Origin: Arenibacter latericius DSM 15913
GTDB lineage: Bacteria > Bacteroidota > Bacteroidia > Flavobacteriales > Flavobacteriaceae
Reading direction: 5' to 3'
NCBI RefSeq assembly: GCF_000424985.1
Contig: NZ_AUKX01000009.1
Location: 1-64,000, forward strand
DNA: 64,000 nt
The position numbers and the translations under genes are program-made. Below the pieces are notes generated by a model, which did not search any database, was not told the origin of the DNA, and saw nothing but the letters and a program-made list of their open reading frames with translations. This document shows, piece by piece, positions 1 to 64,000 of this stretch. Each line of letters begins with the position of its first letter. Within the stretch, counting starts at the first letter, position 1.

Positions 1-111
1 CACCTGCTGAAAATAGGTGCTACCATTAAAATAACCAAAAGAAGAATTTATTACCGGCTCTCCAAAGCCTTTGTGTACCAGCATCTATTCCAGGAATTGC
101 TCTCTGGCTAA
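1..111 (+). mobile_element. C-terminal tail of a DDE transposase (IS1380/IS4-like), cut by window edge
   Basis: The frame open from base 1 to a TAA at 109-111 encodes a basic peptide with the pattern K-I-G-A, then R-R-I, then Y-Q-x-L-F near the end. I recognise this pattern from the extreme C-terminus of IS1380/IS4-type transposases. The rest of the gene, if present, lies outside the window. No inverted repeat could be confirmed. The call rests on pattern memory of the family, so it is tentative. Confidence 0.4.
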
Positions 112-150
112 AAGTTACTCATCTCACTGTTTATCAGTCTTGGGATACCT

Positions 151-321
151 ATGCCTTATCGGGAAATTTCAACAATATCAGGACTAAAAATAGTCATATC
201 TGCACTAAAATTTACAGAAGGTTCATCTAACAGCTGGAAAACTATCCCGGAAAATTACCTTAATCCAGGGAATGCAAAATTTATCCTCAAATTCCTTGAA
301 GAAAAAACTCTTGGTGAATAA
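151..321 (+). other. Unrecognised short ORF or gene remnant
   Basis: An open frame begins near 118, has its first ATG at 151 and ends at a TAA at 319-321, just ahead of a hairpin terminator. The 56-residue product ends in a plausible amphipathic helix (NAKFILKFLEEK). I do not recognise the family. It may be the decayed 3' end of a larger gene disrupted by the neighbouring transposase fragment. Confidence 0.2.
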
Positions 322-355
322 TGCGGGTTAAGTTTTACTGAACAGGTTTTAAAAC

Positions 356-384
356 AAGGCTGTCCTATTCGGGGCAGCCTTTTT
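356..384 (+). terminator. Intrinsic terminator
   Basis: Stem AAGGCTGTCC pairs with GGGGCAGCCTT across a five-base loop (one G-T pair), followed by a run of T. It would close transcription from the transposase or remnant side before the dioxygenase pseudogene. Confidence 0.75.
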
Positions 385-529
385 GTATTTGTACAATTGG
401 CTTATCTCTATAATTTGTTTAAATTAATACTGATATAGAAATGTTTAGGTAGAGCGAGAAGCTCTATATAATTCCTTCAAATTTAGTAAAGTAATCGTTG
501 GGAGTTTAAAACTATAATATCCAAAAACC

Positions 530-1411
530 ATAGCAGTAGTAACAGACCTTGTAGATTATCATAATTTGCTTACGGACTTATTTAAATGGCCCAGCACTGC
601 CGAAGAATGGGAGTAGTATAAGCTTACTGACGAACAGATAACTCATTATAAAGAGAATGGATATGTATCGGGAATTAAGCTATTAGACGATTGGCAAGTG
701 GATGTGCTTAGGGAGGAGTTAAATCAGGTAATGGATCCCACACATCCTACCCATCACTTGTTTTACGAGTTTCGCAGTAATGAGTCCGATGATCCCAATT
801 CCGTTTTATTCCATTCTTTAGGACATTGGCGAATTTCTATTGGATTCCACGATGTGCTTTGTAACCCTGCTTTTGTAATTGCCACTCATCAACTTTTGGA
901 GAATAAGGGAGTGCGTTTTTAGCATGATCAACTATTCTGTAAGCCTGCTCATCTCGGTGGAGTGGTAGCATGGCACCAAGATTATTCTTATTGGACCAGA
1001 ACCGTAGCTATGCAACACCTCACTTGTTGGACGGCATTGGATGATGCTAACGTAGATAACGGATGCCTCCACTACATCCGTAAAAGCCATCAGTGGGGAC
1101 AATTGCAGAAACCGGCCTTGGCGGGAAATATGGATGACTTAAAACAATTTCTTTCACCTTAACAAAAAAAGGCCTTTAATCCTACGCCTATAGAATTGAA
1201 AAAAGAATATGCCACTTTCCACCATCCTTTGATGGTCCATGGTTCCTATGCAAACAAATCCAAAAAAGGCAGACGTGCATTTGTACTGAATGTTTTTGCA
1301 GATGGTACTACAAGTAATACTGATGATGAGTTATTGCGAGGACTTCCGGTTATTCCTAAGGGATAGAAAATGCAGGGGAAATTCTTTCCGTTACTAACAA
1401 GTTTTACCTAA
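530..1411 (+). pseudogene. Phytanoyl-CoA dioxygenase (PhyH)-family pseudogene, four in-frame stops
   Basis: One frame runs uninterrupted in register from about 530 to a natural TAA at 1409-1411 and reads as a PhyH-type Fe(II)/2-oxoglutarate dioxygenase of about 290 residues. It carries the WHQDY (HxD) iron motif and a distal His in the MVHGSYAN stretch. It is broken by TAG at 614, TAG at 920 (where Trp is expected in RF-W-HDQ), TAA at 1160 and TAG at 1364. The likely start codon is now ATA (530-532). There are no frameshifts, so every lesion is a single-base change and the inactivation looks recent. It sits at the head of a sugar-acid gene set, so it may once have been part of that pathway. 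The metal-ligand residues are still present. Confidence 0.85.
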
Positions 1412-1545
1412 ATATATCCTACCATATGGGACCTAGAAAACAAGGCCCTTTACCAAACAAAAAAGTTTGTTATCTTGGAGAGATGTTAGCTAACTCTCAG
1501 TTCAGAAGGAAGTCCATGAGCTATGGAGGCTGTAATTATAACGGT

Positions 1546-3270
1546 ATGGAAGATAATAGAAAGATAAGACTCCGAAGTAGTGATTGGTTTGGCCGCAGTG
1601 GTAAGGATGGATTTATATATCGCGCTTGGATGAAAAACCAAGGAATCCCAGATTCTGAATTTAATGGGAAACCGGTTATAGGAATATGTAATACCTGGTC
1701 TGAGTTGACGCCCTGTAATGGTCATTTTAGGGAATTGGCAGAATCCGTTAAAAAGGGAGTGTGGGAAGCAGGAGGTTTTCCTGTTGAATTTCCTGTAATG
1801 TCATTGGGGGAAACCCTAATGAAGCCCACCGCCATGTTATATAGAAACTTGGCTAGTATGGATGTGGAGGAGAGTATAAGGGCAAACCCTTTGGATGGCG
1901 TTGTTCTGTTGTGCGGATGTGATAAAACTACACCTTCTTTAGTTATGGGGGCATGTAGTGTAGATATTCCAACTATTGTGGTGTCTGGTGGACCAATGTT
2001 AACAGGGAAATACCGAGGGAAAAATATTGGGACTAGCGATGTTTGGAGATATCATGATGATGTTAGAGAGGGTAAGCTAGACACTTCTGAATTGCGCAAT
2101 ATAGAAGCGGCTATGTGTAGAAGTGATGGACATTGCGCAGTAATGGGTACCGCATCTTCTATGGCATGTATGGTAGAGGCTCTTGGTCTTAGTTTGCCAG
2201 AAAATGCTGCTATCCCTGCCGCAGATGCTCGTAGAAAGGTATTGGCACAGCTCTCTGGACGAAGGATAGTAGAAATGGTAAGTGAAGATTTAAAACCCTC
2301 AGATATTTTAACTATTAAAGCTTTTGAAAATGCTATTAAGGTTAATGCAGCTATTGGTGGCTCTACTAATTTTGTTATCCACCTTCTAGCAATTGCAGGA
2401 CGAGTAGGGGTGCCCCTTAAATTGGACGATTTTAATAATCTCTCAGAAAATATTCCCCTTCTTGCGAATCTACAGCCGTCCGGGAAACATTTTATGGAAG
2501 ACCTTTTTTATGCAGGTGGTCTGCCCGCGGTATTAAAAGAGCTTAAAAATATTTTAAACAATGACAGTATTACTGTTAACGGAAAGACAGTAGAAGAAAA
2601 TTATAAAAGTTCCGAAAATTACAATAGGGAGGTTATTGGAAGTATAGACAAACCTTTTAATAATGCTACAGGATTAGCAATTTTACACGGAAACCTTTGT
2701 GAAAATGGTGCGGTTATAAAACCATCTGCTGCCAGTACTCATTTAATGGTGCATACCGGAAAAGCCGTCGTCTTTGAAAATATTGAAGATTATAAGGCCA
2801 GAATAGATGCCGATAATCTGGAGGTGGATGAAGATAGTATTTTGGTGCTTAAAAATGTTGGCCCCAAAGGATACCCAGGAATGCCGGAAGTAGGTAATAT
2901 GGGATTGCCTAAAAAACTTCTGGAAAAGGGAATTAGGGATATGGTGCGTATTTCAGATGGGCGTATGAGCGGAACTGGATTTGGTACCGTAGTACTCCAT
3001 GTCTCTCCGGAAGCTGCTATAGGAGGTAATTTTTCGGTTATTCAGAATGGTGATGTCATTTCCCTTAATGTATATGAACGTAGTCTTCAGCTAGTAGTTT
3101 CAGAGGAGGAACTGGCATTGCGAAAGAGTAAGAAGACAATAGATCCGCCATTAATGGAAAGAGGATATGTTAACTTGTATATAAACCATGTAGAACAGGC
3201 GCATTTAGGTGCAGATATGGATTTTCTAAAAGGTAAGTCGGGAGCAGAGGTGCTTAGGGACTCTCACTAA
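1546..3270 (+). CDS. IlvD/Edd-family sugar-acid dehydratase
   Basis: A 574-residue dehydratase that would remove water from an aldonate (arabinonate, galactonate, xylonate or fuconate type) to give a 2-keto-3-deoxy acid in the cytoplasm. The start at 1546 (MEDNRKIRLRS) was chosen because it gives the usual family length and the conserved start of the fold. The frame is open upstream to 1426, but that extension looks noncoding. Cys57 (in WSELTPCN), Cys125 (in CGCDKTTP) and Cys197 (in SDGHCAVMG) match the three iron-sulfur ligands of pentonate dehydratases. Asp126 and Lys127 are the expected metal-site residues. The C-terminal DGRMSGTGFG motif is present. The SDR and lactonase genes downstream support an oxidative sugar route. 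The exact substrate cannot be read from sequence. Confidence 0.9.
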   Translation: MEDNRKIRLRSSDWFGRSGKDGFIYRAWMKNQGIPDSEFNGKPVIGICNTWSELTPCNGHFRELAESVKKGVWEAGGFPVEFPVMSLGETLMKPTAMLYRNLASMDVEESIRANPLDGVVLLCGCDKTTPSLVMGACSVDIPTIVVSGGPMLTGKYRGKNIGTSDVWRYHDDVREGKLDTSELRNIEAAMCRSDGHCAVMGTASSMACMVEALGLSLPENAAIPAADARRKVLAQLSGRRIVEMVSEDLKPSDILTIKAFENAIKVNAAIGGSTNFVIHLLAIAGRVGVPLKLDDFNNLSENIPLLANLQPSGKHFMEDLFYAGGLPAVLKELKNILNNDSITVNGKTVEENYKSSENYNREVIGSIDKPFNNATGLAILHGNLCENGAVIKPSAASTHLMVHTGKAVVFENIEDYKARIDADNLEVDEDSILVLKNVGPKGYPGMPEVGNMGLPKKLLEKGIRDMVRISDGRMSGTGFGTVVLHVSPEAAIGGNFSVIQNGDVISLNVYERSLQLVVSEEELALRKSKKTIDPPLMERGYVNLYINHVEQAHLGADMDFLKGKSGAEVLRDSH

Positions 3271-3403
3271 AGTCAAAAAACCTCAGGGCAAGTCCGTGGG
3301 GCATGTGCGGAAAATACGGTCAATAAATATCGTTACCTTTTAAGGAATGAGCAGAAAAGCGTTGGAGGATTCAAATCTCACTTTGCGTGTAAAATATTAG
3401 GAT

Positions 3404-4165
3404 ATGAATTTTAAGGACAAGGTAGCCATTGTTACAGGGGCGGGGCAGGGAATAGGATTGGAGATATGCAAGCAATTGCTAGTGCATGGCGCTAAGGTAA
3501 TCATAAACGATATTAGTGGGGAATTGGCAGAGAAAGCTGTTCTCTCCTTGGATGCTAAGGGAAACTGCGCAGCGGTGATTGGAGATTCTAGTAATATGGG
3601 GATTATTCAAGAAATGGTAGATAAGGCGGTAAACACCTATGGAAAACTGGATGTTGTAGTTGCGAATGCGGGAATCACCCATTTTGGAGATTTTTTTACT
3701 TATTCGCAGGAGTCATTCTTTAAGGTAATGGAAGTTAATTTGGGAGGGAGCTTCTTTTTAGCTCAGGCAGCGGCAAAGCAAATGAAGGACCAGGAGAGGG
3801 GAGGTTCCATCCTATTCATGTCCTCGGTAACGGGACATCAAGCACATAAGGATTTAGCCGCATACGGGATGAGCAAAGCAGCTCTAGAGATGTTGGCGAA
3901 AAATCTAGTGATAGAATTGTCACCCTATAAAATAAATGTTAATGCCGTAGCGCCAGGAGCTACCTTAACAGAAAGGACTTTACAAGAAGAGAACTATTCT
4001 GAAATTTGGCAGGGATTAACTCCAATGGGGAGAGCAGCAAATGTAAACGATATAGCGCAGGCCGTTTTATTTTTGGTATCGGATAATGCTAAACATATAA
4101 CGGGTCAAACTCTTATCGTGGATGGAGGGTGGAGTTCTTTAAGTCCATCGCCCTACCAAAAATAA
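3404..4165 (+). CDS. SDR-family NAD(P)-dependent dehydrogenase
   Basis: A 253-residue classical short-chain dehydrogenase/reductase. The cofactor motif TGAGQGIG lies at residues 11-18 and NAG near 88-90. The catalytic triad is Ser141, Tyr154 and Lys158 (YGMSK). The C-terminal IVDGGW is typical of complete classical SDRs. Between the dehydratase and the lactonase it most plausibly oxidises a sugar to its lactone, or a keto-deoxy intermediate further down. A 133-bp gap separates it from the dehydratase and 20 bp from the lactonase, consistent with one transcript. Confidence 0.9.
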   Translation: MNFKDKVAIVTGAGQGIGLEICKQLLVHGAKVIINDISGELAEKAVLSLDAKGNCAAVIGDSSNMGIIQEMVDKAVNTYGKLDVVVANAGITHFGDFFTYSQESFFKVMEVNLGGSFFLAQAAAKQMKDQERGGSILFMSSVTGHQAHKDLAAYGMSKAALEMLAKNLVIELSPYKINVNAVAPGATLTERTLQEENYSEIWQGLTPMGRAANVNDIAQAVLFLVSDNAKHITGQTLIVDGGWSSLSPSPYQK

Positions 4166-4185
4166 TTCACCGTAAATAAATAATA

Positions 4186-5064
4186 ATGAAATCAGTAGAT
4201 GTTGTTTGTGATCACAAAAGTGAATTGGGAGAAGGTCCTGTTTGGGATGAGTCTAAGGGAGTAATATGTTGGATAGATATCTTGAATGGACATATTCATG
4301 AATGGTCAATAGAAAATAAAGTTCTGAATACTATAAAGGTAGATCAAATGATTGGTGCCGTGACAATAACTGATGATGAACAGTATTTGGCTGCATTACA
4401 ACACGGATTTGCATTTGTTAATAGGAAGAATGGAGCACTTCAGATAATTGCAGATCCCGAAGACCACTTATCCGAGAATAGGTTTAACGATGGGAAATGT
4501 GATCCAGCAGGACGATTTTGGGCAGGAACAATGCCGCTTTCCGAAGATAAAGCTTCAGGAAGCCTTTATGTGTTAAACAAAGATAGGTCTATAGATAAAA
4601 AGGAAGACAATATTACTATTTCTAATGGCTTGGCTTGGGATGTAAAAGAGAAGGCATTCTATTATATAGATACCCCTACTTTAAAAGTAGTGCGGTACGA
4701 TTATGATATGTCTACTGGAACTATTACCAACAAAAGAACAATTATCCACGTCCCAAAAGCAGCAGGCTTCCCCGATGGGATGACTATTGATAGAGAGGGG
4801 ATGCTTTGGATTGCGCATTGGGGAGGATGGCAAGTAACTAGGTGGAATCCTAATACAGGTGAGATGTTAACTTCATTTAAACTTCCTGTTTCCAATGTTA
4901 CTTCCTGTGCTTTTGGGGGTAACTTTTTAAATGACCTTTATATTACTTCAGCAAAGAAAGGACTAAGTGATGAGGAATTGAAACAGCAGCCGTTAGCTGG
5001 ATCTCTTTTTGTGATTCCTAATTGCGGGTATACCGGATTGGTAGCAAATAAATATAAAGGTTAA
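4186..5064 (+). CDS. SMP-30/gluconolactonase-family lactonase
   Basis: A 292-residue six-bladed propeller hydrolase that would open sugar lactones to aldonates, the step before the dehydratase encoded two genes upstream. Family landmarks are visible: Glu16 in GEGPVWD (metal ligand), ENRFNDGKCD, the Asn of ISNGLAWD and the Asp of FPDGMTID (metal and catalytic sites). There is no signal peptide, so it is cytoplasmic. Dehydrogenase, lactonase and dehydratase together form a coherent non-phosphorylating sugar oxidation set. No aldolase or semialdehyde dehydrogenase is in the window. Confidence 0.9.
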   Translation: MKSVDVVCDHKSELGEGPVWDESKGVICWIDILNGHIHEWSIENKVLNTIKVDQMIGAVTITDDEQYLAALQHGFAFVNRKNGALQIIADPEDHLSENRFNDGKCDPAGRFWAGTMPLSEDKASGSLYVLNKDRSIDKKEDNITISNGLAWDVKEKAFYYIDTPTLKVVRYDYDMSTGTITNKRTIIHVPKAAGFPDGMTIDREGMLWIAHWGGWQVTRWNPNTGEMLTSFKLPVSNVTSCAFGGNFLNDLYITSAKKGLSDEELKQQPLAGSLFVIPNCGYTGLVANKYKG

Positions 5065-5473
5065 ATTAAAATCGTTTCTTTTAAATTTTTTAGGGTGTAA
5101 TTAGGATGCTTTCAACTATTAAAAAAGGGTGGGCTCTAAGGATTTATATTATATTCAATAAAAGTGCGTTAAAAATTCTTATGAAATCAAAAAAGATGTG
5201 ATATTTGTAAGAATTTTGGTGGCAAATCAAGGATGTAATAATCTCGAAGAATTATAGAATGCAAAAATTAAGAGATTGATAATTTAGTTGGTTTTAGACT
5301 GCCATATTGGGAATAAAAAAAGACAGTTCGTAATAGGTTAAAAAAATAAATTAGGGATGGATTAATCACTATTTATTTTACCGTAAAATACGGGCTGATA
5401 AAATTGAACCAGATATCGAAAAAATGTGAGTTCGGTATTTAAATATAAAATGAATAACTCTTAAATATTATTT
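5065..5473. other. 409-bp intergenic gap
   Basis: No gene or convincing hairpin terminator is seen. The only notable string is TAGGGTGTAA at 5091-5100. It resembles one half of the palindromes found upstream of the glutamine synthetase and ammonium-transport genes, but it lacks a matching left half. I regard it as weak, although the gene downstream is glutamate-synthase-like. Confidence 0.5.
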
Positions 5474-7063
5474 ATGAAAGTTCGTGAACTGTTTATGGTT
5501 ATCGCCGCTTGCGTAATTGCTATAATCGCTGGCATATCTTTTTTCTGGCCTCCTGTTTTATGGTCGCTGTTATTATTTGGGCCATTAATTTTAATGGGAG
5601 TCTACGATATTATTCAGAAAAAGCATACTATTAGAAGAAACTTCCCTCTTATTGGTAGATTCCGCTATATGTTAGAATCTGTAAGACCAGAGATTATGCA
5701 GTATTTTGTGGAGACAGATACAGAAGGAAGACCCCTAAATAGAATATTGCGATCTTTGATTTATAGAAGGGCTAAAAAGCAAAATGATACCGAACCTTTT
5801 GGTACGCAAATGGATCTCTACCATTCGGGATACGAATGGATGGAACATTCCATGTATGCCAAGCATAACCCTAAGGAAATTGGAGAGTTCCCAAGAGTGA
5901 TTATTGGAGGTAAAGATTGCTTGCAGCCTTATTCTTCAAGTTTGTTGAATATTTCTGCTATGAGTTTTGGATCGTTGAGTAGAAATGCTATCCTAGCGCT
6001 GAACCAAGGTGCTAAAATGGGGAATTTTGCTCATAATACAGGTGAAGGTGGAATAAGCGATTACCATTTGCAGCCTGGAGGTGACCTTATTTGGCAGATA
6101 GGTACTGGATATTTTGGGTGCAGAAATGATGATGGTACCTTTAATGAGACAACTTTTAGGGAGAATGCCTTGCGTCCTCAGGTTAAAATGATCGAGATAA
6201 AACTTTCACAGGGGGCTAAACCAGGACATGGAGGTATCTTGCCAGCCGCAAAAAACACTGAGGAAATTGCTAGAATTAGGCATATTAAACCCCATATTGC
6301 TGTTCATTCCCCACCAGCCCATAGTGCATTTGCAGATCCTATTCAGTTTATGCATTTTATTAAAAAACTCCGCGATCTTTCCGATGGGAAGCCTATAGGA
6401 TTTAAGTTATGTATTGGTAGAAAACAGGAGTTTATGGATTTCTGTGAAGCCATGATTTATACTGGGATTACTCCAGATTTTATTACCGTAGATGGTGGTG
6501 AGGGAGGTACTGGAGCAGCTCCAGTAGAATTCTCCAATAGTATGGGGATGCCACTCAGGGAAGGACTTGTTTTTGTTCATGATACCCTGGTGGGATTTGG
6601 CTTAAGAAAGGAGATAAAAGTAATAGTTGCTGGGAAGATTATCACAGGCTTTAGTATGGCGCGTGCTATTGCTCTAGGAGCTGATGCTTGTAATAGTGCC
6701 CGAGCCATGATGTTGTCTATTGGTTGTATACAAGCTTTAAAATGTAATACTAATACTTGTCCAGTTGGAGTGGCTACCCAAAACAAATCCTTGGAAAAGG
6801 GATTGGTTGTAGCAGACAAAGCACCAAGAGTGAAAAATTATCATGAAGCTACAATTCATAGTTTCTTGGAATTGGTGGCAGCAGCTGGTTTAGATGGACC
6901 TTATGAATTAAGTCGTGAGCATATCAGTAAAAGAATTGGGATGTACAACGTGCGAACTTATGATGAGATATATCCCTATATGGAGGAAGGTTCGTTATTG
7001 AGTATTGATACCATTCCAGAGCATTATAAACGTTACTATAAATTAACTCGGATAATGAAATAA
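5474..7063 (+). CDS. FMN-binding glutamate synthase family protein, membrane-anchored
   Basis: A 529-residue protein with two hydrophobic segments at residues 7-45, then the FMN-binding barrel of the glutamate synthase large subunit (SAMSFGSLS, GEGGISDYH, GAKPGHGG, VDGGEGGTGAAP). Cys418, Cys424 and Cys429 (CIQALKCNTNTC) match the 3Fe-4S ligands of GltB, and PVGVATQ follows. It lacks the glutaminase domain, so it cannot be a complete GOGAT. The family's physiological reaction is uncertain. It is a monocistronic unit closed by a strong hairpin. Confidence 0.88.
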   Translation: MKVRELFMVIAACVIAIIAGISFFWPPVLWSLLLFGPLILMGVYDIIQKKHTIRRNFPLIGRFRYMLESVRPEIMQYFVETDTEGRPLNRILRSLIYRRAKKQNDTEPFGTQMDLYHSGYEWMEHSMYAKHNPKEIGEFPRVIIGGKDCLQPYSSSLLNISAMSFGSLSRNAILALNQGAKMGNFAHNTGEGGISDYHLQPGGDLIWQIGTGYFGCRNDDGTFNETTFRENALRPQVKMIEIKLSQGAKPGHGGILPAAKNTEEIARIRHIKPHIAVHSPPAHSAFADPIQFMHFIKKLRDLSDGKPIGFKLCIGRKQEFMDFCEAMIYTGITPDFITVDGGEGGTGAAPVEFSNSMGMPLREGLVFVHDTLVGFGLRKEIKVIVAGKIITGFSMARAIALGADACNSARAMMLSIGCIQALKCNTNTCPVGVATQNKSLEKGLVVADKAPRVKNYHEATIHSFLELVAAAGLDGPYELSREHISKRIGMYNVRTYDEIYPYMEEGSLLSIDTIPEHYKRYYKLTRIMK

Positions 7064-7125
7064 TGATGTTTAGGATATCTTAAAAGCGTATCCAAAATAA
7101 AACAGTTTCCGTTATTGCGTTACTT

Positions 7126-7177
7126 TAAGCTTCCGTCTATAGTTTTTCATAACTAAAGACGGAAGCTTACTTTTTTA
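7126..7177 (+). terminator. Strong intrinsic terminator
   Basis: A perfect 13-bp inverted repeat (7126-7138 TAAGCTTCCGTCT with 7157-7169) is followed by six T within two bases. It closes the glutamate-synthase-like gene. Confidence 0.9.
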
Positions 7178-7293
7178 AGGGAATTACATTTGCTTCATTA
7201 TTTTAATAACAGTCTATATATCTCTGTATTAATCCTTAATTTTAAGGCGATAGGGAGGTTTTATAAGAAAATTATTGTTACCATTAGTGTATT

Positions 7294-8166
7294 ATGGATA
7301 AGAAGTTAAATATAGGAACTATTAAAATATTGACAGTGGTTGGATTGCTTTTGGGATTTGTTGTAATATTTCTAGGGTTTAATGATAAGGGGGCAGATGT
7401 TGCAAGTAAAAACACCCCTTTTGAGATTGTTCAGAAATGGGAGCTTCCTCCTATACTGAGAGAAATATCGGCAATTACATGGTTGGGTGATGATAAAATT
7501 GCCGCCGTACAGGATGAAGAGGGAACCATTTTTATTTTTGACCTAAAAAGCAATAAAATAACTGATGAGGTTAAATTTGCTGGTCCTGGAGATTACGAGG
7601 GATTAACGGTTCATGGTAAAGATGCTTATGTGCTTCGTAGTGATGGAACTATATTTGAAGTGAAAAATTTTAAAAGCAAGAAACCTAAGGTCATGGTTTA
7701 TAACACTCCTTTTTCTACTAAGAATAATATGGAAACCTTGGTTTTTGATGAGAGTCGCAACAGCCTTCTTCTAGCCCCTAAAGACCGGACTATGGAAGCT
7801 GATGACTACAAAGGAATCTATGCGTTTTCCTTAGATACCAAAGAATTGTCTGAAGAGCCTATTTTAAAAATATATTTTAACGATGAGATGTTGAAGCCCT
7901 TTGAGCATAAACAGGATTACAAAACGTTTAGGCCTTCCGGTATGGCAATTCATCCAAAGACTAAAGACTTGTATATTCTAGAAGGCACAAGGCCAAAATT
8001 ACTTATTATGAAGAGTAACGGTGATATTAAAGGAGTTTTTCCTTTAAGCCGACGTCAATTCCCTCAACCCGAAGGAATTACTTTTAGTGAAGAAGGAGTA
8101 CTTTATATATCAACTGAAGGAAAAAAGAATTCTTATGGGATGATATATGAAGCGAACTTAAAATAA
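7294..8166 (+). CDS. SdiA-regulated-domain beta-propeller protein, membrane-anchored or exported
   Basis: A 290-residue protein with an N-terminal hydrophobic segment (about residues 10-28), then a propeller-like domain. It has the repeated motifs of the SdiA-regulated/YjiK family: ISAITW near the start, GDYEGLTVHG, FRPSGMAIHP and QPEGITF. The Glu residues in YEG and PEG are the conserved features of this fold. It is probably anchored facing the periplasm or outer surface. The molecular role of the family is unknown. It appears monocistronic. Confidence 0.75.
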   Translation: MDKKLNIGTIKILTVVGLLLGFVVIFLGFNDKGADVASKNTPFEIVQKWELPPILREISAITWLGDDKIAAVQDEEGTIFIFDLKSNKITDEVKFAGPGDYEGLTVHGKDAYVLRSDGTIFEVKNFKSKKPKVMVYNTPFSTKNNMETLVFDESRNSLLLAPKDRTMEADDYKGIYAFSLDTKELSEEPILKIYFNDEMLKPFEHKQDYKTFRPSGMAIHPKTKDLYILEGTRPKLLIMKSNGDIKGVFPLSRRQFPQPEGITFSEEGVLYISTEGKKNSYGMIYEANLK

Positions 8167-8238
8167 AGACATGTAAAATTCTATTGGGGCTTTTATGCGT
8201 TATACTCTTCTGATACAGAAAGGCCGTAGAGATAGTTA

Positions 8239-8682
8239 TTAATGCAGTAAAAATGACTCAAATTGGGCGGACCATTTGGAGCACCTTCCTACTGCTGGGG
8301 TTAGGGTAGCAAAGACATCTAAGCGGCGCAGAATATGGGAGTCATTTTCAGCTAACTTTCCTAATTTTAAGCTTATAGGTATATCTAGAGTTTCAACTTC
8401 CTTATTGGCTTCTAATTCTACTTTGGCAAAGCCTAAATATTTATCTTTTCTACCCTGACTTATGGGGATTACTTTTGTGTCTTTCCAATTTGCCAAAACA
8501 ACGAGAACATCTAGAGGGCCATGTATATCATAAATGATTACGTCTAAAATATAGGCCATTTCTAGCTTAATATCGATTTTATGAAATGTGATTTTCACCT
8601 CTACGCTAATGGGAGTGTCATTATTACCAACTTCTATGTATTCTGGGACATTTTTTATTTCAACGGAATTTATTTGTGCCAT
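8239..8682 (-). CDS. Hypothetical protein
   Basis: A 147-residue product starting MAQINSVEIKNVPEYI. It is rich in beta-strand-like segments (ISVEVKITF, LDIPISLKLG) and I recognise no family. The frame stays open upstream to an ATG at 8856, which would add 58 residues including a hydrophobic stretch. That extension has low-complexity composition and I think it is untranslated, but a membrane-anchored longer form is possible. It is convergent with the propeller gene. No signal peptide is seen in the short form. Confidence 0.55.
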   Translation of the reverse strand: MAQINSVEIKNVPEYIEVGNNDTPISVEVKITFHKIDIKLEMAYILDVIIYDIHGPLDVLVVLANWKDTKVIPISQGRKDKYLGFAKVELEANKEVETLDIPISLKLGKLAENDSHILRRLDVFATLTPAVGRCSKWSAQFESFLLH

Positions 8683-8920
8683 AGTTTTATTGTTAAGTAG
8701 TAATGAAGAAACGGAATGTGGTAATCTCACTATAAGGCATGAAGGAGATGCAATAATAGTTTGCAAAGTATTTCTATGTTTTATTAAATAGAAATGTATT
8801 ATACAATATACGCTTAACACTAAACATGTTATAACAAAGTGCGTTTTATTTTTCATCTATCTTTTCTAAAAAGAATAAGGGGACTGAAAATAGTAGGGTA
8901 GTTTTTGTAAAATTTATGCA

Positions 8921-8928
8921 TACATTTG
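8921..8928 (+). promoter_or_regulatory. Bacteroidota -7 promoter box for the nrd leader
   Basis: TACATTTG matches TAnnTTTG exactly. The predicted start of transcription is near 8935, which places the cobalamin riboswitch just inside the transcript. A TTTTTG string lies upstream at 8902-8907, but its spacing is short for a -33 box. Confidence 0.55.
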
Positions 8929-8959
8929 GGCCCTGTAAGTTCTTAGCATTCTTCATCAA

Positions 8960-9125
8960 CCGGAAAAGGTTTTACTTCATTGTAGTAATTAGGGAATCGT
9001 GTGAGATTCACGAACTGTCGCGCAACTGTAAGTAACACATACAAAGCTTTCATTAAAGAGAATCCACTGCGTTTGCGGGAAGGATAATGAAAGTAGTTAT
9101 AAGTCAGGAGACCTGCCTATTCCGA
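8960..9125 (+). promoter_or_regulatory. Cobalamin (B12) riboswitch
   Basis: The conserved core is clear: GGTTTT near 8968, GGGAATCGTG, CTGTCGCGCAACTGTAAG, then CCACT, GGGAAGG, and the B12-box string AGTCAGGAGACCTGCC at 9102-9117. It lies in the leader of nrdB-nrdA on the same strand, with no other gene between. By known biology such riboswitches shut off expression when adenosylcobalamin is plentiful, here lowering the B12-independent reductase. Boundaries are approximate. Confidence 0.95.
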
Positions 9126-9165
9126 ATTGACAATACTTTCGCGATTGAAGTTTAAGTCGAATGAG

Positions 9166-9224
9166 ACGTGTTAAACAAGGCTACTATCTTGGGAAAAAGA
9201 TAGGGGCTAAGTGTTTAACTACGT
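9166..9224 (+). promoter_or_regulatory. Long hairpin after the riboswitch, possible expression platform
   Basis: Left arm ACGTGTTAAACA (9166-9177) pairs with TGTTTAAC plus ACGT (9212-9224, one bulged T). Inside it, CTATCTT (9184-9190) pairs with AAGATAG (9197-9203). No run of T follows, so it is not a standard intrinsic terminator. It could be the switching element, a transcript-stabilising structure or an RNase site. Confidence 0.5.
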
Positions 9225-9682
9225 TCTTTATTTAATCAAAAACGTTTCGTTCTTAAGTATTAGGAGGTTCTGCAAAATGAGCTTTTAACTAATTATTAAT
9301 TTGTTTAAAAAGTTATAAAAAATTATAGTATTAAAATCTTTGCTATCTGCGAATTGATTGCTTAAGATTAATAAAAGAATAAACAAGTTGATGGTTGTTG
9401 TCTATTGAAAATGGAAAGGTGCTTGATGTTTTTGCCTGATTGAAAAGGTGATTTTAAGTAAGTGTCTAATTGTTTTTCATTAGCAGTAGAAGCATTATAA
9501 ATAACGGGGTATGAGGTGTAATGACTATCATATTAGTTGTTGTAAAAATGTGTTATTTAGACCCTACATTTAAAATGTTGATAACCATGTGAACAATCAA
9601 ATTACAGAACATTTAAACGTAAGCAATAAAGAGAGATCTTTATAGTCTAACATGATTTTAGATTTTTAAATATTTAATAAAC
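9225..9682 (+). other. Long untranslated leader before nrdB, with an SD-preceded three-codon ORF
   Basis: About 460 bases between the hairpin and nrdB hold no gene. AGGAGG at 9262-9267 lies nine bases ahead of ATG-AGC-TTT-TAA (9277-9288). A perfect SD is unusual in this phylum, so this may be a regulatory mini-ORF or chance. ACATTTAAAATGT near 9565-9578 is a short palindrome. I could not recognise an NrdR box. Confidence 0.4.
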
Positions 9683-10957
9683 ATGGAAATTACCTCAATA
9701 GTAAAAAGAGGCTTTGCAACAGAAGACTTTGATTTAAAGAAGATTAGCAATGCTGTATTAAAAGCTATGACTGCTGTAGAACACGGAGATTCCGTAGATG
9801 CTGAACGCATAACCAGTAAAGTGCATACCTCTCTTTTAGAGCGAAAAGAGCAGGTTAAGGATTATGTGCCCACGGTTGAGGAGGTGCAAGATCTTGTTGA
9901 AACCACATTGATGGAAAGTGGCTTTTTTAATGTGGCTAAAGCCTATATTCAATATCGAAATGAACAAGCTAAAAAGCGTAAGAGTAATATTTTTGAAAAG
10001 CGCATCAACTTAAAACCTTACGAATATCCAGATCTTTATGAATATGTGCCAGCAATTAGACATTCCTATTGGATACACAGCGAATTTAATTTCACTAGTG
10101 ATATTCAGGATTTTAAAGCCTTGCTTTCCGATACAGAGCGTAGTGCAATTAAAAATACCATGTTGGCAATTTCTCAAATTGAGGTAGCTGTAAAAAGTTT
10201 TTGGGGAGATATTTACCATAGAATGCCTAAGCCCGAAATTGGATCTGTGGGAGCTACATTTGCTGAAAGTGAAGTAAGGCATCATGATGCATACTCACAT
10301 CTGCTAGAGATTTTAGGTCTTAATGAAGAATTTAATAACCTAAAAAAGAAACCTGCAATTATGAAGCGTGTGCAGTACCTAGAATCTGCACTTAAAAACG
10401 CGAAGAGTGAAGATAATAAGGAGTATGCAGAGTCTCTTTTGCTTTTCTCGCTATTTATAGAACATGTTTCCCTTTTCTCTCAGTTTCTAATTATTATGGC
10501 TTTTAATAAGCATAAGAATATGTTGAAAGGGATATCTAATGTGGTAGAGGCTACATCTAAAGAAGAGCAGATTCATGGTGATTTCGGAATAGATCTTATT
10601 AAAATTATAAAGAGTGAAAATCCAGAATGGTTTGGAGAGGATTTCGAACTTATGATTCAGCATATGTGTAAGGATTCTTATGAAGCTGAAAGTAGAATTG
10701 TAGATTGGATTTTTGAAGAAGGAGAGCTGGAATTTTTACCTAAAAAGGTGGTGAACGAATTTATAAAAGACCGCTTTAATAGATCTCTAGAAAGTATCGG
10801 AATAGAAAAAATATTTGAAGTAGATCAAACTCTTTTGGCAGAAACAGAATGGTTTGATGATGAAATTATAGGCACTAAACACGGAGATTTTTTCGTGAAG
10901 AGATCTATTAACTATAGTAAAAGAACCCAAAGTATAACTAGCGAAGACCTTTTTTAA
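9683..10957 (+). CDS. nrdB: Ribonucleotide reductase small subunit with N-terminal ATP-cone
   Basis: A 424-residue radical-generating subunit of class I ribonucleotide reductase. Residues 1 to about 90 form an ATP-cone (VKRGFATEDFDLKKISNAV and the following helices), a regulatory domain normally found on the large subunit. The ferritin-like core follows: Glu167, then Glu197 and His200 with Tyr204 in the E-V-R-H-H-D-A-Y string, and EEQIHG later. The C-terminal EDLF tail docks on the large subunit. A flavobacterial NrdB with this layout (Leeuwenhoekiella blandensis) is known to be regulated through its own cone. Related flavobacterial enzymes use a dimanganese cofactor rather than a tyrosyl radical. 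The metal used here cannot be read from sequence. One base separates it from nrdA. Confidence 0.95.
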   Translation: MEITSIVKRGFATEDFDLKKISNAVLKAMTAVEHGDSVDAERITSKVHTSLLERKEQVKDYVPTVEEVQDLVETTLMESGFFNVAKAYIQYRNEQAKKRKSNIFEKRINLKPYEYPDLYEYVPAIRHSYWIHSEFNFTSDIQDFKALLSDTERSAIKNTMLAISQIEVAVKSFWGDIYHRMPKPEIGSVGATFAESEVRHHDAYSHLLEILGLNEEFNNLKKKPAIMKRVQYLESALKNAKSEDNKEYAESLLLFSLFIEHVSLFSQFLIIMAFNKHKNMLKGISNVVEATSKEEQIHGDFGIDLIKIIKSENPEWFGEDFELMIQHMCKDSYEAESRIVDWIFEEGELEFLPKKVVNEFIKDRFNRSLESIGIEKIFEVDQTLLAETEWFDDEIIGTKHGDFFVKRSINYSKRTQSITSEDLF

Positions 10958-10958
10958 A

Positions 10959-12746
10959 ATGAACGACAACAAATTAACCTTAGATCCAGAAGTCCAGAAT
11001 AGTAACGAGAAAGATTTGCTCGTAGAATCAAGAAAGGAAGCTCTTGAAAAGAATAAGCAAAAAGCCGACGAAGGTTTTAAATGGTTAACAGACCACAGTA
11101 GAAACTTCTTGTCACTCGGCTATTTGTCTAATGGGATGAGCGCTGAAGAGCGAATTAGAGAAATTGCAGATAGGGCAGAACAGATACTTAAAATACCAGG
11201 GTTTTCAGATAAGTTCTATGGATATATGTCTGAAGGATACTATTCTTTGGCTTCTCCAGTGTGGTCTAATTTTGGAAAGAAAAGAGGACTGCCAATCAGT
11301 TGTTTTGGGTCTCATATAGATGACGATATGGGGAATATATTATACACCCAATCAGAAGTAGGAATGATGTCTAAGCTTGGAGGGGGTACCTCTGGGTATT
11401 TTGGTAAGATTCGCCATCGTGGTGCAGAAGTGAAAAATAATGGTCAGGCTTCAGGAGCTGTACATATTATGCAGCTTTTTGAGTCTATGGTGGATGTGGT
11501 GAGTCAAGGGTCTGTAAGAAGAGGTCGTTTTTCACCCTATTTACCAGTTGAGCACCCAGATATTATGGAATTCTTGGAGATTGGTACGGAAGGTAATCCT
11601 ATACAGGAGCTTACCCATGGAGTTACCGTAACCGACAAGTGGATGCAAGAGATGATTGATGGGGATAAGGAAAAGAGAACAATTTGGGCTAAGGTTTTAC
11701 AAAGGAGAGGGGAAATGGGTTACCCTTATATTTTCTTTAAAGACCATGCTAATAATGGAGCTGCAGATGTTTATCGCCAGGAAAAGCATACTATCTATGC
11801 AAGTAACCTATGTACAGAAATTATGTTGCCATCAAACGATGAGTGGTCGTTTGTTTGTGTGTTGTCCTCTGTAAATTTATTGCATTATGATAAGTGGAAA
11901 GATACCGATGCTGTGGAGACAATGGTGTATTTCCTTGATGCGGTGATTACTGAATTTATAGAAAAGTTAGAAGCTTATAGGGATTCTGAAGATAGAGAAG
12001 ATAGGCAAACATTCCTCTTTATGGAACGTGCTTATAATTTTGCAAAGGAAAACAGATCCTTAGGGTTAGGAGTATTAGGATGGCACTCTTTTTTACAATC
12101 TAAAATGTTGCCATTTAATAGTCAGGATGCTTATAATCTGAATAGTGAGATTTTTAAAGTTGTTAAGGAGAAATCCTATGCCGCTTCTCGTGAGTTAGCT
12201 GTTATGTTTGGGGAGCCAAAAGTTCTTAAAGGGTATGGAAGACGTAATGCCACTTTAAATGCTATTGCGCCAACTACCTCGTCAGCATTTATTCTTGGTC
12301 AGGTTTCTCAAGGGATAGAGCCTATCTGGTCTAATATATATGTTAAGGATATTGCTAAGATTAAAACAACCATTAAGAACTCGTATTTAGAAGCCTTGTT
12401 GGAAGAGAAAGGTAAAAACACCCAAGAGGTTTGGCGTAGTATTCGGGATTTTGATGGTTCTGTTCAGCATTTAGATTTCTTATCAGAATTGGAGAAAGAT
12501 GTATTTAAAACCTATTCTGAAATAGATCAGATGGATATTATCTATCAAGCGGCAAATCGTCAGAACCATATAGATCAAGGTCAGTCGGTGAACATAATAG
12601 TGCATCCAGATATGCCAGTTAAGGAAATTAATAAAATTCATGTTACAGCGTGGAAATTAGGTCTAAAATCACTGTATTATCAGCATAGTATGAATGCAGC
12701 ACAAAAATTTAGACAGAAGAAAGACTGTGCTAGTTGTGAGGCATAA
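10959..12746 (+). CDS. nrdA: Ribonucleotide reductase large subunit lacking an ATP-cone
   Basis: A 595-residue catalytic subunit reducing ribonucleoside diphosphates. It shows the N-x-C-x-E active-site motif (SNLCTEIML), the other substrate-site cysteine in GLPISCFGSH, and a C-terminal C-x-x-C tail (CASCEA) that shuttles electrons from a reductant. The N-terminus goes almost directly into the catalytic fold, so the usual allosteric cone is missing and activity control must come from NrdB. It is co-transcribed with nrdB (one-base gap) and therefore under the cobalamin riboswitch. Confidence 0.96.
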   Translation: MNDNKLTLDPEVQNSNEKDLLVESRKEALEKNKQKADEGFKWLTDHSRNFLSLGYLSNGMSAEERIREIADRAEQILKIPGFSDKFYGYMSEGYYSLASPVWSNFGKKRGLPISCFGSHIDDDMGNILYTQSEVGMMSKLGGGTSGYFGKIRHRGAEVKNNGQASGAVHIMQLFESMVDVVSQGSVRRGRFSPYLPVEHPDIMEFLEIGTEGNPIQELTHGVTVTDKWMQEMIDGDKEKRTIWAKVLQRRGEMGYPYIFFKDHANNGAADVYRQEKHTIYASNLCTEIMLPSNDEWSFVCVLSSVNLLHYDKWKDTDAVETMVYFLDAVITEFIEKLEAYRDSEDREDRQTFLFMERAYNFAKENRSLGLGVLGWHSFLQSKMLPFNSQDAYNLNSEIFKVVKEKSYAASRELAVMFGEPKVLKGYGRRNATLNAIAPTTSSAFILGQVSQGIEPIWSNIYVKDIAKIKTTIKNSYLEALLEEKGKNTQEVWRSIRDFDGSVQHLDFLSELEKDVFKTYSEIDQMDIIYQAANRQNHIDQGQSVNIIVHPDMPVKEINKIHVTAWKLGLKSLYYQHSMNAAQKFRQKKDCASCEA

Positions 12747-12775
12747 ATTGCGTTGCATACTTCGATGAAAAATAG

Positions 12776-12808
12776 AACCCCGGGATTGTACTCTTGGGGT
12801 TTTGTTTT
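12776..12808 (+). terminator. Terminator after nrdA
   Basis: AACCCC at 12776-12781 pairs with GGGGTT at 12796-12801, followed by TTGTTTT. The loop is fairly long, but the position directly after the operon fits. Confidence 0.6.
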
Positions 12809-12934
12809 AAAGGGCTATTAATAATTTTAATTTGCTATCGCATAATATGGTTTTGTATATTTATATGGTCCTTAATTTGTTAAATTTGAAATATAAATAT
12901 TAAAGAATTAACCATTTTTCTAACTACTTTAATT

Positions 12935-13801
12935 ATGATGAAAACAAGACTAAGTAACTTTTTGTTATCCCTGCTATTACTTGGGATTTTTATGGGTAAT
13001 GCTCAGGAGAAATTTGGAGGGCTGGCGCTTTATACAGTGCGAAACGACATGAATAAAGATGTTAAGGCCACTCTTAAAGCTGTAGCAGATGCTGGATACA
13101 AAAACATTGAGGCTGCAGGGTATGCAGATGGAAAATTCTATAATATGTCTCCAACAGATTTTAAGGAATATTTGGAGGAGGTGGGTTTAAATCCTCTTAG
13201 TGCGCATCAAGGTAGTGTTACCCTTGAAAATGCCGATGCTATGATGGCGGATGTAAAAGCAGCAGGATTTGAATATTTTGTAGTGCCTGTGCCTCCCATG
13301 GGACTCTTTAAATATGATGCAGAAACCAAATCCCTTGGGATGACAGGGGGAGCTGCTAATTTGGCGGATATTATTAATGCCTTGGGTAAAAAGGCGAGTG
13401 CGGCCGGACTCAAGTTACTTTATCATAATCACGATTTTGAGTTTTTAAAAGATAAAGATGGAATAGTAACGATCGATTACTTGTTGGAGCATACTGACCC
13501 TGAGCATGTTAATTTTCAAATGGACTTATATTGGGTGACCAAGGCTGGGAAAGATCCTGTTGCTTATTTTGAGAAATACCCGGGCCGCTTTATAAGCTGG
13601 CATGTGAAAGATATGGATACCCAAGGGAGATTTGCTCCTGTAGGTGAAGGAACAATTGATTTTACTCGTATTTTGGCTAAAAAGGAGCTTTCTGGCATGA
13701 AATATTATATGGTAGAGCAAGATCAAACCTTTGATGGGTTAGAGCCATTAGAGGCAATTAAAATAAGTCATAAAGCTATAAAGGAATTAGGATTCAATTA
13801 A
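12935..13801 (+). CDS. Exported sugar phosphate isomerase/epimerase-like TIM-barrel protein
   Basis: A 288-residue protein with a signal peptide (MMKTRLSNFLLSLLLLGIFMGNAQ) and the xylose-isomerase-like barrel (AP endonuclease 2 family). Metal-site-type motifs appear in order: NIEAAGY, SAHQG, LLYHNHDFEF, QMDLYWV, ISWHVKDMD, VGEGTID and MVEQDQ. Export to the periplasm suggests action on sugars or inositol-like substrates during glycan use. The substrate is unknown. It stands alone between two terminators. Confidence 0.85.
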   Translation: MMKTRLSNFLLSLLLLGIFMGNAQEKFGGLALYTVRNDMNKDVKATLKAVADAGYKNIEAAGYADGKFYNMSPTDFKEYLEEVGLNPLSAHQGSVTLENADAMMADVKAAGFEYFVVPVPPMGLFKYDAETKSLGMTGGAANLADIINALGKKASAAGLKLLYHNHDFEFLKDKDGIVTIDYLLEHTDPEHVNFQMDLYWVTKAGKDPVAYFEKYPGRFISWHVKDMDTQGRFAPVGEGTIDFTRILAKKELSGMKYYMVEQDQTFDGLEPLEAIKISHKAIKELGFN

Positions 13802-13832
13802 TTTAGTATTATTCCAATATTATAATTCTACT

Positions 13833-13880
13833 AATTCGGGGTCTGATTTTTAAATCTCAGGTTCCGAATTTTTATTTTAG
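13833..13880 (+). terminator. Intrinsic terminator
   Basis: AATTCGG at 13833-13839 pairs with CCGAATT at 13864-13870, with an inner TCTGA/TCAG partial stem and a following T-rich run. It lies between two convergent genes and could serve both. Confidence 0.6.
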
Positions 13881-14042
13881 TACCTGTCTTAAGTTTGAAT
13901 AAGCTAGTCATTGCTAATAATCTAAAGTAGTATAGTATGTTTAAAGTTTTCTTAGCAATAAATTTCCTAACAAGATTAAAATTGTCATTTTAAACTGTTC
14001 AAACGTTTATAGAAGTATTGTTTCAGGAGTTATGTGTGTTAG

Positions 14043-14822
14043 CTACATCCCTGAAGGAGATGAAGTTCTATTATTATAGGCGCTAATACTAATAAACACA
14101 AAAATAATGGCAGCTACAATATAACTAGCAAAGACTATAGGTAAGTTGCCATTTTCTTTATTGGAAACCGCAATGGCAATTAAAGCCCAAATTCCAACCA
14201 GGGCATATTCCCGGAGATTTCTTTTTAAAACCATAAGAATATTTATCAGGCCGGCAACAACGATCATAATAATGGTCCAATTAATTTCTGTAATACCCCA
14301 GCCGTTCCAGTTTATTTTGGTAAGGTAGGCTGCAATGTTAGCGATAAAAGCAACAGAAATCCAACCAGTATATATTGCAAAGGGCCAAAAAATTAGCAAA
14401 TATTTTTTTAGAGGATGAGTGTCCAATTCCATTCTTGTATTTGCAATAATTTTTAATAATGCGAAGAGAACAATGCTCATTAGTAATACAGAAGTGCCTA
14501 TATGCAAATTTAGCCAAGCTATAACCCAAAGTGAATTTCCAATACACGAAATAACAAACCACCATCCAATCTTCTTAACTATCTCCTCCTCGGCATTCCC
14601 TTTAAAAAGACTGCGTCCTGTATAGACGACAAAGCCTAACAGCCCTAAATAAATTATGCCCCAGATAGAAAATGCATATCCCGCTGGGGTAAAATAATTA
14701 TAATACAAGTCCGATACCGTTTTCATTGTGTTTCCATTGATAATTCCGGTATTGGAAAGGTAATTCACCACTATTGTAATTAATAAAGCTAATGCATTCG
14801 ATATCTGTAATGTTTTTTTCAT
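14043..14822 (-). CDS. TspO/MBR-like (tryptophan-rich) integral membrane protein
   Basis: A 259-residue protein that is almost entirely hydrophobic, with about seven membrane segments. The string YFTPAGYAFSIWGIIYLGLLGF and many Trp residues (GWW, LWVIAWLNL, INWNGWG) are the signature of tryptophan-rich sensory-type proteins. It is longer than the classical five-helix TspO of about 160 residues. The ligand is unknown. It is monocistronic and convergent with the isomerase-like gene. Confidence 0.65.
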   Translation of the reverse strand: MKKTLQISNALALLITIVVNYLSNTGIINGNTMKTVSDLYYNYFTPAGYAFSIWGIIYLGLLGFVVYTGRSLFKGNAEEEIVKKIGWWFVISCIGNSLWVIAWLNLHIGTSVLLMSIVLFALLKIIANTRMELDTHPLKKYLLIFWPFAIYTGWISVAFIANIAAYLTKINWNGWGITEINWTIIMIVVAGLINILMVLKRNLREYALVGIWALIAIAVSNKENGNLPIVFASYIVAAIIFVFISISAYNNRTSSPSGM

Positions 14823-15088
14823 GTGGTTCTGTTTAGGTTTTGGAGAATAAGGAGTAAAAGGTGGATTTCTTAAGCCAAGTTCAGGTAATTATGATTTATA
14901 CTAAAAATGATATCCGCTATCCTGAATATTAAAAGTACGTATTTTATTAATTTATTGGCTAGTGTGTGGTTTACTAAGCAATGAAGAAGATTTAAAAATA
15001 TAGGTTGCGTTCCCCAATATTTGGTGATGCTCTATAAAATTCTCTTGTGTAAATAAGGAACTCCTTGACTGGCGCCCAAGGTTTTGTG

Positions 15089-15190
15089 CTTTTCTTCACT
15101 TTCCCAAGCATTTTGCTTTAGAAGTTCTTAAAAACACAAAACCACGCTCTGGGAGCGTGGTTTCTTGAGTGATGTGACCTCGACAGGATT
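15089..15190 (-). repeat. Repeat copy A: tRNA-Arg 3'-end fragment plus hairpin
   Basis: On the minus strand this unit reads as the last 17 bases of the neighbouring tRNA-Arg (ATCCTGTCGAGGTCA-type end), then a perfect 11-bp hairpin (15139-15149 with 15153-15163) and a T-rich tail. It is about 90% identical to copy B. It looks like what is left of a former tandem tRNA copy with its terminator. The rest of 14823-15088 shows nothing recognisable. Confidence 0.75.
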
Positions 15191-15220
15191 TTTGCATAAA
15201 CACAACAATTGGTCATGATC

Positions 15221-15324
15221 CTTTTTCTTCATTTTCCTGGGCATTTTCGCTTTAGAAGTACTTAAAAACACAAAACCACGCTCTGGGAGGGTGGTTTCTT
15301 GAGTGATGTGATCTCGACAGGATT
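15221..15324 (-). repeat. Repeat copy B: tRNA-Arg 3'-end fragment plus hairpin
   Basis: Second copy of the same unit, directly repeated. It has one mismatch in the hairpin (15268-15293) and one change in the tRNA end (GATCTCG for GACCTCG). It ends with the same GACAGGATT border as copy A and as the real tRNA gene, 114 bases further on. Confidence 0.75.
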
Positions 15325-15370
15325 AGCTTCGCTTTTCCTGCAAAGCTCCGCTTTGAAAATAGTTCAAACA

Positions 15371-15401
15371 AAAAAACGCTCAAGCAAGCTTGGCGTTTTT
15401 T
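15371..15401 (-). terminator. Terminator of tRNA-Arg
   Basis: AAAAAACGC-T-CAAGC-AA-GCTTG-GCGTTTTTT forms a two-part stem. Read on the minus strand it ends in a T run, just downstream of the tRNA. Confidence 0.8.
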
Positions 15402-15421
15402 CTTATCGAACTTTTTATTCG

Positions 15422-15495
15422 TGACCTCGACAGGATTCAAACCTGTAACCTTCTGAGCCGTAATCAGATGCGCTATTCAGTTGCGCCACGAGGCC
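15422..15495 (-). tRNA. tRNA-Arg (anticodon ACG)
   Basis: The minus strand folds as a full cloverleaf. The acceptor stem is GGCCTCG with CGAGGTC, the D-arm contains GGCGCAACTGAATAGCGC, and the anticodon stem TCTGA/TCAGA has loop TTACGGC giving ACG. The T-arm is ACAGG-TTTGAAT-CCTGT, and the discriminator base is A. CCA is not encoded. The 74-base length is normal. Confidence 0.93.
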
Positions 15496-15579
15496 GATTG
15501 AAACAAAACAAAATACGTTGTTTCGGGCTGCAAATATATTTCTTTTTAACTTTACAGCAAAATAACCGACACAAAATAT

Positions 15580-16092
15580 ATGAATTTTAAAAAATACATA
15601 AGAAACGTATCCGATTTTCCCGAAAAAGGTATTGTTTTTAAGGATATAACGCCATTATTGCAAGATTCTAGGGCGTTGGCTGAGGCAAAAGAGGCATTAT
15701 TGCAAATGTTGGGTGATAAAAAAGTAAATAAAGTGGTGGGAATGGAAAGTAGAGGGTTTTTCTTTGCGCCTATGCTTGCTGTAGATTTAAATGCGGGATT
15801 TGTGCCTGTAAGGAAACCAGGGAAACTGCCTTTTTCTACAATTAGTGAAACTTATTCCTTGGAATATGGAAAGGATATGCTTGAAATTCATTCAGATGCA
15901 ATATCGAAAGGGGATAAGGTGCTTATTCATGACGATGTTTTGGCAACAGGAGGAACAGCTAGTGCAGTTTGTAAACTAGTAGAACGGTTAGGAGGAGAGG
16001 TTGTGCAATGTAATTTTTTATTGGAATTAGAATTCTTAAAAGGTCGCGAAAAATTAGAAGGATACCCTATTGCCTCGCTAATGAAATTCTAA
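15580..16092 (+). CDS. apt: Adenine phosphoribosyltransferase
   Basis: A 170-residue purine-salvage enzyme that makes AMP from adenine and PRPP in the cytoplasm. It has the family opening FPEKGIVFKDITPLL, GMESRGFFFAP and the PRPP-binding loop LIHDDVLATGGTA near residues 116-128. The length is standard. A TAACTTTA string about 30 bases upstream could be its -7 box. Confidence 0.97.
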   Translation: MNFKKYIRNVSDFPEKGIVFKDITPLLQDSRALAEAKEALLQMLGDKKVNKVVGMESRGFFFAPMLAVDLNAGFVPVRKPGKLPFSTISETYSLEYGKDMLEIHSDAISKGDKVLIHDDVLATGGTASAVCKLVERLGGEVVQCNFLLELEFLKGREKLEGYPIASLMKF

Positions 16093-16110
16093 GAGCGTAA
16101 ATGCCATGTC

Positions 16111-16263
16111 TTAATCCAATGCGTTTGTAGTGACATAATACCGCCACCCTATTATTGCTAACTGCCATTTACTAGCCTTAGCGAGGTCTAGTCTTTTTTT
16201 AGTGAAAGATGGCAATACCATCTTATTGATTTTAGCTAAAAACTTAAATAATTTCTTTTTCAT
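16111..16263 (-). CDS. Small conserved basic protein (50 residues)
   Basis: The minus strand encodes a 50-residue product starting MKKKLFKFLAKINKMV and ending GWRYYVTTNALD. It is Lys-rich, with one predicted amphipathic helix followed by a hydrophobic stretch (QLAIIGWRYY). I recall near-identical short proteins throughout Flavobacteriaceae, sometimes mislabelled SsrA-binding protein. It lacks the SmpB fold and is far too short for it. It is convergent with apt, 18 bases away. The function is unknown. Confidence 0.7.
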   Translation of the reverse strand: MKKKLFKFLAKINKMVLPSFTKKRLDLAKASKWQLAIIGWRYYVTTNALD

Positions 16264-16537
16264 CCTTTCTTATTTGGTTGTGGTTATCTTCTTACTCCAT
16301 TAGCAATATTGAATATGCGCTATATCTGCAAATATAGTGACATAGATGAAACTAAATTGACTGTTTCAGGATTCTCTGTTTTTTAGATCTTAAGGGTTGG
16401 GCTTTGTTTTACTTAAGGTTGGTCTTTAGTTGTAATAGTGTGAGGATGAGTGCTATTATTAAAAGTGTAAAGAATGGATAGACGTAGTTTTATTATTGGT
16501 TGAGTTAAAAAAAATGGTCAAAGCATTGCGAGATGAT

Positions 16538-16545
16538 TATATTTG
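16538..16545 (+). promoter_or_regulatory. -7 promoter box
   Basis: TATATTTG matches TAnnTTTG. It overlaps the upstream TTG that could otherwise be read as a start, which argues for the ATG at 16561 as the antiporter start. The rest of 16264-16537 shows no gene. Confidence 0.55.
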
Positions 16546-16560
16546 CATCAAAAATTTTTG

Positions 16561-17499
16561 ATGCAGGATATTCTCTTTATTATAGGTGGTTTAGTATTAT
16601 TAATTCTCGGTGGAAACTGGCTTTTAAAAGCAGCGGTGGCCATGTCATTACGGTTGAATATTCCTAAGATTGTAATTGGGATGACAGTGGTATCTTTTGC
16701 TACTTCTGCTCCAGAATTAATTGTTAGTATAAACGCAGCTTTAGAAGGATTTCCCGATTTGGCATTGGGAAATGTAGTCGGTTCTAATATCGCTAACCTA
16801 GGGCTAGTACTGGGAATTACCATAATCTTATCCAAAATTGACGTTAATAAGAGCTTTTATGTTACCGATTGGCCTGTTATGATGGTAGCTTCAGCCATGT
16901 TTTTTGGTTTTATTTATTTTGATGGGGAAATACAACGTTATGAGGGGCTAGCAATGGTAGTGGTGTTGTTTGCGTTTTTATTGTATCTCTTGCGATTTCA
17001 AAAAACTGCAGTGGTAGATGAAATGCCAGAAGACGATTTGCCATTACCACTTTATAAGATGCTTTTATTTTTGGTAATCGGAGGTGCTGCCTTATGGGGA
17101 GGTTCTGAATTGTTGATTAATGGGGCAGTAGGTTTGGCTACTTATTACGGAGTTAGTGAACGAATAATTGCAATAACTATCGTATCTGTAGGAACAAGTA
17201 TTCCGGAGTTGGCTGCGTCGGTAATTGCCGTAATAAAAAAGGAAAAAGCAATCTCTTTGGGGAATTTAATTGGCTCTAATATTTTCAATATTTTGGCTGT
17301 GCTTGGAATTACAGCGATGATACAACCTATTAAGGTTATGGATCAGGGATTATTGACTAGTGATATTTTCTGGATGTTAGGAATATCGTTCCTATTGTTA
17401 CCATTGGTATTCTTTCCGCAAAGAATGCGATTGGGGTGGAAAGAAGGAGTGATTTTACTAGGGAGTTATGTCGTCTTTCTTTATATCACCCTTGTTTAA
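16561..17499 (+). CDS. Calcium/sodium antiporter (CaCA family, YrbG-like)
   Basis: A 312-residue inner-membrane exchanger of about ten membrane segments. It carries the two inverted alpha repeats typical of the family: IGMTVVSFATSAPELIVSI with GNVVGSNIANLGLVLG in the first half, and TIVSVGTSIPELAASV with GNLIGSNIFNILAVLG in the second. The acidic residues in both PEL motifs are ion ligands. It is monocistronic. Confidence 0.93.
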   Translation: MQDILFIIGGLVLLILGGNWLLKAAVAMSLRLNIPKIVIGMTVVSFATSAPELIVSINAALEGFPDLALGNVVGSNIANLGLVLGITIILSKIDVNKSFYVTDWPVMMVASAMFFGFIYFDGEIQRYEGLAMVVVLFAFLLYLLRFQKTAVVDEMPEDDLPLPLYKMLLFLVIGGAALWGGSELLINGAVGLATYYGVSERIIAITIVSVGTSIPELAASVIAVIKKEKAISLGNLIGSNIFNILAVLGITAMIQPIKVMDQGLLTSDIFWMLGISFLLLPLVFFPQRMRLGWKEGVILLGSYVVFLYITLV

Positions 17500-17547
17500 C
17501 CCATTGTTGCTGTTTGCTTAGTGGTCTTAAGTTATACAGACAAGCAT

Positions 17548-17578
17548 AAAAAAAACCGCTATTTGTTAAAATAGCGGC
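17548..17578 (-). terminator. Terminator of glnA
   Basis: On the minus strand, GCCGCTATTT pairs with AAATAGCGG and is followed by seven T. It lies 20 bases beyond the glnA stop codon. Confidence 0.88.
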
Positions 17579-17597
17579 TCCGTTTAATAGTTATAGT

Positions 17598-18626
17598 TTA
17601 AGTTAATTGAGGTTCTAGAACAGCAGACTTTACTGTCTGGATAATTCTTCCCGCAATTTTATATGGATCTCCATTGGAAGCGGGTCTGCGATCTTCCAAA
17701 TACCCTTTCCATCCATTGTTCACTGTATAGAGAGGAATTCGTAAAGAGGCACCTCTGTCAGATATGCCATAAGAGAAATCGTGAATGGAAGCAGTTTCGT
17801 GTTTACCAGTTAATCGCTGGTCGTTAAATGCGCCATAAACGGCAATATGTTCTTTTACTACGGGTCTAAAAGCTTCACATATTTTTTCGTACACCTCTTT
17901 TGATCCACAGGTTCTTAAGGTGGTGTTGGAGAAATTGGCATGCATACCAGAACCGTTCCAATCAGTATCACCTAGAGGCTTAGGATGGTATTCAATATAG
18001 TAATCGTACTTTTCTGTTAAGCGATCCAATAAATAGCGAGCTATCCAAATCTCGTCTCCAGCTTTCTTGGCGCCTTTAGCAAATAATTGGAACTCCCATT
18101 GTCCACATGCTACTTCTTGATTGATGCCTTCAAAATTTAGACCTGCTTTTATGCAGGCGTCAGCATGTTCTTCTACAAGTTTTCTGCCATGTGTGTTTAA
18201 TCCACCTACAGAACAGTAATACATGCCTTGTGGTTTTGGATATCCCCCTCTTGGAAAACCTAAAGGAAGTTCTGTCTTTACATCCATAATAAAGTACTCT
18301 TGTTCAAACCCAAACCAAAAATCGTCATTGTCATCGTCAATTTTAGATCTCGCATTGGATACATGTGGTGTGCCATCGGGATTCATAACTTCTGTCATTA
18401 CCAACCAGCCGTCGGTACGTTCTGGATCGGGGTAGATGGCTACCGGTTGTAATACGCAATCAGATAAATTTCCATCCGCTTGCCTGGTAGAACTGCCGTC
18501 GAATGACCAAACAGGGCAGTCTTCTAACGTGCCGTTAAAATTTTCTACCACCTTCGTTTTGCTTCTCATGTTTTGGGTGGGTTCGTACCCATCCAGCCAA
18601 ATGTATTCTAATTTAGACTTGCCCAT
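17598..18626 (-). CDS. glnA: Glutamine synthetase type II (beta-Grasp, eukaryote-like)
   Basis: A 342-residue ATP-dependent enzyme joining ammonium to glutamate. The length and motifs are of the short type II form: WSFDGSSTRQ, the FGFEQEYFIM metal and ATP motif, QWEFQLF, GSGMHANFS and the RRPASNGDPY end. It has no adenylylation loop as in type I, so control is likely transcriptional. It is divergent from glnN across 193 bases that carry promoters in both directions and two palindromes. Confidence 0.95.
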   Translation of the reverse strand: MGKSKLEYIWLDGYEPTQNMRSKTKVVENFNGTLEDCPVWSFDGSSTRQADGNLSDCVLQPVAIYPDPERTDGWLVMTEVMNPDGTPHVSNARSKIDDDNDDFWFGFEQEYFIMDVKTELPLGFPRGGYPKPQGMYYCSVGGLNTHGRKLVEEHADACIKAGLNFEGINQEVACGQWEFQLFAKGAKKAGDEIWIARYLLDRLTEKYDYYIEYHPKPLGDTDWNGSGMHANFSNTTLRTCGSKEVYEKICEAFRPVVKEHIAVYGAFNDQRLTGKHETASIHDFSYGISDRGASLRIPLYTVNNGWKGYLEDRRPASNGDPYKIAGRIIQTVKSAVLEPQLT

Positions 18627-18655
18627 AATGTATTTTTTGGTTTTAATTAGATTGT

Positions 18656-18663
18656 CAAATTTA
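18656..18663 (-). promoter_or_regulatory. glnA: glnA -7 promoter box
   Basis: On the minus strand the box reads TAAATTTG, matching TAnnTTTG. The predicted start of transcription is near 18649. The proximal palindrome is then centred about -41 and the distal one about -92. Confidence 0.6.
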
Positions 18664-18678
18664 CGGTTTTTATAAAAG

Positions 18679-18700
18679 CACCCTTAATTTTTAGGGGGTT
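18679..18700. promoter_or_regulatory. Nitrogen-type palindrome N1 (degenerate), proximal to glnA
   Basis: ACCC at 18680-18683 and GGGGGT at 18694-18699 have the same outer spacing (18 bases from first C to last G) as the perfect site N2, with a weaker left arm. The centre is 18689.5, about 41 bases upstream of the predicted glnA start, a position typical of activators that touch RNA polymerase. Confidence 0.5.
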
Positions 18701-18726
18701 AATTTTAAAAAACAACTTATTTTTAT

Positions 18727-18754
18727 TTACACCCCTATAAAATTAGGGGTGTAA
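18727..18754. promoter_or_regulatory. Nitrogen-type palindrome N2 (perfect)
   Basis: TTACACCCCTA, six bases, TAGGGGTGTAA: a perfect 11-bp inverted repeat. It is not followed by a T run and lies between divergent promoters, so it reads as an operator rather than a terminator. The same motif recurs twice upstream of glnB-amtB. Confidence 0.65.
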
Positions 18755-18796
18755 TATTATATTTTATTTTTTAGGTGGTATATTTTATGGATTTGC

Positions 18797-18804
18797 TATT
18801 TTTG
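18797..18804 (+). promoter_or_regulatory. glnN: glnN -7 promoter box
   Basis: TATTTTTG matches TAnnTTTG. The predicted start near 18811 leaves a leader of about nine bases before the ATG at 18820. Palindrome N2 is centred about 70 bases upstream. Confidence 0.6.
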
Positions 18805-18819
18805 TAAAAAATATTATAC

Positions 18820-21006
18820 ATGTCAAAACAAAGGTTTAGTGCCATTTCCCGTAGTAATAAGCGGAATAAGATAGAGATTAAGGAGAAGGGAAGACGTTCT
18901 GAGTATTTTGGAATGAACGTTTTTAATGAGGAGAAGATGAGACAGTTCTTAACTCAAGAAGCTTTTGACCGAATTAAAGCAGCGGTAATATCAGGCACTA
19001 AGATAGATCGTAAAATTGCCGATCAGGTTGCTGAGGGCATGAAAGCCTGGGCAATTTCCATGGGAGCTACGCATTATACACACTGGTTCCAACCCTTAAC
19101 CAATGCTACGGCAGAAAAACATGATGCCTTTTTTGATCTAACATTAGATGGAAAAGCTATGGAGAAATTTGGCGGTGGACAATTGGTTCAGCAAGAGTCC
19201 GATGCATCTAGTTTTCCCAATGGTGGTATCAGGAATACTTTTGAGGCTAGGGGATATACGGCATGGGATCCTACTTCACCTGCATTCCTTTATGGTGCTA
19301 CATTATGTATACCAACCGTTTTTGTGTCATATACCGGAGAGGCCTTAGATAATAAGGCGCCGTTATTAAGGGCATTGAACGCTATGGATGAGGCGGCAAC
19401 AGCAGTAGCTAAATATTTTGATAAAAATGTAACTAAGGTAAATGCCACCTTAGGATGGGAACAAGAATACTTCTTGGTGGACAAAGCCTTGGCGTATTCT
19501 CGGCCAGATATTAGTCTTTCTGGAAGAACAATAATGGGGCAGTCCGCGGCCAAGGGACAGCAGTTAGACGACCATTATTTTGGGGTGATTCCTCTAAGGG
19601 TACTCAATTTTATGAAAGAGTTGGAGAAGGAGTGTACCAAATTAGGAATACCAGTAAAAGCCCGTCATAATGAGGTTGCGCCAAATCAGTTTGAACTTGC
19701 CCCTATTTTTGAAGAGACCAATTTAGCGGTAGATCACAACCTTCTTTTAATGGATATCATGGAAAAGGTATCCGATAAGCATAACTTTAAAGTGCTTTTT
19801 CATGAAAAACCATTTGCAGGAATAAACGGTTCTGGGAAACACAATAACTGGTCCTTGGCTACCAATACTGGAGTGAATCTCTTAAGCCCTGGGTCTACTC
19901 CAATGAAGAATTTACAATTTTTAACCTTTTTTGTGAATACTATTAAAGCGGTAGATACCTATGAAGAATTGTTGAGATCTTCTATTGCTTCCGCAAGTAA
20001 CGACCATAGATTAGGGTCTAGCGAGGCGCCCCCTGCTATTCTTTCAATTTTTATTGGAGATCAATTGAATGAGGTGCTCAATGAATTGGAAGGGGTTACA
20101 AATGGAAAGTTATCGCCAGAGGAGAAAACAGACCTTAAACTTAATGTAGTAGGTAAGATTCCAGAAATATTACTAGATAATACAGATCGGAACCGTACCT
20201 CTCCTTTTGCCTTTACTGGTAATAAGTTTGAGATGAGAGGAGTTGGCTCCAAAGCGAATTGTGCTAAACCTATGATGGTCTTAAATACCATAGTGGCTAA
20301 GCAATTGCAAATCTTTAAAAAAGAGGTAGACGGCCTAATAGCTAAAAAAGGTCTTAAAAAAGATGAGGCTATTTTTAATATATTACGAGAATATATAAAA
20401 ACTTCTAAGCGAATTAGGTTTGAGGGTGACGGATATAGCGAAGCTTGGGAGAAGGAAGCTGAATCTAGAGGCTTAAGCAATAATAAGACTACACCAAGTG
20501 CTCTTCAGGTGCTTACCTCAAAAGAAAGTATTTCGCTCTTTAAATCTATGAACGTCCTTAGTGAGGTTGAGGTAAAGATGCGTAAAGAGGTGGAGTTGGA
20601 AGAGTATATTATGCATATCCAAATAGAAGGTAGGGTCTTTAATGAGTTGATATACAGTTATATCATTCCAGCTGCAATAAAATATCAAAACAACTTGATA
20701 CAAAACATAAATGGTCTAAAATCCATCTATGGGGATAGCTATAAGAAAATGGCGGAGAGTCAATTAGATATTGTTTCCCGTATATCCGATCATCTAAAGG
20801 TCATTAAAGTAAAGACAGATGCTATGGTAGAGGAGCGTAAGAAAGCTAATAAGATGGTAGATGTAAATAAAAAAGCCTATGCTTATTGTGATAAGGTAAG
20901 GGTTCATTTTGATGAAATCCGTTATCACTGTGATAAATTAGAGCGATTGGTTGGAGATGAATATTGGCCATTGGCTAAATATAGAGAGCTTCTTTTTATT
21001 AAATAA
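18820..21006 (+). CDS. glnN: Glutamine synthetase type III
   Basis: A 728-residue large glutamine synthetase of the GSIII class common in Bacteroidota and cyanobacteria. Landmarks include THWFQPLTNATAEKHDAFF near residues 87-105, GWEQEYFLVD, KARHNEVAPNQFE, GSGKHNNWS and NRTSPFAFTGNKFEMR. The C-terminal helical extension is intact. It duplicates the reaction of the divergent glnA, so the two probably serve different nitrogen conditions. A hairpin terminator follows. Confidence 0.96.
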   Translation: MSKQRFSAISRSNKRNKIEIKEKGRRSEYFGMNVFNEEKMRQFLTQEAFDRIKAAVISGTKIDRKIADQVAEGMKAWAISMGATHYTHWFQPLTNATAEKHDAFFDLTLDGKAMEKFGGGQLVQQESDASSFPNGGIRNTFEARGYTAWDPTSPAFLYGATLCIPTVFVSYTGEALDNKAPLLRALNAMDEAATAVAKYFDKNVTKVNATLGWEQEYFLVDKALAYSRPDISLSGRTIMGQSAAKGQQLDDHYFGVIPLRVLNFMKELEKECTKLGIPVKARHNEVAPNQFELAPIFEETNLAVDHNLLLMDIMEKVSDKHNFKVLFHEKPFAGINGSGKHNNWSLATNTGVNLLSPGSTPMKNLQFLTFFVNTIKAVDTYEELLRSSIASASNDHRLGSSEAPPAILSIFIGDQLNEVLNELEGVTNGKLSPEEKTDLKLNVVGKIPEILLDNTDRNRTSPFAFTGNKFEMRGVGSKANCAKPMMVLNTIVAKQLQIFKKEVDGLIAKKGLKKDEAIFNILREYIKTSKRIRFEGDGYSEAWEKEAESRGLSNNKTTPSALQVLTSKESISLFKSMNVLSEVEVKMRKEVELEEYIMHIQIEGRVFNELIYSYIIPAAIKYQNNLIQNINGLKSIYGDSYKKMAESQLDIVSRISDHLKVIKVKTDAMVEERKKANKMVDVNKKAYAYCDKVRVHFDEIRYHCDKLERLVGDEYWPLAKYRELLFIK

Positions 21007-21031
21007 CACTCCTTTCTAAAAGAGTTGTATT

Positions 21032-21060
21032 AAAAGCCCATGAATAATGGGCTTTTTTTT
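21032..21060 (+). terminator. Terminator of glnN
   Basis: AAAAGCCCAT pairs with ATGGGCTTTT across a short loop and runs into eight T. Confidence 0.9.
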
Positions 21061-21071
21061 GTGGAATCTGC

Positions 21072-21079
21072 TATTTTTG
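21072..21079 (+). promoter_or_regulatory. purM: purM -7 promoter box
   Basis: TATTTTTG matches TAnnTTTG, 17 bases before the ATG at 21096, right after the glnN terminator. Confidence 0.5.
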
Positions 21080-21095
21080 CTCCAAACTTTTGATC

Positions 21096-22274
21096 ATGGG
21101 TTCATCTAATAGTAAAAGATACAGTCAAAGAGGGGTTTCTGCCTCTAAAGAAGACGTGCACAACGCGATAAAAAATATTGATAAAGGGCTGTTTCCACAG
21201 GCTTTCTGTAAAATAGTTCCCGATTATCTAACCAATGATGAGGACCATTGCTTGGTGATGCATGCAGATGGCGCTGGTACCAAGTCGTCCCTAGCATATA
21301 TGTATTGGAAGGAGACTGGAGATATTTCTGTTTGGAAGGGTATTGCCCAAGATGCCTTAATCATGAATATAGATGACTTAATCTGTGTTGGGGCTACAGA
21401 CAATATTATGTTGTCTTCTACCATAGGAAGAAATAAGAACCTTATCCCTGGGGAGGTGCTTTCAGCAATCATCAACGGTACAGAAGAATTAATTTCAGAT
21501 TTAGCAAACCACGGGATTACCATTCATTCTACAGGAGGAGAGACTGCTGATGTGGGCGATTTGGTGCGGACCATCATCGTAGATTCAACGGTTACCGCTA
21601 GAATGAAAAGAAGTGAGGTAATAGACAACGCTAATATAAGAGAAGGAGATGTAATAGTAGGGTTGGCTTCTTTTGGACAAGCCACTTACGAAGATGAGTA
21701 TAATGGCGGGATGGGGAGTAATGGACTCACTTCAGCAAGACATGATGTGTTCTCTAAATACCTAGCAGAAAAATACCCAGAAAGTTATGATGCTTCTGTT
21801 CCAGAAGAGCTTGTCTATTCTGGAAAGGTGAAGCTAACAGATGCTGTGCCTAATGCACCTTTAGATGCAGGGAAATTGGTATTGTCGCCCACTCGTACCT
21901 ATGCGCCAATAGTAAAGAAGATATTAAGTAAGTATAATGCTCAGGATATTCATGGTATGATTCACTGTAGTGGAGGGGCACAAACTAAAATTCTTCATTT
22001 TATAGATAATTTACATGTTGTAAAGGACAATTTGTTCCCAATTCCTCCACTTTTTAAATTAATCCAAGAACAATCTGGTACAGATTGGAAAGAGATGTAT
22101 CAGGTCTTTAACTGTGGACATCGTTTGGAGCTCTACGTTAACCCAGAAGTTGCACAAGAAATTGTTGCTATCTCTGAAAGTTTTGGAGTAGACGCGAAAA
22201 TTGTGGGTAGGGTAGAGGCTAGTACTAATAAAAAGCTTACCATTAAAAGCGAGTTTGGTGTCTTTGAATATTAA
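21096..22274 (+). CDS. purM: Phosphoribosylformylglycinamidine cyclo-ligase (AIR synthase)
   Basis: A 392-residue purine-pathway enzyme of the Bacteroidota-type PurM. It opens with KRYSQRGVSASKEDV and shows HADGAGTKSSLAYMYW, DALIMNIDDLICVGA, HSTGGETADVGD and GMGSNGLTSARHDVF, as in the PurM/ThiL ATP-binding superfamily. The ATG at 21096 is preferred to the TTG two codons earlier. It is longer than the E. coli enzyme, as usual in this phylum. It is monocistronic. Confidence 0.92.
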   Translation: MGSSNSKRYSQRGVSASKEDVHNAIKNIDKGLFPQAFCKIVPDYLTNDEDHCLVMHADGAGTKSSLAYMYWKETGDISVWKGIAQDALIMNIDDLICVGATDNIMLSSTIGRNKNLIPGEVLSAIINGTEELISDLANHGITIHSTGGETADVGDLVRTIIVDSTVTARMKRSEVIDNANIREGDVIVGLASFGQATYEDEYNGGMGSNGLTSARHDVFSKYLAEKYPESYDASVPEELVYSGKVKLTDAVPNAPLDAGKLVLSPTRTYAPIVKKILSKYNAQDIHGMIHCSGGAQTKILHFIDNLHVVKDNLFPIPPLFKLIQEQSGTDWKEMYQVFNCGHRLELYVNPEVAQEIVAISESFGVDAKIVGRVEASTNKKLTIKSEFGVFEY

Positions 22275-22344
22275 GGAATTTGTTTTTCTTATTCTCGGGC
22301 TTTTTTGTGTTAAGAAGGGAAAGGAAAAAAACGATCTTTTCTAC

Positions 22345-22387
22345 AAACGCTAGGATAAAGGAAAGCTTCTTTTGTTCTAGCGTTTTG
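22345..22387 (+). terminator. Intrinsic terminator after purM
   Basis: AAACGCTAG (22345-22353) pairs with CTAGCGTTT (22377-22385) and an inner short stem, followed by TTGTTA. It lies 70 bases after the stop. The remainder of 22388-22653 shows nothing recognisable. Confidence 0.7.
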
Positions 22388-22653
22388 TTATTTATATATA
22401 TGATTCCAAATGAATATGATTGATTTGCAGCCTTGTAATGATAATTGCATCTTTTGGTGCTTCCTTCTACTTAAAAGTAAATTTCAAATTTCTGAATTAT
22501 TTATTCGGTATATTAGCGTCTTATTCATGATATTCGCTATTCTTTAAGGTCGATTTTATTATTTAATAGATTAAATTGATGCTTTTGTAAACTTTTGTCG
22601 TCAGTATAATGTTAAATCCATTAATTTAGTAATCGAGCCTAATTGCTTATTTT

Positions 22654-23640
22654 GTGAAAGTATTATTAAGTATTCTTTTTTGCTTTTTTGTTTTTTCGAA
22701 TCCCTTAGAGGAGAAAAAGCTTGTTTCTGTACATCGTACCGTAAATTTAATGGGTAGTAAATTTGATATTACTGTTGTTGCAGAGAATGAGGAGATAGGG
22801 TATGTTAATATAGAAGAAGCGATTTCCGAAATAGAGCGTATTGATAAAATGCTTTATGAAGGCGACAAAAATTCCGAAACCTTTTTAATAAATGCTAATG
22901 CAGGTGTAGAACCAGTGAAGGTTAGCTATGAAATGTTTAGGCTTATAGAGAGGGCAATACAGATTTCAAAGGTTACCAATGGTGCTTTTGATATAAGTCA
23001 GGAGGGAATGAACGTGGTTTGGGATTTTAATAGGGATATGGATGATGAGCCTGTAGCGGACGACTTAACATTGAATTTAACAAAGGTAGGGTACCAGAAC
23101 ATTATACTTAATGGAAAGGATCTCACTGTTTTTTTGAAGAATAAAGGGATTAAAATTGGTTTCGGTGCTATTGCAAAGGGATATGCTGTGGATATGGCTA
23201 AAGAGCTTCTAGTAAGAAAACAAGTAATTGGTGGTGCAATTAATGGAGGTGGCGATTTTACAACTTGGGGTGTAAAAGCAAACGGAGAAAAATGGATGAT
23301 TGGGATAGCAAACCCCGTGGGTTTTGAAAAAATGTTTTCTTGGCTTCCCATTTTAGAGTCTTCGGTTTCTACTACTGAGAGTTGTAAAGATTTTGTTTCT
23401 CTAGAAAATGAACGATTTTCATCGATATTGGATCCTAGAACAGGATATCCTGCTGTAGGTGTTATTAGTGTCTCGGTTTTTTCTAAAAGTGCAGAGCTTT
23501 GTGATGCTTTATCTACCGCTGTGTTTGTTCTCGGGGTAGAGCGTGGTTTGGTCTTAATTAATCAATTGGATGGTGCAGAGGCGGTTATTGTGGATAACAA
23601 TAATGTGATGCATAAAACCGGAGGTATCCTATTTAATTAG
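22654..23640 (+). CDS. apbE: FAD:protein FMN transferase
   Basis: A 328-residue exported flavin transferase that attaches FMN to Thr/Ser of proteins such as Na+-NQR or RNF subunits. The GTG start is chosen because it preserves the signal peptide (KVLLSILFCFFVFSN). Motifs are GFGAIAKGYAVDMA, AINGGGDFTTWG, ILDPRTGYPA and CDALSTAVFVLG, which cover the FAD and Mg sites. It stands alone, with no NQR or RNF genes in the window. Confidence 0.93.
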   Translation: MKVLLSILFCFFVFSNPLEEKKLVSVHRTVNLMGSKFDITVVAENEEIGYVNIEEAISEIERIDKMLYEGDKNSETFLINANAGVEPVKVSYEMFRLIERAIQISKVTNGAFDISQEGMNVVWDFNRDMDDEPVADDLTLNLTKVGYQNIILNGKDLTVFLKNKGIKIGFGAIAKGYAVDMAKELLVRKQVIGGAINGGGDFTTWGVKANGEKWMIGIANPVGFEKMFSWLPILESSVSTTESCKDFVSLENERFSSILDPRTGYPAVGVISVSVFSKSAELCDALSTAVFVLGVERGLVLINQLDGAEAVIVDNNNVMHKTGGILFN

Positions 23641-23719
23641 TGGCTATCATAAATACAGCTTGTTTTTTACTCGATAATCGAGATTTAAATGCTCCGAGGC
23701 TCGCCTATAAATCAATACG

Positions 23720-23742
23720 TTTTTTTTTTTTTTTTTTTTTTT
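23720..23742. repeat. 23-base T homopolymer
   Basis: An uninterrupted run of 23 T in the 424-bp gap between apbE and prfA. It has no clear stem before it, so it is not an ordinary terminator. It may be a slippage-prone tract, and its exact length may be uncertain. Confidence 0.9.
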
Positions 23743-23756
23743 AATGCCTTGTGGGT

Positions 23757-23778
23757 CTGCCCGAATTTTTCAGGCGGG
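23757..23778 (+). repeat. Dispersed intergenic repeat, copy 1
   Basis: A 22-base string beginning CTGCCCGAATTTTT and ending CAGGCGGG is identical to one at 45859-45880, also intergenic and in the same orientation. Its ends are partly self-complementary. It resembles short REP-like elements I recall from marine flavobacteria. No other structure was found in 23779-24064. Confidence 0.7.
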
Positions 23779-24064
23779 ATTGCCCCGAGGTAGTTTACTT
23801 TCTCAGATTGAGGAGAGGTGTAACAACAATTTTCTTTTTTACTATCGGATATTTAAGTAAGGTTTATTGCCCGTTTTAACGGCTTTATGTTGTTTAAACA
23901 AAGGAGCGCCTGTATTGGTCGAAAATAAGTATCAAAAAAATGCTAAGGGGTAAGATTATAGAAAACCAAGAGAGAAATCTTGGGAGATGATATTATCTTA
24001 TTAAACTGGATATACGGAAATGTACAAAATTATCGTAAATTCGCGTAACGATAGAAGTTAGTGT

Positions 24065-25141
24065 ATGATTGATAAATTAAATATAGTTAAACAGCGTTTT
24101 GATGAGGTTTCGGACCTTATCATTCAGCCTGATATTATTTCTGATCAGAAGCGTTATGTGGAGTTGAATAAGGAATATAAAGACCTTAAGAAACTGGTAG
24201 ATAAAAGAACGCTTTATCTAGAAATCACCAATAATATTGCTGAAGCCGAAGAGATTTTGGCAGATGGTAGTGATCCAGAAATGGCCGAGATGGCTAAAAT
24301 GCAGTTAGAAGAAGCCAAGGAAAAACTTCCCGGGTTGGAAGAAGAAATTAAATTTCTATTAATACCCAAAGATCCCGAAGATGCTAAGAACGTAGTGGTT
24401 GAAATTCGTGCTGGTACCGGAGGAGATGAAGCAAGTATATTCGCGGGAGATTTGTTTAGAATGTATACTAAATTCTGTGAATCAAAGGGGTGGAAAACAA
24501 ACGTTATAGACCTTAGTGAGGGCACCAATGGCGGCTATAAAGAAATTCAGTTTGAGGTAACTGGGGAGGATGTTTATGGTACCTTGAAATTTGAGGCAGG
24601 GGTTCACCGTGTACAACGTGTTCCGCAAACAGAAACTCAGGGAAGGGTGCACACTAGTGCCGCTACCGTAATGGTGCTTCCAGAAGCTGAGGATTTTGAT
24701 GTTCAGATAGAGCCTAAGGATGTGCGTATCGATTATTTCTGTTCTTCAGGTCCTGGTGGGCAATCGGTGAACACTACCTATTCTGCGGTTCGATTAACAC
24801 ACGTGCCTACTGGATTAGTAGCGCAATGTCAAGATCAAAAATCCCAACACAAGAACAAAGAGAAAGCTTTTAAAGTATTACGTTCGCGTTTATACGATTT
24901 GGAGTTGGCAAAGAAGCAGGAAGAAGATGCTGCTAAAAGAAACTCACAGGTGAGTAGTGGGGACCGTTCTGCGAAGATTAGAACTTATAACTACTCTCAA
25001 GGAAGGGTTACCGACCATAGAATTGGTTTAACCTTATACGATCTACAAAATATAATAGGCGGTGATATACAGCGTATTATAGATGAGTTGAGTATGGTGG
25101 AAAATACAGAAAAATTAAAAGAAGCTTCCGAGACATTCTAA
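24065..25141 (+). CDS. prfA: Peptide chain release factor 1
   Basis: A 358-residue release factor for UAA and UAG. It has the GGQ peptidyl-tRNA hydrolysis motif in [20 protein letters not shown] and the RF1-type stop-recognition region ([19 protein letters not shown], PxT) rather than the SPF of RF2. The length is typical. It is followed by pyrF after five bases. Confidence 0.97.
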
Positions 25142-25146
25142 GATAA

Positions 25147-25965
25147 ATGACTACCCAATTTTTAGTTGAGCAGATACGTAAAAAGGAATCCTTCCTTTGT
25201 ATAGGATTGGATACGGACCTAGATAAAGTTCCAGAACACCTTTTAAAAGAGGAAGATCCTATTTTCGAATTCAATAAGGCAATAATTGATGCAACGCACC
25301 ACTTGTGCGTTGCATATAAGCCAAATATGGCCTTTTATGAGGCGTATGGAATTAAGGGGTGGCGCGCCTTAGAAAAGACAATAGACTATCTTAATACCAA
25401 TTACCCTGAGCAATTTACTATTGCAGATGCAAAGCGCGGGGATATTGGGAATACCTCTACAAGATATGCCAAGGCCTTTTTTGAGGACCTCGGATTCGAT
25501 TCTGTTACTATAGCTCCTTATATGGGTAAAGACTCTGTAGAGCCATTTCTTGCGTTTGAAGATAAACATACTATATTATTGGCATTGACCTCTAATAAGG
25601 GAGCCTTTGATTTTCAAACTAAAACAGTAGAAGGAAAAGAACTGTATAAGCAGGTGTTAGAAACTTCTAAGACCTATCAGAATTCTGAAAACCTCATGTA
25701 TGTTGTGGGAGCTACTAAAGCCGAATACTTAAAAGATATTCGTTCCATAGTACCCGATAGTTTCTTGTTAGTGCCTGGGGTAGGAGCGCAGGGAGGAAGT
25801 TTAGAAGAGGTATGTAAATATGGTATGACTAAAGAGGTAGGCCTACTTGTTAATTCCTCTAGGGGGATTATATATGCCTCCCAAGGTGAGGATTTTGCTG
25901 AGGCCGCCGCGCAAAAGGCAAAAGAATTGCAAGTGCAGATGAGCTTAGAGTTGCAGAAAAAATAG
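25147..25965 (+). CDS. pyrF: Orotidine 5'-phosphate decarboxylase
   Basis: A 272-residue enzyme making UMP from OMP, of the longer type-2 class. Motifs are [14 protein letters not shown] at the start, the catalytic [11 protein letters not shown] and VPGVGAQGG in the phosphate site. It is probably co-transcribed with prfA (five-base gap), an arrangement I recall as common in Flavobacteriia. Confidence 0.96.
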
Positions 25966-25970
25966 CCTGC

Positions 25971-26168
25971 CTACTGGGACAAGTCTTTCAGTATTTTATT
26001 TATTTTAATCGCTTTTCTCTCAAAAAAATCAGCGAGGTTAGAGTCGCTGTATTTTATCCTATCTGCCTTTTCCATAAAACTAAGGTATTGTTCCTCTAAA
26101 AGAGGTCTTGTGTTGATGTTGGTAGCCATTTGGGTGACTGATCCTACTTTACAATTTTGATTTTTCAT
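25971..26168 (-). CDS. Small hypothetical protein
   Basis: A 65-residue frame, convergent with pyrF and ending six bases from it. The product is charged and helical (YLSFMEKADRIKY, FFERKAIKINKILKDL). I recognise no family. An internal ATG gives a 51-residue form starting MATNINTR. It is plausible because it fills the gap with good composition, but it could be spurious. Confidence 0.4.
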   Translation of the reverse strand: MKNQNCKVGSVTQMATNINTRPLLEEQYLSFMEKADRIKYSDSNLADFFERKAIKINKILKDLSQ

Positions 26169-26310
26169 ATCTACGTTACAGATTAATATTATCTTCTCAA
26201 ATATACTTCTTATTTAGGGTTTGTAAAGTGTGAATTAGTTGTATATGGCTAAATATCAGATAATTTGACCTTTTGGTAACCTTTATTTAAACTAGTGATG
26301 AGGGTTTAGT

Positions 26311-26318
26311 TATCTTTG
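26311..26318 (+). promoter_or_regulatory. -7 promoter box
   Basis: TATCTTTG matches TAnnTTTG. The predicted start near 26325 leaves a leader of about 50 bases before the hydrolase. Confidence 0.45.
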
Positions 26319-26374
26319 CTGTGTTTTGAGGGCATAGGTGTCTCATTAATTCTCTTTTAATACTACTATAAGCA

Positions 26375-27154
26375 TTGATTAGTTATACTACTCACCTTCA
26401 TAAGGTGTCCACCAAATGGGTCACTTTTGTGCATGGAGCAGGAGGAAGTTCCACAATATGGTACAAACAGTTGCGGGAATTTAGAAAGTACTTTAACGTG
26501 CTTCTATTAGATCTTAGAGGACATGGAAACTCTAAATTACATTTAAAAGATGCCTTTTTAGATAAATATACTTTTGATGCCATAACGAATGATATTCTTG
26601 AGGTAATAGATCACGAGAAGATTAAAAAGTCCCATTTTGTAGGTATATCCTTGGGGACGATCCTTATTAGGAATTTGGCAGAAAAACACCCTTCTCGGGT
26701 AGAGAGTATGATTATGGGGGGAGCTATCATGAAACTCAACTTCAGGTCTCAGGTTCTTATTCGTTTAGGGGTCATCTTTAAATCTATAGTTCCCTACCTG
26801 TGGCTTTACAAATTCTTCGCATTTGTAATTATGCCTAATAAAAATCATAGAGAGTCGCGTTCCTTATTTGTTCGGGAAGCTAAGAAGTTATACCAAAAAG
26901 AGTTTATCCGATGGTTTAGACTTACTTCGGAGATAAATCCGTTATTACGATTTTTTAGGAGCGTAGATATCAATATTCCTACCCTTTATTTAATGGGAGA
27001 GGAAGACTATTTGTTTTTGCCTGCTGTAAAGAAAATGGCAGAGAAACACCGTGTATCTTCTTTGGTAGTTGTTGAGAATTGTGGTCATGTGGTAAATGTA
27101 GAGCAGCCCTTGTTCTTTAACGAAACCGTTATTAAATATCTATTAGCTAGATAA
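26375..27154 (+). CDS. Alpha/beta hydrolase
   Basis: A 259-residue cytoplasmic alpha/beta hydrolase. The oxyanion region is VTFVHGAGGSSTIW, the nucleophile elbow G-I-S-L-G lies near residue 90, the acid is in MGEEDYLF and the His in NCGHVVN. The start is a TTG, since no ATG lies before the conserved HGAGG region. The substrate is unknown. It is monocistronic. Confidence 0.82.
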   Translation: MISYTTHLHKVSTKWVTFVHGAGGSSTIWYKQLREFRKYFNVLLLDLRGHGNSKLHLKDAFLDKYTFDAITNDILEVIDHEKIKKSHFVGISLGTILIRNLAEKHPSRVESMIMGGAIMKLNFRSQVLIRLGVIFKSIVPYLWLYKFFAFVIMPNKNHRESRSLFVREAKKLYQKEFIRWFRLTSEINPLLRFFRSVDINIPTLYLMGEEDYLFLPAVKKMAEKHRVSSLVVVENCGHVVNVEQPLFFNETVIKYLLAR

Positions 27155-27313
27155 AGGTTGGTGTTTTAGATTATAAAATATTAATGGACTTTTTTTAAAG
27201 ATTCGGATTGCTGTAGATTATCTCTATTCTTCTATCTAGAATAAGGGTTCTACTTAGGGTATTCTAATGGGTAACTAAAAATTTAAAGAGGTTATTTAAT
27301 CTAATTATTAAAA

Positions 27314-27350
27314 TAAAAAAACGCCTGTCAAAATTAATTTTGACAGGCGT
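27314..27350 (-). terminator. Terminator of the first SusCD pair
   Basis: A perfect 15-bp inverted repeat (ACGCCTGTCAAAATT at 27321-27335 and its complement to 27350). Read on the minus strand it is followed by seven T. Confidence 0.93.
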
Positions 27351-27378
27351 TTGTAATACTAACTCAACCTTTAATTAC

Positions 27379-28869
27379 TTAGTTGATGTTAGGGTTATTT
27401 TGGATTTCATTCTGAGGAATCTCAAAAGTTAAACGAGAATCATCGTAATTAATAGACTCCCCAGCATTGAATAGGTGGTTAGCGCCACGTGTAATGGTAG
27501 CCTTATTTCTCTTCATAGCTAAGTAGCTTTTTCCTTCACCCCAAAGTTCAATTCTGGTTTGTAGGTAAATCTCATCCAATAAATCCTGTCCGGCCAACTG
27601 AGCTACATAAGCAGCATCGGAAGCAGAATCTAATCTTTCTTCCAATAATGCCTGTAAAGATGCTCTAGCAGCAGGCTCATCTCCAGATTTAGCAGCAGTT
27701 TCTGCATGTAATAAATACATTTCTGCTACTCTCATATAAACATAGTCAGTGGTAACGCTTCTTTGACCGCCAATTATACGCTCTGGAGCATAGAATTTAC
27801 CGGTTGGATACAATACATTGTTATCTTCAGTTCCATCTTGATCCTCAAACTGAGCTTTTCTCACGTCATTATCAGGAATGGCGTTATAAAGATCAACGTC
27901 AATTACTTTAGGATCTCCTGCCCAAGTGTAGCTATAAGTAAAAAGGTCCATTTGACCCCACCAAGATACTAGGTCTAAGTTGTTGTCTAAGGTAATGTCA
28001 ACGCCCCACATCCATCCTTTGGTGTTAACGTCGTTAAATCCGCCTGTAACCTCTTCTTTGTTCATGAGAGTATACTTCCCATCAGTGATCACCTTATTAG
28101 CAACTGTTGCTGCTTCTTCGTCTTTTCCCATAGCGGCATACGCATAGGCTAGAAGACCTCTGGCTACATCTTGATTAATTTCATGTATAGCAGTTCTAGA
28201 GAACCCTTCCAATAAACTTACTGCTTCCGTTAGGTCATCAATAATGAGGTTATAAACATCCTCAGTAGTACTCAACGGTTGGTTGGGTGCTTCTGTATCG
28301 ATATAGATTGGCAATATTGGTTCTGAAGGATCGTATCCTTCAGAGAAATAGTTGGCTAAGTAATAGTAAGCAAAAGCTCTAGCTGCTTTCGCTTGTCCCA
28401 TTGTTTGTTTTAGAGCTGTAGTTTCTAGCTCTGCATCGTTTCCTCCTATTCCATCGATAACACTATTCGCTGAAAGGATAATTCTATAGTAGAACCTCCA
28501 AACCTTATAATTGTTAGTATCTGTGTAATCTACAGTAGAAGTCATCCTTGCCATGGCACTGTACCATCCGTAGGTTGTTCCGGCCAAAACCATGTCTGAA
28601 GATAATAGATCGCTATAAATGTCATATCCTTTATGCCCAAAATCATCGTGACTAGTAGTTCCTCCTGATTCCATTTGGTACATTGTGGCATAAATTCCTC
28701 TAAGACTTGCTTTTAATACGTCTGGATTAAGATCAGCAGCGTCGTCTATTTGTTCCTTAGAAATAAACTCCGTAGGCTTGGTTTCTAGGTAATCTTTACT
28801 GCAGCCCAATGTTAAAAGGCCGGTAGCAAGTATTGTAAAATATAATTTAGATTTCATAAGTTGTTTCAA
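27379..28869 (-). CDS. SusD/RagB-family glycan-binding lipoprotein (pair 1)
   Basis: A 496-residue surface lipoprotein with lipobox LLTLGCSK, so Cys is lipidated and the protein is exposed at the outer membrane as the lid over its SusC partner. The helical SusD body includes AKAARAFAYYYLANYF, LIIDDLTEAVSLL, YVYMRVAEMYLLHAE and RIELWGEGKSYLAMKR. It begins ten bases after the SusC stop, in one operon. The start could be four codons later. The ligand is not predictable, and no carbohydrate-active enzyme lies nearby. Confidence 0.94.
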   Translation of the reverse strand: MKQLMKSKLYFTILATGLLTLGCSKDYLETKPTEFISKEQIDDAADLNPDVLKASLRGIYATMYQMESGGTTSHDDFGHKGYDIYSDLLSSDMVLAGTTYGWYSAMARMTSTVDYTDTNNYKVWRFYYRIILSANSVIDGIGGNDAELETTALKQTMGQAKAARAFAYYYLANYFSEGYDPSEPILPIYIDTEAPNQPLSTTEDVYNLIIDDLTEAVSLLEGFSRTAIHEINQDVARGLLAYAYAAMGKDEEAATVANKVITDGKYTLMNKEEVTGGFNDVNTKGWMWGVDITLDNNLDLVSWWGQMDLFTYSYTWAGDPKVIDVDLYNAIPDNDVRKAQFEDQDGTEDNNVLYPTGKFYAPERIIGGQRSVTTDYVYMRVAEMYLLHAETAAKSGDEPAARASLQALLEERLDSASDAAYVAQLAGQDLLDEIYLQTRIELWGEGKSYLAMKRNKATITRGANHLFNAGESINYDDSRLTFEIPQNEIQNNPNIN

Positions 28870-28878
28870 TTTTTAAAA

Positions 28879-31800
28879 TTAAAATTTAGCTCTTACTCCA
28901 AAGGTAAAGGTTGATAATGGAGAATAACGGTACATATCAGAAGTACCAGCCTCATGTGTAGATGGGTTAAATCCATCTCTTTTAGATAACAGCCATAAAT
29001 TGTCTCCAGAAACCCAGAAGTTTAAGTTAGACATTCCCATTTTCTCAACATACATTTTTGGGATAGTGTACCCTAGCCTAATGTTGTTTAGGTTTAAGAA
29101 ATCTGACTTAGTGATGAATCTAGTTGAGGAAGATGAAACGTTGCTATCATAATCATTTGAAATACGTGGTACAGAAGTAACATCACCAGGCTTTTGCCAT
29201 CTATCTAAGATGTCTGTATGCCAGTTGTTTCCACCTACTTGATCATTCCCCATTAATCTAGCATAAGCTCCATCATAAGCATATCCTCCTACACTATATA
29301 GGAACTGTGCACTAAGGTCCCATCCTTTATAACCTGTACTAAGGTTAAATGCACCTCTAACGGTAGGAATTGCAGACTTTCCAATATATTTTTGGGTAGC
29401 CTGAGCGTAAGATTCAGTAGTAGTCATGGATAGGTTGTTGGCATTTTCTGGGAACTTAGCAACATAATCTGCCATAGAGGCAACTCTTTCACTAGCTTGG
29501 TATTCACCATCATTGTTTTCATCAAAATAGTAAACATTCCAAGTACTTACTCCAGTTTCAGTATCTACCCCTGCATACTCTCGGGTATAGAAGTCGTATA
29601 AAGAATGACCATTAGATCTACCAAATAATCCATCAATATCAATAATTTTCTCCTCTCCAGTTGCTGGTTCAATCGGCATTGTGGTTAATTCATTGTCTAA
29701 TAATTCTCCGTTTACCGTAAGGTCTAAATAGAAATCTTCTGTTTTTACCAAGTGAGCAGTAACATCAAACTCTAAACCTTTATTACGTAAAGCACCATCA
29801 TTTACTTTGATAAGGGCATATCCAAGTGAAGGGCCATTTCTTCTGTCAAAAATTAGATCTTCTGTATTTTTCACATAGTAATCAACTGCAACATCTAATA
29901 CATTGCCAATTCCAAATTCAATACCAGTTTGGAACATTTTAGAAGTTTCCCAAGTTAAATCTGGATTTCCTTTAGTGTCAAAAATTAATGAAACCTCATC
30001 GTTTAAGTTTTGAATATCATAAAGGTCGTAACCAGGGTAGTACCCAACGCCACCTTGCTCTCCAATTAAACCGTAACTTGCTTTTAGCTTTAAGTTGCTT
30101 AAAAAGTCTTGGTTTTGCATAAAGTCTTCGTTAATCACTGCCCATGCAAGTCCTAAAGAACCAAAAGTTCCCCATTTGTTTTTCAAAAATCTAGAAGAAC
30201 CATCTCTTCTCACTGTTCCAGAAAGGAAGTACTTATTGTCGTAGTCATAGTTTACTTGACCAAAATAACTTTCTAGGGTATAATCTCTAGTGTAAGAACT
30301 AGCAGGAGAAGAAACTACCGCATTGTTCAATTCAGTACCAAATGGATCAACTAGGTTGGTTTTGTATGCAGAAAGATACTTTCTTTCCCAAGAGTTGTTC
30401 TCATGAGCAACAAGAGCTTCAAAGTTATGACGATCAAATCTCTTTTTGAAACGTAATAAGTTTAACATGTTGTAAGAGAATACTTCTGTTTTGGTTTTGT
30501 AAATAGAACCTCCACTAGAAGCGCTTGGTCCGTAGAAAGGGCCATTTTGTCCGTCAAAAGAGCTATTGTAGTACTGAGTACCAAATCTATTCTCTAAAGT
30601 AAGGTTATCTGTGAATTTAACGTTTAATGAAGTGTTGAAGTTTATTTCATGGGTAAATCTATTCTCAACACTGTTGTGCGCATCGGAGATTGCATTGGTT
30701 AATGCACCAAAACCTCTTCCACTTCCATAGTCATATATATTACCACCGTAGTAAGGGTCTGGCATAGTATTGCCATCTCCATCTCTTAGGTAAAGTGGGT
30801 AAATAGAAGGAATATTATCTACAAACCAGAAAACACTACCAGAATCCTCAGATTGACCACCATTGTTAGTTTCTGAAACGGTATAGCCTAAATTCATAGA
30901 TCCGTCTAACCAATCTTTTACTTTGTGGTTTACATTTAAACGAGCAGAATAACGCTCAAAGTCAGAGTTAATTGAGTATCCTGTGTCATTTAAGTATCCA
31001 ATAGAGCTAAAGTAATTCGTTCTCTCGTTACCACCACTTATTTTAACGTTAGCTTCTATCCTGCTAGAAGGTTGAAAAGCATAATCTTCCCAGTTTTCTG
31101 GAGTGTATTTACGAGTAACGCCTTTTCTTACTAATCCCGTTGCCGGGTCTATCAACTCTCCACCATCGGCTACATTCCACATATTGTATTTAGAGTGAAT
31201 ACCATAACTAGAATTAAATAGATTAGCATTTGCCCAAGCTATAGATGTAGCTTCATCCCTACCATATGAGCCTATAAAATTCTTAAGACCTTCCCAGCTT
31301 AATCCTATGTATTGTTCTGGGGACTTAATAGTGTTGTATCTTGGTAGTAAACTAAAGTTTTGTCCAGTTTTGGTCTCTACTTCTATATAGTTGTTCCCGT
31401 TTCTACCTTTCTTTGTGTTTATAACTACAACACCGTTAGCACCACGTGCACCAAAAATTGCAGTTGCAGAAGCATCTTTTAAGATAGTTGTAGATTCAAT
31501 ATCACTTGGGTTTAAGGCGTTAATGTTACCGTTATAAGGAACACCGTCTACTACATATAATGGATCTCTGTTACCGTTAACCGATCCAAAACCTCTAATA
31601 CGGATAGTAGCTGCTTCACCAGGCTGTCCAGATGTATTAATAACTCTTACCCCTGCAGACTCACCAGTAAGGGCTTGTGATACGTTAGAAACACTCTTAC
31701 GCTCTAATAATTCGGAGTCAATTTGTTTTACCGAACCAGTAAAAGATTGCTTAGTGGTAGTACCGTATCCAACAACGATTACTTCTTCTAAGGCTTGTGT

Positions 31801-32088
31801 ATCTTCTTCCATTTGTACATTAATGGTGTTTGATGCGCCTATAGTTATTACTTGAGTCTTTTGTCCGATATAGCTGAACCTTAATACATCACCTTGCTTA
31901 GCGTTGATGGTGTAGTTCCCGTCAAAATCGGTTTGTGTACCGTTAGTTGTTCCCGATACAACGATAGATACTCCAGGGAGAGGTAATTCATCCTTGTCAG
32001 TTACCGTACCGGTAATTGTTTTTTCTTGCGCCATCATTGCCAATGACACTAAGAAAAGTTTTAAGAATAAAACATACTTAATTTTCAT
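28879..32088 (-). CDS. SusC/RagA-family TonB-dependent outer-membrane transporter (pair 1)
   Basis: A 1069-residue porin-type importer. It has a signal peptide ending MMAQEK, a carboxypeptidase-regulatory-like domain (TITGTVTDKDELPLPGVSIVV to about residue 95) and a TonB-box-like EEVIVVGYG. The plug contains IRIRGFGSVNGNRDPLYVVDGVPY and ends near VVVINTKKGR, followed by a beta-barrel with terminal FGVRAKF. It works with the SusD encoded downstream. The first 75 or so residues are nearly identical to the other SusC in the window, and the rest is clearly different. Confidence 0.95.
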   Translation of the reverse strand: MKIKYVLFLKLFLVSLAMMAQEKTITGTVTDKDELPLPGVSIVVSGTTNGTQTDFDGNYTINAKQGDVLRFSYIGQKTQVITIGASNTINVQMEEDTQALEEVIVVGYGTTTKQSFTGSVKQIDSELLERKSVSNVSQALTGESAGVRVINTSGQPGEAATIRIRGFGSVNGNRDPLYVVDGVPYNGNINALNPSDIESTTILKDASATAIFGARGANGVVVINTKKGRNGNNYIEVETKTGQNFSLLPRYNTIKSPEQYIGLSWEGLKNFIGSYGRDEATSIAWANANLFNSSYGIHSKYNMWNVADGGELIDPATGLVRKGVTRKYTPENWEDYAFQPSSRIEANVKISGGNERTNYFSSIGYLNDTGYSINSDFERYSARLNVNHKVKDWLDGSMNLGYTVSETNNGGQSEDSGSVFWFVDNIPSIYPLYLRDGDGNTMPDPYYGGNIYDYGSGRGFGALTNAISDAHNSVENRFTHEINFNTSLNVKFTDNLTLENRFGTQYYNSSFDGQNGPFYGPSASSGGSIYKTKTEVFSYNMLNLLRFKKRFDRHNFEALVAHENNSWERKYLSAYKTNLVDPFGTELNNAVVSSPASSYTRDYTLESYFGQVNYDYDNKYFLSGTVRRDGSSRFLKNKWGTFGSLGLAWAVINEDFMQNQDFLSNLKLKASYGLIGEQGGVGYYPGYDLYDIQNLNDEVSLIFDTKGNPDLTWETSKMFQTGIEFGIGNVLDVAVDYYVKNTEDLIFDRRNGPSLGYALIKVNDGALRNKGLEFDVTAHLVKTEDFYLDLTVNGELLDNELTTMPIEPATGEEKIIDIDGLFGRSNGHSLYDFYTREYAGVDTETGVSTWNVYYFDENNDGEYQASERVASMADYVAKFPENANNLSMTTTESYAQATQKYIGKSAIPTVRGAFNLSTGYKGWDLSAQFLYSVGGYAYDGAYARLMGNDQVGGNNWHTDILDRWQKPGDVTSVPRISNDYDSNVSSSSTRFITKSDFLNLNNIRLGYTIPKMYVEKMGMSNLNFWVSGDNLWLLSKRDGFNPSTHEAGTSDMYRYSPLSTFTFGVRAKF

Positions 32089-32237
32089 AGAAATTAATTT
32101 GAGTTAGTTAAAGATTAAATTTGAGTTGTAATTGGGTTTATTCAGGCTTAGAGGCTGGGTTTTAACGGCTGCTAATCGTTCTAAAAAACATTTCAAATTT
32201 TAACAAATTTGTGATTTTCCTGCGCCTAAGCAATAAA

Positions 32238-32369
32238 GCCAATTGGCAAATTAACCATAGTAGAATATAATAATCATCAATCCCGACCTAAAGTAAAGTC
32301 AGTCCGATTATAATTAACGTTAACCAACTTGGTAAGATGTTGTAAAACAGTGTAAAGTGAATAAGTGTA
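32238..32369 (-). promoter_or_regulatory. Conserved upstream regulatory block of susC pair 1
   Basis: This block aligns well with 37671-37787 upstream of the other susC. Shared strings are CAAATTAACCATAG, AATCCCGACCTAAAGT and a ten-base-period direct repeat of TGTAA at 32337-32356. Read toward the gene, CTATGGTTAATTTG contains a near-consensus -7 box. The segment 32113-32237 between block and gene shows no such similarity. Confidence 0.6.
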
Positions 32370-32870
32370 TGATTAGTTCTGAAGGGGGAGATTAATAGTT
32401 AAATAAACGCAATTCAGGACCTAAGTGGTAAAAAATATAGTGATATTGCTTGGTTGGAGATATAATGTAAGGGCTTTATGCCTCTTCGTTTTTATTAAGA
32501 ATTTGTTAAATAGCTGCATGGGTAATTGTTATTTTTATGCAAATATTATGACTAAATACCTTGTTGAAAATCGGTCTTAAATAGGTTAATTTATTGTTAT
32601 TAAAATGCACTGGAATTTTATTCTTCGGTTCCGGTAATTTGTTTTGTTGGTAGGGTATTTCTTACTCTGAAAACTATTTTTAAGATGTAGTTGTATGGAG
32701 TGGTTTTTAGAATATATCTGCCTATTGTGTAAATTTTAGGTAGCTCAATCATGCTGAAGGGTGTTTTGTTGATTAGGCTTAATTTCTAAACTAGAATTTT
32801 TTGCGATCCAATAACTTTATTGATGGTTTTACTCGTTATAGGTAAACTGTAGTGATTTGATTTTATTAAC
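32370..32870. other. 500-bp gap without recognised features
   Basis: AT-rich sequence between the first susC promoter block and the terminator of the second SusCD pair. No open frame of note, no hairpin with a T run and no repeat was found. Confidence 0.6.
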
Positions 32871-32874
32871 TAAC

Positions 32875-32909
32875 AAAAAAAGGCCGTCCAAAATAATTTT
32901 GGACGGCCT
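32875..32909 (-). terminator. Terminator of the second SusCD pair
   Basis: AGGCCGTCCAAAA (32881-32893) pairs with TTTTGGACGGCCT. On the minus strand a run of T follows. Confidence 0.92.
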
Positions 32910-32934
32910 TTGGTTTAATGTGGAATGCTTGGAT

Positions 32935-34407
32935 CTATCTCCAACCTCCATTAGAATAATCTTCTCCTGCAACCCCGCTAGTTCCACCAAAGGTGTAATA
33001 AGCTTCAGGAATAGCGTCTAATGCTTTTCCAGGAACAGGGAAGTGTAATAAAGTTCCTTTTTGTAATAGGTCTTCTTTTCTCATTTCAAAGAAAGGTAAG
33101 CCCATACCTGTATAGGCAAATTCTACCATTCTTTCATAGTGAATTGCATCATAAACTTCTTGGGCGTCTGCAGATACTGGAGGAAGTTCACCTCTAGTGG
33201 TTCTTGTTCCTTCATTCACAATAGCCGCTGCAGCTGCTGGGTCTCCGCCTCCGATATTTAATAGAGCTTCAGCTTTATATAAATCGTTTTCTGATTTAGA
33301 TATCTCCGTCAACGGAATGGTCCACTGATCAATGTATGGGTTAAGCCTAGCGTATCTATAGGTACTGAAGTGATATTTACCTCTATCAGGGCTGAAGCTA
33401 TTAGAAGCAAGATATTCATAGTCGGTTTCCAATCTTTTGTCAGCAGAAGTAGACTCTGGTAGCGTGTTAATATCATCTGTCCAATATGCAGGAGTGTTAG
33501 GGTCCATCATATTAATAACTCTCATGTCTACTCTTCCCCAACCAGGGTATACAAGGTAGGTTTGTGGTATAAGCGCATACCAGTTAATGTCATCCATAAG
33601 AATATCAAAGTCGCTAGTTATGCCGTTATCAGCATATTGTAGTACTTTGTTCCAATCTACTGAACTCTTTTGAGCGCTATTCCTGATGTTTCCTACCAGC
33701 ATACGAGCTCCCATACTGTTCATAATTTTAGACATGTTTTCACTAGAAGCATTTACTCCAGGTAACCAGCCTTCCGGTAAGGTAAAGGTGTTGGCATTTG
33801 CAATAGCGATAGCTTCATCCAATTTTTCCAATGCGTATGTCATGGCGGTGTTATAGTCAGTTTCACCTGTCTCGTGTTCGCCAATAGGTCCTTCAGCATT
33901 GTAAAGCCATACTCTATCAAAAACCAATGATAGGTATCCTACAGATAGCGCTTGACCTAATTTCCCCATCATTTCAACCATGGCTGGGTCGTCAAACTCA
34001 GTACCAGATTCTACCGCAGCCACTATGGTATTGGCATCGGTTAGCATAGAATATAGGGAGTTAAAATAGGTTACTGTAATGTCATTGCTGTAACCGGAGG
34101 TGTTATTGAAAGCAACTCTAGGTTCGCTAGATAGATCTCTCATCCCAAAGTTACCCCAAGATACCGTAGAGGCATCTGCCATAGTGGATAATGCAGCGCC
34201 AGGCCCTTCGGTGCTGTGGGTTGTCATATACCAGCTATTTAAAAGGTTGCCAGCAGTCGATTCCAATGCTACTGGATCTGATGCTAAAATCTCATCATTT
34301 GGATTCTCTTGGTTTAAGACTTCCAAGTCGGTTTCGAAATCTTGACATGAGCTTGCCAATAATAAGATTGGCAACATTATGTATAGAATTTTATTAATAT
34401 GTTTCAT
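32935..34407 (-). CDS. SusD/RagB-family lipoprotein (pair 2)
   Basis: A 490-residue surface lipoprotein with lipobox LLLASSC after a short signal. SusD-like helical elements include LGQALSVGYLSLVFDRVWLY, YALEKLDEAIAIAN and SENDLYKAEALLNIGG. The C-terminus has VYDAIHYERMVEFAYTGMGLPFFEMR, where SusD proteins usually have an EL/EFA-type motif. It differs strongly from the SusD of pair 1, suggesting a different ligand. It lies 11 bases after its susC. Confidence 0.9.
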   Translation of the reverse strand: MKHINKILYIMLPILLLASSCQDFETDLEVLNQENPNDEILASDPVALESTAGNLLNSWYMTTHSTEGPGAALSTMADASTVSWGNFGMRDLSSEPRVAFNNTSGYSNDITVTYFNSLYSMLTDANTIVAAVESGTEFDDPAMVEMMGKLGQALSVGYLSLVFDRVWLYNAEGPIGEHETGETDYNTAMTYALEKLDEAIAIANANTFTLPEGWLPGVNASSENMSKIMNSMGARMLVGNIRNSAQKSSVDWNKVLQYADNGITSDFDILMDDINWYALIPQTYLVYPGWGRVDMRVINMMDPNTPAYWTDDINTLPESTSADKRLETDYEYLASNSFSPDRGKYHFSTYRYARLNPYIDQWTIPLTEISKSENDLYKAEALLNIGGGDPAAAAAIVNEGTRTTRGELPPVSADAQEVYDAIHYERMVEFAYTGMGLPFFEMRKEDLLQKGTLLHFPVPGKALDAIPEAYYTFGGTSGVAGEDYSNGGWR

Positions 34408-34418
34408 GTGTTTATTTA

Positions 34419-37400
34419 TTAAAATTTAAACTGGATAGACATGGAGTAAGAAGATTGATTTGGATATACACCATAATCTAGAGAAAAATACTGTTGCGTG
34501 TTACTGTCATATCTAGAAACTTCTGGATCCCATCCTAAGTAATCGGAGATGGTTAATATATTTCTACCGATTAAACTTAATTTTATTTCTTCAAAGAATC
34601 CTATTCTGCTCATATGCTTCTCAGGGATGGTGTAAGCTAAAGATACTTCTCTAAGTTTAACAAATGAACCGTCTTCTACCCAAAACTTATTGTTTTGGTT
34701 AACGTCATACAGAGATTCGTAGTACGTTACTGCCTTCTTTTGATCTGCTGGCTTTCCTGCTTGGTCAACCATCACATTTCTTTTTGCAATAGTATTCCAT
34801 TGCGCATTTTTGTTGTAGATATCGCCACCGCTTTTCCAATCCCAAAGCATGTAAAAATCAAAATTCTTATAAGTTAAATTTGAAGTTATACCTACTCTAA
34901 AGTTCTCGTTTTGATTACCAATTTTATCAAATACAGGAATTCCATCTTCATCTACTTTGATGATTGCTTTTTCGGTAGTGGTACCTACGGTAGCACTTTC
35001 AACAACAACTCCGTCAGCATTTACTTCATAGTCTGATATTGAAGCGCCTGCAGGCAATTGCTGTTCCATTGTAGCAAGGTCAGTTACAAAACTTCTTCCG
35101 AACATACTTCCGAATTCCACACCTTCACGAATTAAGAACATAATTCCTTCATCGTTAGCTCCATCTGTTGGTCCAACAAGCTGTTCTGGTGCATTTAATT
35201 TGGTGATCATGGTTTCTGTTGTAGAGAAATTTGCTCCAACTCTCCATTTTAAATCAGAATTATTAATGATTCTAGAATTTAAGGAAAGTTCGTAAGTGTC
35301 AGATTCTAAATCACCTACATTCTGCCATTGAGTAGCTTTTCCTGCATTTGCAGGAGAAAATAAGTTAACGATCATAAACTGATCTGATACTACTTGATTA
35401 GAGTAAGCAAACTGTAAATCGAATATGTCTAAGAATCTAGCGTTTAATCCAAACTCCGTTTCTTTAGTTAAGGAAGGCTTTAAGAAAGGGTTTCCTTTTC
35501 TTCTAACTGAGGAAAGAGATCCAGTGCTAATATTGGTCTGCTCATACTGCCAGTTGAATCCTGGACGTTGTCCGGAAGTACCTGTGGCTGCATTAATTTT
35601 TAATTCTTGTACTCCAGGGATATTAATGTCTTCAGAAATCCTATAGGCTGCGGAAAGTCTATAGTAGTTGTTCCATCTATTTTCGGAACCAAATAAGGAA
35701 GATCCATCTCTTCTTACTAGTCCATCTAAAATATACCTGTCTTTATAAACAAGACCACCAATTGCAAACATATTCTGGGCTCTTTCGCTTTCATAGTCAG
35801 AAGTACCGTAAACATCCTTAGTATCAAAATTGTCTATAGATGGAAGATCTTTAAATTTATAGTCATTTCCAGTTAAGGAATTGTAATCGTAGGATCTATC
35901 CTCGGCCAAGTAGCTAAGTTTAGCCATAAAATCTAACTCTCCAAACTCTTTCTTAAAGTTAAGGGTTGCTTGTACCTTTTGTGAAACTTCAAGGTAATTA
36001 CTTTTGTTTAAAGAACCTTTGCTATAGCCGAATCCAGTTGCGTCTCCAGTAGTAGTGTAAGTTTCGTATTTGTTATTGCTAGAGAAGCGGTAAGCATTAT
36101 TCTCAAAAGAATATTCAACATCCATATTCAGCCAATTAGTGAATTTGGCGTTTAACAAATATCCTCCCAAAAACCGCTGCTGCTGTGATCTTGCGTCTCT
36201 ATTGTACAGTTCGTACATAGGGTTGGTGATTTCTGATTCCCAAGGGTCTGGCAGGTAATAGTAAGGCTGACCGTCTGGGTTATTCGCTTGTACGTTGGAA
36301 TCTGGATTTAACCTTGTCATAGATCGGTAAATACCAAATCCTCCTCCTGGGCTATTGTCTACAACTCTTACAAAGTTATTACTAGCCTTAAAAGTTAACC
36401 AATCAAAGATGTCGTAATCTATATTAGCTCGGATACTGCTTCTTTCGTAACCTTTTGTTTCTGCAAGTACTCCTTCTATATCGGTATTCTCAGCAGAGAA
36501 GAAGGTTCTTACATTTTCTCCACCAGAAGAAATAGAAGAGTATAATGTTCTATTTACACCTGTTTTAAAGAATATGTCTTGAAAATCGTAATACACTCCA
36601 AAAGGGTTGTCCGAATATCCATTATCTTCTAATATCCTTGTTCCTTGAACAGCTGTTGGACCGGAATTTGCGAATACGCTCTGGTATCCAGCAGGATAAG
36701 TTACGCCTTCATACTTAGTGTATTGGCCTTTATAATCTTCCCAATCTGATGCCATTTTAAAGTTATGCGATTGGTTGGTCTTTACGAAATTTGTTACTTT
36801 AGAAATTCCTGTTTCTGCTCTTACAGTTACAGAGGTCTTTCCAATTTTACCTCTTTTTGAGGTGATTACGATTACCCCGTTACCTGCACGCGATCCGTAT
36901 AAAGAAGAAGCGGAGGCTCCCTTTACCAATTCGAAGGAGGCGATGTCGTCCACGTTGATGTCCGCAAGTCCGCCTTCAATAAAAACACCGTCCATGATAA
37001 CTAAAGGGGCTTGTGAACCATATAGGTTGGCGGCACCTCTCATAATTATGGTAGCACCTTCACCTGGGCGACCAAGGTTACTAACCGATACACCGGCAAC
37101 TTTCCCTTGTAATGCACTTGCAGCAGAGCTAGCGGGTACTTTTTCAAGGTCTTCTGCTGATACGGAAGCAACGGTTACGGAAAGTTTTCTCTTGTCGGTT
37201 GCTCCTGCAACACCTGTTACTACTACCTCTTCCAACGCTTGTGCGTCTTCCTCCATTTTTACGTTGATAGTGTTAGAGGTGCCAACCGTAACATTAACTG
37301 TTTTTTGTCCAATGTAACTGAACTTTAATACATCACCTTGTTTGGCATTGATGACAAAATTACCATCAAAGTCGGTTTGTGTACCACTAGTGGTGCCTGA

Positions 37401-37532
37401 AATAACAATAGATACTCCAGGAAGTGGTAAATCATCCTTATCAGTTACCGTTCCGGTAATTGATTTCTCCTGCGCCATCATTGCTAATGACACTAAGAAA
37501 AGTTTTAAGAATAAAACATACTTAATTTTCAT
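34419..37532 (-). CDS. SusC/RagA-family TonB-dependent outer-membrane transporter (pair 2)
   Basis: A 1037-residue importer with the same signal peptide and carboxypeptidase-regulatory-like domain as pair 1 and a TonB-box-like EEVVVTGVAG. The plug runs through IIMRGAANLYGSQAPLVIMDGVF to GNGVIVITSKRGK, and the barrel ends SMSIQFKF. After about residue 75 it diverges from the other SusC, so the two probably carry different substrates. It heads an operon with susD and lies just downstream of an AraC-type regulator gene on the same strand. Confidence 0.95.
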   Translation of the reverse strand: MKIKYVLFLKLFLVSLAMMAQEKSITGTVTDKDDLPLPGVSIVISGTTSGTQTDFDGNFVINAKQGDVLKFSYIGQKTVNVTVGTSNTINVKMEEDAQALEEVVVTGVAGATDKRKLSVTVASVSAEDLEKVPASSAASALQGKVAGVSVSNLGRPGEGATIIMRGAANLYGSQAPLVIMDGVFIEGGLADINVDDIASFELVKGASASSLYGSRAGNGVIVITSKRGKIGKTSVTVRAETGISKVTNFVKTNQSHNFKMASDWEDYKGQYTKYEGVTYPAGYQSVFANSGPTAVQGTRILEDNGYSDNPFGVYYDFQDIFFKTGVNRTLYSSISSGGENVRTFFSAENTDIEGVLAETKGYERSSIRANIDYDIFDWLTFKASNNFVRVVDNSPGGGFGIYRSMTRLNPDSNVQANNPDGQPYYYLPDPWESEITNPMYELYNRDARSQQQRFLGGYLLNAKFTNWLNMDVEYSFENNAYRFSSNNKYETYTTTGDATGFGYSKGSLNKSNYLEVSQKVQATLNFKKEFGELDFMAKLSYLAEDRSYDYNSLTGNDYKFKDLPSIDNFDTKDVYGTSDYESERAQNMFAIGGLVYKDRYILDGLVRRDGSSLFGSENRWNNYYRLSAAYRISEDINIPGVQELKINAATGTSGQRPGFNWQYEQTNISTGSLSSVRRKGNPFLKPSLTKETEFGLNARFLDIFDLQFAYSNQVVSDQFMIVNLFSPANAGKATQWQNVGDLESDTYELSLNSRIINNSDLKWRVGANFSTTETMITKLNAPEQLVGPTDGANDEGIMFLIREGVEFGSMFGRSFVTDLATMEQQLPAGASISDYEVNADGVVVESATVGTTTEKAIIKVDEDGIPVFDKIGNQNENFRVGITSNLTYKNFDFYMLWDWKSGGDIYNKNAQWNTIAKRNVMVDQAGKPADQKKAVTYYESLYDVNQNNKFWVEDGSFVKLREVSLAYTIPEKHMSRIGFFEEIKLSLIGRNILTISDYLGWDPEVSRYDSNTQQYFSLDYGVYPNQSSYSMSIQFKF

Positions 37533-37670
37533 AGAAATTAATTTGAGTTAGTTAAAATTTGAATTCTGCATTGGTTTTTAAGATCTGAGTGATTTTATGA
37601 AAAGTTAACCCATAAAAAAATGAAACAATTTTCTTATACTATTGATATTGTTTCAGTTCTGACTTTTATT

Positions 37671-37787
37671 GCCAATGCCCAAATTAACTATAGTGAATAT
37701 GAATATTAATTAATCCCGACCTAAAGTTATTTCATTCCGATGCAAATACACATTAACATACATTGTAATGTATTGTAAATAAGTGTA
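37671..37787 (-). promoter_or_regulatory. Conserved upstream regulatory block of susC pair 2
   Basis: Counterpart of 32238-32369. It contains CAAATTAACTATAG (37680-37693), AATCCCGACCTAAAGT (37712-37727) and ACATTGTAATGTATTGTAAA (37760-37779), whose two TGTAA elements are ten bases apart. That spacing suits an AraC-type HTH pair. The rest of 37788-38203 shows nothing recognisable. Confidence 0.6.
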
Positions 37788-38203
37788 ATATAAATTATAA
37801 TCGATGTCCGATGCTTTTTAGGAAAACATTAACTTTTTTAATTTTTATCGATTTTTAGTTCTTTTTATCCTTTAAATGGAGTCCTAATTTGTGTTTTAAA
37901 TAGGGGATAAATTAGATGCGTTAATGAATTTGGTTTATCCTATGTTAGTATTGTCTGAGTGTGTTACCTGTAACAAAATGATCCTAAGTGGTGTGTTTTT
38001 AGTGGTTTTTTGTTGTTGAATTATGGAGTGATTCTGGTGGGGTGGCCTAGACACAGAATAGGTTTAATTCATTAGCTTAAATCGAATAAATAAAATTCAG
38101 GTCTTGTCTAAGATAAAAGAGATTAAGATTGATAAAGATTAGGAATATTGTTCTTATAGCCTAGCGGTTGTACTTAAATAGGTGTAGGGTATTGTTGCCT
38201 TAA

Positions 38204-39757
38204 CTATGAAGCGGATTGTTCGTCCTTGTACTTCGTTTTGATGTATTGGGTAGGGGTCATTTTTTTACGTTTTTTAAAAGCTTTGTAAAATGACACTTTG
38301 TTGTTAAATCCAGATTCATAAATAAGGTCGGTTACTAGTTTTATTTTACCATTATTATTTTCAATGATGTTGACTGCTTCCTGTACTCTGTAATCGTTTA
38401 TAAATTCGTAGAAGTTTTTTTCAAATTCTTGGTTAATTACTTGTGAGAGACTGTATCGGTCAGTATTTAACTCGTTAGCCAATTTCTCTAAAGTGATTCC
38501 ATTGTCTAGATAAACTTTTTTGGTTTCTATTAGGTTGGTTAACTGAGCTTTTAATGTATTTGTCATTGCATCGGTTAGACCAGAATTTTTGTATTTAATG
38601 TCGGTTCCCTCCTCAGTTTCGGCTTCCGTTAAGACCTCGGCCTTCCTTATAATGTCTGGCTGTAGGTAAAGCATAAAACTATAAAGGCAAATAAAGAAGG
38701 AAAGTGTTATTGTGGCGAAATATATGGAGATGTAATTAAAGTCATCTGAATTGCTATATAGCGCTCTAGAAAATATAATTATCATTAATACTCCTAAAAA
38801 AGTGATAGCAAGTATCAGCCATTTTTTGTTGAAAGAGCTAAAAAGGTTTTTATATTGGTAATAAAGTCGAACTAATAAGATTAGGTAAATTGTACAATGA
38901 ATCGATTTTATAAACTGACTTTCTAAAAGTTTATTAATTATCGGTCTGAAGTTGGTGGTGTTAATATCCGTTTCTGTATTTACAGCAATTAGTAGTAAGA
39001 TGCAAAAAATAAAAAATATGCCGTAATGTTTTAAAATTTCATTTATTCCAGTCTTTGGTTCAAGATTAAGTTTTTTGCGGATATATAAATAGAGAGATGG
39101 GGGCCAAAGGAAATAATGAATCTTAAAAAAATATACTCTAGGATTATAGTGGAAATCTTGTATCCAGTAAACGGCATGCTCCAGTACCATCGTGGAGACT
39201 CCAAATAAATATATGGCTAAATATATAGTGTGTGTTCCTTGCTTTCTGTATTTGAATAATATTTTTGTAGCTATGAGGAAACCAGCGATAGCAATAAATA
39301 GGAATAAGTAATTGACTAATTGGTGTAGTAACAGGGCGTAGTTGTTGACGTCTTGTCCTTCTGGTTCTAAATTGTTTGTCAGCTTTCGTTCGTTAATTAT
39401 ACTTTGTGACAGTAAATACTCGGTGTCTATTGATTCACTGGTTTGCAGCGAATCGAGAGAAGATTTACTCGCTTCAAAATACTCGTTAAAGCTAGGGGTG
39501 TTCTTATGGCCCTTCAAATTGGCGGAAAGGAAGAAGGTATATGCGGAACTAAAATTTTTATGTAAGTATTCGCATTTTCCTAATTCAAAACATTCCTCTG
39601 CCGTTAGTTGCTCTATAAATTCTAATGTAATTTGTTCTTGGGATAGGGGGACGCAATCAGATGAAGTTTCTGTACTGGGCATAGTTGCCCATGTGGATGG
39701 AGCTAATAATAGGTGCATCCATATGATAAAATATCTTATAAAGTTCTTCAATGCCAT
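38204..39757 (-). CDS. Membrane-anchored AraC-family transcriptional regulator
   Basis: A 517-residue protein with the start taken at MALKNFIRYF. A seven-codon longer start at 39778 is possible. Order of parts: a signal or anchor segment (about 5-25), a roughly 110-residue extracytoplasmic part with TPR-like character (CFELGKCEYLHKNFSSAYTFFLSA), seven or eight hydrophobic helices (about 145-375), and a C-terminal AraC-type double helix-turn-helix (ITLEKLANELNTDRYSLSQVIN and VTDLIYESGFNNKVSFYKAFKK). The layout would carry a signal across the membrane to DNA. It sits upstream of the second SusCD operon, which it probably controls. Confidence 0.85.
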   Translation of the reverse strand: MALKNFIRYFIIWMHLLLAPSTWATMPSTETSSDCVPLSQEQITLEFIEQLTAEECFELGKCEYLHKNFSSAYTFFLSANLKGHKNTPSFNEYFEASKSSLDSLQTSESIDTEYLLSQSIINERKLTNNLEPEGQDVNNYALLLHQLVNYLFLFIAIAGFLIATKILFKYRKQGTHTIYLAIYLFGVSTMVLEHAVYWIQDFHYNPRVYFFKIHYFLWPPSLYLYIRKKLNLEPKTGINEILKHYGIFFIFCILLLIAVNTETDINTTNFRPIINKLLESQFIKSIHCTIYLILLVRLYYQYKNLFSSFNKKWLILAITFLGVLMIIIFSRALYSNSDDFNYISIYFATITLSFFICLYSFMLYLQPDIIRKAEVLTEAETEEGTDIKYKNSGLTDAMTNTLKAQLTNLIETKKVYLDNGITLEKLANELNTDRYSLSQVINQEFEKNFYEFINDYRVQEAVNIIENNNGKIKLVTDLIYESGFNNKVSFYKAFKKRKKMTPTQYIKTKYKDEQSAS

Positions 39758-40156
39758 AAATTGAGTGCAAAGAAACACATAAAATTACATATATAGTATA
39801 GAATTAAACTTGTAGTGCCTTTAAAGGAACGTTAAAATAGAGAGGTCAAGGAAAAAGGTAACTTACCAAGTGAATTAGTATTTTTAAATGGTGTGGAGTG
39901 GTGTCTGCTCCTTTTTTAAGAATTATCAAAATCCTAGTAGAGTTAGTAAGGGATGCTTTACGGGATGTAAGTTGCTGATTTTGAAATGTACTTTGTGTTA
40001 TTGCTCCCTTATATATAGGTCTTCTCTAGAGGCTGCTTTTATCTTAGTAATAAAAATTCCTGTTTTTAATTTGATTTTTTTATATAAGGAATTGTTCTTA
40101 ATCTGTAAGAATAGGGTTAACGGTTAGTTATTCAAATACAAATCCACTAGCTAAAT
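39758..40156. other. About 400-bp gap without a supported gene
   Basis: A plus-strand frame at 39888-40127 (79 residues, Cys- and Leu-rich) has no recognisable family and poor composition, so I do not call it. No terminator or repeat is evident. Confidence 0.5.
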
Positions 40157-40870
40157 CTAATTTCTGTGGTCTTGTAAAGCAAAAACACGCTTTAGAATAG
40201 CAGTAGTTCTGGAGGCGGTTTTGGTTCTAATCTCTTTTTCTTCCAAAGCAATCATGGAATATACACCTTTTAGGGCTTCTTGGGTAACGTAATCCGTTAA
40301 GTCTGGGTTAACAGAACTGGTAAAAGGGATGGCATTATACCTATTAATTAGATTGCTCCAAATTTGGTCTGCACCTACTTTTTCAAAAGATTGTTTTATT
40401 ACTGGATTAAACTTATCGTAAAGTTGGCTTTGGGTGGCCTGTGTAAGATATAGTGTGGCTGCATCATCTGAGCCTAATAAGATGTTTCTGGCATCATTGA
40501 AGGTAATTCCTTTTACCGCATCTACAAATATTGGGGTCGCCTCTTTAACGGCATCTTCAGCTGCCCTATTCAATATTTTTAGACCTTCATCTGCTAAATT
40601 AGAAAGTCCAATATCTCTTAGTGTTTTATCTACTTTTTGCAACTCTTGGGGAAGCATAATCTTCACCAATTCATTTTTGTAAAAACCATCTGTTTGGGTG
40701 AGCTTGCTTACCTGTTTTTGGATTCCCATATCCAAGGCTTCTCTCAATCCAAGGGCAATCTCATTATTTCCAATAGTGCCGCCTGCTTGTGGTAACTGAT
40801 TTACTACTTGTTGTAATTCTGCGCATCCTAAAAATTGAAATACTACTAATAGTAATAATGCTCTTTTCAT
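40157..40870 (-). CDS. DUF4197-family lipoprotein
   Basis: A 237-residue protein with a short signal and lipobox FLGC, so it is probably lipidated. The body matches DUF4197: ALGLREALDMGIQKQV, IMLPQELQKV, RAAEDAVKEATPIFVDAVKGITF and the C-terminal ALKGVYSMIALEEKEIR. It is widespread in Gram-negative bacteria and its function is unknown. It is monocistronic, with a divergent or unrelated neighbourhood. Confidence 0.9.
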   Translation of the reverse strand: MKRALLLLVVFQFLGCAELQQVVNQLPQAGGTIGNNEIALGLREALDMGIQKQVSKLTQTDGFYKNELVKIMLPQELQKVDKTLRDIGLSNLADEGLKILNRAAEDAVKEATPIFVDAVKGITFNDARNILLGSDDAATLYLTQATQSQLYDKFNPVIKQSFEKVGADQIWSNLINRYNAIPFTSSVNPDLTDYVTQEALKGVYSMIALEEKEIRTKTASRTTAILKRVFALQDHRN

Positions 40871-41000
40871 TTCTATGTTTTAATTAAAATTTCTTATCTA
40901 CTCCTTGGTTTTCTATGTGTGGCTACTATTTTCTAAGTGAGGTGGGGCTTTAGGTTGAATTTCAAAATATGATATAAATACTATTCTAGCTATGCCCTGC

Positions 41001-41852
41001 CTAGGAGAAAATTACCGTTTTATTATTATAAACCATTGTTTTTCTAGCAATATGTAGCTTTACTGCACGCGAAAGTACAATTTTTTCTAAGTCTCGACCT
41101 TTAGAGATAAAGTCTTTTATACTATGGGCATGGGTCACGCGGGTTACATCTTGTTCTATTATTGGTCCGGCATCTAATTCCTCTGTAACATAATGACTAG
41201 TAGCACCTATGATCTTAACACCTCTTTGAAACGCAGCATGGTAAGGTTTGGCACCGGCAAAGGCAGGAAGAAAGGAATGGTGAATATTGATTATTTTATT
41301 AGGAAACCGATCTATTATCTTTGGGGTTATTATTTGCATATACCTAGCTAAGACAATAAAGTCTACTTTGTATTCTTCCAAAAGTGAAATATGCTTTTCT
41401 TCTGCAGCTAGTTTGTTTTCTTTTGAGATTGGGATGTGATGAAATGGAATATTAAACTGATCTGCAATATAGGATAGATCCGGATGGTTGCTAAGTATAA
41501 AAGGAATCTCTACTGCTAATTCTCCTGAATGAAATCTACTTAAAAGATCGTAGAGGCAATGATTGTACTTTGAAACGTACAGGGCCATTTTAGGTTTTGT
41601 AGACCCAAGATGTAGGCTCCATTCCATTTGGTAGGGAATGGCTATATTTTGCTCAAATTGCTGTTTTAAACTCTTGACTACGGGTATGTTTTTTTCAAAA
41701 TCGCTTTCTAATCTCATGAAAAACACTCCGGCTTCCTTATCTACATGCTGATCGATGTAAATAATATTTCCTCCATTTTTATGGATAAAACCGGTGACGT
41801 TACTAATGATACCCGACTGATCGGGGCAGTGAATAAGGATGGTTGTCTTCAA
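41001..41852 (-). CDS. purU: Formyltetrahydrofolate deformylase
   Basis: A 283-residue enzyme that hydrolyses 10-formyl-THF to formate and THF. An N-terminal ACT domain (TTILIHCPDQSGIISNVTGFI, residues 1-80) is followed by a formyl-transferase fold. Active-site Asn, His and Asp lie in KIINIHHSFLPAFAGAKPY and VTEELDAGPII. The ACT domain and length separate it from PurN and Fmt. Its product formate and free folate link to the purine genes elsewhere in the window. Confidence 0.95.
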   Translation of the reverse strand: MKTTILIHCPDQSGIISNVTGFIHKNGGNIIYIDQHVDKEAGVFFMRLESDFEKNIPVVKSLKQQFEQNIAIPYQMEWSLHLGSTKPKMALYVSKYNHCLYDLLSRFHSGELAVEIPFILSNHPDLSYIADQFNIPFHHIPISKENKLAAEEKHISLLEEYKVDFIVLARYMQIITPKIIDRFPNKIINIHHSFLPAFAGAKPYHAAFQRGVKIIGATSHYVTEELDAGPIIEQDVTRVTHAHSIKDFISKGRDLEKIVLSRAVKLHIARKTMVYNNKTVIFS

Positions 41853-42098
41853 AAATGTAGTTTTTAAGTAGTAAAATTAGGATTTTGAAAAGGAAAAGAC
41901 TTGCATTATTGAGTTTTTTATAATATTCGAAAATGGACCCCTTAGTTTTTGCGATTTCATTAAATTGCAAAAGATTAGACGCTGTCATATTGCGAATTAA
42001 TTAATAGTGAGGCTAACCCTATTTGGTTACTTCGTAAGATGGTTGTCTTAGTCGACATAATTAGAAGTACTTATAGTTTAGTATATAAAAAGTTGAAA

Positions 42099-45000
42099 AT
42101 GAAAAGAGAAGCTACCTATAAACCGGTAAATAAAGTTCGTATTGTTACTGCTGCCTCCCTGTTTGATGGGCATGATGCTGCAATAAATATGATGCGTAGA
42201 ATAATTCAATCCACGGGGGTAGAGGTTATTCATTTAGGGCATGATAGGAGTGTTTCTGAAGTTGTGGACTGCGCTATTCAAGAAGATGTAAACGCTATTG
42301 CAATTACTTCCTACCAAGGTGGACATAATGAGTATTTTAAGTTTATGCGCGATTTATTGGTGGAGCGTGGCGCAGGCCATATTAAAATTTTTGGTGGAGG
42401 AGGAGGTGTTATTCTGCCTGAAGAGATAAAGGATTTAATGGCGTATGGGATTACGAGAATCTATGCTCCTGACGATGGCAGAAATATGGGGCTTCAGGGG
42501 ATGATAAATGATTTAGTGGAACAAAGTGATTTTCCTACTCCAGATTTAAAGACCCAGGACCCAGGTGAATTAAAACAGCTTATTAAAGAGAAAGATGTTT
42601 CAACTATAGCAAGGCTAATTAGTCTAGCAGAAAATAGAAATGCCGAATTTAAAAAGCATGCGGCTATTTTGAACGGGAGTAATAAACAGATTCCTGTTTT
42701 GGGGGTTACCGGAACAGGTGGCGCTGGGAAATCTAGCTTGGTAGATGAATTGGTAAGACGATTTTTAATGGATTTCTCAGAAGGGACAATTGGGATAATA
42801 TCAGTGGATCCATCAAAACGGAAGACGGGAGGTGCGCTATTAGGAGATCGAATCCGGATGAATGCTATTAATGATCCTAGGGTGTATATGCGTTCTTTGG
42901 CTACAAGAGAATCTAACTTATCCCTATCTAAGCACATAGATGAAGCTGTAAGGGTGCTAAAGGGTGCGGGATTCGACCTTATTATTTTAGAAACATCGGG
43001 TATTGGGCAGTCCGATACAGCAATTACATCGTACAGTGATGTTTCCCTTTATGTAATGACTCCTGAATTTGGAGCGGCAACTCAACTGGAGAAAATAGAT
43101 ATGTTAGATTTTGCCGATTTGGTGGCTATAAATAAGTTCGATAAGAGAGGAGCTTTGGATGCTATAAGAGATGTGAGGAAACAATTTGTTCGCAACCATG
43201 GTCTATGGGAGGCGAAACACGAGGATCTCCCAGTTTTTGGTACTATCGCTTCGCAATTTAATGACCCTGGAATGAATAGGTTGTATCAATCCATAATGAC
43301 TATCCTTAAGGGAAGGACTGAAACACCTTTAAAATCTTCTTTCGTATTAACAGAAGGGGATGAGGAGAAACGTTTTGTAATCCCGCCGGCTAGGACTAGG
43401 TATTTGTCGGAAATAGCAGAAAGCAATAGACAGTATGATAACAGTGCCAAGGAACAATCTAAATTAGCGCAACAATTATATGGTATTTTCACTACTATAA
43501 TCGCTGTTTTAGATTCGGATGCGCCTGAAGATATAAAAGAGATTCTTTCTGGTTCGGGAATAGCGTTGGAAAAAGTGCTTCAATTGACCAAAGATGAGAA
43601 TGAAAAGCAATTGATTAGTTTGTTATGTGCCCAATTTGAATCCCTGAAAATGAATTTTGATTCGCATAATTGGAAAATGATTCTGGATTGGGAATATACG
43701 GTATCACAGTATAAGAATCCGGAATACAGTTTTAAGGTGAGAGGAAAAGAGATTAAAATGGCCACGCATACCACCTCGCTTTCGCGATCCCAAATACCAA
43801 AAATTGCACTTCCTAAATATAAAGCCTGGGGAGATCTTTTACTATGGATGCTACAGGAAAATGTACCTGGGCAATTTCCCTATACAGCCGGATTGTATCC
43901 TTTTAAACGCGCTGGGGAAGATCCTACAAGAATGTTTGCTGGGGAAGGCAGTCCCGAGCGTACCAATAGGCGTTTCCATTATGTTAGCTTTGGCTTGCCT
44001 GCAAAAAGATTGTCTACCGCTTTCGATTCTGTTACCCTCTACGGTAGTGATCCCGATAGTAGACCAGATATCTATGGTAAAATTGGGAATGCTGGTGTTT
44101 CTGTATGCTGTTTAGATGATGCGAAAAAGCTGTATTCGGGATTCGACTTAAGTGATGCTATGACTTCAGTAAGCATGACGATTAATGGTCCGGCTCCCAT
44201 GTTATTGGGGTATTTTTTAAATGCGGCTATTGACCAAAACTGTGAGAAATATATTAAAGAAAATGGACTGCAGGATGAGGTTGAAAAGAAAATAGAAGTT
44301 TTATATAGCGGAAAGGAAAAATTGAGGCCTAAATATCATGGAGCTTTACCTGAGGGAAATAATGGTCTAGGATTAATGTTGTTGGGGGTTACAGGGGATC
44401 AGGTGCTACCTGAAAATGTGTACAATGAAATAAAAAATAAGACCATACAGCAAGTGAGGGGAACGGTGCAAGCCGATATTTTAAAAGAAGATCAGGCGCA
44501 GAATACCTGTATCTTTTCTACGGAGTTTGCACTGAGATTAATGGGGGATGTTCAAGAATATTTTATAAAAAATAAAGTACGTAATTTTTATTCGGTTTCC
44601 ATATCTGGATATCATATTGCTGAAGCAGGTGCTAATCCTATCACCCAGCTAGCATTTACCCTAGCTAACGGGTTTACCTATGTGGAATATTATTTAAGTA
44701 GGAGAATGGATATTAATAAGTTTGGTCCTAATCTTTCCTTTTTCTTTTCTAATGGTATAGATCCTGAATATGCCGTTATCGGGAGGGTGGCTAGGAAGAT
44801 TTGGTCTAAGGCCCTGAAGATAAAATATGGAGCAGACCCTAGGGCACAGATGTTAAAATATCATATCCAGACTTCTGGTAGGAGCCTGCATGCCCAAGAA
44901 ATAGATTTTAATGATATAAGGACCACCTTACAAGCCTTGTACGCGATTTACGATAATTGTAATTCTCTACATACTAACGCCTATGATGAAGCAATAACAA

Positions 45001-45557
45001 CACCTACAGAGGAATCTGTTAGAAGAGCTATGGCAATACAGTTGATCATTAATAAAGAATTGGGCCTTGCTAAAAATGAAAATCCTCTGCAAGGGTCTTT
45101 CATTATAGAGGAGTTAACAGACTTAGTGGAGGCGGCAGTGTTGATGGAGTTTGACCGAATTACTGAGCGTGGTGGCGTTCTCGGTGCAATGGAAACAATG
45201 TACCAGCGTTCTAAAATTCAGGAAGAGAGCTTGTATTATGAAACTTTAAAGCATAATGGCGAATATCCTATCATAGGAGTAAATACCTATCTAAGTTCTA
45301 AAGGTTCTCCAACGGTGCTTCCTGCAGAAGTGATTAGGGCTACGGAAAAGGAGAAACAAAATCAAATCCAAACGCTAAATAATTTGCACGAAGTGAATCA
45401 GGAGTTTGTTCAAACTAAATTAGAATCCTTGCAGCAAGTGGCTGTAAAAAACGAAAATATTTTTGAAAGCTTAATGGAGGTTACTAAATATTGCTCTTTG
45501 GGACAAATAACTCAAGCCTTGTTTGAGGTAGGTGGGCAATACAGACGTAATATGTAG
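42099..45557 (+). CDS. icmF: Fused B12-dependent isobutyryl-CoA-type mutase (IcmF)
   Basis: A 1152-residue three-part protein. The cobalamin-binding domain (about residues 10-140) has [14 protein letters not shown] and [14 protein letters not shown]-protein chaperone domain has P-loop [14 protein letters not shown] near residue 205 and NKFDKRG. The acyl-CoA mutase barrel has [21 protein letters not shown], and the terminal part includes [13 protein letters not shown] and [15 protein letters not shown]. This order is IcmF, interconverting isobutyryl- and n-butyryl-CoA or related branched acyl-CoAs with adenosylcobalamin. The start at 42099 drops 20 unlikely residues. Active-site side chains deciding the exact substrate were not assigned. 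The gene shows the organism uses or imports B12. Confidence 0.94.
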
Positions 45558-45858
45558 GGGCAATGTATTGTTCAATTCGCGGAATGGGTCAACTTTTAAA
45601 TTTTATGGATCCCTTATGGTTAGCACTAGGTTGTGAGGGGAGTAGTTGGGTCTAGGTATAGAGAGGTGGTAGTGTTTAGCTATGGGTTTAGCTTAAATGG
45701 TATTTGTGCTCCTGTCATTGGTAAATTATAAAATATATGTCTATGGGTGATGTATGTTGCTAAACTTAAGTGGTTTGCTATTAAAATATGACCAATATAA
45801 CCCACCGCTGTTCTGTCAGTTCCGTTCAGACGAGCATGCCAGAACTGTATAGGCGGGC

Positions 45859-45880
45859 CTGCCCGAATTTTTCAGGCGGG
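45859..45880 (+). repeat. Dispersed intergenic repeat, copy 2
   Basis: Identical over 22 bases to 23757-23778. Here the preceding bases AGGCGGGC add further complementarity, so the element can form a hairpin around CCTG/CAGG. It lies in the 429-bp gap after icmF, where I see no gene. Confidence 0.7.
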
Positions 45881-45986
45881 TGTAAATTTATTAGGTGTTT
45901 TAATCTTCTGTAATTAAAGGACTAGTCCTTATATAATTAACTTCCTTCTATATATGTGAATATGTAAAAATCTAAAAGTAAGAAGA

Positions 45987-46379
45987 TTACTTTCTCATAG
46001 CGCGGCGCCAAACTTTGTACATCCTTCTAAAGCTCTTGACTTCCTTTCTAAGAAGGTTTAGATACTCTTTTTCTTTAACTCCGTCTTTTTCCAAGCCAAT
46101 GCAATAAGAATTAATATTCTTTATAATGATATTAATAAAGGTGGCGCTTCTCATTCTCACTGCATAAGATTCTGATTGTTCTGCTGCAGCAATCTGTTGA
46201 GGTATAAGAATAGAATCGGTAAGTAGGGAGTCGGCAATATTGTCTCGTAAACTATTGGATTGATATAATTTCATTAAATCCTTATTGTGCGAAACATAAG
46301 ACGCAATTTCCCTACTCATATGTAAGAGTTCCAGGGATTTACGATAAATCGGAATCGAACTAAGATTTTTGTATGGCAT
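45987..46379 (-). CDS. Conserved hypothetical helical protein
   Basis: A 130-residue, Lys/Arg-rich, all-helical product (IYRKSLELLHMSREIASYV, MRSATFINIIIKNINSYC, LRKEVKSFRRMYKVWRRAMRK). It resembles the four-helix-bundle proteins common in Bacteroidota (the 23S rRNA intervening-sequence protein type), but I could not confirm a motif. It is divergent from the Lrp-type gene across 119 bases. The function is unknown. Confidence 0.6.
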   Translation of the reverse strand: MPYKNLSSIPIYRKSLELLHMSREIASYVSHNKDLMKLYQSNSLRDNIADSLLTDSILIPQQIAAAEQSESYAVRMRSATFINIIIKNINSYCIGLEKDGVKEKEYLNLLRKEVKSFRRMYKVWRRAMRK

Positions 46380-46498
46380 TTTTATTACAATAGCTTTTAT
46401 AATATAAAGTTACACTGAATTTATAGATAATAGCTTTGGTTTACATGGTAAAAGTGTACTTTAGCTATTGAAAACAAAAATTATTAATCACTTTTATT

Positions 46499-46951
46499 TT
46501 GAAAGCAAAAATAGATGCCCTTAATTGGAAAATTTTGAAATCACTTCAAGAAAATGCGCGTGAATCTTTCGCTAATATTGGTAGGAAAGTGGGCTTAACT
46601 GCTCCAGCGGTAGGGGAACGTGTAAAGAAGATGGAAGACCTTGGAGTTATCTCTGGATATAAAGCGGTAGTGTCTCATTCCCATACGGGATACCAACTAA
46701 AAGCGATTATCACCTTGCGTGCCTTTATGGGTAAATTAAAGCCATTTCTAGAAGCAGTCAATTCGTTTGAAGAGGTGGTGAACTGTTACCGAATTACTGG
46801 AAATGAAAATATTATAATGATGGTGGTGCTAAAAGATCAATTTCATTTAGAGAAATTTATTGATAAGCTTATTCAGTACGGGGAGACAAGAACCCATATT
46901 GTGTTGTCTGATGTGGTTTCTAATGCCCCCATTAGAAGAAGTGATAGTTAG
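46499..46951 (+). CDS. Lrp/AsnC-family transcriptional regulator
   Basis: A 150-residue regulator. The N-terminal winged HTH (LNWKILKSLQENARESFANIGRKVGLTAPAVGERVKKMEDLGVI) is followed by a RAM effector-binding domain (KAIITLRAFM, YRITGNENIIMMVVLKD). It starts at a TTG placed exactly where the HTH begins. It probably senses an amino acid. Targets are unknown, and the divergent helical-protein gene is a candidate. Confidence 0.9.
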   Translation: MKAKIDALNWKILKSLQENARESFANIGRKVGLTAPAVGERVKKMEDLGVISGYKAVVSHSHTGYQLKAIITLRAFMGKLKPFLEAVNSFEEVVNCYRITGNENIIMMVVLKDQFHLEKFIDKLIQYGETRTHIVLSDVVSNAPIRRSDS

Positions 46952-47274
46952 AAGATAAATTTGTTAAGCATCTTAATTATACAGCCGTATAAAAGGCTTA
47001 TCTTTTGTATTGCTAATAGGAGGGAGTGGTTATTTAGAAGAGTCTTTAGCTTCAATACTCGCCTAAATAAATTGTAGTAGTTGTAAATTTCAATAGATAA
47101 CAAACTATTCTCTTGTTAGGTTTTGATACTGCGGTATTTATTGTTTTCTTTAATGTAGGAGACAGTGCGGGTAAATTCTTTTGTAAGGTGGAGTAGAGGA
47201 TAAGTAGTGTTACTGTGTTGGTCTTATTTAGTAATAATTAATAATTTGGCTAGGTATTTGATGCCATTTCATCT
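46952..47274. other. 323-bp gap, nothing recognised
   Basis: AT-rich sequence without a terminator-like hairpin, repeat or plausible ORF. It probably holds the promoter of the esterase-like gene. Confidence 0.5.
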
Positions 47275-48687
47275 ATGAGGAAATTTACGATATTAATATT
47301 CTTAGGGGTTGCTTTTAGTGCTAATGCGCAAAAATTCTCTTTAAAGAAGGGGGTGGTTATGGATTCTATTGCGATTAATGATACCATTTCCGAGAGTTTT
47401 TCCCTGTTTGTTCCTACCTCTTTTAGTATGGATAAGAATTGGCCCGTGCTCTTTGTGTTTGATATGAAAGGTAGGGGGAAACAAGCATTAAGTATGTTTA
47501 GGGAGGCAGCCGAGGACCAAGGCTATATTTTAGCTTCTCCTAATTATTTAAGTGATACCTTATCTGCGTCTCAAAATCTTATGGTTGCCGGTAGAATGTT
47601 CAATGCGGTTATAAAGCTATTGCCAATTCATAAATATAGAACTTATGTTGGTGGGTTTTCAGATGGTGGACAATTTGCTAGTATGATGCCTCTTTTTATT
47701 AAAGGGATAACAGGTGTAGTTTCTAGTGGTGCAGTCTTCCCTAATTTGGAAGTGTTAGACGGTAATCATTCGTTTTATTTTATTGGGATAGTTGGTAGGG
47801 AAGATTTTGCATATGAAAATATGCTAGCTACTAAAGCACGGTTTGATAAATTGAAAATCCCTAATCATTTAATGGCCTTTGATGGTGGGCATGAATGGCC
47901 AGAAAAAAAATACTTTATAAATGCAATGGAAAGGTGGACGCTGTCTGCTATGGCAAAAGGACATACGGATAAGGATAGTTTGTACATTCATAATACCTAT
48001 AATAAGAACCTTTCCGAGCTTAATAGTTTAATTAATTCGTATAAATTATTGGAAGCCTTTGAATTCTTAGAGGGGATGGAGACAGTGTTTGAACCACATG
48101 TGGAAACGGATACGCTGAAAACAATAAAAAAGCGACTGAAAAAAAATAAAGGCTTTAAGAGCATGAAGCGCAATGAAAGCAATGCCATGCTAAAAGAATC
48201 CTTTATAAAGGACGATTATATATACTACTTGGAAGAGGATATTGAAACCTACAATTATAAGAATATTGGTTGGTGGATTTACCAAATGGAGGAGCTTGAG
48301 AAATATGAAAATTCTAAAAACCCTGCGGAGCAACAAATGGGAAAGCGACTCCTAGGTTATATAAACGCCCTTATAGAAGACAATATTGATATTTTGCAAG
48401 CTGATCCAGAAATTGATTATGATGCTTTAAGTCTTTTGTGGATGCTAAAAACGGTTACACAACCCAAGGAGTATGGTTATTATCTAAAAATCATTTCGAA
48501 TAGTTCAAAAATTGAGGACTTTGGCACCTCCTTATTTTACTTAGAGGAATTATTGAAAAATGGTTATACCAATAAAGAAAAACTGTATCAGCTGGAAAAT
48601 ACAGCGCTCTTGAGAATTATGCCAGAATTCAACCAAATTGTGGAAAAATACCTAAAGTCGGCTCGTTATGAAATCATTGAAAAGTAA
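47275..48687 (+). CDS. Exported esterase-like alpha/beta hydrolase with helical C-terminal domain
   Basis: A 470-residue protein with a signal peptide ending SANAQ. Residues about 25-230 form an alpha/beta hydrolase similar to the PHB-depolymerase/esterase group: WPVLFVFDMKGRG, the nucleophile elbow GGFSDGGQFA and the His in FDGGHEWP. The remaining 240 residues are charged and helical, perhaps TPR-like, with no family I recognise. It appears monocistronic. The substrate is unknown. Confidence 0.75.
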   Translation: MRKFTILIFLGVAFSANAQKFSLKKGVVMDSIAINDTISESFSLFVPTSFSMDKNWPVLFVFDMKGRGKQALSMFREAAEDQGYILASPNYLSDTLSASQNLMVAGRMFNAVIKLLPIHKYRTYVGGFSDGGQFASMMPLFIKGITGVVSSGAVFPNLEVLDGNHSFYFIGIVGREDFAYENMLATKARFDKLKIPNHLMAFDGGHEWPEKKYFINAMERWTLSAMAKGHTDKDSLYIHNTYNKNLSELNSLINSYKLLEAFEFLEGMETVFEPHVETDTLKTIKKRLKKNKGFKSMKRNESNAMLKESFIKDDYIYYLEEDIETYNYKNIGWWIYQMEELEKYENSKNPAEQQMGKRLLGYINALIEDNIDILQADPEIDYDALSLLWMLKTVTQPKEYGYYLKIISNSSKIEDFGTSLFYLEELLKNGYTNKEKLYQLENTALLRIMPEFNQIVEKYLKSARYEIIEK

Positions 48688-48808
48688 TTTATAATTACTT
48701 TGGAAAATAGATTGTAATGTATCCTATAGAAGGTTGTCCTAGTGGAACGGTGGATTAGAGTTGAGATGGGATAATGAACTAGGAATTTAATAAAGCGAGA
48801 AAGAAGTG

Positions 48809-48816
48809 TATTTTTG
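48809..48816 (+). promoter_or_regulatory. -7 promoter box
   Basis: TATTTTTG matches TAnnTTTG and overlaps the TTG at 48814 that could be taken as an upstream start. The transcript would begin near 48823, so the ATG at 48832 is preferred. Confidence 0.55.
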
Positions 48817-48831
48817 CATAAAAAACGAATT

Positions 48832-49479
48832 ATGTGGAGATTTAGTGTAGTTCTATTGGTATTGCTATCGGTATTAAGTTGTAAGGAAACGAAAAGATAT
48901 CATGACGAAGAACCTACAGCTGAACTAATTGCTAATGCTGGGGAACTATCTGATGTGTATCAATTTCAGGCAAAGTTGAATGCGGAGTTTAAAAACCCAG
49001 AAACTTCGCCATTACCAGATCGATATAGGAAAAACTTTAGTAGTTTGGATTTCTTTGCGCCAGATAGTAGCTATCAAGTCATGGCGAAAGTTACTAGAAC
49101 TCCAGAAGCTTTACCATTTTTAATGCCTACAACTACAGGTGGTAGAACCGAAGAGGTGGTTTATGCAAAACTTAGCTTTACGCTTAATGGGAAAGAGCAT
49201 GAGTTGGAAGTGTATCAGAATACAGAATTAATGCAACAAGCTAATTTTAAGGATTATCTTTTCTTGCCTTTTTCCGACCTTACAAACGGGGAAGAAACTT
49301 ATGAAGGTGGTCGGTATTTAGACTTGGCTATTCCGAAAGGAGATACCATATTGTTGGATTTTAATATGTCTTATAATCCATATTGTGCCTATAACCCTAA
49401 ATATTCTTGTCCAGTGGTGCCTAAGCAAAATAGATTGGATACTCATATTAGGGCGGGAGTAAAGGCCTTTGATAATTAA
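48832..49479 (+). CDS. DUF1684-family lipoprotein
   Basis: A 215-residue protein with signal MWRFSVVLLVLLSVLSC, so probably lipidated at Cys17. The DUF1684 body shows FSSLDFFAPDSSYQVMAKV, the mid-region TGGRTEEVVYAKLSFTLNG and the C-terminal GGRYLDLAIPKGDTILLDFNMSYNPYCAYNPKYSCP. The NPYCAY…YSCP segment is the family signature. The function is unknown. It is convergent with the porin gene across a shared terminator. Confidence 0.9.
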   Translation: MWRFSVVLLVLLSVLSCKETKRYHDEEPTAELIANAGELSDVYQFQAKLNAEFKNPETSPLPDRYRKNFSSLDFFAPDSSYQVMAKVTRTPEALPFLMPTTTGGRTEEVVYAKLSFTLNGKEHELEVYQNTELMQQANFKDYLFLPFSDLTNGEETYEGGRYLDLAIPKGDTILLDFNMSYNPYCAYNPKYSCPVVPKQNRLDTHIRAGVKAFDN

Positions 49480-49486
49480 AAATATT

Positions 49487-49522
49487 TTAAGGTCCGATCA
49501 GCGAGCTGATCGGACCTTTTTT
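49487..49522. terminator. Bidirectional terminator
   Basis: AAGGTCCGATCA pairs with TGATCGGACCTT around a tight loop. T runs lie on the plus side and A runs on the other, serving the DUF1684 gene and the convergent porin gene. Confidence 0.9.
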
Positions 49523-49548
49523 ATATTGGTAATTAGTCTATCCTCGCT

Positions 49549-50616
49549 CTAAAAAGCATAAACGGCAGCAAGAACAAAGGAGGATAAGCTATTTTGGGGT
49601 TGTAATTCCTTATTTAAGAAATTAAAAGACTTATCAGAGGCGCTATCTAGCCTCAATTCTGGTTTAATTGTTAAGTCTCCTATTTTTATATTTCCCGTTA
49701 GTGTTACTGCAAAAACATCAGTGTCTTCTGTGCTGCTGCCTATGGCTCCATAGTTGCCTATTTCCGAGAAGTATTCCGCTCTTATTCCAAAAGAAATAGT
49801 GTCTGAAGTGGTGTATTGTGGGTAGATTGCCACTCCGGCAAAGCCTATTTCGTCATTATCATATAGAGCAGCGTTTATACCTAGATATATTTGGTTAGAT
49901 AAATTAAAGCCCCCAGTAAAATCTATTTCATAGGCTCCGTCATCGGTTAATAGATTTAAATATTGCCCATTATAACCTAGTTGAGCGCCAAAGGCATATT
50001 TACCAGTGGGATTTAATTCTGTTTGATCGGTGGGATTCATTGCGGCCAACATAAGACTAAATTTGTCCGATAAGTCAAAATCAATCTTAAATCCAGTATG
50101 AGAAAATGGGCCATATGAAAATAAGTAAGAAGTACTGTAATTAAAATTTTCGGTTGGTGAAATTACCTCATAACCTAAGAAAGTATTGAAATTCCCAAAG
50201 GTCAATTTTATAGACTTATGTACTTTCCAATACACATATAGTTGGTTCACTATATTGCCTGTTTCAGAATAAATGGGAGAAGAAAAAATGGCGTCGGTGC
50301 CACGGGGTCCAAATACCAGATCGCCTACAAAGCCTGTTTTTTCTCCCTCATAACTTATTATAGCATTGGCCATCCCTAAAGCAAAACCAGGTAAATTGGC
50401 AAAAGAGCTGCCTGGGGCTGAATTAGGGAGTCCGGAAGCGTCATTAAAATTATTATCGCCATTGAGGTTAACTCGGTAGTAAGCGTCTATACTCCCGGTT
50501 AGGGATATTTTATTGGATTCCGGATTTTTTTCTTGTGAAAATATTGCTGTATATAGCAGGGTAAATAATAAAGCTAGTAAATATTTTACGTAATTTGTGT
50601 CTACAATCATTTTCAT
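49549..50616 (-). CDS. Outer-membrane beta-barrel porin of the ammonium operon
   Basis: A 355-residue protein with signal MKMIVDTNYVKYLLALLFTLLYTAIFSQ and an alternating beta-barrel pattern ending SFVLAAVYAF (C-terminal Phe). The opening ISLTGSIDAYYRVNLN and the NTFLGYEVISPTENFNYSTSYLFSYGP stretch match the BBP2-like porins of Bacteroidota. It is third in the glnB-amtB-porin order, which suggests a channel for ammonium or small nitrogen compounds. It is separated from amtB by 109 bases with a hairpin. Confidence 0.8.
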   Translation of the reverse strand: MKMIVDTNYVKYLLALLFTLLYTAIFSQEKNPESNKISLTGSIDAYYRVNLNGDNNFNDASGLPNSAPGSSFANLPGFALGMANAIISYEGEKTGFVGDLVFGPRGTDAIFSSPIYSETGNIVNQLYVYWKVHKSIKLTFGNFNTFLGYEVISPTENFNYSTSYLFSYGPFSHTGFKIDFDLSDKFSLMLAAMNPTDQTELNPTGKYAFGAQLGYNGQYLNLLTDDGAYEIDFTGGFNLSNQIYLGINAALYDNDEIGFAGVAIYPQYTTSDTISFGIRAEYFSEIGNYGAIGSSTEDTDVFAVTLTGNIKIGDLTIKPELRLDSASDKSFNFLNKELQPQNSLSSFVLAAVYAF

Positions 50617-50683
50617 AATTCAATTGTTTATATCCTGGTATGGATGTTTAATTAAGTTGATTGGTTAAAAGAGAATGGTTAGT

Positions 50684-50711
50684 AACGGAGCGTTCTGCAA
50701 AACGCTCCGTT
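50684..50711 (-). other. Intercistronic hairpin between amtB and the porin gene
   Basis: AACGGAGCGTT pairs perfectly with AACGCTCCGTT around a six-base loop. No T run follows on the minus strand, so it is probably a processing or stabilising element that sets different expression of amtB and the porin, not a full terminator. Confidence 0.55.
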
Positions 50712-50725
50712 ATCATTTTCTTTAG

Positions 50726-51976
50726 TTAATGTTGATTCATTCTGAAATCTGCATAAGCGTCCATTCCATGTTCGTGTATGTCTAAACCTTCCTCTTCTTC
50801 TTTAGTAGAAACTCTTATGCCAGAAGTTTTTTTAATGGTGGTAAGGATTATATAAGCCATAAGAGAACAGAAAAGGCCAATTATAGCAACACCTGAAAGT
50901 TGATATAGGAACTGTGTAATTCCGGCCTTGGCTCCAAAAATACCTACGGCAAGGGTTCCCCAAATCCCGCATATTAGATGGACTGCTACAGCTCCTACGG
51001 GATCGTCTAGTCTTAGACGGTCTATTAGAGCAACGCCCAATATAATTACAAATCCTGCTATTATTCCAATAAGAATTGCTTCTGAAGGAGACATTAAATC
51101 TGCTCCTGCGGTAATGCCTACTAATCCGCCTAAAATTCCATTTAGCATCATAGTCAGATCAAAATTCTTGTACCGTAGATAGTAAAATATAAACGACCCT
51201 ATTCCGCCTGCGGCACCGGCAAGACATGTTGTGACTAGTACAATGGAGGTAGTGGCAGGATCTGCTGATAAAACGGAACCTCCATTAAATCCAAACCAGC
51301 CTAACCATAAAATGAGTACGCCAGCAGTAGCTAAGGGGATATTGTGGCCAGGAATAGCATTAGGTGTTCCATCTTCTTTGAACTTACCTATTCTAGGACC
51401 TAATATGTAAATAGCCATCAAAGCAGCCCATCCTCCCACAGAATGCACCAAAGTAGATCCTGCAAAGTCATGAAAACCAGCATTTTCACCACCAAGGGTA
51501 GATAGGAATCCACCTCCCCACTGCCACGATCCAACAATTGGGTAAATAAAAGCAATATATATTACGGTGAATAGCATAAATTGCCCTAGCTTGATCCTTT
51601 CGGCAACGGCTCCAGAAACAATGGTAGCAGCTGTGGCAGCAAACATTCCTTGAAAGAGGAAGTCTGTCCAATAAGTATATCCCTCGTTGTAACTTAAATC
51701 TAAGCTTCCATTTGCTAATAAGGGAGCATCTAGTCCAAAACCTGCAAAGCCAAGAAACCCATTAAAACTGCCTGGGTACATTAGGTTGAATCCTATAAAG
51801 TAAAAAAGTATTAGTCCAGTACATATTATAAATATGTTTTTAAATAGAATATTGATAGTATTTTTTTGTCTTGTTAAACCAATTTCTAATAATGAAAATC
51901 CTAAATGCATAAAAAATACAAGTGCTGTGCAGATCATCATCCATACATTGTTTGCTGTAAATAATCCTGTGTCCAT
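50726..51976 (-). CDS. amtB: Ammonium transporter
   Basis: A 416-residue inner-membrane Amt protein of eleven membrane helices. The twin-His pore is in DFAGSTLVHSVGGWAAL and PVGAVAVHLICGIWGTLA. Other landmarks are FGFNGGSVLSAD, GIIAGFVIILGVALIDRLRLDDP and the aromatic Phe in LFQGMFAATAATIVSGAVAER. It moves NH4+/NH3 inward and is gated by P-II, whose gene lies immediately upstream (32-base gap). Confidence 0.97.
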   Translation of the reverse strand: MDTGLFTANNVWMMICTALVFFMHLGFSLLEIGLTRQKNTINILFKNIFIICTGLILFYFIGFNLMYPGSFNGFLGFAGFGLDAPLLANGSLDLSYNEGYTYWTDFLFQGMFAATAATIVSGAVAERIKLGQFMLFTVIYIAFIYPIVGSWQWGGGFLSTLGGENAGFHDFAGSTLVHSVGGWAALMAIYILGPRIGKFKEDGTPNAIPGHNIPLATAGVLILWLGWFGFNGGSVLSADPATTSIVLVTTCLAGAAGGIGSFIFYYLRYKNFDLTMMLNGILGGLVGITAGADLMSPSEAILIGIIAGFVIILGVALIDRLRLDDPVGAVAVHLICGIWGTLAVGIFGAKAGITQFLYQLSGVAIIGLFCSLMAYIILTTIKKTSGIRVSTKEEEEGLDIHEHGMDAYADFRMNQH

Positions 51977-52008
51977 ATTGTGCTTGTTTTATTGGTTTGT
52001 GATTATGT

Positions 52009-52347
52009 TTAGTTGATTCCCGCAGATCCGCGCTCCTTTGTTCTAATTCGATAAGCTTCCTGAATCTCTGAAACGAATACCTTCCCATCTCCCACGTTTC
52101 CTGAATAGGCGGTTTCTAAGATTGTATTGACGGTCCTTTCCATAAATTCGTCCGACACTACAATGGATAGATATCTGCGCTGAATGTCTGAGGTGCTATA
52201 AGAAATTCCCCTATAGACATGACCTTGTTTTTCGTTTCCAACTCCTGTAACATCCCAGTAGCTAAAAAAATTGACTTCAATTTGATGCAATGCTTTTTTG
52301 ACATCATCAAATTTTGATTTCCGAATAATTGCTTCGATTTTCTTCAT
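52009..52347 (-). CDS. glnB: P-II nitrogen regulatory protein
   Basis: A 112-residue P-II signal protein that binds ATP/ADP and 2-oxoglutarate and blocks AmtB. The start MKKIEAIIRKSKFDDVKKAL and the end GDGKVFVSEIQEAYRIRTKERG are typical. The T-loop is shortened or divergent (GHVYRGISYSTSDIQRRY). Tyr50 aligns with the uridylylated Tyr51 of enterobacteria, but the surroundings differ, so modification is uncertain. It is first gene of the operon with amtB and the porin, under the palindrome pair. It could equally be called glnK. Confidence 0.93.
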   Translation of the reverse strand: MKKIEAIIRKSKFDDVKKALHQIEVNFFSYWDVTGVGNEKQGHVYRGISYSTSDIQRRYLSIVVSDEFMERTVNTILETAYSGNVGDGKVFVSEIQEAYRIRTKERGSAGIN

Positions 52348-52370
52348 GATAGATTTATTGATTGCTGCCT

Positions 52371-52378
52371 TAAAAGTA
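52371..52378 (-). promoter_or_regulatory. Probable -7 box of glnB-amtB
   Basis: The minus strand reads TACTTTTA, one base from TAnnTTTG. The predicted transcription start is near 52364, placing the proximal palindrome about -40 and the distal one about -93, as at glnA. Confidence 0.45.
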
Positions 52379-52391
52379 TATTAAAACTAAA

Positions 52392-52416
52392 TAACCCCAT
52401 TAAAAAATGGGGTGTA
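52392..52416. promoter_or_regulatory. Nitrogen-type palindrome N3, proximal to glnB
   Basis: ACCCCAT (52394-52400), six bases, ATGGGGT (52407-52413), then GTAA. It has the same arm type, spacer and outer C-to-G distance as N2. Centre 52403.5. Confidence 0.6.
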
Positions 52417-52444
52417 ACTGATTATTTATATGACATTAGGAATA

Positions 52445-52467
52445 TGACCCCTATTAAATTAGGGTGT
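52445..52467. promoter_or_regulatory. Nitrogen-type palindrome N4, distal to glnB
   Basis: ACCCCTA (52447-52453), six bases, TAGGGTGT (52460-52467). There is one mismatch in the right arm relative to N2. Centre 52456.5, 53 bases from N3, compared with 51 between N1 and N2. Confidence 0.6.
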
Positions 52468-52870
52468 GTGTATAAAAATAAACTTAATTTTGCCATGTGG
52501 CTTTAAAGTTGGGGGTGTATTGATAGCGTTTTTTGCAAGAATATTGATGAAGTGTGTCTTTTGCAATATAAAACACTGTGTAGGTGATGTTTTAATGGGA
52601 TAATCTCCTGAAAGCGGCAGGTTAATAGGAATTGTGCAATGTGCTTGGCTATGTTTTGTTTATCTAATAGAGGAGTAGTTGCTTATAGCTAGTTCTTCGA
52701 TGTTTATAAGGGGCACAATTATCTTTTGTTATTATCAACCTTGTGTTAGAATGGCTTAAACCAAATTTTGTGGTAAGGACTTAACGGGATAGGATGTGGT
52801 GAAGAGAAAAGGGGCTTCTCGCTTTCTTATGTTGTAAGGAGGTGAAGATTATTTTTTAAGTTAAGATAAT
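52468..52870. other. About 400-bp gap without recognised features
   Basis: Between the glnB promoter region and the crcB stop. No ORF, hairpin terminator or repeat stands out. Confidence 0.5.
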
Positions 52871-53242
52871 TTAAAATGCCTTAGACAACCATAAGCCCGA
52901 CATTACGGCTAAAATTCCTAATAAAATACTTGCAACTGTATAAATGGTAAAATTTAAGACATCTCCGTTTTTTAAGAAGGTCTGTTGTTCTAAAGCAAAA
53001 GTGGAAAAAGTAGTGAAGCCGCCGCAAAAACCAGTAGTAAGTAGTAATGCCTGGTTTTCTGTTAGTAAATTGTTTTTTGCAGAAAGGCCAAGGATAAATC
53101 CAATTAATAAACAACCAATGATGTTTACAAGAAAGGTTCCTAGATAAAAATTTTGGAAAGTACCATTTAACGCTTTACTCGTGAGATATCTTAATATACT
53201 TCCCGTGCCACCCCCTAAGAATACAAGTATAAGTTGTTTCAT
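52871..53242 (-). CDS. crcB: Fluoride channel CrcB/Fluc
   Basis: A 123-residue, four-helix membrane channel exporting fluoride as an antiparallel dimer. Signature strings are GGGTGSILRYLTS, GTFLVNIIGCLLIG (Asn of the pore) and GFCGGFTTFSTFALE (Phe box and Na+ site). It is a single gene; the other half of a heterodimer type is not present nearby. No fluoride riboswitch was recognised upstream. Confidence 0.96.
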   Translation of the reverse strand: MKQLILVFLGGGTGSILRYLTSKALNGTFQNFYLGTFLVNIIGCLLIGFILGLSAKNNLLTENQALLLTTGFCGGFTTFSTFALEQQTFLKNGDVLNFTIYTVASILLGILAVMSGLWLSKAF

Positions 53243-53422
53243 TCGGTTTATTATTTCAGTTACCTGTCAAAGTAACTAAAAAAATGGCGTACCATAGTCG
53301 TCCAAAGGATGAAAAAGGCGCTTAAAGTTTATAATTGTACTTCTAATATTGTTAGGTCTTAAGAATAGGGTATTTATCTATAAAGAAGGTGGGAGGTGAT
53401 AAGTGTTAAGGTGTAAAAGAAA

Positions 53423-53599
53423 TTATACCGCTCTATTGTATTTTACTTCTATTAAATTTAAGGGGGAAACTATAGTCCTAGACTGAGAAATATCTACTGT
53501 AGTATTTTTAGTTTTCTTGGAGTTCCGGTTAAAGCTCGCTAGAAATAATAAGACGTTTATGACAACCAGAATAGAAAATATACTAATAAAAGCGACCAT
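53423..53599 (-). CDS. Small single-pass membrane protein (58 residues)
   Basis: A 58-residue frame starting MVAFISIFSILVVINVLLFLASF, a clear membrane helix, then a polar tail (NRNSKKTKNTTVD). It fills part of a gene-free stretch beside another small membrane protein. I recall similar one-helix proteins in flavobacteria but cannot name a family. Moderate doubt remains because it is short. Confidence 0.45.
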   Translation of the reverse strand: MVAFISIFSILVVINVLLFLASFNRNSKKTKNTTVDISQSRTIVSPLNLIEVKYNRAV

Positions 53600-53711
53600 T
53601 GAACTGATATTTACATAATTAACGCAAACTTACCCTAATTATTATATGTAGGAGTAGAAAAGTTTAGCGTGTGGTATTTTAATTTATTTTTAAAGAAAAC
53701 TATGGGGAGTA

Positions 53712-53900
53712 CTAATTCTTATTATAAAACTTAATGATAAATAGCACTAAAACGAATAGTAAGAAAAAAAGTCCAACCCATTTAACTCCCTTGTAATACT
53801 TAAGGTGAAGCATTTTGTCCTTTTGATAAGAATATACAATGATAATGACAAACGATATGAAGAAAAGGGCTGCAAAAATGAGTTGTCCCGTACTGAACAT
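53712..53900 (-). CDS. Small two-helix membrane protein
   Basis: A 62-residue protein (start MFSTGQLIFAALFFIS; a longer start at 53948 would overlap the divergent gene). Two hydrophobic helices flank a basic loop (SYQKDKMLHLKYYKG). It matches a small conserved flavobacterial membrane protein of unknown function as I remember it. It is divergent from the MazG-like gene, 42 bases away. Confidence 0.65.
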   Translation of the reverse strand: MFSTGQLIFAALFFISFVIIIVYSYQKDKMLHLKYYKGVKWVGLFFLLFVLVLFIIKFYNKN

Positions 53901-53942
53901 ATTTATATTTTTATGCAAAGCTAATCTAAAAAACTCATACCA

Positions 53943-54344
53943 ATGCAACGTAAACTAAATGCTGTAGAATTGTTTCATAAATCTTTTGGATTAGGTGTAT
54001 CCAAAGAAATGAAGGCAGACCTTGGTTCTGAAAAGAATAAACTTCGCTTTAACTTAATGGCGGAGGAAAATAGGGAATATTTGGAGGCTGCCAATAATAA
54101 TGATATGGTTGAAGTGGCAGATGCACTCGGAGATATGCTTTATATTTTATGTGGAACCATACTAGAACACGGAATGCAACATAAGATTGAAGCGGTTTTT
54201 GAGGAGATTCAAAAGAGTAATATGAGTAAGTTGGGGGAAGATGGTAAGCCACTTTATAGGGAAGATGGGAAAGTCTTGAAGGGTCCTAATTTTGTTGAGC
54301 CAAAAATATCCAGCATTCTAAATAGTAACGGAGACGCCTACTAA
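53943..54344 (+). CDS. MazG-like nucleoside triphosphate pyrophosphohydrolase
   Basis: A 133-residue all-helical protein of the phosphoribosyl-ATP pyrophosphohydrolase-like group. The metal-binding pattern E-E-N-x-E-Y-x-E (MAEENREYLEA, residues 39-49) and the later E-V-A-D-A-L-G-D-M are the conserved acidic motifs. The C-terminal segment with DGKPLYREDGKVLKGPNF, ending shortly after, is typical of the family. It probably cleans noncanonical nucleotides. A strong terminator follows. Confidence 0.85.
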   Translation: MQRKLNAVELFHKSFGLGVSKEMKADLGSEKNKLRFNLMAEENREYLEAANNNDMVEVADALGDMLYILCGTILEHGMQHKIEAVFEEIQKSNMSKLGEDGKPLYREDGKVLKGPNFVEPKISSILNSNGDAY

Positions 54345-54365
54345 TTAGATGGCGCTTCTATTTTT

Positions 54366-54401
54366 AAAAAGCCACCCTTAACAGTTAAGGATGGCTTTTT
54401 A
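54366..54401. terminator. Bidirectional intrinsic terminator
   Basis: AAAAAGCCACCCTTAA pairs with TTAAGGATGGCTTTTT (one mismatch), with a T run on each strand. It serves the MazG-like gene and the convergent ilvE. Confidence 0.9.
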
Positions 54402-54465
54402 AATTTATTTCTAACAGTATTTGTTATGATAAAGCAACTTGACTTTAGATGAAAATGCAAGAAGC

Positions 54466-55536
54466 TTATATGCTAACTTCATATCTCCAACCAAATTTAT
54501 CTTCGGCCTTGTTATACTGAATGTCTGTAATTCTTTTTTTCAATATAGAAGCATAGCTATGTTCTAATTCAGGTAAATCGTAATCCTGATCTTTATATCC
54601 AAATGTAGCGATCGGAGAGATAACAGCAGCTGTCCCAGCACCAAACATTTCCTTTAAGTTTCCATTTCTGGAGGCTTCTATAACTTCTTTTACGGTAATA
54701 GGTCTAACTTCTACCTTGATATTTTCGTCTTTTGCTATTTCAATTAAGCTTTTTCTAGTAATCCCATCCAAAATACGATCACTAGTAGGACTAGTAAGCA
54801 AAGTGTCGTTAATCCTAATAAAGATATTCATAGCACCCGCTTCTTCTATATATTCGTGAGTATTGTCATCAGTCCAAATTACTTGGTTATACCCTTTTTC
54901 TACTGCTAATTGTGTAGGGTAGAATTGACCAGCGTAATTACCACCAGCTTTAGCGAAGCCAACTCCTCCGTTAGCAGATCTAGAATACTTTTCTTCGATT
55001 AATACCTTTACTTTTCCAGCAAAATAAGAACCGGAAGGAGCGCAGGCGATGATAAATTTATATTCATCGGCAGGGGAAGCATGAAATCCATTGCCCGACG
55101 CAAAAACAAATGGTCTAATATATAATGAGCTCCCTTCCGTGGTAGGAATCCATTTATGATCTACTCTTAAAAGAGCTTTTAATCCTTCCATGAAATACTC
55201 CTCTGGAATTTCTGGGATAGCAAGTCGTTTAGAGGAGATGTTGATACGCTTTTGGTTTTCTAATGGACGGAATAACCATACCTTGTTATCTGCATCCTTA
55301 TAAGCTTTCATTCCTTCGAAAACAGATTGCCCATAATGAAATATTTTGGCAGATGGGTCTAGGGTAATAGGTTGGTAGGGGATAATTTTAGGTATCTCCC
55401 ATGCCCCATTCTTGTAATCACATACCATCATATGGTCTGCGAGAACTTTCCCGAACGCTAAATTGTTAAAATCTACTTTATCTATGTTGGAAGTCTTCAC
55501 CTTCTCAACTTTTATAGAGTCTGAAATAGTTTGCAT
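54466..55536 (-). CDS. ilvE: Branched-chain amino acid aminotransferase
   Basis: A 356-residue PLP enzyme of fold type IV transferring amino groups between Leu/Ile/Val and 2-oxoglutarate. The opening FGKVLADHMMVCDYKNG, the substrate region FHYGQSVFEGMKAYK, FAKAGGNYAGQ (PLP lysine), EYIEEAGAMNIFI and MFGAGTAAVISPI identify the long-form (eukaryote-like) class. It links nitrogen assimilation to branched-chain metabolism; the IcmF pathway degrades related acyl-CoAs. Confidence 0.96.
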   Translation of the reverse strand: MQTISDSIKVEKVKTSNIDKVDFNNLAFGKVLADHMMVCDYKNGAWEIPKIIPYQPITLDPSAKIFHYGQSVFEGMKAYKDADNKVWLFRPLENQKRINISSKRLAIPEIPEEYFMEGLKALLRVDHKWIPTTEGSSLYIRPFVFASGNGFHASPADEYKFIIACAPSGSYFAGKVKVLIEEKYSRSANGGVGFAKAGGNYAGQFYPTQLAVEKGYNQVIWTDDNTHEYIEEAGAMNIFIRINDTLLTSPTSDRILDGITRKSLIEIAKDENIKVEVRPITVKEVIEASRNGNLKEMFGAGTAAVISPIATFGYKDQDYDLPELEHSYASILKKRITDIQYNKAEDKFGWRYEVSI

Positions 55537-55643
55537 AGCACTTTATATTTAAAGGAATAAAATTAAACAATAAACAGCATTGGAGCTTCGTTTTTTAATT
55601 AAAAATAACCAATTTTGTAAAGTGGTTTTAAAAACTGATAATA

Positions 55644-56147
55644 ATGAAATATTTTAACATTTTAATAGTGTTTTTTGTGGTCTTTGTGAGTTGTAAGCAA
55701 GGAGAGAAAACTTTAAAACCACAAGCGGAAACCTTAGCGGAGCAGAAATTTGTGCAATTTGGAGCTGAAATTGATCCCATAGAGGTTAAAGACGCCGAAT
55801 TAATGTTGGGGGAATATGAAAAAATGCAGCCTTCTGATACTGTTTCTACTAAGTTTATGGCCATAGTTACCGATGTTTGCAAGTCCAAAGGTTGCTGGAT
55901 GAAATTGCAATTGGGACAGGAAAAAGAAGTGATGGTAAAGTTTAAAGATTATGGCTTTTTTATGCCTAAGGATATTGAGGGGGAAGAAGTTGTTGTTAAT
56001 GGTTTAGCTTTTGTAGAGGAGATGAGTGTTGCAGATCAAAGGCATTTTGCTGAGGATGGAGGAAAGACCAAAGAAGAAATTGCCAAAATTATCCATCCCA
56101 AGAAAACCTATTCCTTTGTTGCAGACGGAGTATTATTAAGAAAATAA
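55644..56147 (+). CDS. DUF4920-family lipoprotein
   Basis: A 167-residue protein with signal MKYFNILIVFFVVFVSC (lipidated Cys17). The DUF4920 core has VCKSKGCWMKLQLG, with a C-x4-C-W-M pair that may bind metal or form a disulfide, MVKFKDYGFFMPKDIEG and EEVVVNGLAFVEEMSV. The function is unknown. The next gene starts two bases after the stop, so they share a transcript. Confidence 0.9.
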   Translation: MKYFNILIVFFVVFVSCKQGEKTLKPQAETLAEQKFVQFGAEIDPIEVKDAELMLGEYEKMQPSDTVSTKFMAIVTDVCKSKGCWMKLQLGQEKEVMVKFKDYGFFMPKDIEGEEVVVNGLAFVEEMSVADQRHFAEDGGKTKEEIAKIIHPKKTYSFVADGVLLRK

Positions 56148-56148
56148 G

Positions 56149-56814
56149 GTGAAAAGAAGAATAATAACCACAGCGGATGGATCAAAAACCATTCAGATAG
56201 AGGATTGGAACGAACAGTATCATTCCACCCATGGGGCCATTCAGGAGGCTTATCACGTATTTATAAAAAATGGACTTTCCCTTTTTAAAAATCAAGATTT
56301 ATCAATTTTAGAAATTGGATTTGGAACCGGGCTAAATTCTTTTATCACCTTTTTAGAGGCAGATAAATACGGTCTTAAAATTTACTATAATGGAGTAGAG
56401 GCTTTTCCTGTGCAAAAGAAAGAGCTTACGCAGTTAGATTATAGTAAGGCCTTAAAAGCCGATCAATTTGAACAACAATTTTTAAAAATGCACCAGATTC
56501 CTTGGGAGGCACCACACGATATAACTGATAATTTTTGCCTTTTAAAGCAGAAAATGGACTTTAGAGATATCGCAGAATCGGAGAAGTACAATCTAATTTA
56601 TTTTGATGCTTTTGGCTCAAGAGTGCAACCAGAACTTTGGACGGAGGACATTTTCCGTGCTATGTATAATACATTAAAGATAAATGGAGTATTAGTTACC
56701 TATGCCGCAAAAGGTTCTGTTAGGCGTGCCATGCAAACTGTAGGATTTACCGTAGAAAGATTACCAGGTCCACCAGGGAAACGAGAGATGTTACGCGCTA
56801 AAAAAGAAGAATAA
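56149..56814 (+). CDS. mnmD: MnmD-type tRNA wobble-uridine methyltransferase
   Basis: A 221-residue SAM-dependent enzyme that finishes the methylaminomethyl group on U34 of certain tRNAs. It has only the methyltransferase half of MnmC, without the FAD oxidase. Motifs are DGSKTIQIEDWNEQYHSTHGA, the SAM loop ILEIGFGTGLNSF, YFDAFGSRVQPELW and RLPGPPGKREMLRA. The GTG start, two bases after the preceding stop, keeps the conserved N-terminus. Confidence 0.92.
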   Translation: MKRRIITTADGSKTIQIEDWNEQYHSTHGAIQEAYHVFIKNGLSLFKNQDLSILEIGFGTGLNSFITFLEADKYGLKIYYNGVEAFPVQKKELTQLDYSKALKADQFEQQFLKMHQIPWEAPHDITDNFCLLKQKMDFRDIAESEKYNLIYFDAFGSRVQPELWTEDIFRAMYNTLKINGVLVTYAAKGSVRRAMQTVGFTVERLPGPPGKREMLRAKKEE

Positions 56815-56934
56815 TTTTGGTTTTGCATTAGGGAAACCTTAACAAATACGGGGTGTAGACTGTTAAACCTACACTAAATAGGGCATTTTCAAGAACAAAA
56901 ACCTATACCTTTATCGAAAGTTTAGAAATAGGCT

Positions 56935-57894
56935 ATGAGAATTCTAATTACGGGTGCAACTGGTTTAGTAGGAACAGAGATCACAAAACTGTGCAAGAAG
57001 CAGGGTATTGCTGTTAACTATCTTACCACGAGCAAACAGAAAATTGTTTCTGAAGACGGGTATAAAGGGTTTTATTGGAATCCGTCTAAGAACGAGATAG
57101 ATTCTGATTGCTTTACCGGAGTGAGCGCTATTATAAATCTTGCGGGAGCAAGCATAGCTCAACGGTGGACCAAAAGTAATAAAGAAATAATCCTATCTAG
57201 TAGGATAGACTCCTTAAGAACACTGGCAACTGCTTTGGAGACTATGGATGATCATGCGATTAATCTAATTGTATCAGCATCGGCTATGGGGATATACCCA
57301 GACTCCCCATCTAATTACTATACAGAAGAAGAGACAAAAGTAGATGATAGCTTCCTTGGGGAAGTAGTAAGCCAATGGGAGCAGGAAGCTGATAAATTTA
57401 AAAAATTAAATATTGGAGTAGCTAAAGTAAGGACAGGGTTGGTTCTGTCTGCTAATGGAGGTGCTTTGCCAAAAATAGCAAAACCAATACAATATTATTT
57501 AGGAGCTCCACTGGGTTCTGGAAAACAATGGCAATCTTGGATTCATGTTCAGGACCTTGCCTCCATATTTTTACACCTACTAGAATCTGGCCTTACTGGT
57601 ACTTATAATGGGGTTGGACCCAATCCCGTAAGTAATGCTAAGCTCACTAGGGAGGTGGCTAAAGTCTTAAAGAAACCCTTGTTTTTACCTAATGTGCCAC
57701 GAGTTGCCTTACAATTGTTGTTAGGGGATATGTCCTATCTACTATTTGCTAGTCAGCGTGTAAGTAGTAAAAAAATTGAGGCAACCGGATTCAATTTCAT
57801 GTACTCTAACATATGTAGAGCCCTAGGAGAAATATATAATGAAAAAGAAAATTGTGGGTCCAAATCATCATATCAGGAAGAGTATAGTACCTAA
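56935..57894 (+). CDS. TIGR01777-family NAD-dependent epimerase-like protein
   Basis: A 319-residue extended SDR protein. It has the dinucleotide motif ITGATGLVG at residues 4-12, LAGASIAQRWT, SASAMGIYPD (in place of the usual YG), GEVVSQWEQEA and VRTGLVLSANGGALPKI. The C-terminus contains LGDMSYLLFASQRVSSKKI, a hallmark of TIGR01777 (YfcH/SulA-like). The substrate is unknown. It is monocistronic with its own terminator. Confidence 0.92.
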   Translation: MRILITGATGLVGTEITKLCKKQGIAVNYLTTSKQKIVSEDGYKGFYWNPSKNEIDSDCFTGVSAIINLAGASIAQRWTKSNKEIILSSRIDSLRTLATALETMDDHAINLIVSASAMGIYPDSPSNYYTEEETKVDDSFLGEVVSQWEQEADKFKKLNIGVAKVRTGLVLSANGGALPKIAKPIQYYLGAPLGSGKQWQSWIHVQDLASIFLHLLESGLTGTYNGVGPNPVSNAKLTREVAKVLKKPLFLPNVPRVALQLLLGDMSYLLFASQRVSSKKIEATGFNFMYSNICRALGEIYNEKENCGSKSSYQEEYST

Positions 57895-57924
57895 AGGTAT
57901 AATGAGTTATTAGGTCATAAGTTT

Positions 57925-57950
57925 ATATCCGCCAATGGCGGATATTTTTT
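57925..57950 (+). terminator. Intrinsic terminator
   Basis: ATATCCGCC pairs perfectly with GGCGGATAT across three bases and is followed by T6. Confidence 0.93.
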
Positions 57951-58030
57951 ATAGTAAAATATCAAAGGGGAAGTTCTTAGATATAGAGGGAAAAAGAATC
58001 AAAAAAATTTTACGCAAGGGTAGGGTATTT

Positions 58031-58065
58031 TATTGTCACTTAGTTAGTAAACTTTTATGACAATA
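58031..58065. promoter_or_regulatory. Inverted repeat upstream of the grpE promoter
   Basis: TATTGTCA (58031-58038) and TGACAATA (58058-58065) are a perfect 8-bp inverted repeat with a 19-base spacer, followed by a further TGACA at 58066-58070. It lies about 30-60 bases upstream of the -7 box of a heat-shock operon. It does not match the CIRCE element. The role as a stress operator is my inference. Confidence 0.4.
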
Positions 58066-58088
58066 TGACATTTTATAATATTTGGCAG

Positions 58089-58096
58089 TACTTTTG
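58089..58096 (+). promoter_or_regulatory. grpE: grpE-dnaJ -7 promoter box
   Basis: TACTTTTG matches TAnnTTTG. It gives a leader of about 30 bases before the grpE ATG at 58133. Confidence 0.55.
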
Positions 58097-58132
58097 CCTA
58101 TTCAAATTCGGAAGTTTATAAATGTAAATTAA

Positions 58133-58693
58133 ATGAGCAAGGAAAATAAAACTAAAGAGATGGAAGATGAGGTCTTGAAGAATAAGGATCAGAACGAAAT
58201 AGATCAAGAGACCACATCAGAGATGGAGAAGGAGGAGGAGTTGAGTGTAGAAGAGCAACTTAAGGAAGATCTAGGCAAGGAAAAAGATAAGTTTTTGCGT
58301 CTTTTTGCAGAGTTCGAAAACTATAAAAAACGTACCTCCAAGGAAAGGATGGACTTGTTTAAAACAGCTGGTCAGGAGGTAATTTTGTCATTATTGCCAG
58401 TTATGGATGATTTTGATAGGGCATTGGCCGAAATTTCAAAATCTGAAGATGACGGGATGTATCAAGGAGTGTTGCTTATAAATAATAAGCTAAGAGAAAC
58501 ACTTAAAAGCAAAGGTCTTTTAGAGGTTGAGGTGAAAGAAGGTGATGATTTTGATGCAGAAATCCATGACGCCGTAACCCAAATTCCAGCCCCTGATGAG
58601 AAATTAAAAGGAAAAATAATAGACGTAGTTCAAAAGGGATATAAATTGGGCGATAAGATTATTCGTCATCCTAAAGTTGTCGTAGGAAATTAA
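58133..58693 (+). CDS. grpE: Nucleotide exchange factor GrpE
   Basis: A 186-residue partner of DnaK that releases ADP. An acidic, disordered N-terminus (about 1-50) is followed by a long dimerising helix (DKFLRLFAEFENYKKRTSKER) and the C-terminal beta-domain (FDAEIHDAVTQIP, GYKLGDKIIRHPKVVV). It is followed nine bases later by dnaJ, and dnaK is not in the window. The upstream inverted repeat may give stress control. Confidence 0.96.
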   Translation: MSKENKTKEMEDEVLKNKDQNEIDQETTSEMEKEEELSVEEQLKEDLGKEKDKFLRLFAEFENYKKRTSKERMDLFKTAGQEVILSLLPVMDDFDRALAEISKSEDDGMYQGVLLINNKLRETLKSKGLLEVEVKEGDDFDAEIHDAVTQIPAPDEKLKGKIIDVVQKGYKLGDKIIRHPKVVVGN

Positions 58694-58702
58694 AATCAGA
58701 GT

Positions 58703-59824
58703 ATGAAGGAGGATTATTATGATATTTTAGGCATTGGAAAAAATGCAAGTGCAGCCGAAATAAAAAAGGCATATCGTAAAAAAGCTATTCAGTATCATCC
58801 AGATAAGAATCCCGGGGATACTAAGGCCGAAGAAATGTTTAAAAAAGCGGCTGAAGCTTATGAGGTGCTGAGTGACCCAAATAAGAAGGCGCGATATGAC
58901 CAATATGGTCATGCTGCATTCGAAGGCGGTGGCGGATTTGGCGGCGGCGGAATGAACATGGACGACATCTTTAGTCAGTTCGGAGACATTTTTGGCGGTG
59001 CTTTTGGTGGCGGTGGCTTTAGCGGTTTCTCCGGATTTGGCGGAGGAGGCCAAAGAAGAGCAAAAGGAAGCAACTTAAGAATAAGGGTTAAGCTTAACCT
59101 AGAGGAAATTGCTAATGGTGTTGAAAAGACGGTTAAAGTAAAACGTAAAGTCCAAGCAGAAGGAGTTACTTATAAGACGTGTGAAACCTGTGGTGGAAGA
59201 GGACAAGTAACTAAAATTACCAACACTATTTTAGGTAGAATGCAAACAGCAGCTACTTGTAGTACTTGTGGTGGTAGTGGAAAATCTATAGATTCTAAAC
59301 CAAATGATGCGGATGCCCAAGGGTTAAAAGTTTCTGAAGAAACCGTGAGCATTAATATACCAGCCGGTGTAGAAGAGGGAATGCAATTAAAAGTGCCTAA
59401 TAAAGGGAACGATGCACCTGGAGATGGTGTGCCAGGTGACCTTTTGGTAGCTATTGAGACAGAAGAGCATCCAACACTAAAAAGAGAAGGAGATAACCTG
59501 CATTACGACCTGTATATTAGTTATTCTGATGCGGTACTAGGTACTTCTAAGGAAATAGATACCGTAGGTGGTAAAGTGAGAATAAAATTAGAAGCTGGGA
59601 TTCAGTCTGGAAAAATATTAAGACTAAGAGGGAAAGGTATCTCTAGCCTTAATGGATATGGAAGTGGAGATTTGTTAGTGCATGTAAATGTATGGACTCC
59701 TAAAGAGCTTAATAAGGAGCAAAGGGAATTCTTTGAGCGCATGCAAAACAACGAAAACTTTGAGCCTAGACCGGAAGGATCCGATAAATCCTTTTTTGAA
59801 AAGGTGAAAGATATGTTTTCATAA
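58703..59824 (+). CDS. dnaJ: Chaperone DnaJ with a half-size zinc domain
   Basis: A 373-residue Hsp40. The J-domain (1-70) has HPD in YHPDKNP. A Gly/Phe-rich linker covers about residues 72-115. The zinc region keeps only two C-x-x-C-x-G-x-G repeats, Cys160/163 and Cys186/189, instead of four, so only one zinc can bind. Substrate-binding beta-domains and the C-terminal region are complete. A two-repeat form occurs in related Bacteroidota as far as I recall, so this is probably a lineage feature, not damage. Confidence 0.95.
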
Positions 59825-59903
59825 AAAGTAGTTTAAAAATTAAAATGTATATTTGAAAGGATGTTGGGAGACCAATATCTTCTTTTTCATAGCAATTTTT
59901 TTT

Positions 59904-59936
59904 CCCATCCTTGATTCGTTAAGGGTGGGTTTTGTT
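59904..59936 (+). terminator. Intrinsic terminator after dnaJ
   Basis: CCCATCCTT pairs with AAGGGTGGG (one G-T pair) and is followed by T4GT5. Confidence 0.75.
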
Positions 59937-60045
59937 TTTAATACAGCCTATTTCAATTCTTTATTTACTTATGTTAAAAATGGTAAAAAAAGAAAACAAT
60001 ACACATTTTATAATTTTCCTACCATCCACTTCTGTTGCAATTATA

Positions 60046-60053
60046 TATCTTTG
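60046..60053 (+). promoter_or_regulatory. -7 promoter box of the ABC exporter operon
   Basis: TATCTTTG matches TAnnTTTG. It lies downstream of the alternative start at 60035, so translation from the ATG at 60068 is favoured. Confidence 0.55.
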
Positions 60054-60067
60054 AGGAAATAGTTGAA

Positions 60068-61000
60068 ATGAATAATATATTGGTAGCTAATGAGGTTACT
60101 AAAAGATATGGTAACCATATAGCCCTTAACAAAATATCGTTGGAGATCCCTGAGAATAGTATCTACGGTTTATTAGGGCCCAATGGAGCAGGAAAAACTA
60201 CGCTAATCCGTATTATCAATCAAATTGCCTATCCCGATGAAGGTTCCATAATTTTTAATGGAGAACCCTTGGAGGCAAAGCATATTGCTATGATTGGATA
60301 CCTGCCAGAAGAGAGGGGCCTCTATAAAAGTATGAAGGTTGGCGAACAGGCACTCTATCTGGCTCAGCTAAAAGGGATGTCTAAATCTGAGGCTAAAATC
60401 AAATTAAAATATTGGTTTGAGCGATTGGAGATTGGAGATTGGTGGAACAGAAAAATCCAAGAACTTTCCAAAGGGATGGCTCAAAAAATTCAGTTTATAG
60501 TTACGGTTTTACACGAACCTAAACTTTTAATTTTTGATGAGCCTTTTAGCGGCTTTGACCCCATTAATGCCAACCTAATTAAAGACGAAATTCTACGCCT
60601 CAAGGAAAATGGAACATCTATTATCTTTTCTACACACAGAATGGAATCTGTGGAAGAGCTGTGTGAGTATATAGCGCTAATTCATAAGTCCGAAAAATTG
60701 CTAGATGGAAAGCTTAGTGACATTAAGAATACTTATAAAAACAATATATTCCAGGTTGGATTAGGTCTCCAAAGTAAAAACGGCATACTAGAGGATCTAA
60801 AAGAAAGATTTCAAATTCTTTCCTCTGAATACGTTCAGGACGGTCAGCAATTGAATTTTACCGTGCAATTGCCATCTAGTGATACCGGAGCCTTATTAAC
60901 CCATTTATCTGAAAAAGCTAATGTAAATCACTTCACAGAGACCATTCCATCAGCAAATGATATTTTTATTAAAACAGTCCAAAAAAAGCAATTAGTATGA
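60068..61000 (+). CDS. ABC transporter ATP-binding protein
   Basis: A 310-residue ATPase. It has Walker A GPNGAGKTT, Q-loop region, ABC signature LSKGMAQK, Walker B LLIFDEPFSGFDP and H-loop STHRM, followed by a C-terminal extension of about 90 residues typical of Nat/CcmA-like exporters. The permease gene overlaps its stop by four bases (ATGA), showing translational coupling. The exported substrate is unknown, with Na+ or toxic compounds as possibilities. Confidence 0.94.
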   Translation: MNNILVANEVTKRYGNHIALNKISLEIPENSIYGLLGPNGAGKTTLIRIINQIAYPDEGSIIFNGEPLEAKHIAMIGYLPEERGLYKSMKVGEQALYLAQLKGMSKSEAKIKLKYWFERLEIGDWWNRKIQELSKGMAQKIQFIVTVLHEPKLLIFDEPFSGFDPINANLIKDEILRLKENGTSIIFSTHRMESVEELCEYIALIHKSEKLLDGKLSDIKNTYKNNIFQVGLGLQSKNGILEDLKERFQILSSEYVQDGQQLNFTVQLPSSDTGALLTHLSEKANVNHFTETIPSANDIFIKTVQKKQLV

Positions 61001-62334
61001 GTAAATTAGGACTCATTATAAAACGGGAGTATTTAGCCAAAGTGCGAAATAAATCCTTTGTAGTCATGACCTTTCTGAGTCCCATTCTTATGGTAGGAAT
61101 GATTGCTTTAATCGCTTATCTGGCTAAAATCAATGATAATGAAACACGGGTTATTGGTGTCTTAAATCAGAGTGATTACTTTTCTACCGATTTCCATGGG
61201 ACGGATAATACCTCTTATGTGAAATTTAGAGATATTGACCTAGAAGTGGCTAAGGACTCTATTCTTCAAATGGGATTATACGGTTTATTGTATATCCCGA
61301 ATGAGCCAGATTTGGAAAGGGTGGCTGAAAAGGCTGTTTTCTATACCAAAGATGCTCCAGGCACTTCTGTGGTAGCTAGTTTAGAGTCGGTTTTTGAAGA
61401 TAGGTTGCGAATGGAAAGGTTACAGCACCTTGGTGTTTCGGCATCCGATTATAATAAATTAGATCTGCCTTTCGATATAAACACCTCTACCTTTTCTGGA
61501 GAACAGAACCTAAAAGGGATTAATGAAATTAAAGCCTTTATTGGCGGAGGGTTTGGGTATCTAATTATGATGTTTATCATTATATACGGAGGGTTTGTAA
61601 TGCGGAGCGTTATTGAGGAAAAAACAAGTAGAATTGTAGAGGTTATAATTTCCTCTGTGAAGCCTTTTCAATTGATGCTAGGAAAAATTATAGGGACTTC
61701 CTTGGCCGGTATCACTCAGTTTGTAATATGGATAATTTCTGCAAGTCTATTGCTTGGTGTTTTGGTATTGATTTTTGGAATAGATCCATCTGCCCTCAAC
61801 GCAAACACAGAAAACACTCCTGGGCTAATTGGGGGAGCAACATCTATTGCTTACCCAGATACTACCATGCAGTTGTATGCCAATGAGCTTTTTAAAATTC
61901 CATGGGCAATGCTGATCACATTTTTTATGATCTATTTTGTACTTGGTTATTTAATATATAGCTCAATTTATGCAGCCATTGGGGCAGCAGTAGACAATGA
62001 AGCCGATACGCAACAGTTTATATTTCCAATTATTTTACCCTTAATGCTAGCTATATATGTGGGGTTCTTCTCTGTTTTTAGTAATCCACACGGACCCATT
62101 GCGGTAGGGTTTTCTTTATTTCCATTAACCTCTCCCATTGTGATGCTCATGCGACTTCCAGGAGGGATTGGGGAAGGGGGAGTACCTGTTTGGGAACTAT
62201 TGGTCTCTATTGCTCTATTAATTATCACCTTTATTGGAATTGTATGGTTAGCAGCAAAAATTTATAGGGTGGGTATTCTTATGTACGGTAAAAAGCCATC
62301 GTACAAGGATATGTTTAAATGGCTGAAATATTAA
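60997..62334 (+). CDS. ABC-2 family permease (NatB-like)
   Basis: A 445-residue membrane protein. One N-terminal helix (FVVMTFLSPILMVGMIALIAYL) is followed by a large extracytoplasmic domain (about 40-180), then five C-terminal helices. VIEEKTSRIVEVIISSVKPFQLMLGKIIG is the conserved ABC-2 cytoplasmic coupling region. The layout matches NatB/YhaP-type subunits paired with the ATPase encoded upstream. Confidence 0.92.
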   Translation: MSKLGLIIKREYLAKVRNKSFVVMTFLSPILMVGMIALIAYLAKINDNETRVIGVLNQSDYFSTDFHGTDNTSYVKFRDIDLEVAKDSILQMGLYGLLYIPNEPDLERVAEKAVFYTKDAPGTSVVASLESVFEDRLRMERLQHLGVSASDYNKLDLPFDINTSTFSGEQNLKGINEIKAFIGGGFGYLIMMFIIIYGGFVMRSVIEEKTSRIVEVIISSVKPFQLMLGKIIGTSLAGITQFVIWIISASLLLGVLVLIFGIDPSALNANTENTPGLIGGATSIAYPDTTMQLYANELFKIPWAMLITFFMIYFVLGYLIYSSIYAAIGAAVDNEADTQQFIFPIILPLMLAIYVGFFSVFSNPHGPIAVGFSLFPLTSPIVMLMRLPGGIGEGGVPVWELLVSIALLIITFIGIVWLAAKIYRVGILMYGKKPSYKDMFKWLKY

Positions 62335-62365
62335 TATTTATCAATTTAATAACGTTTTCAATCTC

Positions 62366-63262
62366 TTGTCAACAAAAACTACAATAAATTTAAAATTGCT
62401 GAGATGGTGTACCTTCATGGCAATTATCGTGTTTGGTAACTGTGCATTCGCACAAACTCCGGATGTATTTAGGTTAGAATATATGTTAATGCCAAGGAAT
62501 AGTGCCGAGGCCAAGCTTTCTAGAATAAAATTAGTAGGTAATCTTCCTATTAAAGTTGGGGATAATGATAATATTATATTGGGGGTAGAGTATAATAGGA
62601 TGGACTTTAACCTAAGAAGGGATGAACCTTTTAATGATGTGGTAGATGAAACTTTTCACGTTGCAGATTTAAACATGGCATATATCTACCAACATAATCC
62701 TGATTGGCGTTTTGTAGGGGTTCTTACTCCACGTATTTCTTCTACTTTAACTCAGCCTTTAGAAAAGGGAGATGTTTCTATTAACGCCACCGTGGGTGCT
62801 ATAATGGATAGGCCGGCGGACGATAAGCCTACGCGACTAGTGTTGGGAATAGCCTATAACTCTACAGTAGCCTTAAGGATACCGCTTCCTATAGTGTATT
62901 ATGAAAAACGGTTCCATCCCAATTGGACCTATGTGGTGGGAGCTCCTAAAAGTGGAATGAAATATCACTTTAATGATAAACATATGTTGCAGACAGAATT
63001 TATCTTGGACGGGTATTATGTAAACTTACAAAGCTCTGTAATCAGTTCAGATTCTGGTTTAGCCTCCTCTATATCCACTTCTGTAGCTTTAGCAACTTTG
63101 GGATACCAGTATACATTAGCGAAAAACATGTTCTTTTATGGATATGCCGGACATACGTTATTTCAGGATGGAGTGCTAAGAGATAAGGAAAGAAATGATA
63201 TTTTTACGTTGAATGATGAGCCTAGTTTTTATTTCAGGACAGGCTTTAGAATAGGAATTTAA
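62366..63262 (+). CDS. DUF6268-type outer-membrane beta-barrel protein
   Basis: A 298-residue protein with signal peptide ending GNCAFAQ, begun at a TTG, since later Met codons would truncate the signal. The body is alternating beta-strands (NIILGVEYNRMDFNL, WRFVGVLTPRISS, LATLGYQYTLAKNMFFYGYAG) and ends FRTGFRIGI, as in an outer-membrane barrel. I match it to DUF6268 by pattern. The function is unknown. It lies in line between the ABC exporter and a sigma-54 regulator. Confidence 0.7.
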   Translation: MSTKTTINLKLLRWCTFMAIIVFGNCAFAQTPDVFRLEYMLMPRNSAEAKLSRIKLVGNLPIKVGDNDNIILGVEYNRMDFNLRRDEPFNDVVDETFHVADLNMAYIYQHNPDWRFVGVLTPRISSTLTQPLEKGDVSINATVGAIMDRPADDKPTRLVLGIAYNSTVALRIPLPIVYYEKRFHPNWTYVVGAPKSGMKYHFNDKHMLQTEFILDGYYVNLQSSVISSDSGLASSISTSVALATLGYQYTLAKNMFFYGYAGHTLFQDGVLRDKERNDIFTLNDEPSFYFRTGFRIGI

Positions 63263-63271
63263 ATTAAAGTA

Positions 63272-64000
63272 ATGGCGAGAATTTTGGTTATTGAAGATGA
63301 ACCTTCAATTAGAAGAGTATTAGTAAAAATTCTATCTGAGGAAAATAGCAGCTATATTGTAGAGGAAGCTGAGGACGGACAAAAAGGGCTAGACGCTATA
63401 AAAAAGGACGATTTTGATCTAGTGCTCTGCGATATAAAAATGCCTAAGGTAGATGGAGTTGAGGTTTTGGAAACAGTTAGGAAAACAAAGCCCGAAATTC
63501 CGTTTATTATGATTTCTGGTCATGGTGATTTAGATACTGCTGTAAACACCATGCGATTAGGAGCATTTGATTATATCTCTAAACCGCCAGATTTAAATCG
63601 ACTTTTAACAACCGTACGTAATGCACTAGACCGAAAGGAGCTTGTTGTAGAAAATAAAATCCTGAAGAAGAAAGTTAGTAAAAATTACGAAATGATTGGG
63701 GAGAGTAAAGAGATCCAAATGGTGAAGGATATCATAGAAAAGGTTGCCCCTACAGATGCCAGAGTCCTTATCACTGGTTCTAACGGAACAGGAAAGGAAT
63801 TGGTTGCGCATTGGATTCATGAAAAAAGTGAGCGAAGTAGTTTTCCTATGATAGAGGTGAATTGTGCCGCTATTCCATCTGAACTTATTGAAAGTGAATT
63901 GTTTGGTCATGTTAAAGGAGCTTTCACCTCTGCGGTGAAAGATAGAGCTGGTAAGTTTGAAGCCGCCCAAAAAGGAACTATCTTTTTAGATGAAATAGGA
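63272..64000 (+). CDS. Sigma-54-dependent response regulator (NtrC family), cut by window end
   Basis: 243 codons are visible. A receiver domain (1-125) has the acidic pocket ED at 8-9, phospho-acceptor Asp in VLCDIKMPKVDG and Lys in YISKPPD. The AAA+ domain begins near 143 with EMIGESKEIQMVKD, Walker A GSNGTGKELVAHWIH and the sigma-54 contact loop, here GAFTSA instead of GAFTGA. The downstream part with its DNA-binding domain lies outside the window. It starts nine bases after the barrel gene. Its histidine kinase is not seen. Confidence 0.93.
   Translation, partial: MARILVIEDEPSIRRVLVKILSEENSSYIVEEAEDGQKGLDAIKKDDFDLVLCDIKMPKVDGVEVLETVRKTKPEIPFIMISGHGDLDTAVNTMRLGAFDYISKPPDLNRLLTTVRNALDRKELVVENKILKKKVSKNYEMIGESKEIQMVKDIIEKVAPTDARVLITGSNGTGKELVAHWIHEKSERSSFPMIEVNCAAIPSELIESELFGHVKGAFTSAVKDRAGKFEAAQKGTIFLDEIG

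Follow-up and report, generated by a model that had tools for sequence, protein, structure and literature searches.

A conserved pair of palindromic sites before ammonium assimilation genes of Flavobacteriaceae: a predicted operator of nitrogen control

Two glutamine synthetase genes of Arenibacter latericius DSM 15913 are divergently transcribed, and a pair of palindromes lies in the gap between them. Do these palindromes belong to a common control of ammonium assimilation, and if so, what kind of regulator would use them? The window, that is the whole 64-kb stretch of DNA that was analysed, places glnA at 17598-18626 on the minus strand and glnN at 18820-21006 on the plus strand. The former encodes a product of 342 aa, which matches general glutamine synthetase domains only in Pfam and which we take to be a type II enzyme; the latter is a type III glutamine synthetase, with a Pfam match to the enzyme. 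The promoter-distal site of glnA is a perfect palindrome, TTACACCCCTA-N6-TAGGGGTGTAA, at 18727-18754 (the full 28 bases being TTACACCCCTATAAAATTAGGGGTGTAA), and its promoter-proximal site is a weaker copy with the core ACCCTTAATTTTTAGGGGGT at 18680-18699 (18676-18703 in the 28-base frame). As symmetrical sites, these and the two described below are given without strand. The centres are 51 bp apart. A preliminary description of this DNA had pointed to a perfect 11-bp palindrome in the gap and to a weaker copy 51 bases away, and both are found at these places. How unusual is such a palindrome? No other perfect inverted repeat in the gap has 11-base arms around a spacer of 0-12, and of 2000 versions of the gap shuffled by single bases, 7 contain such a repeat. 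Perfect inverted repeats of the same definition occur at 8 places across the window, and thus palindromy alone is not rare; it is the shared sequence, the spacing and the conservation that carry the weight of the case. The window further contains a cobalamin riboswitch at 8950-9134 and a methylmalonyl-CoA mutase gene at 42039-45557.

The same pair is present 34 kb away from the glnA-glnN gap with similar geometry, as had also been claimed, before an operon whose genes all lie on the minus strand and were assigned by Pfam match: glnB for the PII protein (52009-52347), amtB for the ammonium transporter (50726-51976) and, co-directional after amtB, a gene for a BBP2 porin (49549-50616). The promoter-proximal site of glnB, ACCCCATTAAAAAATGGGGT, has its core at 52394-52413 (frame 52390-52417) and the promoter-distal site, ACCCCTATTAAATTAGGGTG, at 52447-52466 (frame 52443-52470), both located by matrix and by pattern, and their centres are 53 bp apart. 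The motif common to these sites has the form ACCCC-N10-GGGGT and measures 18 bases from the first C to the last G; the preliminary description had this span right and the spacer, given as N8, wrong. Some 50 bp beyond the distal glnB dyad, on its upstream side, a half-site, GGGGGTGTA, is seen at 52511-52519, and at about the same place in relatives (loci L092 and L127) the genomes G139 and G105 have full further dyads; the promoter may have a third site in phase with the other two. The BBP2 porin gene recurs in glnB/amtB operons of relatives, and a porin beside amtB perhaps gives nitrogen compounds a way through the outer membrane.

Simply counting pattern matches in the window gives weak evidence: there are 5 against 1.84 expected, and 6 of 100 shuffles reach 5. 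Therefore a 28-base symmetrical matrix was trained on glnB promoters of other genera only, with pairs from 26 of 29 loci. When the window is scanned with this matrix, the four sites come out as the top four distinct places (scores 29.0, 24.4, 23.8 and 17.2), and the best pairs are those of the two promoters, in the glnA-glnN gap and at glnB-amtB. The promoters of glnN, which were not training data, were then searched for pairs with a score of at least 20 and an allowed spacing of 50-55, with ten rounds of dinucleotide shuffles for comparison. Of 111 members of the family besides our own genome, 79 have a pair before glnN; the shuffles yield 0.1 on average and never more than 1. (Of the 116 genomes with a glnN match, our own, then G075, G079 and G080 with weak matches only, and G059, whose gene start was not placed, are not counted among the 111.) The other 32 have no pair that reaches the threshold, which counts against the reading we prefer. 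When the spacing is left free, an anchor site is found in 90 of the 111 and a usable second site in 58 of these, and 53 of the 58 second sites are at 51-54 bp. The regions before 30 Lrp genes and 30 Rrf2 genes contain no pair and no site scoring at least 16. In the genus, all 18 genomes have a strong site at the glnA-glnN place and 17 have the pair, own genome included, with G015 falling short. The preliminary description had expected the palindromes to be conserved in orthologous promoters, and in genus and family they are.

How specific is the motif to these genes? A strict pair pattern matches 27 of 119 genomes and the reversed pattern matches six. Strict matches with an AT-rich centre are found in 21 genomes at 22 places, 21 of them at these nitrogen operons and one at alanine dehydrogenase, and the matches in the remaining six genomes, which have GC-rich centres, look like chance. 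With up to one mismatch allowed, the motif occurs at six places in the own genome, namely three sites of the present finding, two places inside open frames and an intergenic one with no gene start nearby. Counting single motifs across the genus gives 87 against 47 for the reversed-pattern control, only about twice as many, and this also counts against our reading. Among the other single sites of the genus for which stretches were taken, 12 of 13 are inside open frames; the intergenic one, in G006, adjoins a gene resembling, by eye, adenine phosphoribosyltransferase.

Is there any fixed relation between the sites and the promoters? According to those parts of PMC9723704 that deal with start-site mapping in Flavobacterium psychrophilum, the box TAnnTTTG occupies -12 to -5. 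Among 25 glnB promoters (the 29 loci minus L100, L104, L105 and L106), the centre of the nearer palindrome is 24.5-26.5 nt before the first base of TAnnTTTG in all 19 with an exact box. In another set, of 39 glnB loci, the box was searched within 15-60 nt on either side; 32 loci have the pair, and 15 of 18 exact boxes are at 25.5-27.5 nt. These promoters thus combine a conserved dyad with a sigma-A-type -7 box at fixed spacing. Given this distance and the box at -12 to -5, the nearer site is centred at about -38.5, and consequently its downstream GGGG arm lies at about -33 to -30. For glnA, the proximal site is centred 26.5 nt from the -7 box TAAATTTG (18656-18663, minus strand), and with the box set at -12 to -5 the two sites are centred at about -38.5 and -89.5, so that the centres of -41 and -92 proposed earlier were close and are here revised. 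Two boxes of the window itself count against our reading. The -7 box of glnB, TACTTTTA (52371-52378, minus strand), is 25.5 nt from the proximal centre and is imperfect, and the candidate -7 box of glnN, TATTTTTG (18797-18804, plus strand), is 56.5 nt from the strong palindrome, off the usual distance. In 50 glnN promoters a box follows the last site at 10-60 nt, and these boxes cluster at 25-26, 35-37 and 46 nt (13, 17 and 3 promoters), which hints at helical phasing. A further element, the A-rich TAAAAAT, lies between the dyads in 20 of the 26 glnB promoters with a pair (L078-L103), with a mean of 2.6 and a maximum of 7 in shuffles; it is 22.5-23.5 nt before the proximal centre in 18 of the 20. 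The exact TAAAAAT is absent from the window's own glnB promoter. The element may mark a bend or a place where RNA polymerase makes contact.

Which genes are covered, and how far does the system reach? At the loci inspected where glnB is inside a longer operon, the pair precedes the first gene, the porin, and in G035, G062, G128 and G047 it lies between gltB and a divergent porin operon. From 82 genomes with a gltB match, 47 gltB loci were examined; 25 have a site scoring at least 16 and 16 have the pair, and at ten loci the site is 292-302 bp before gltB. The link to glutamate synthase suggested in the preliminary description therefore exists in relatives, but the own gltB has no site, another point against our reading. 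G040 has a pair before its alanine dehydrogenase gene, without an exact -7 box. The regulon looks small. For other families of the order, where gene starts were estimated, the pair is near the type III gene glnN in 4 of 7 loci and a strong site in 5 of 7; three loci from further families, found via the type II enzyme, have neither. A scan of 84,980 species, in which the gap to the box was set too long so that it yields no taxon count, returned the pair with a box at two loci only, both of them glnB promoters, in Cellulophaga and Eudoraea records, whose GlnB proteins share 88% and 85% identity with the one encoded in the window. No pair is present on L342, taken as the putative glnB locus of G010.

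What do the two palindromes do? Most likely they are operators for a dimeric protein that coordinates ammonium assimilation by class II-type activation of sigma-A promoters, a prediction we hold with good though not full confidence. Each palindrome would bind one dimer of a DNA-binding protein, and the two dimers would sit about five helical turns apart on the same face of the helix. The nearer dimer, at about -38.5, would replace the -33 element of the sigma-A promoter and contact RNA polymerase, and the upstream dimer would reinforce this activation. In this genome the protein would control the two glutamine synthetases and the PII-AmtB-porin operon, and in many relatives glutamate synthase as well. 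Induction is to be expected when nitrogen is short, since these genes are usually needed when ammonium is short. The idea of a nitrogen regulon sharing one operator, put forward in the preliminary description, is supported by these results; as for the dedicated activator proposed with it, the geometry favours one, and activation itself is what we infer. A wider scenario, to which we lean neither way, is that the Flavobacteriales, and perhaps more of the phylum, have a nitrogen master regulator of their own from a family not known for nitrogen control, which would act through two in-phase ACCCC-N10-GGGGT dyads at a fixed distance to a sigma-A promoter whose -33 element has been lost, and would govern glutamine synthetases, glutamate synthase, PII, AmtB and an outer-membrane porin.

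As to how the sites act, the chief alternative is repression. The same operator could serve a repressor that shuts the promoter off under nitrogen excess, with two sites for cooperative binding or looping, and a protein centred at about -38.5 would obstruct RNA polymerase too. However, the distance to the -7 box is constant within about 1-2 bp across genera and a half-site stands in for the -33 element, and such an arrangement is more typical of an activator; we regard repression as rather unlikely. Might there be no binding protein at all, the palindromes being RNA hairpins or chance repeats? Perfect inverted repeats do occur at 8 places in the window, but shuffles yield only about 0.1 pair in 111 promoters. 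Moreover, the palindromes lie at a fixed distance upstream of the -7 box, which fits a DNA operator; wherever a box was found they lie before it and would be outside the transcript, as the earlier description had supposed. An RNA element is ruled out by this position together with the lack of any Rfam family match at the palindromes, and the explanation as a whole is hardly credible.

If a protein binds, is it a familiar one? NtrC with sigma-54, a protein of the NtcA/Crp type or Bacillus GlnR/TnrA would fit the gene set, which is that of a classical nitrogen regulon, and sites near -40 and -90 resemble class III Crp promoters. Against this, none of the consensus patterns of NtrC, NtcA, Crp, Fnr, Bacillus GlnR/TnrA (TGTNA-N6/7-TNACA), AmtR (the partial box ATCTATAG), IscR and Lrp occurs in either gap, which bears out the initial impression that the motif is unlike NtrC, NtcA, GlnR, TnrA and Crp sites. 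A loose sigma-54 (-24/-12) pattern is likewise absent from both gaps, where a sigma-A-type box of the TAnnTTTG type stands at a fixed distance instead. The sigma-54 promoters listed for Flavobacterium psychrophilum in PMC9723704, a selection, belong to chaperone, envelope and gliding genes. Candidate binders were filtered through small genomes that have pairs. The Crp-type proteins of these genomes are of differing kinds: with PF13545 as the only profile and a short frame in G067, G064 and G067 have a single kind and G140 and G105 a different one, no single orthologue being common to these four pair-bearing genomes. Crp as the binder is disfavoured. All 11 genomes tested, three of which have no glnB site, encode a Fis-domain sigma-54 activator that by eye lacks a receiver, and in G064, G067, G140, G105, G035 and G128 no receiver-AAA-Fis protein is found, the sole PF02954 protein starting, by eye, without a receiver. 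A known nitrogen regulator is accordingly improbable. Less doubtful, and one candidate for the regulator, is an Lrp/AsnC protein other than the window's own, although this too we judge to be more unlikely than likely by a good deal. At least one Lrp-type match is present in all 119 genomes, both those with and those without sites; in G040 an Lrp-type gene lies about 1.6 kb beyond the pair-bearing alanine dehydrogenase gene, and Lrp-type proteins are able to bind phased sites. But no autoregulatory site is seen at the G040 gene, and the half-sites are wider apart than in the Lrp consensus.

Two more specific candidates were rejected. The window's own Lrp/AsnC gene (46499-46951) is a neighbour of glnB or glnN in several genera, and among the neighbours of glnB, glnN and gltB, which form 123 clusters, it is by eye the only regulator in the 45 most frequent. 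It is excluded because five genomes with pairs (G064, G140, G105, G040 and G048) have only distant paralogues as best matches by E-value. The Rrf2 family came into consideration through the half-site geometry, which presumably resembles that of IscR type 2 sites. It has no match in 10 of 119 genomes, eight of which have pairs (G035, G067, G094, G099, G104, G105, G127 and G140), and is therefore excluded as well. The small genome G064 has an Rrf2 gene (C2:57391-58200) directly before a second, divergent PII gene. A response regulator with receiver and AAA domains lies at the end of the window (63263-64000) and continues into L209; it is not among the three PF02954 places of the genome.

Why should this operator matter? 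Named nitrogen master regulators exist for proteobacteria, cyanobacteria, firmicutes and actinobacteria. Bacteroidota are abundant in sea, soil and gut, and we found no named nitrogen regulator for the phylum, nor any description of the motif, in the open-licence literature. With a sharply defined operator and a fixed promoter geometry, the question of the regulator becomes testable, and the operator could be used as protein bait, in reporter design and as a sequence readout of nitrogen regulons. In this arrangement, moreover, the ammonium transporter shares its operon with an outer-membrane porin. For the same phylum, the passages on Prevotella ruminicola 23 in PMC5552732 report that amtB, glnK, glnN and gltBD respond jointly to ammonium; the response is strong, but its sign is inconsistent between passages, which counts against our reading. 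The terms 'promoter' and 'transcription factor' are absent from the main text of that paper.

How does the predicted system compare with known ones? It is like the class III Crp-type promoters and NtcA in having two dimer sites on the same face near -40 and -90 and in serving nitrogen genes. The half-sites, ACCCC-N10-GGGGT, are different, the NtcA and Crp patterns are absent, and the small pair-bearing genomes share no common Crp-type protein; the centres at about -38.5 and about -90 resemble the Crp class II/III geometry with its -41.5 without coinciding with it. IscR type 2 sites of the Rrf2 family are alike in how far the conserved half-sites lie from the dyad axis, and unlike in that the protein family is missing from eight pair-bearing genomes. 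With NtrC and sigma-54 the system has in common the targets, namely the glutamine synthetase, PII and AmtB genes, whereas here the promoters are of the TAnnTTTG type with an operator at a fixed distance, and the sigma-54 and NtrC patterns are absent. An operator-defined nitrogen regulon is of a familiar kind; the present member appears undescribed, and the protein bound to it may come from a family not yet linked to nitrogen.
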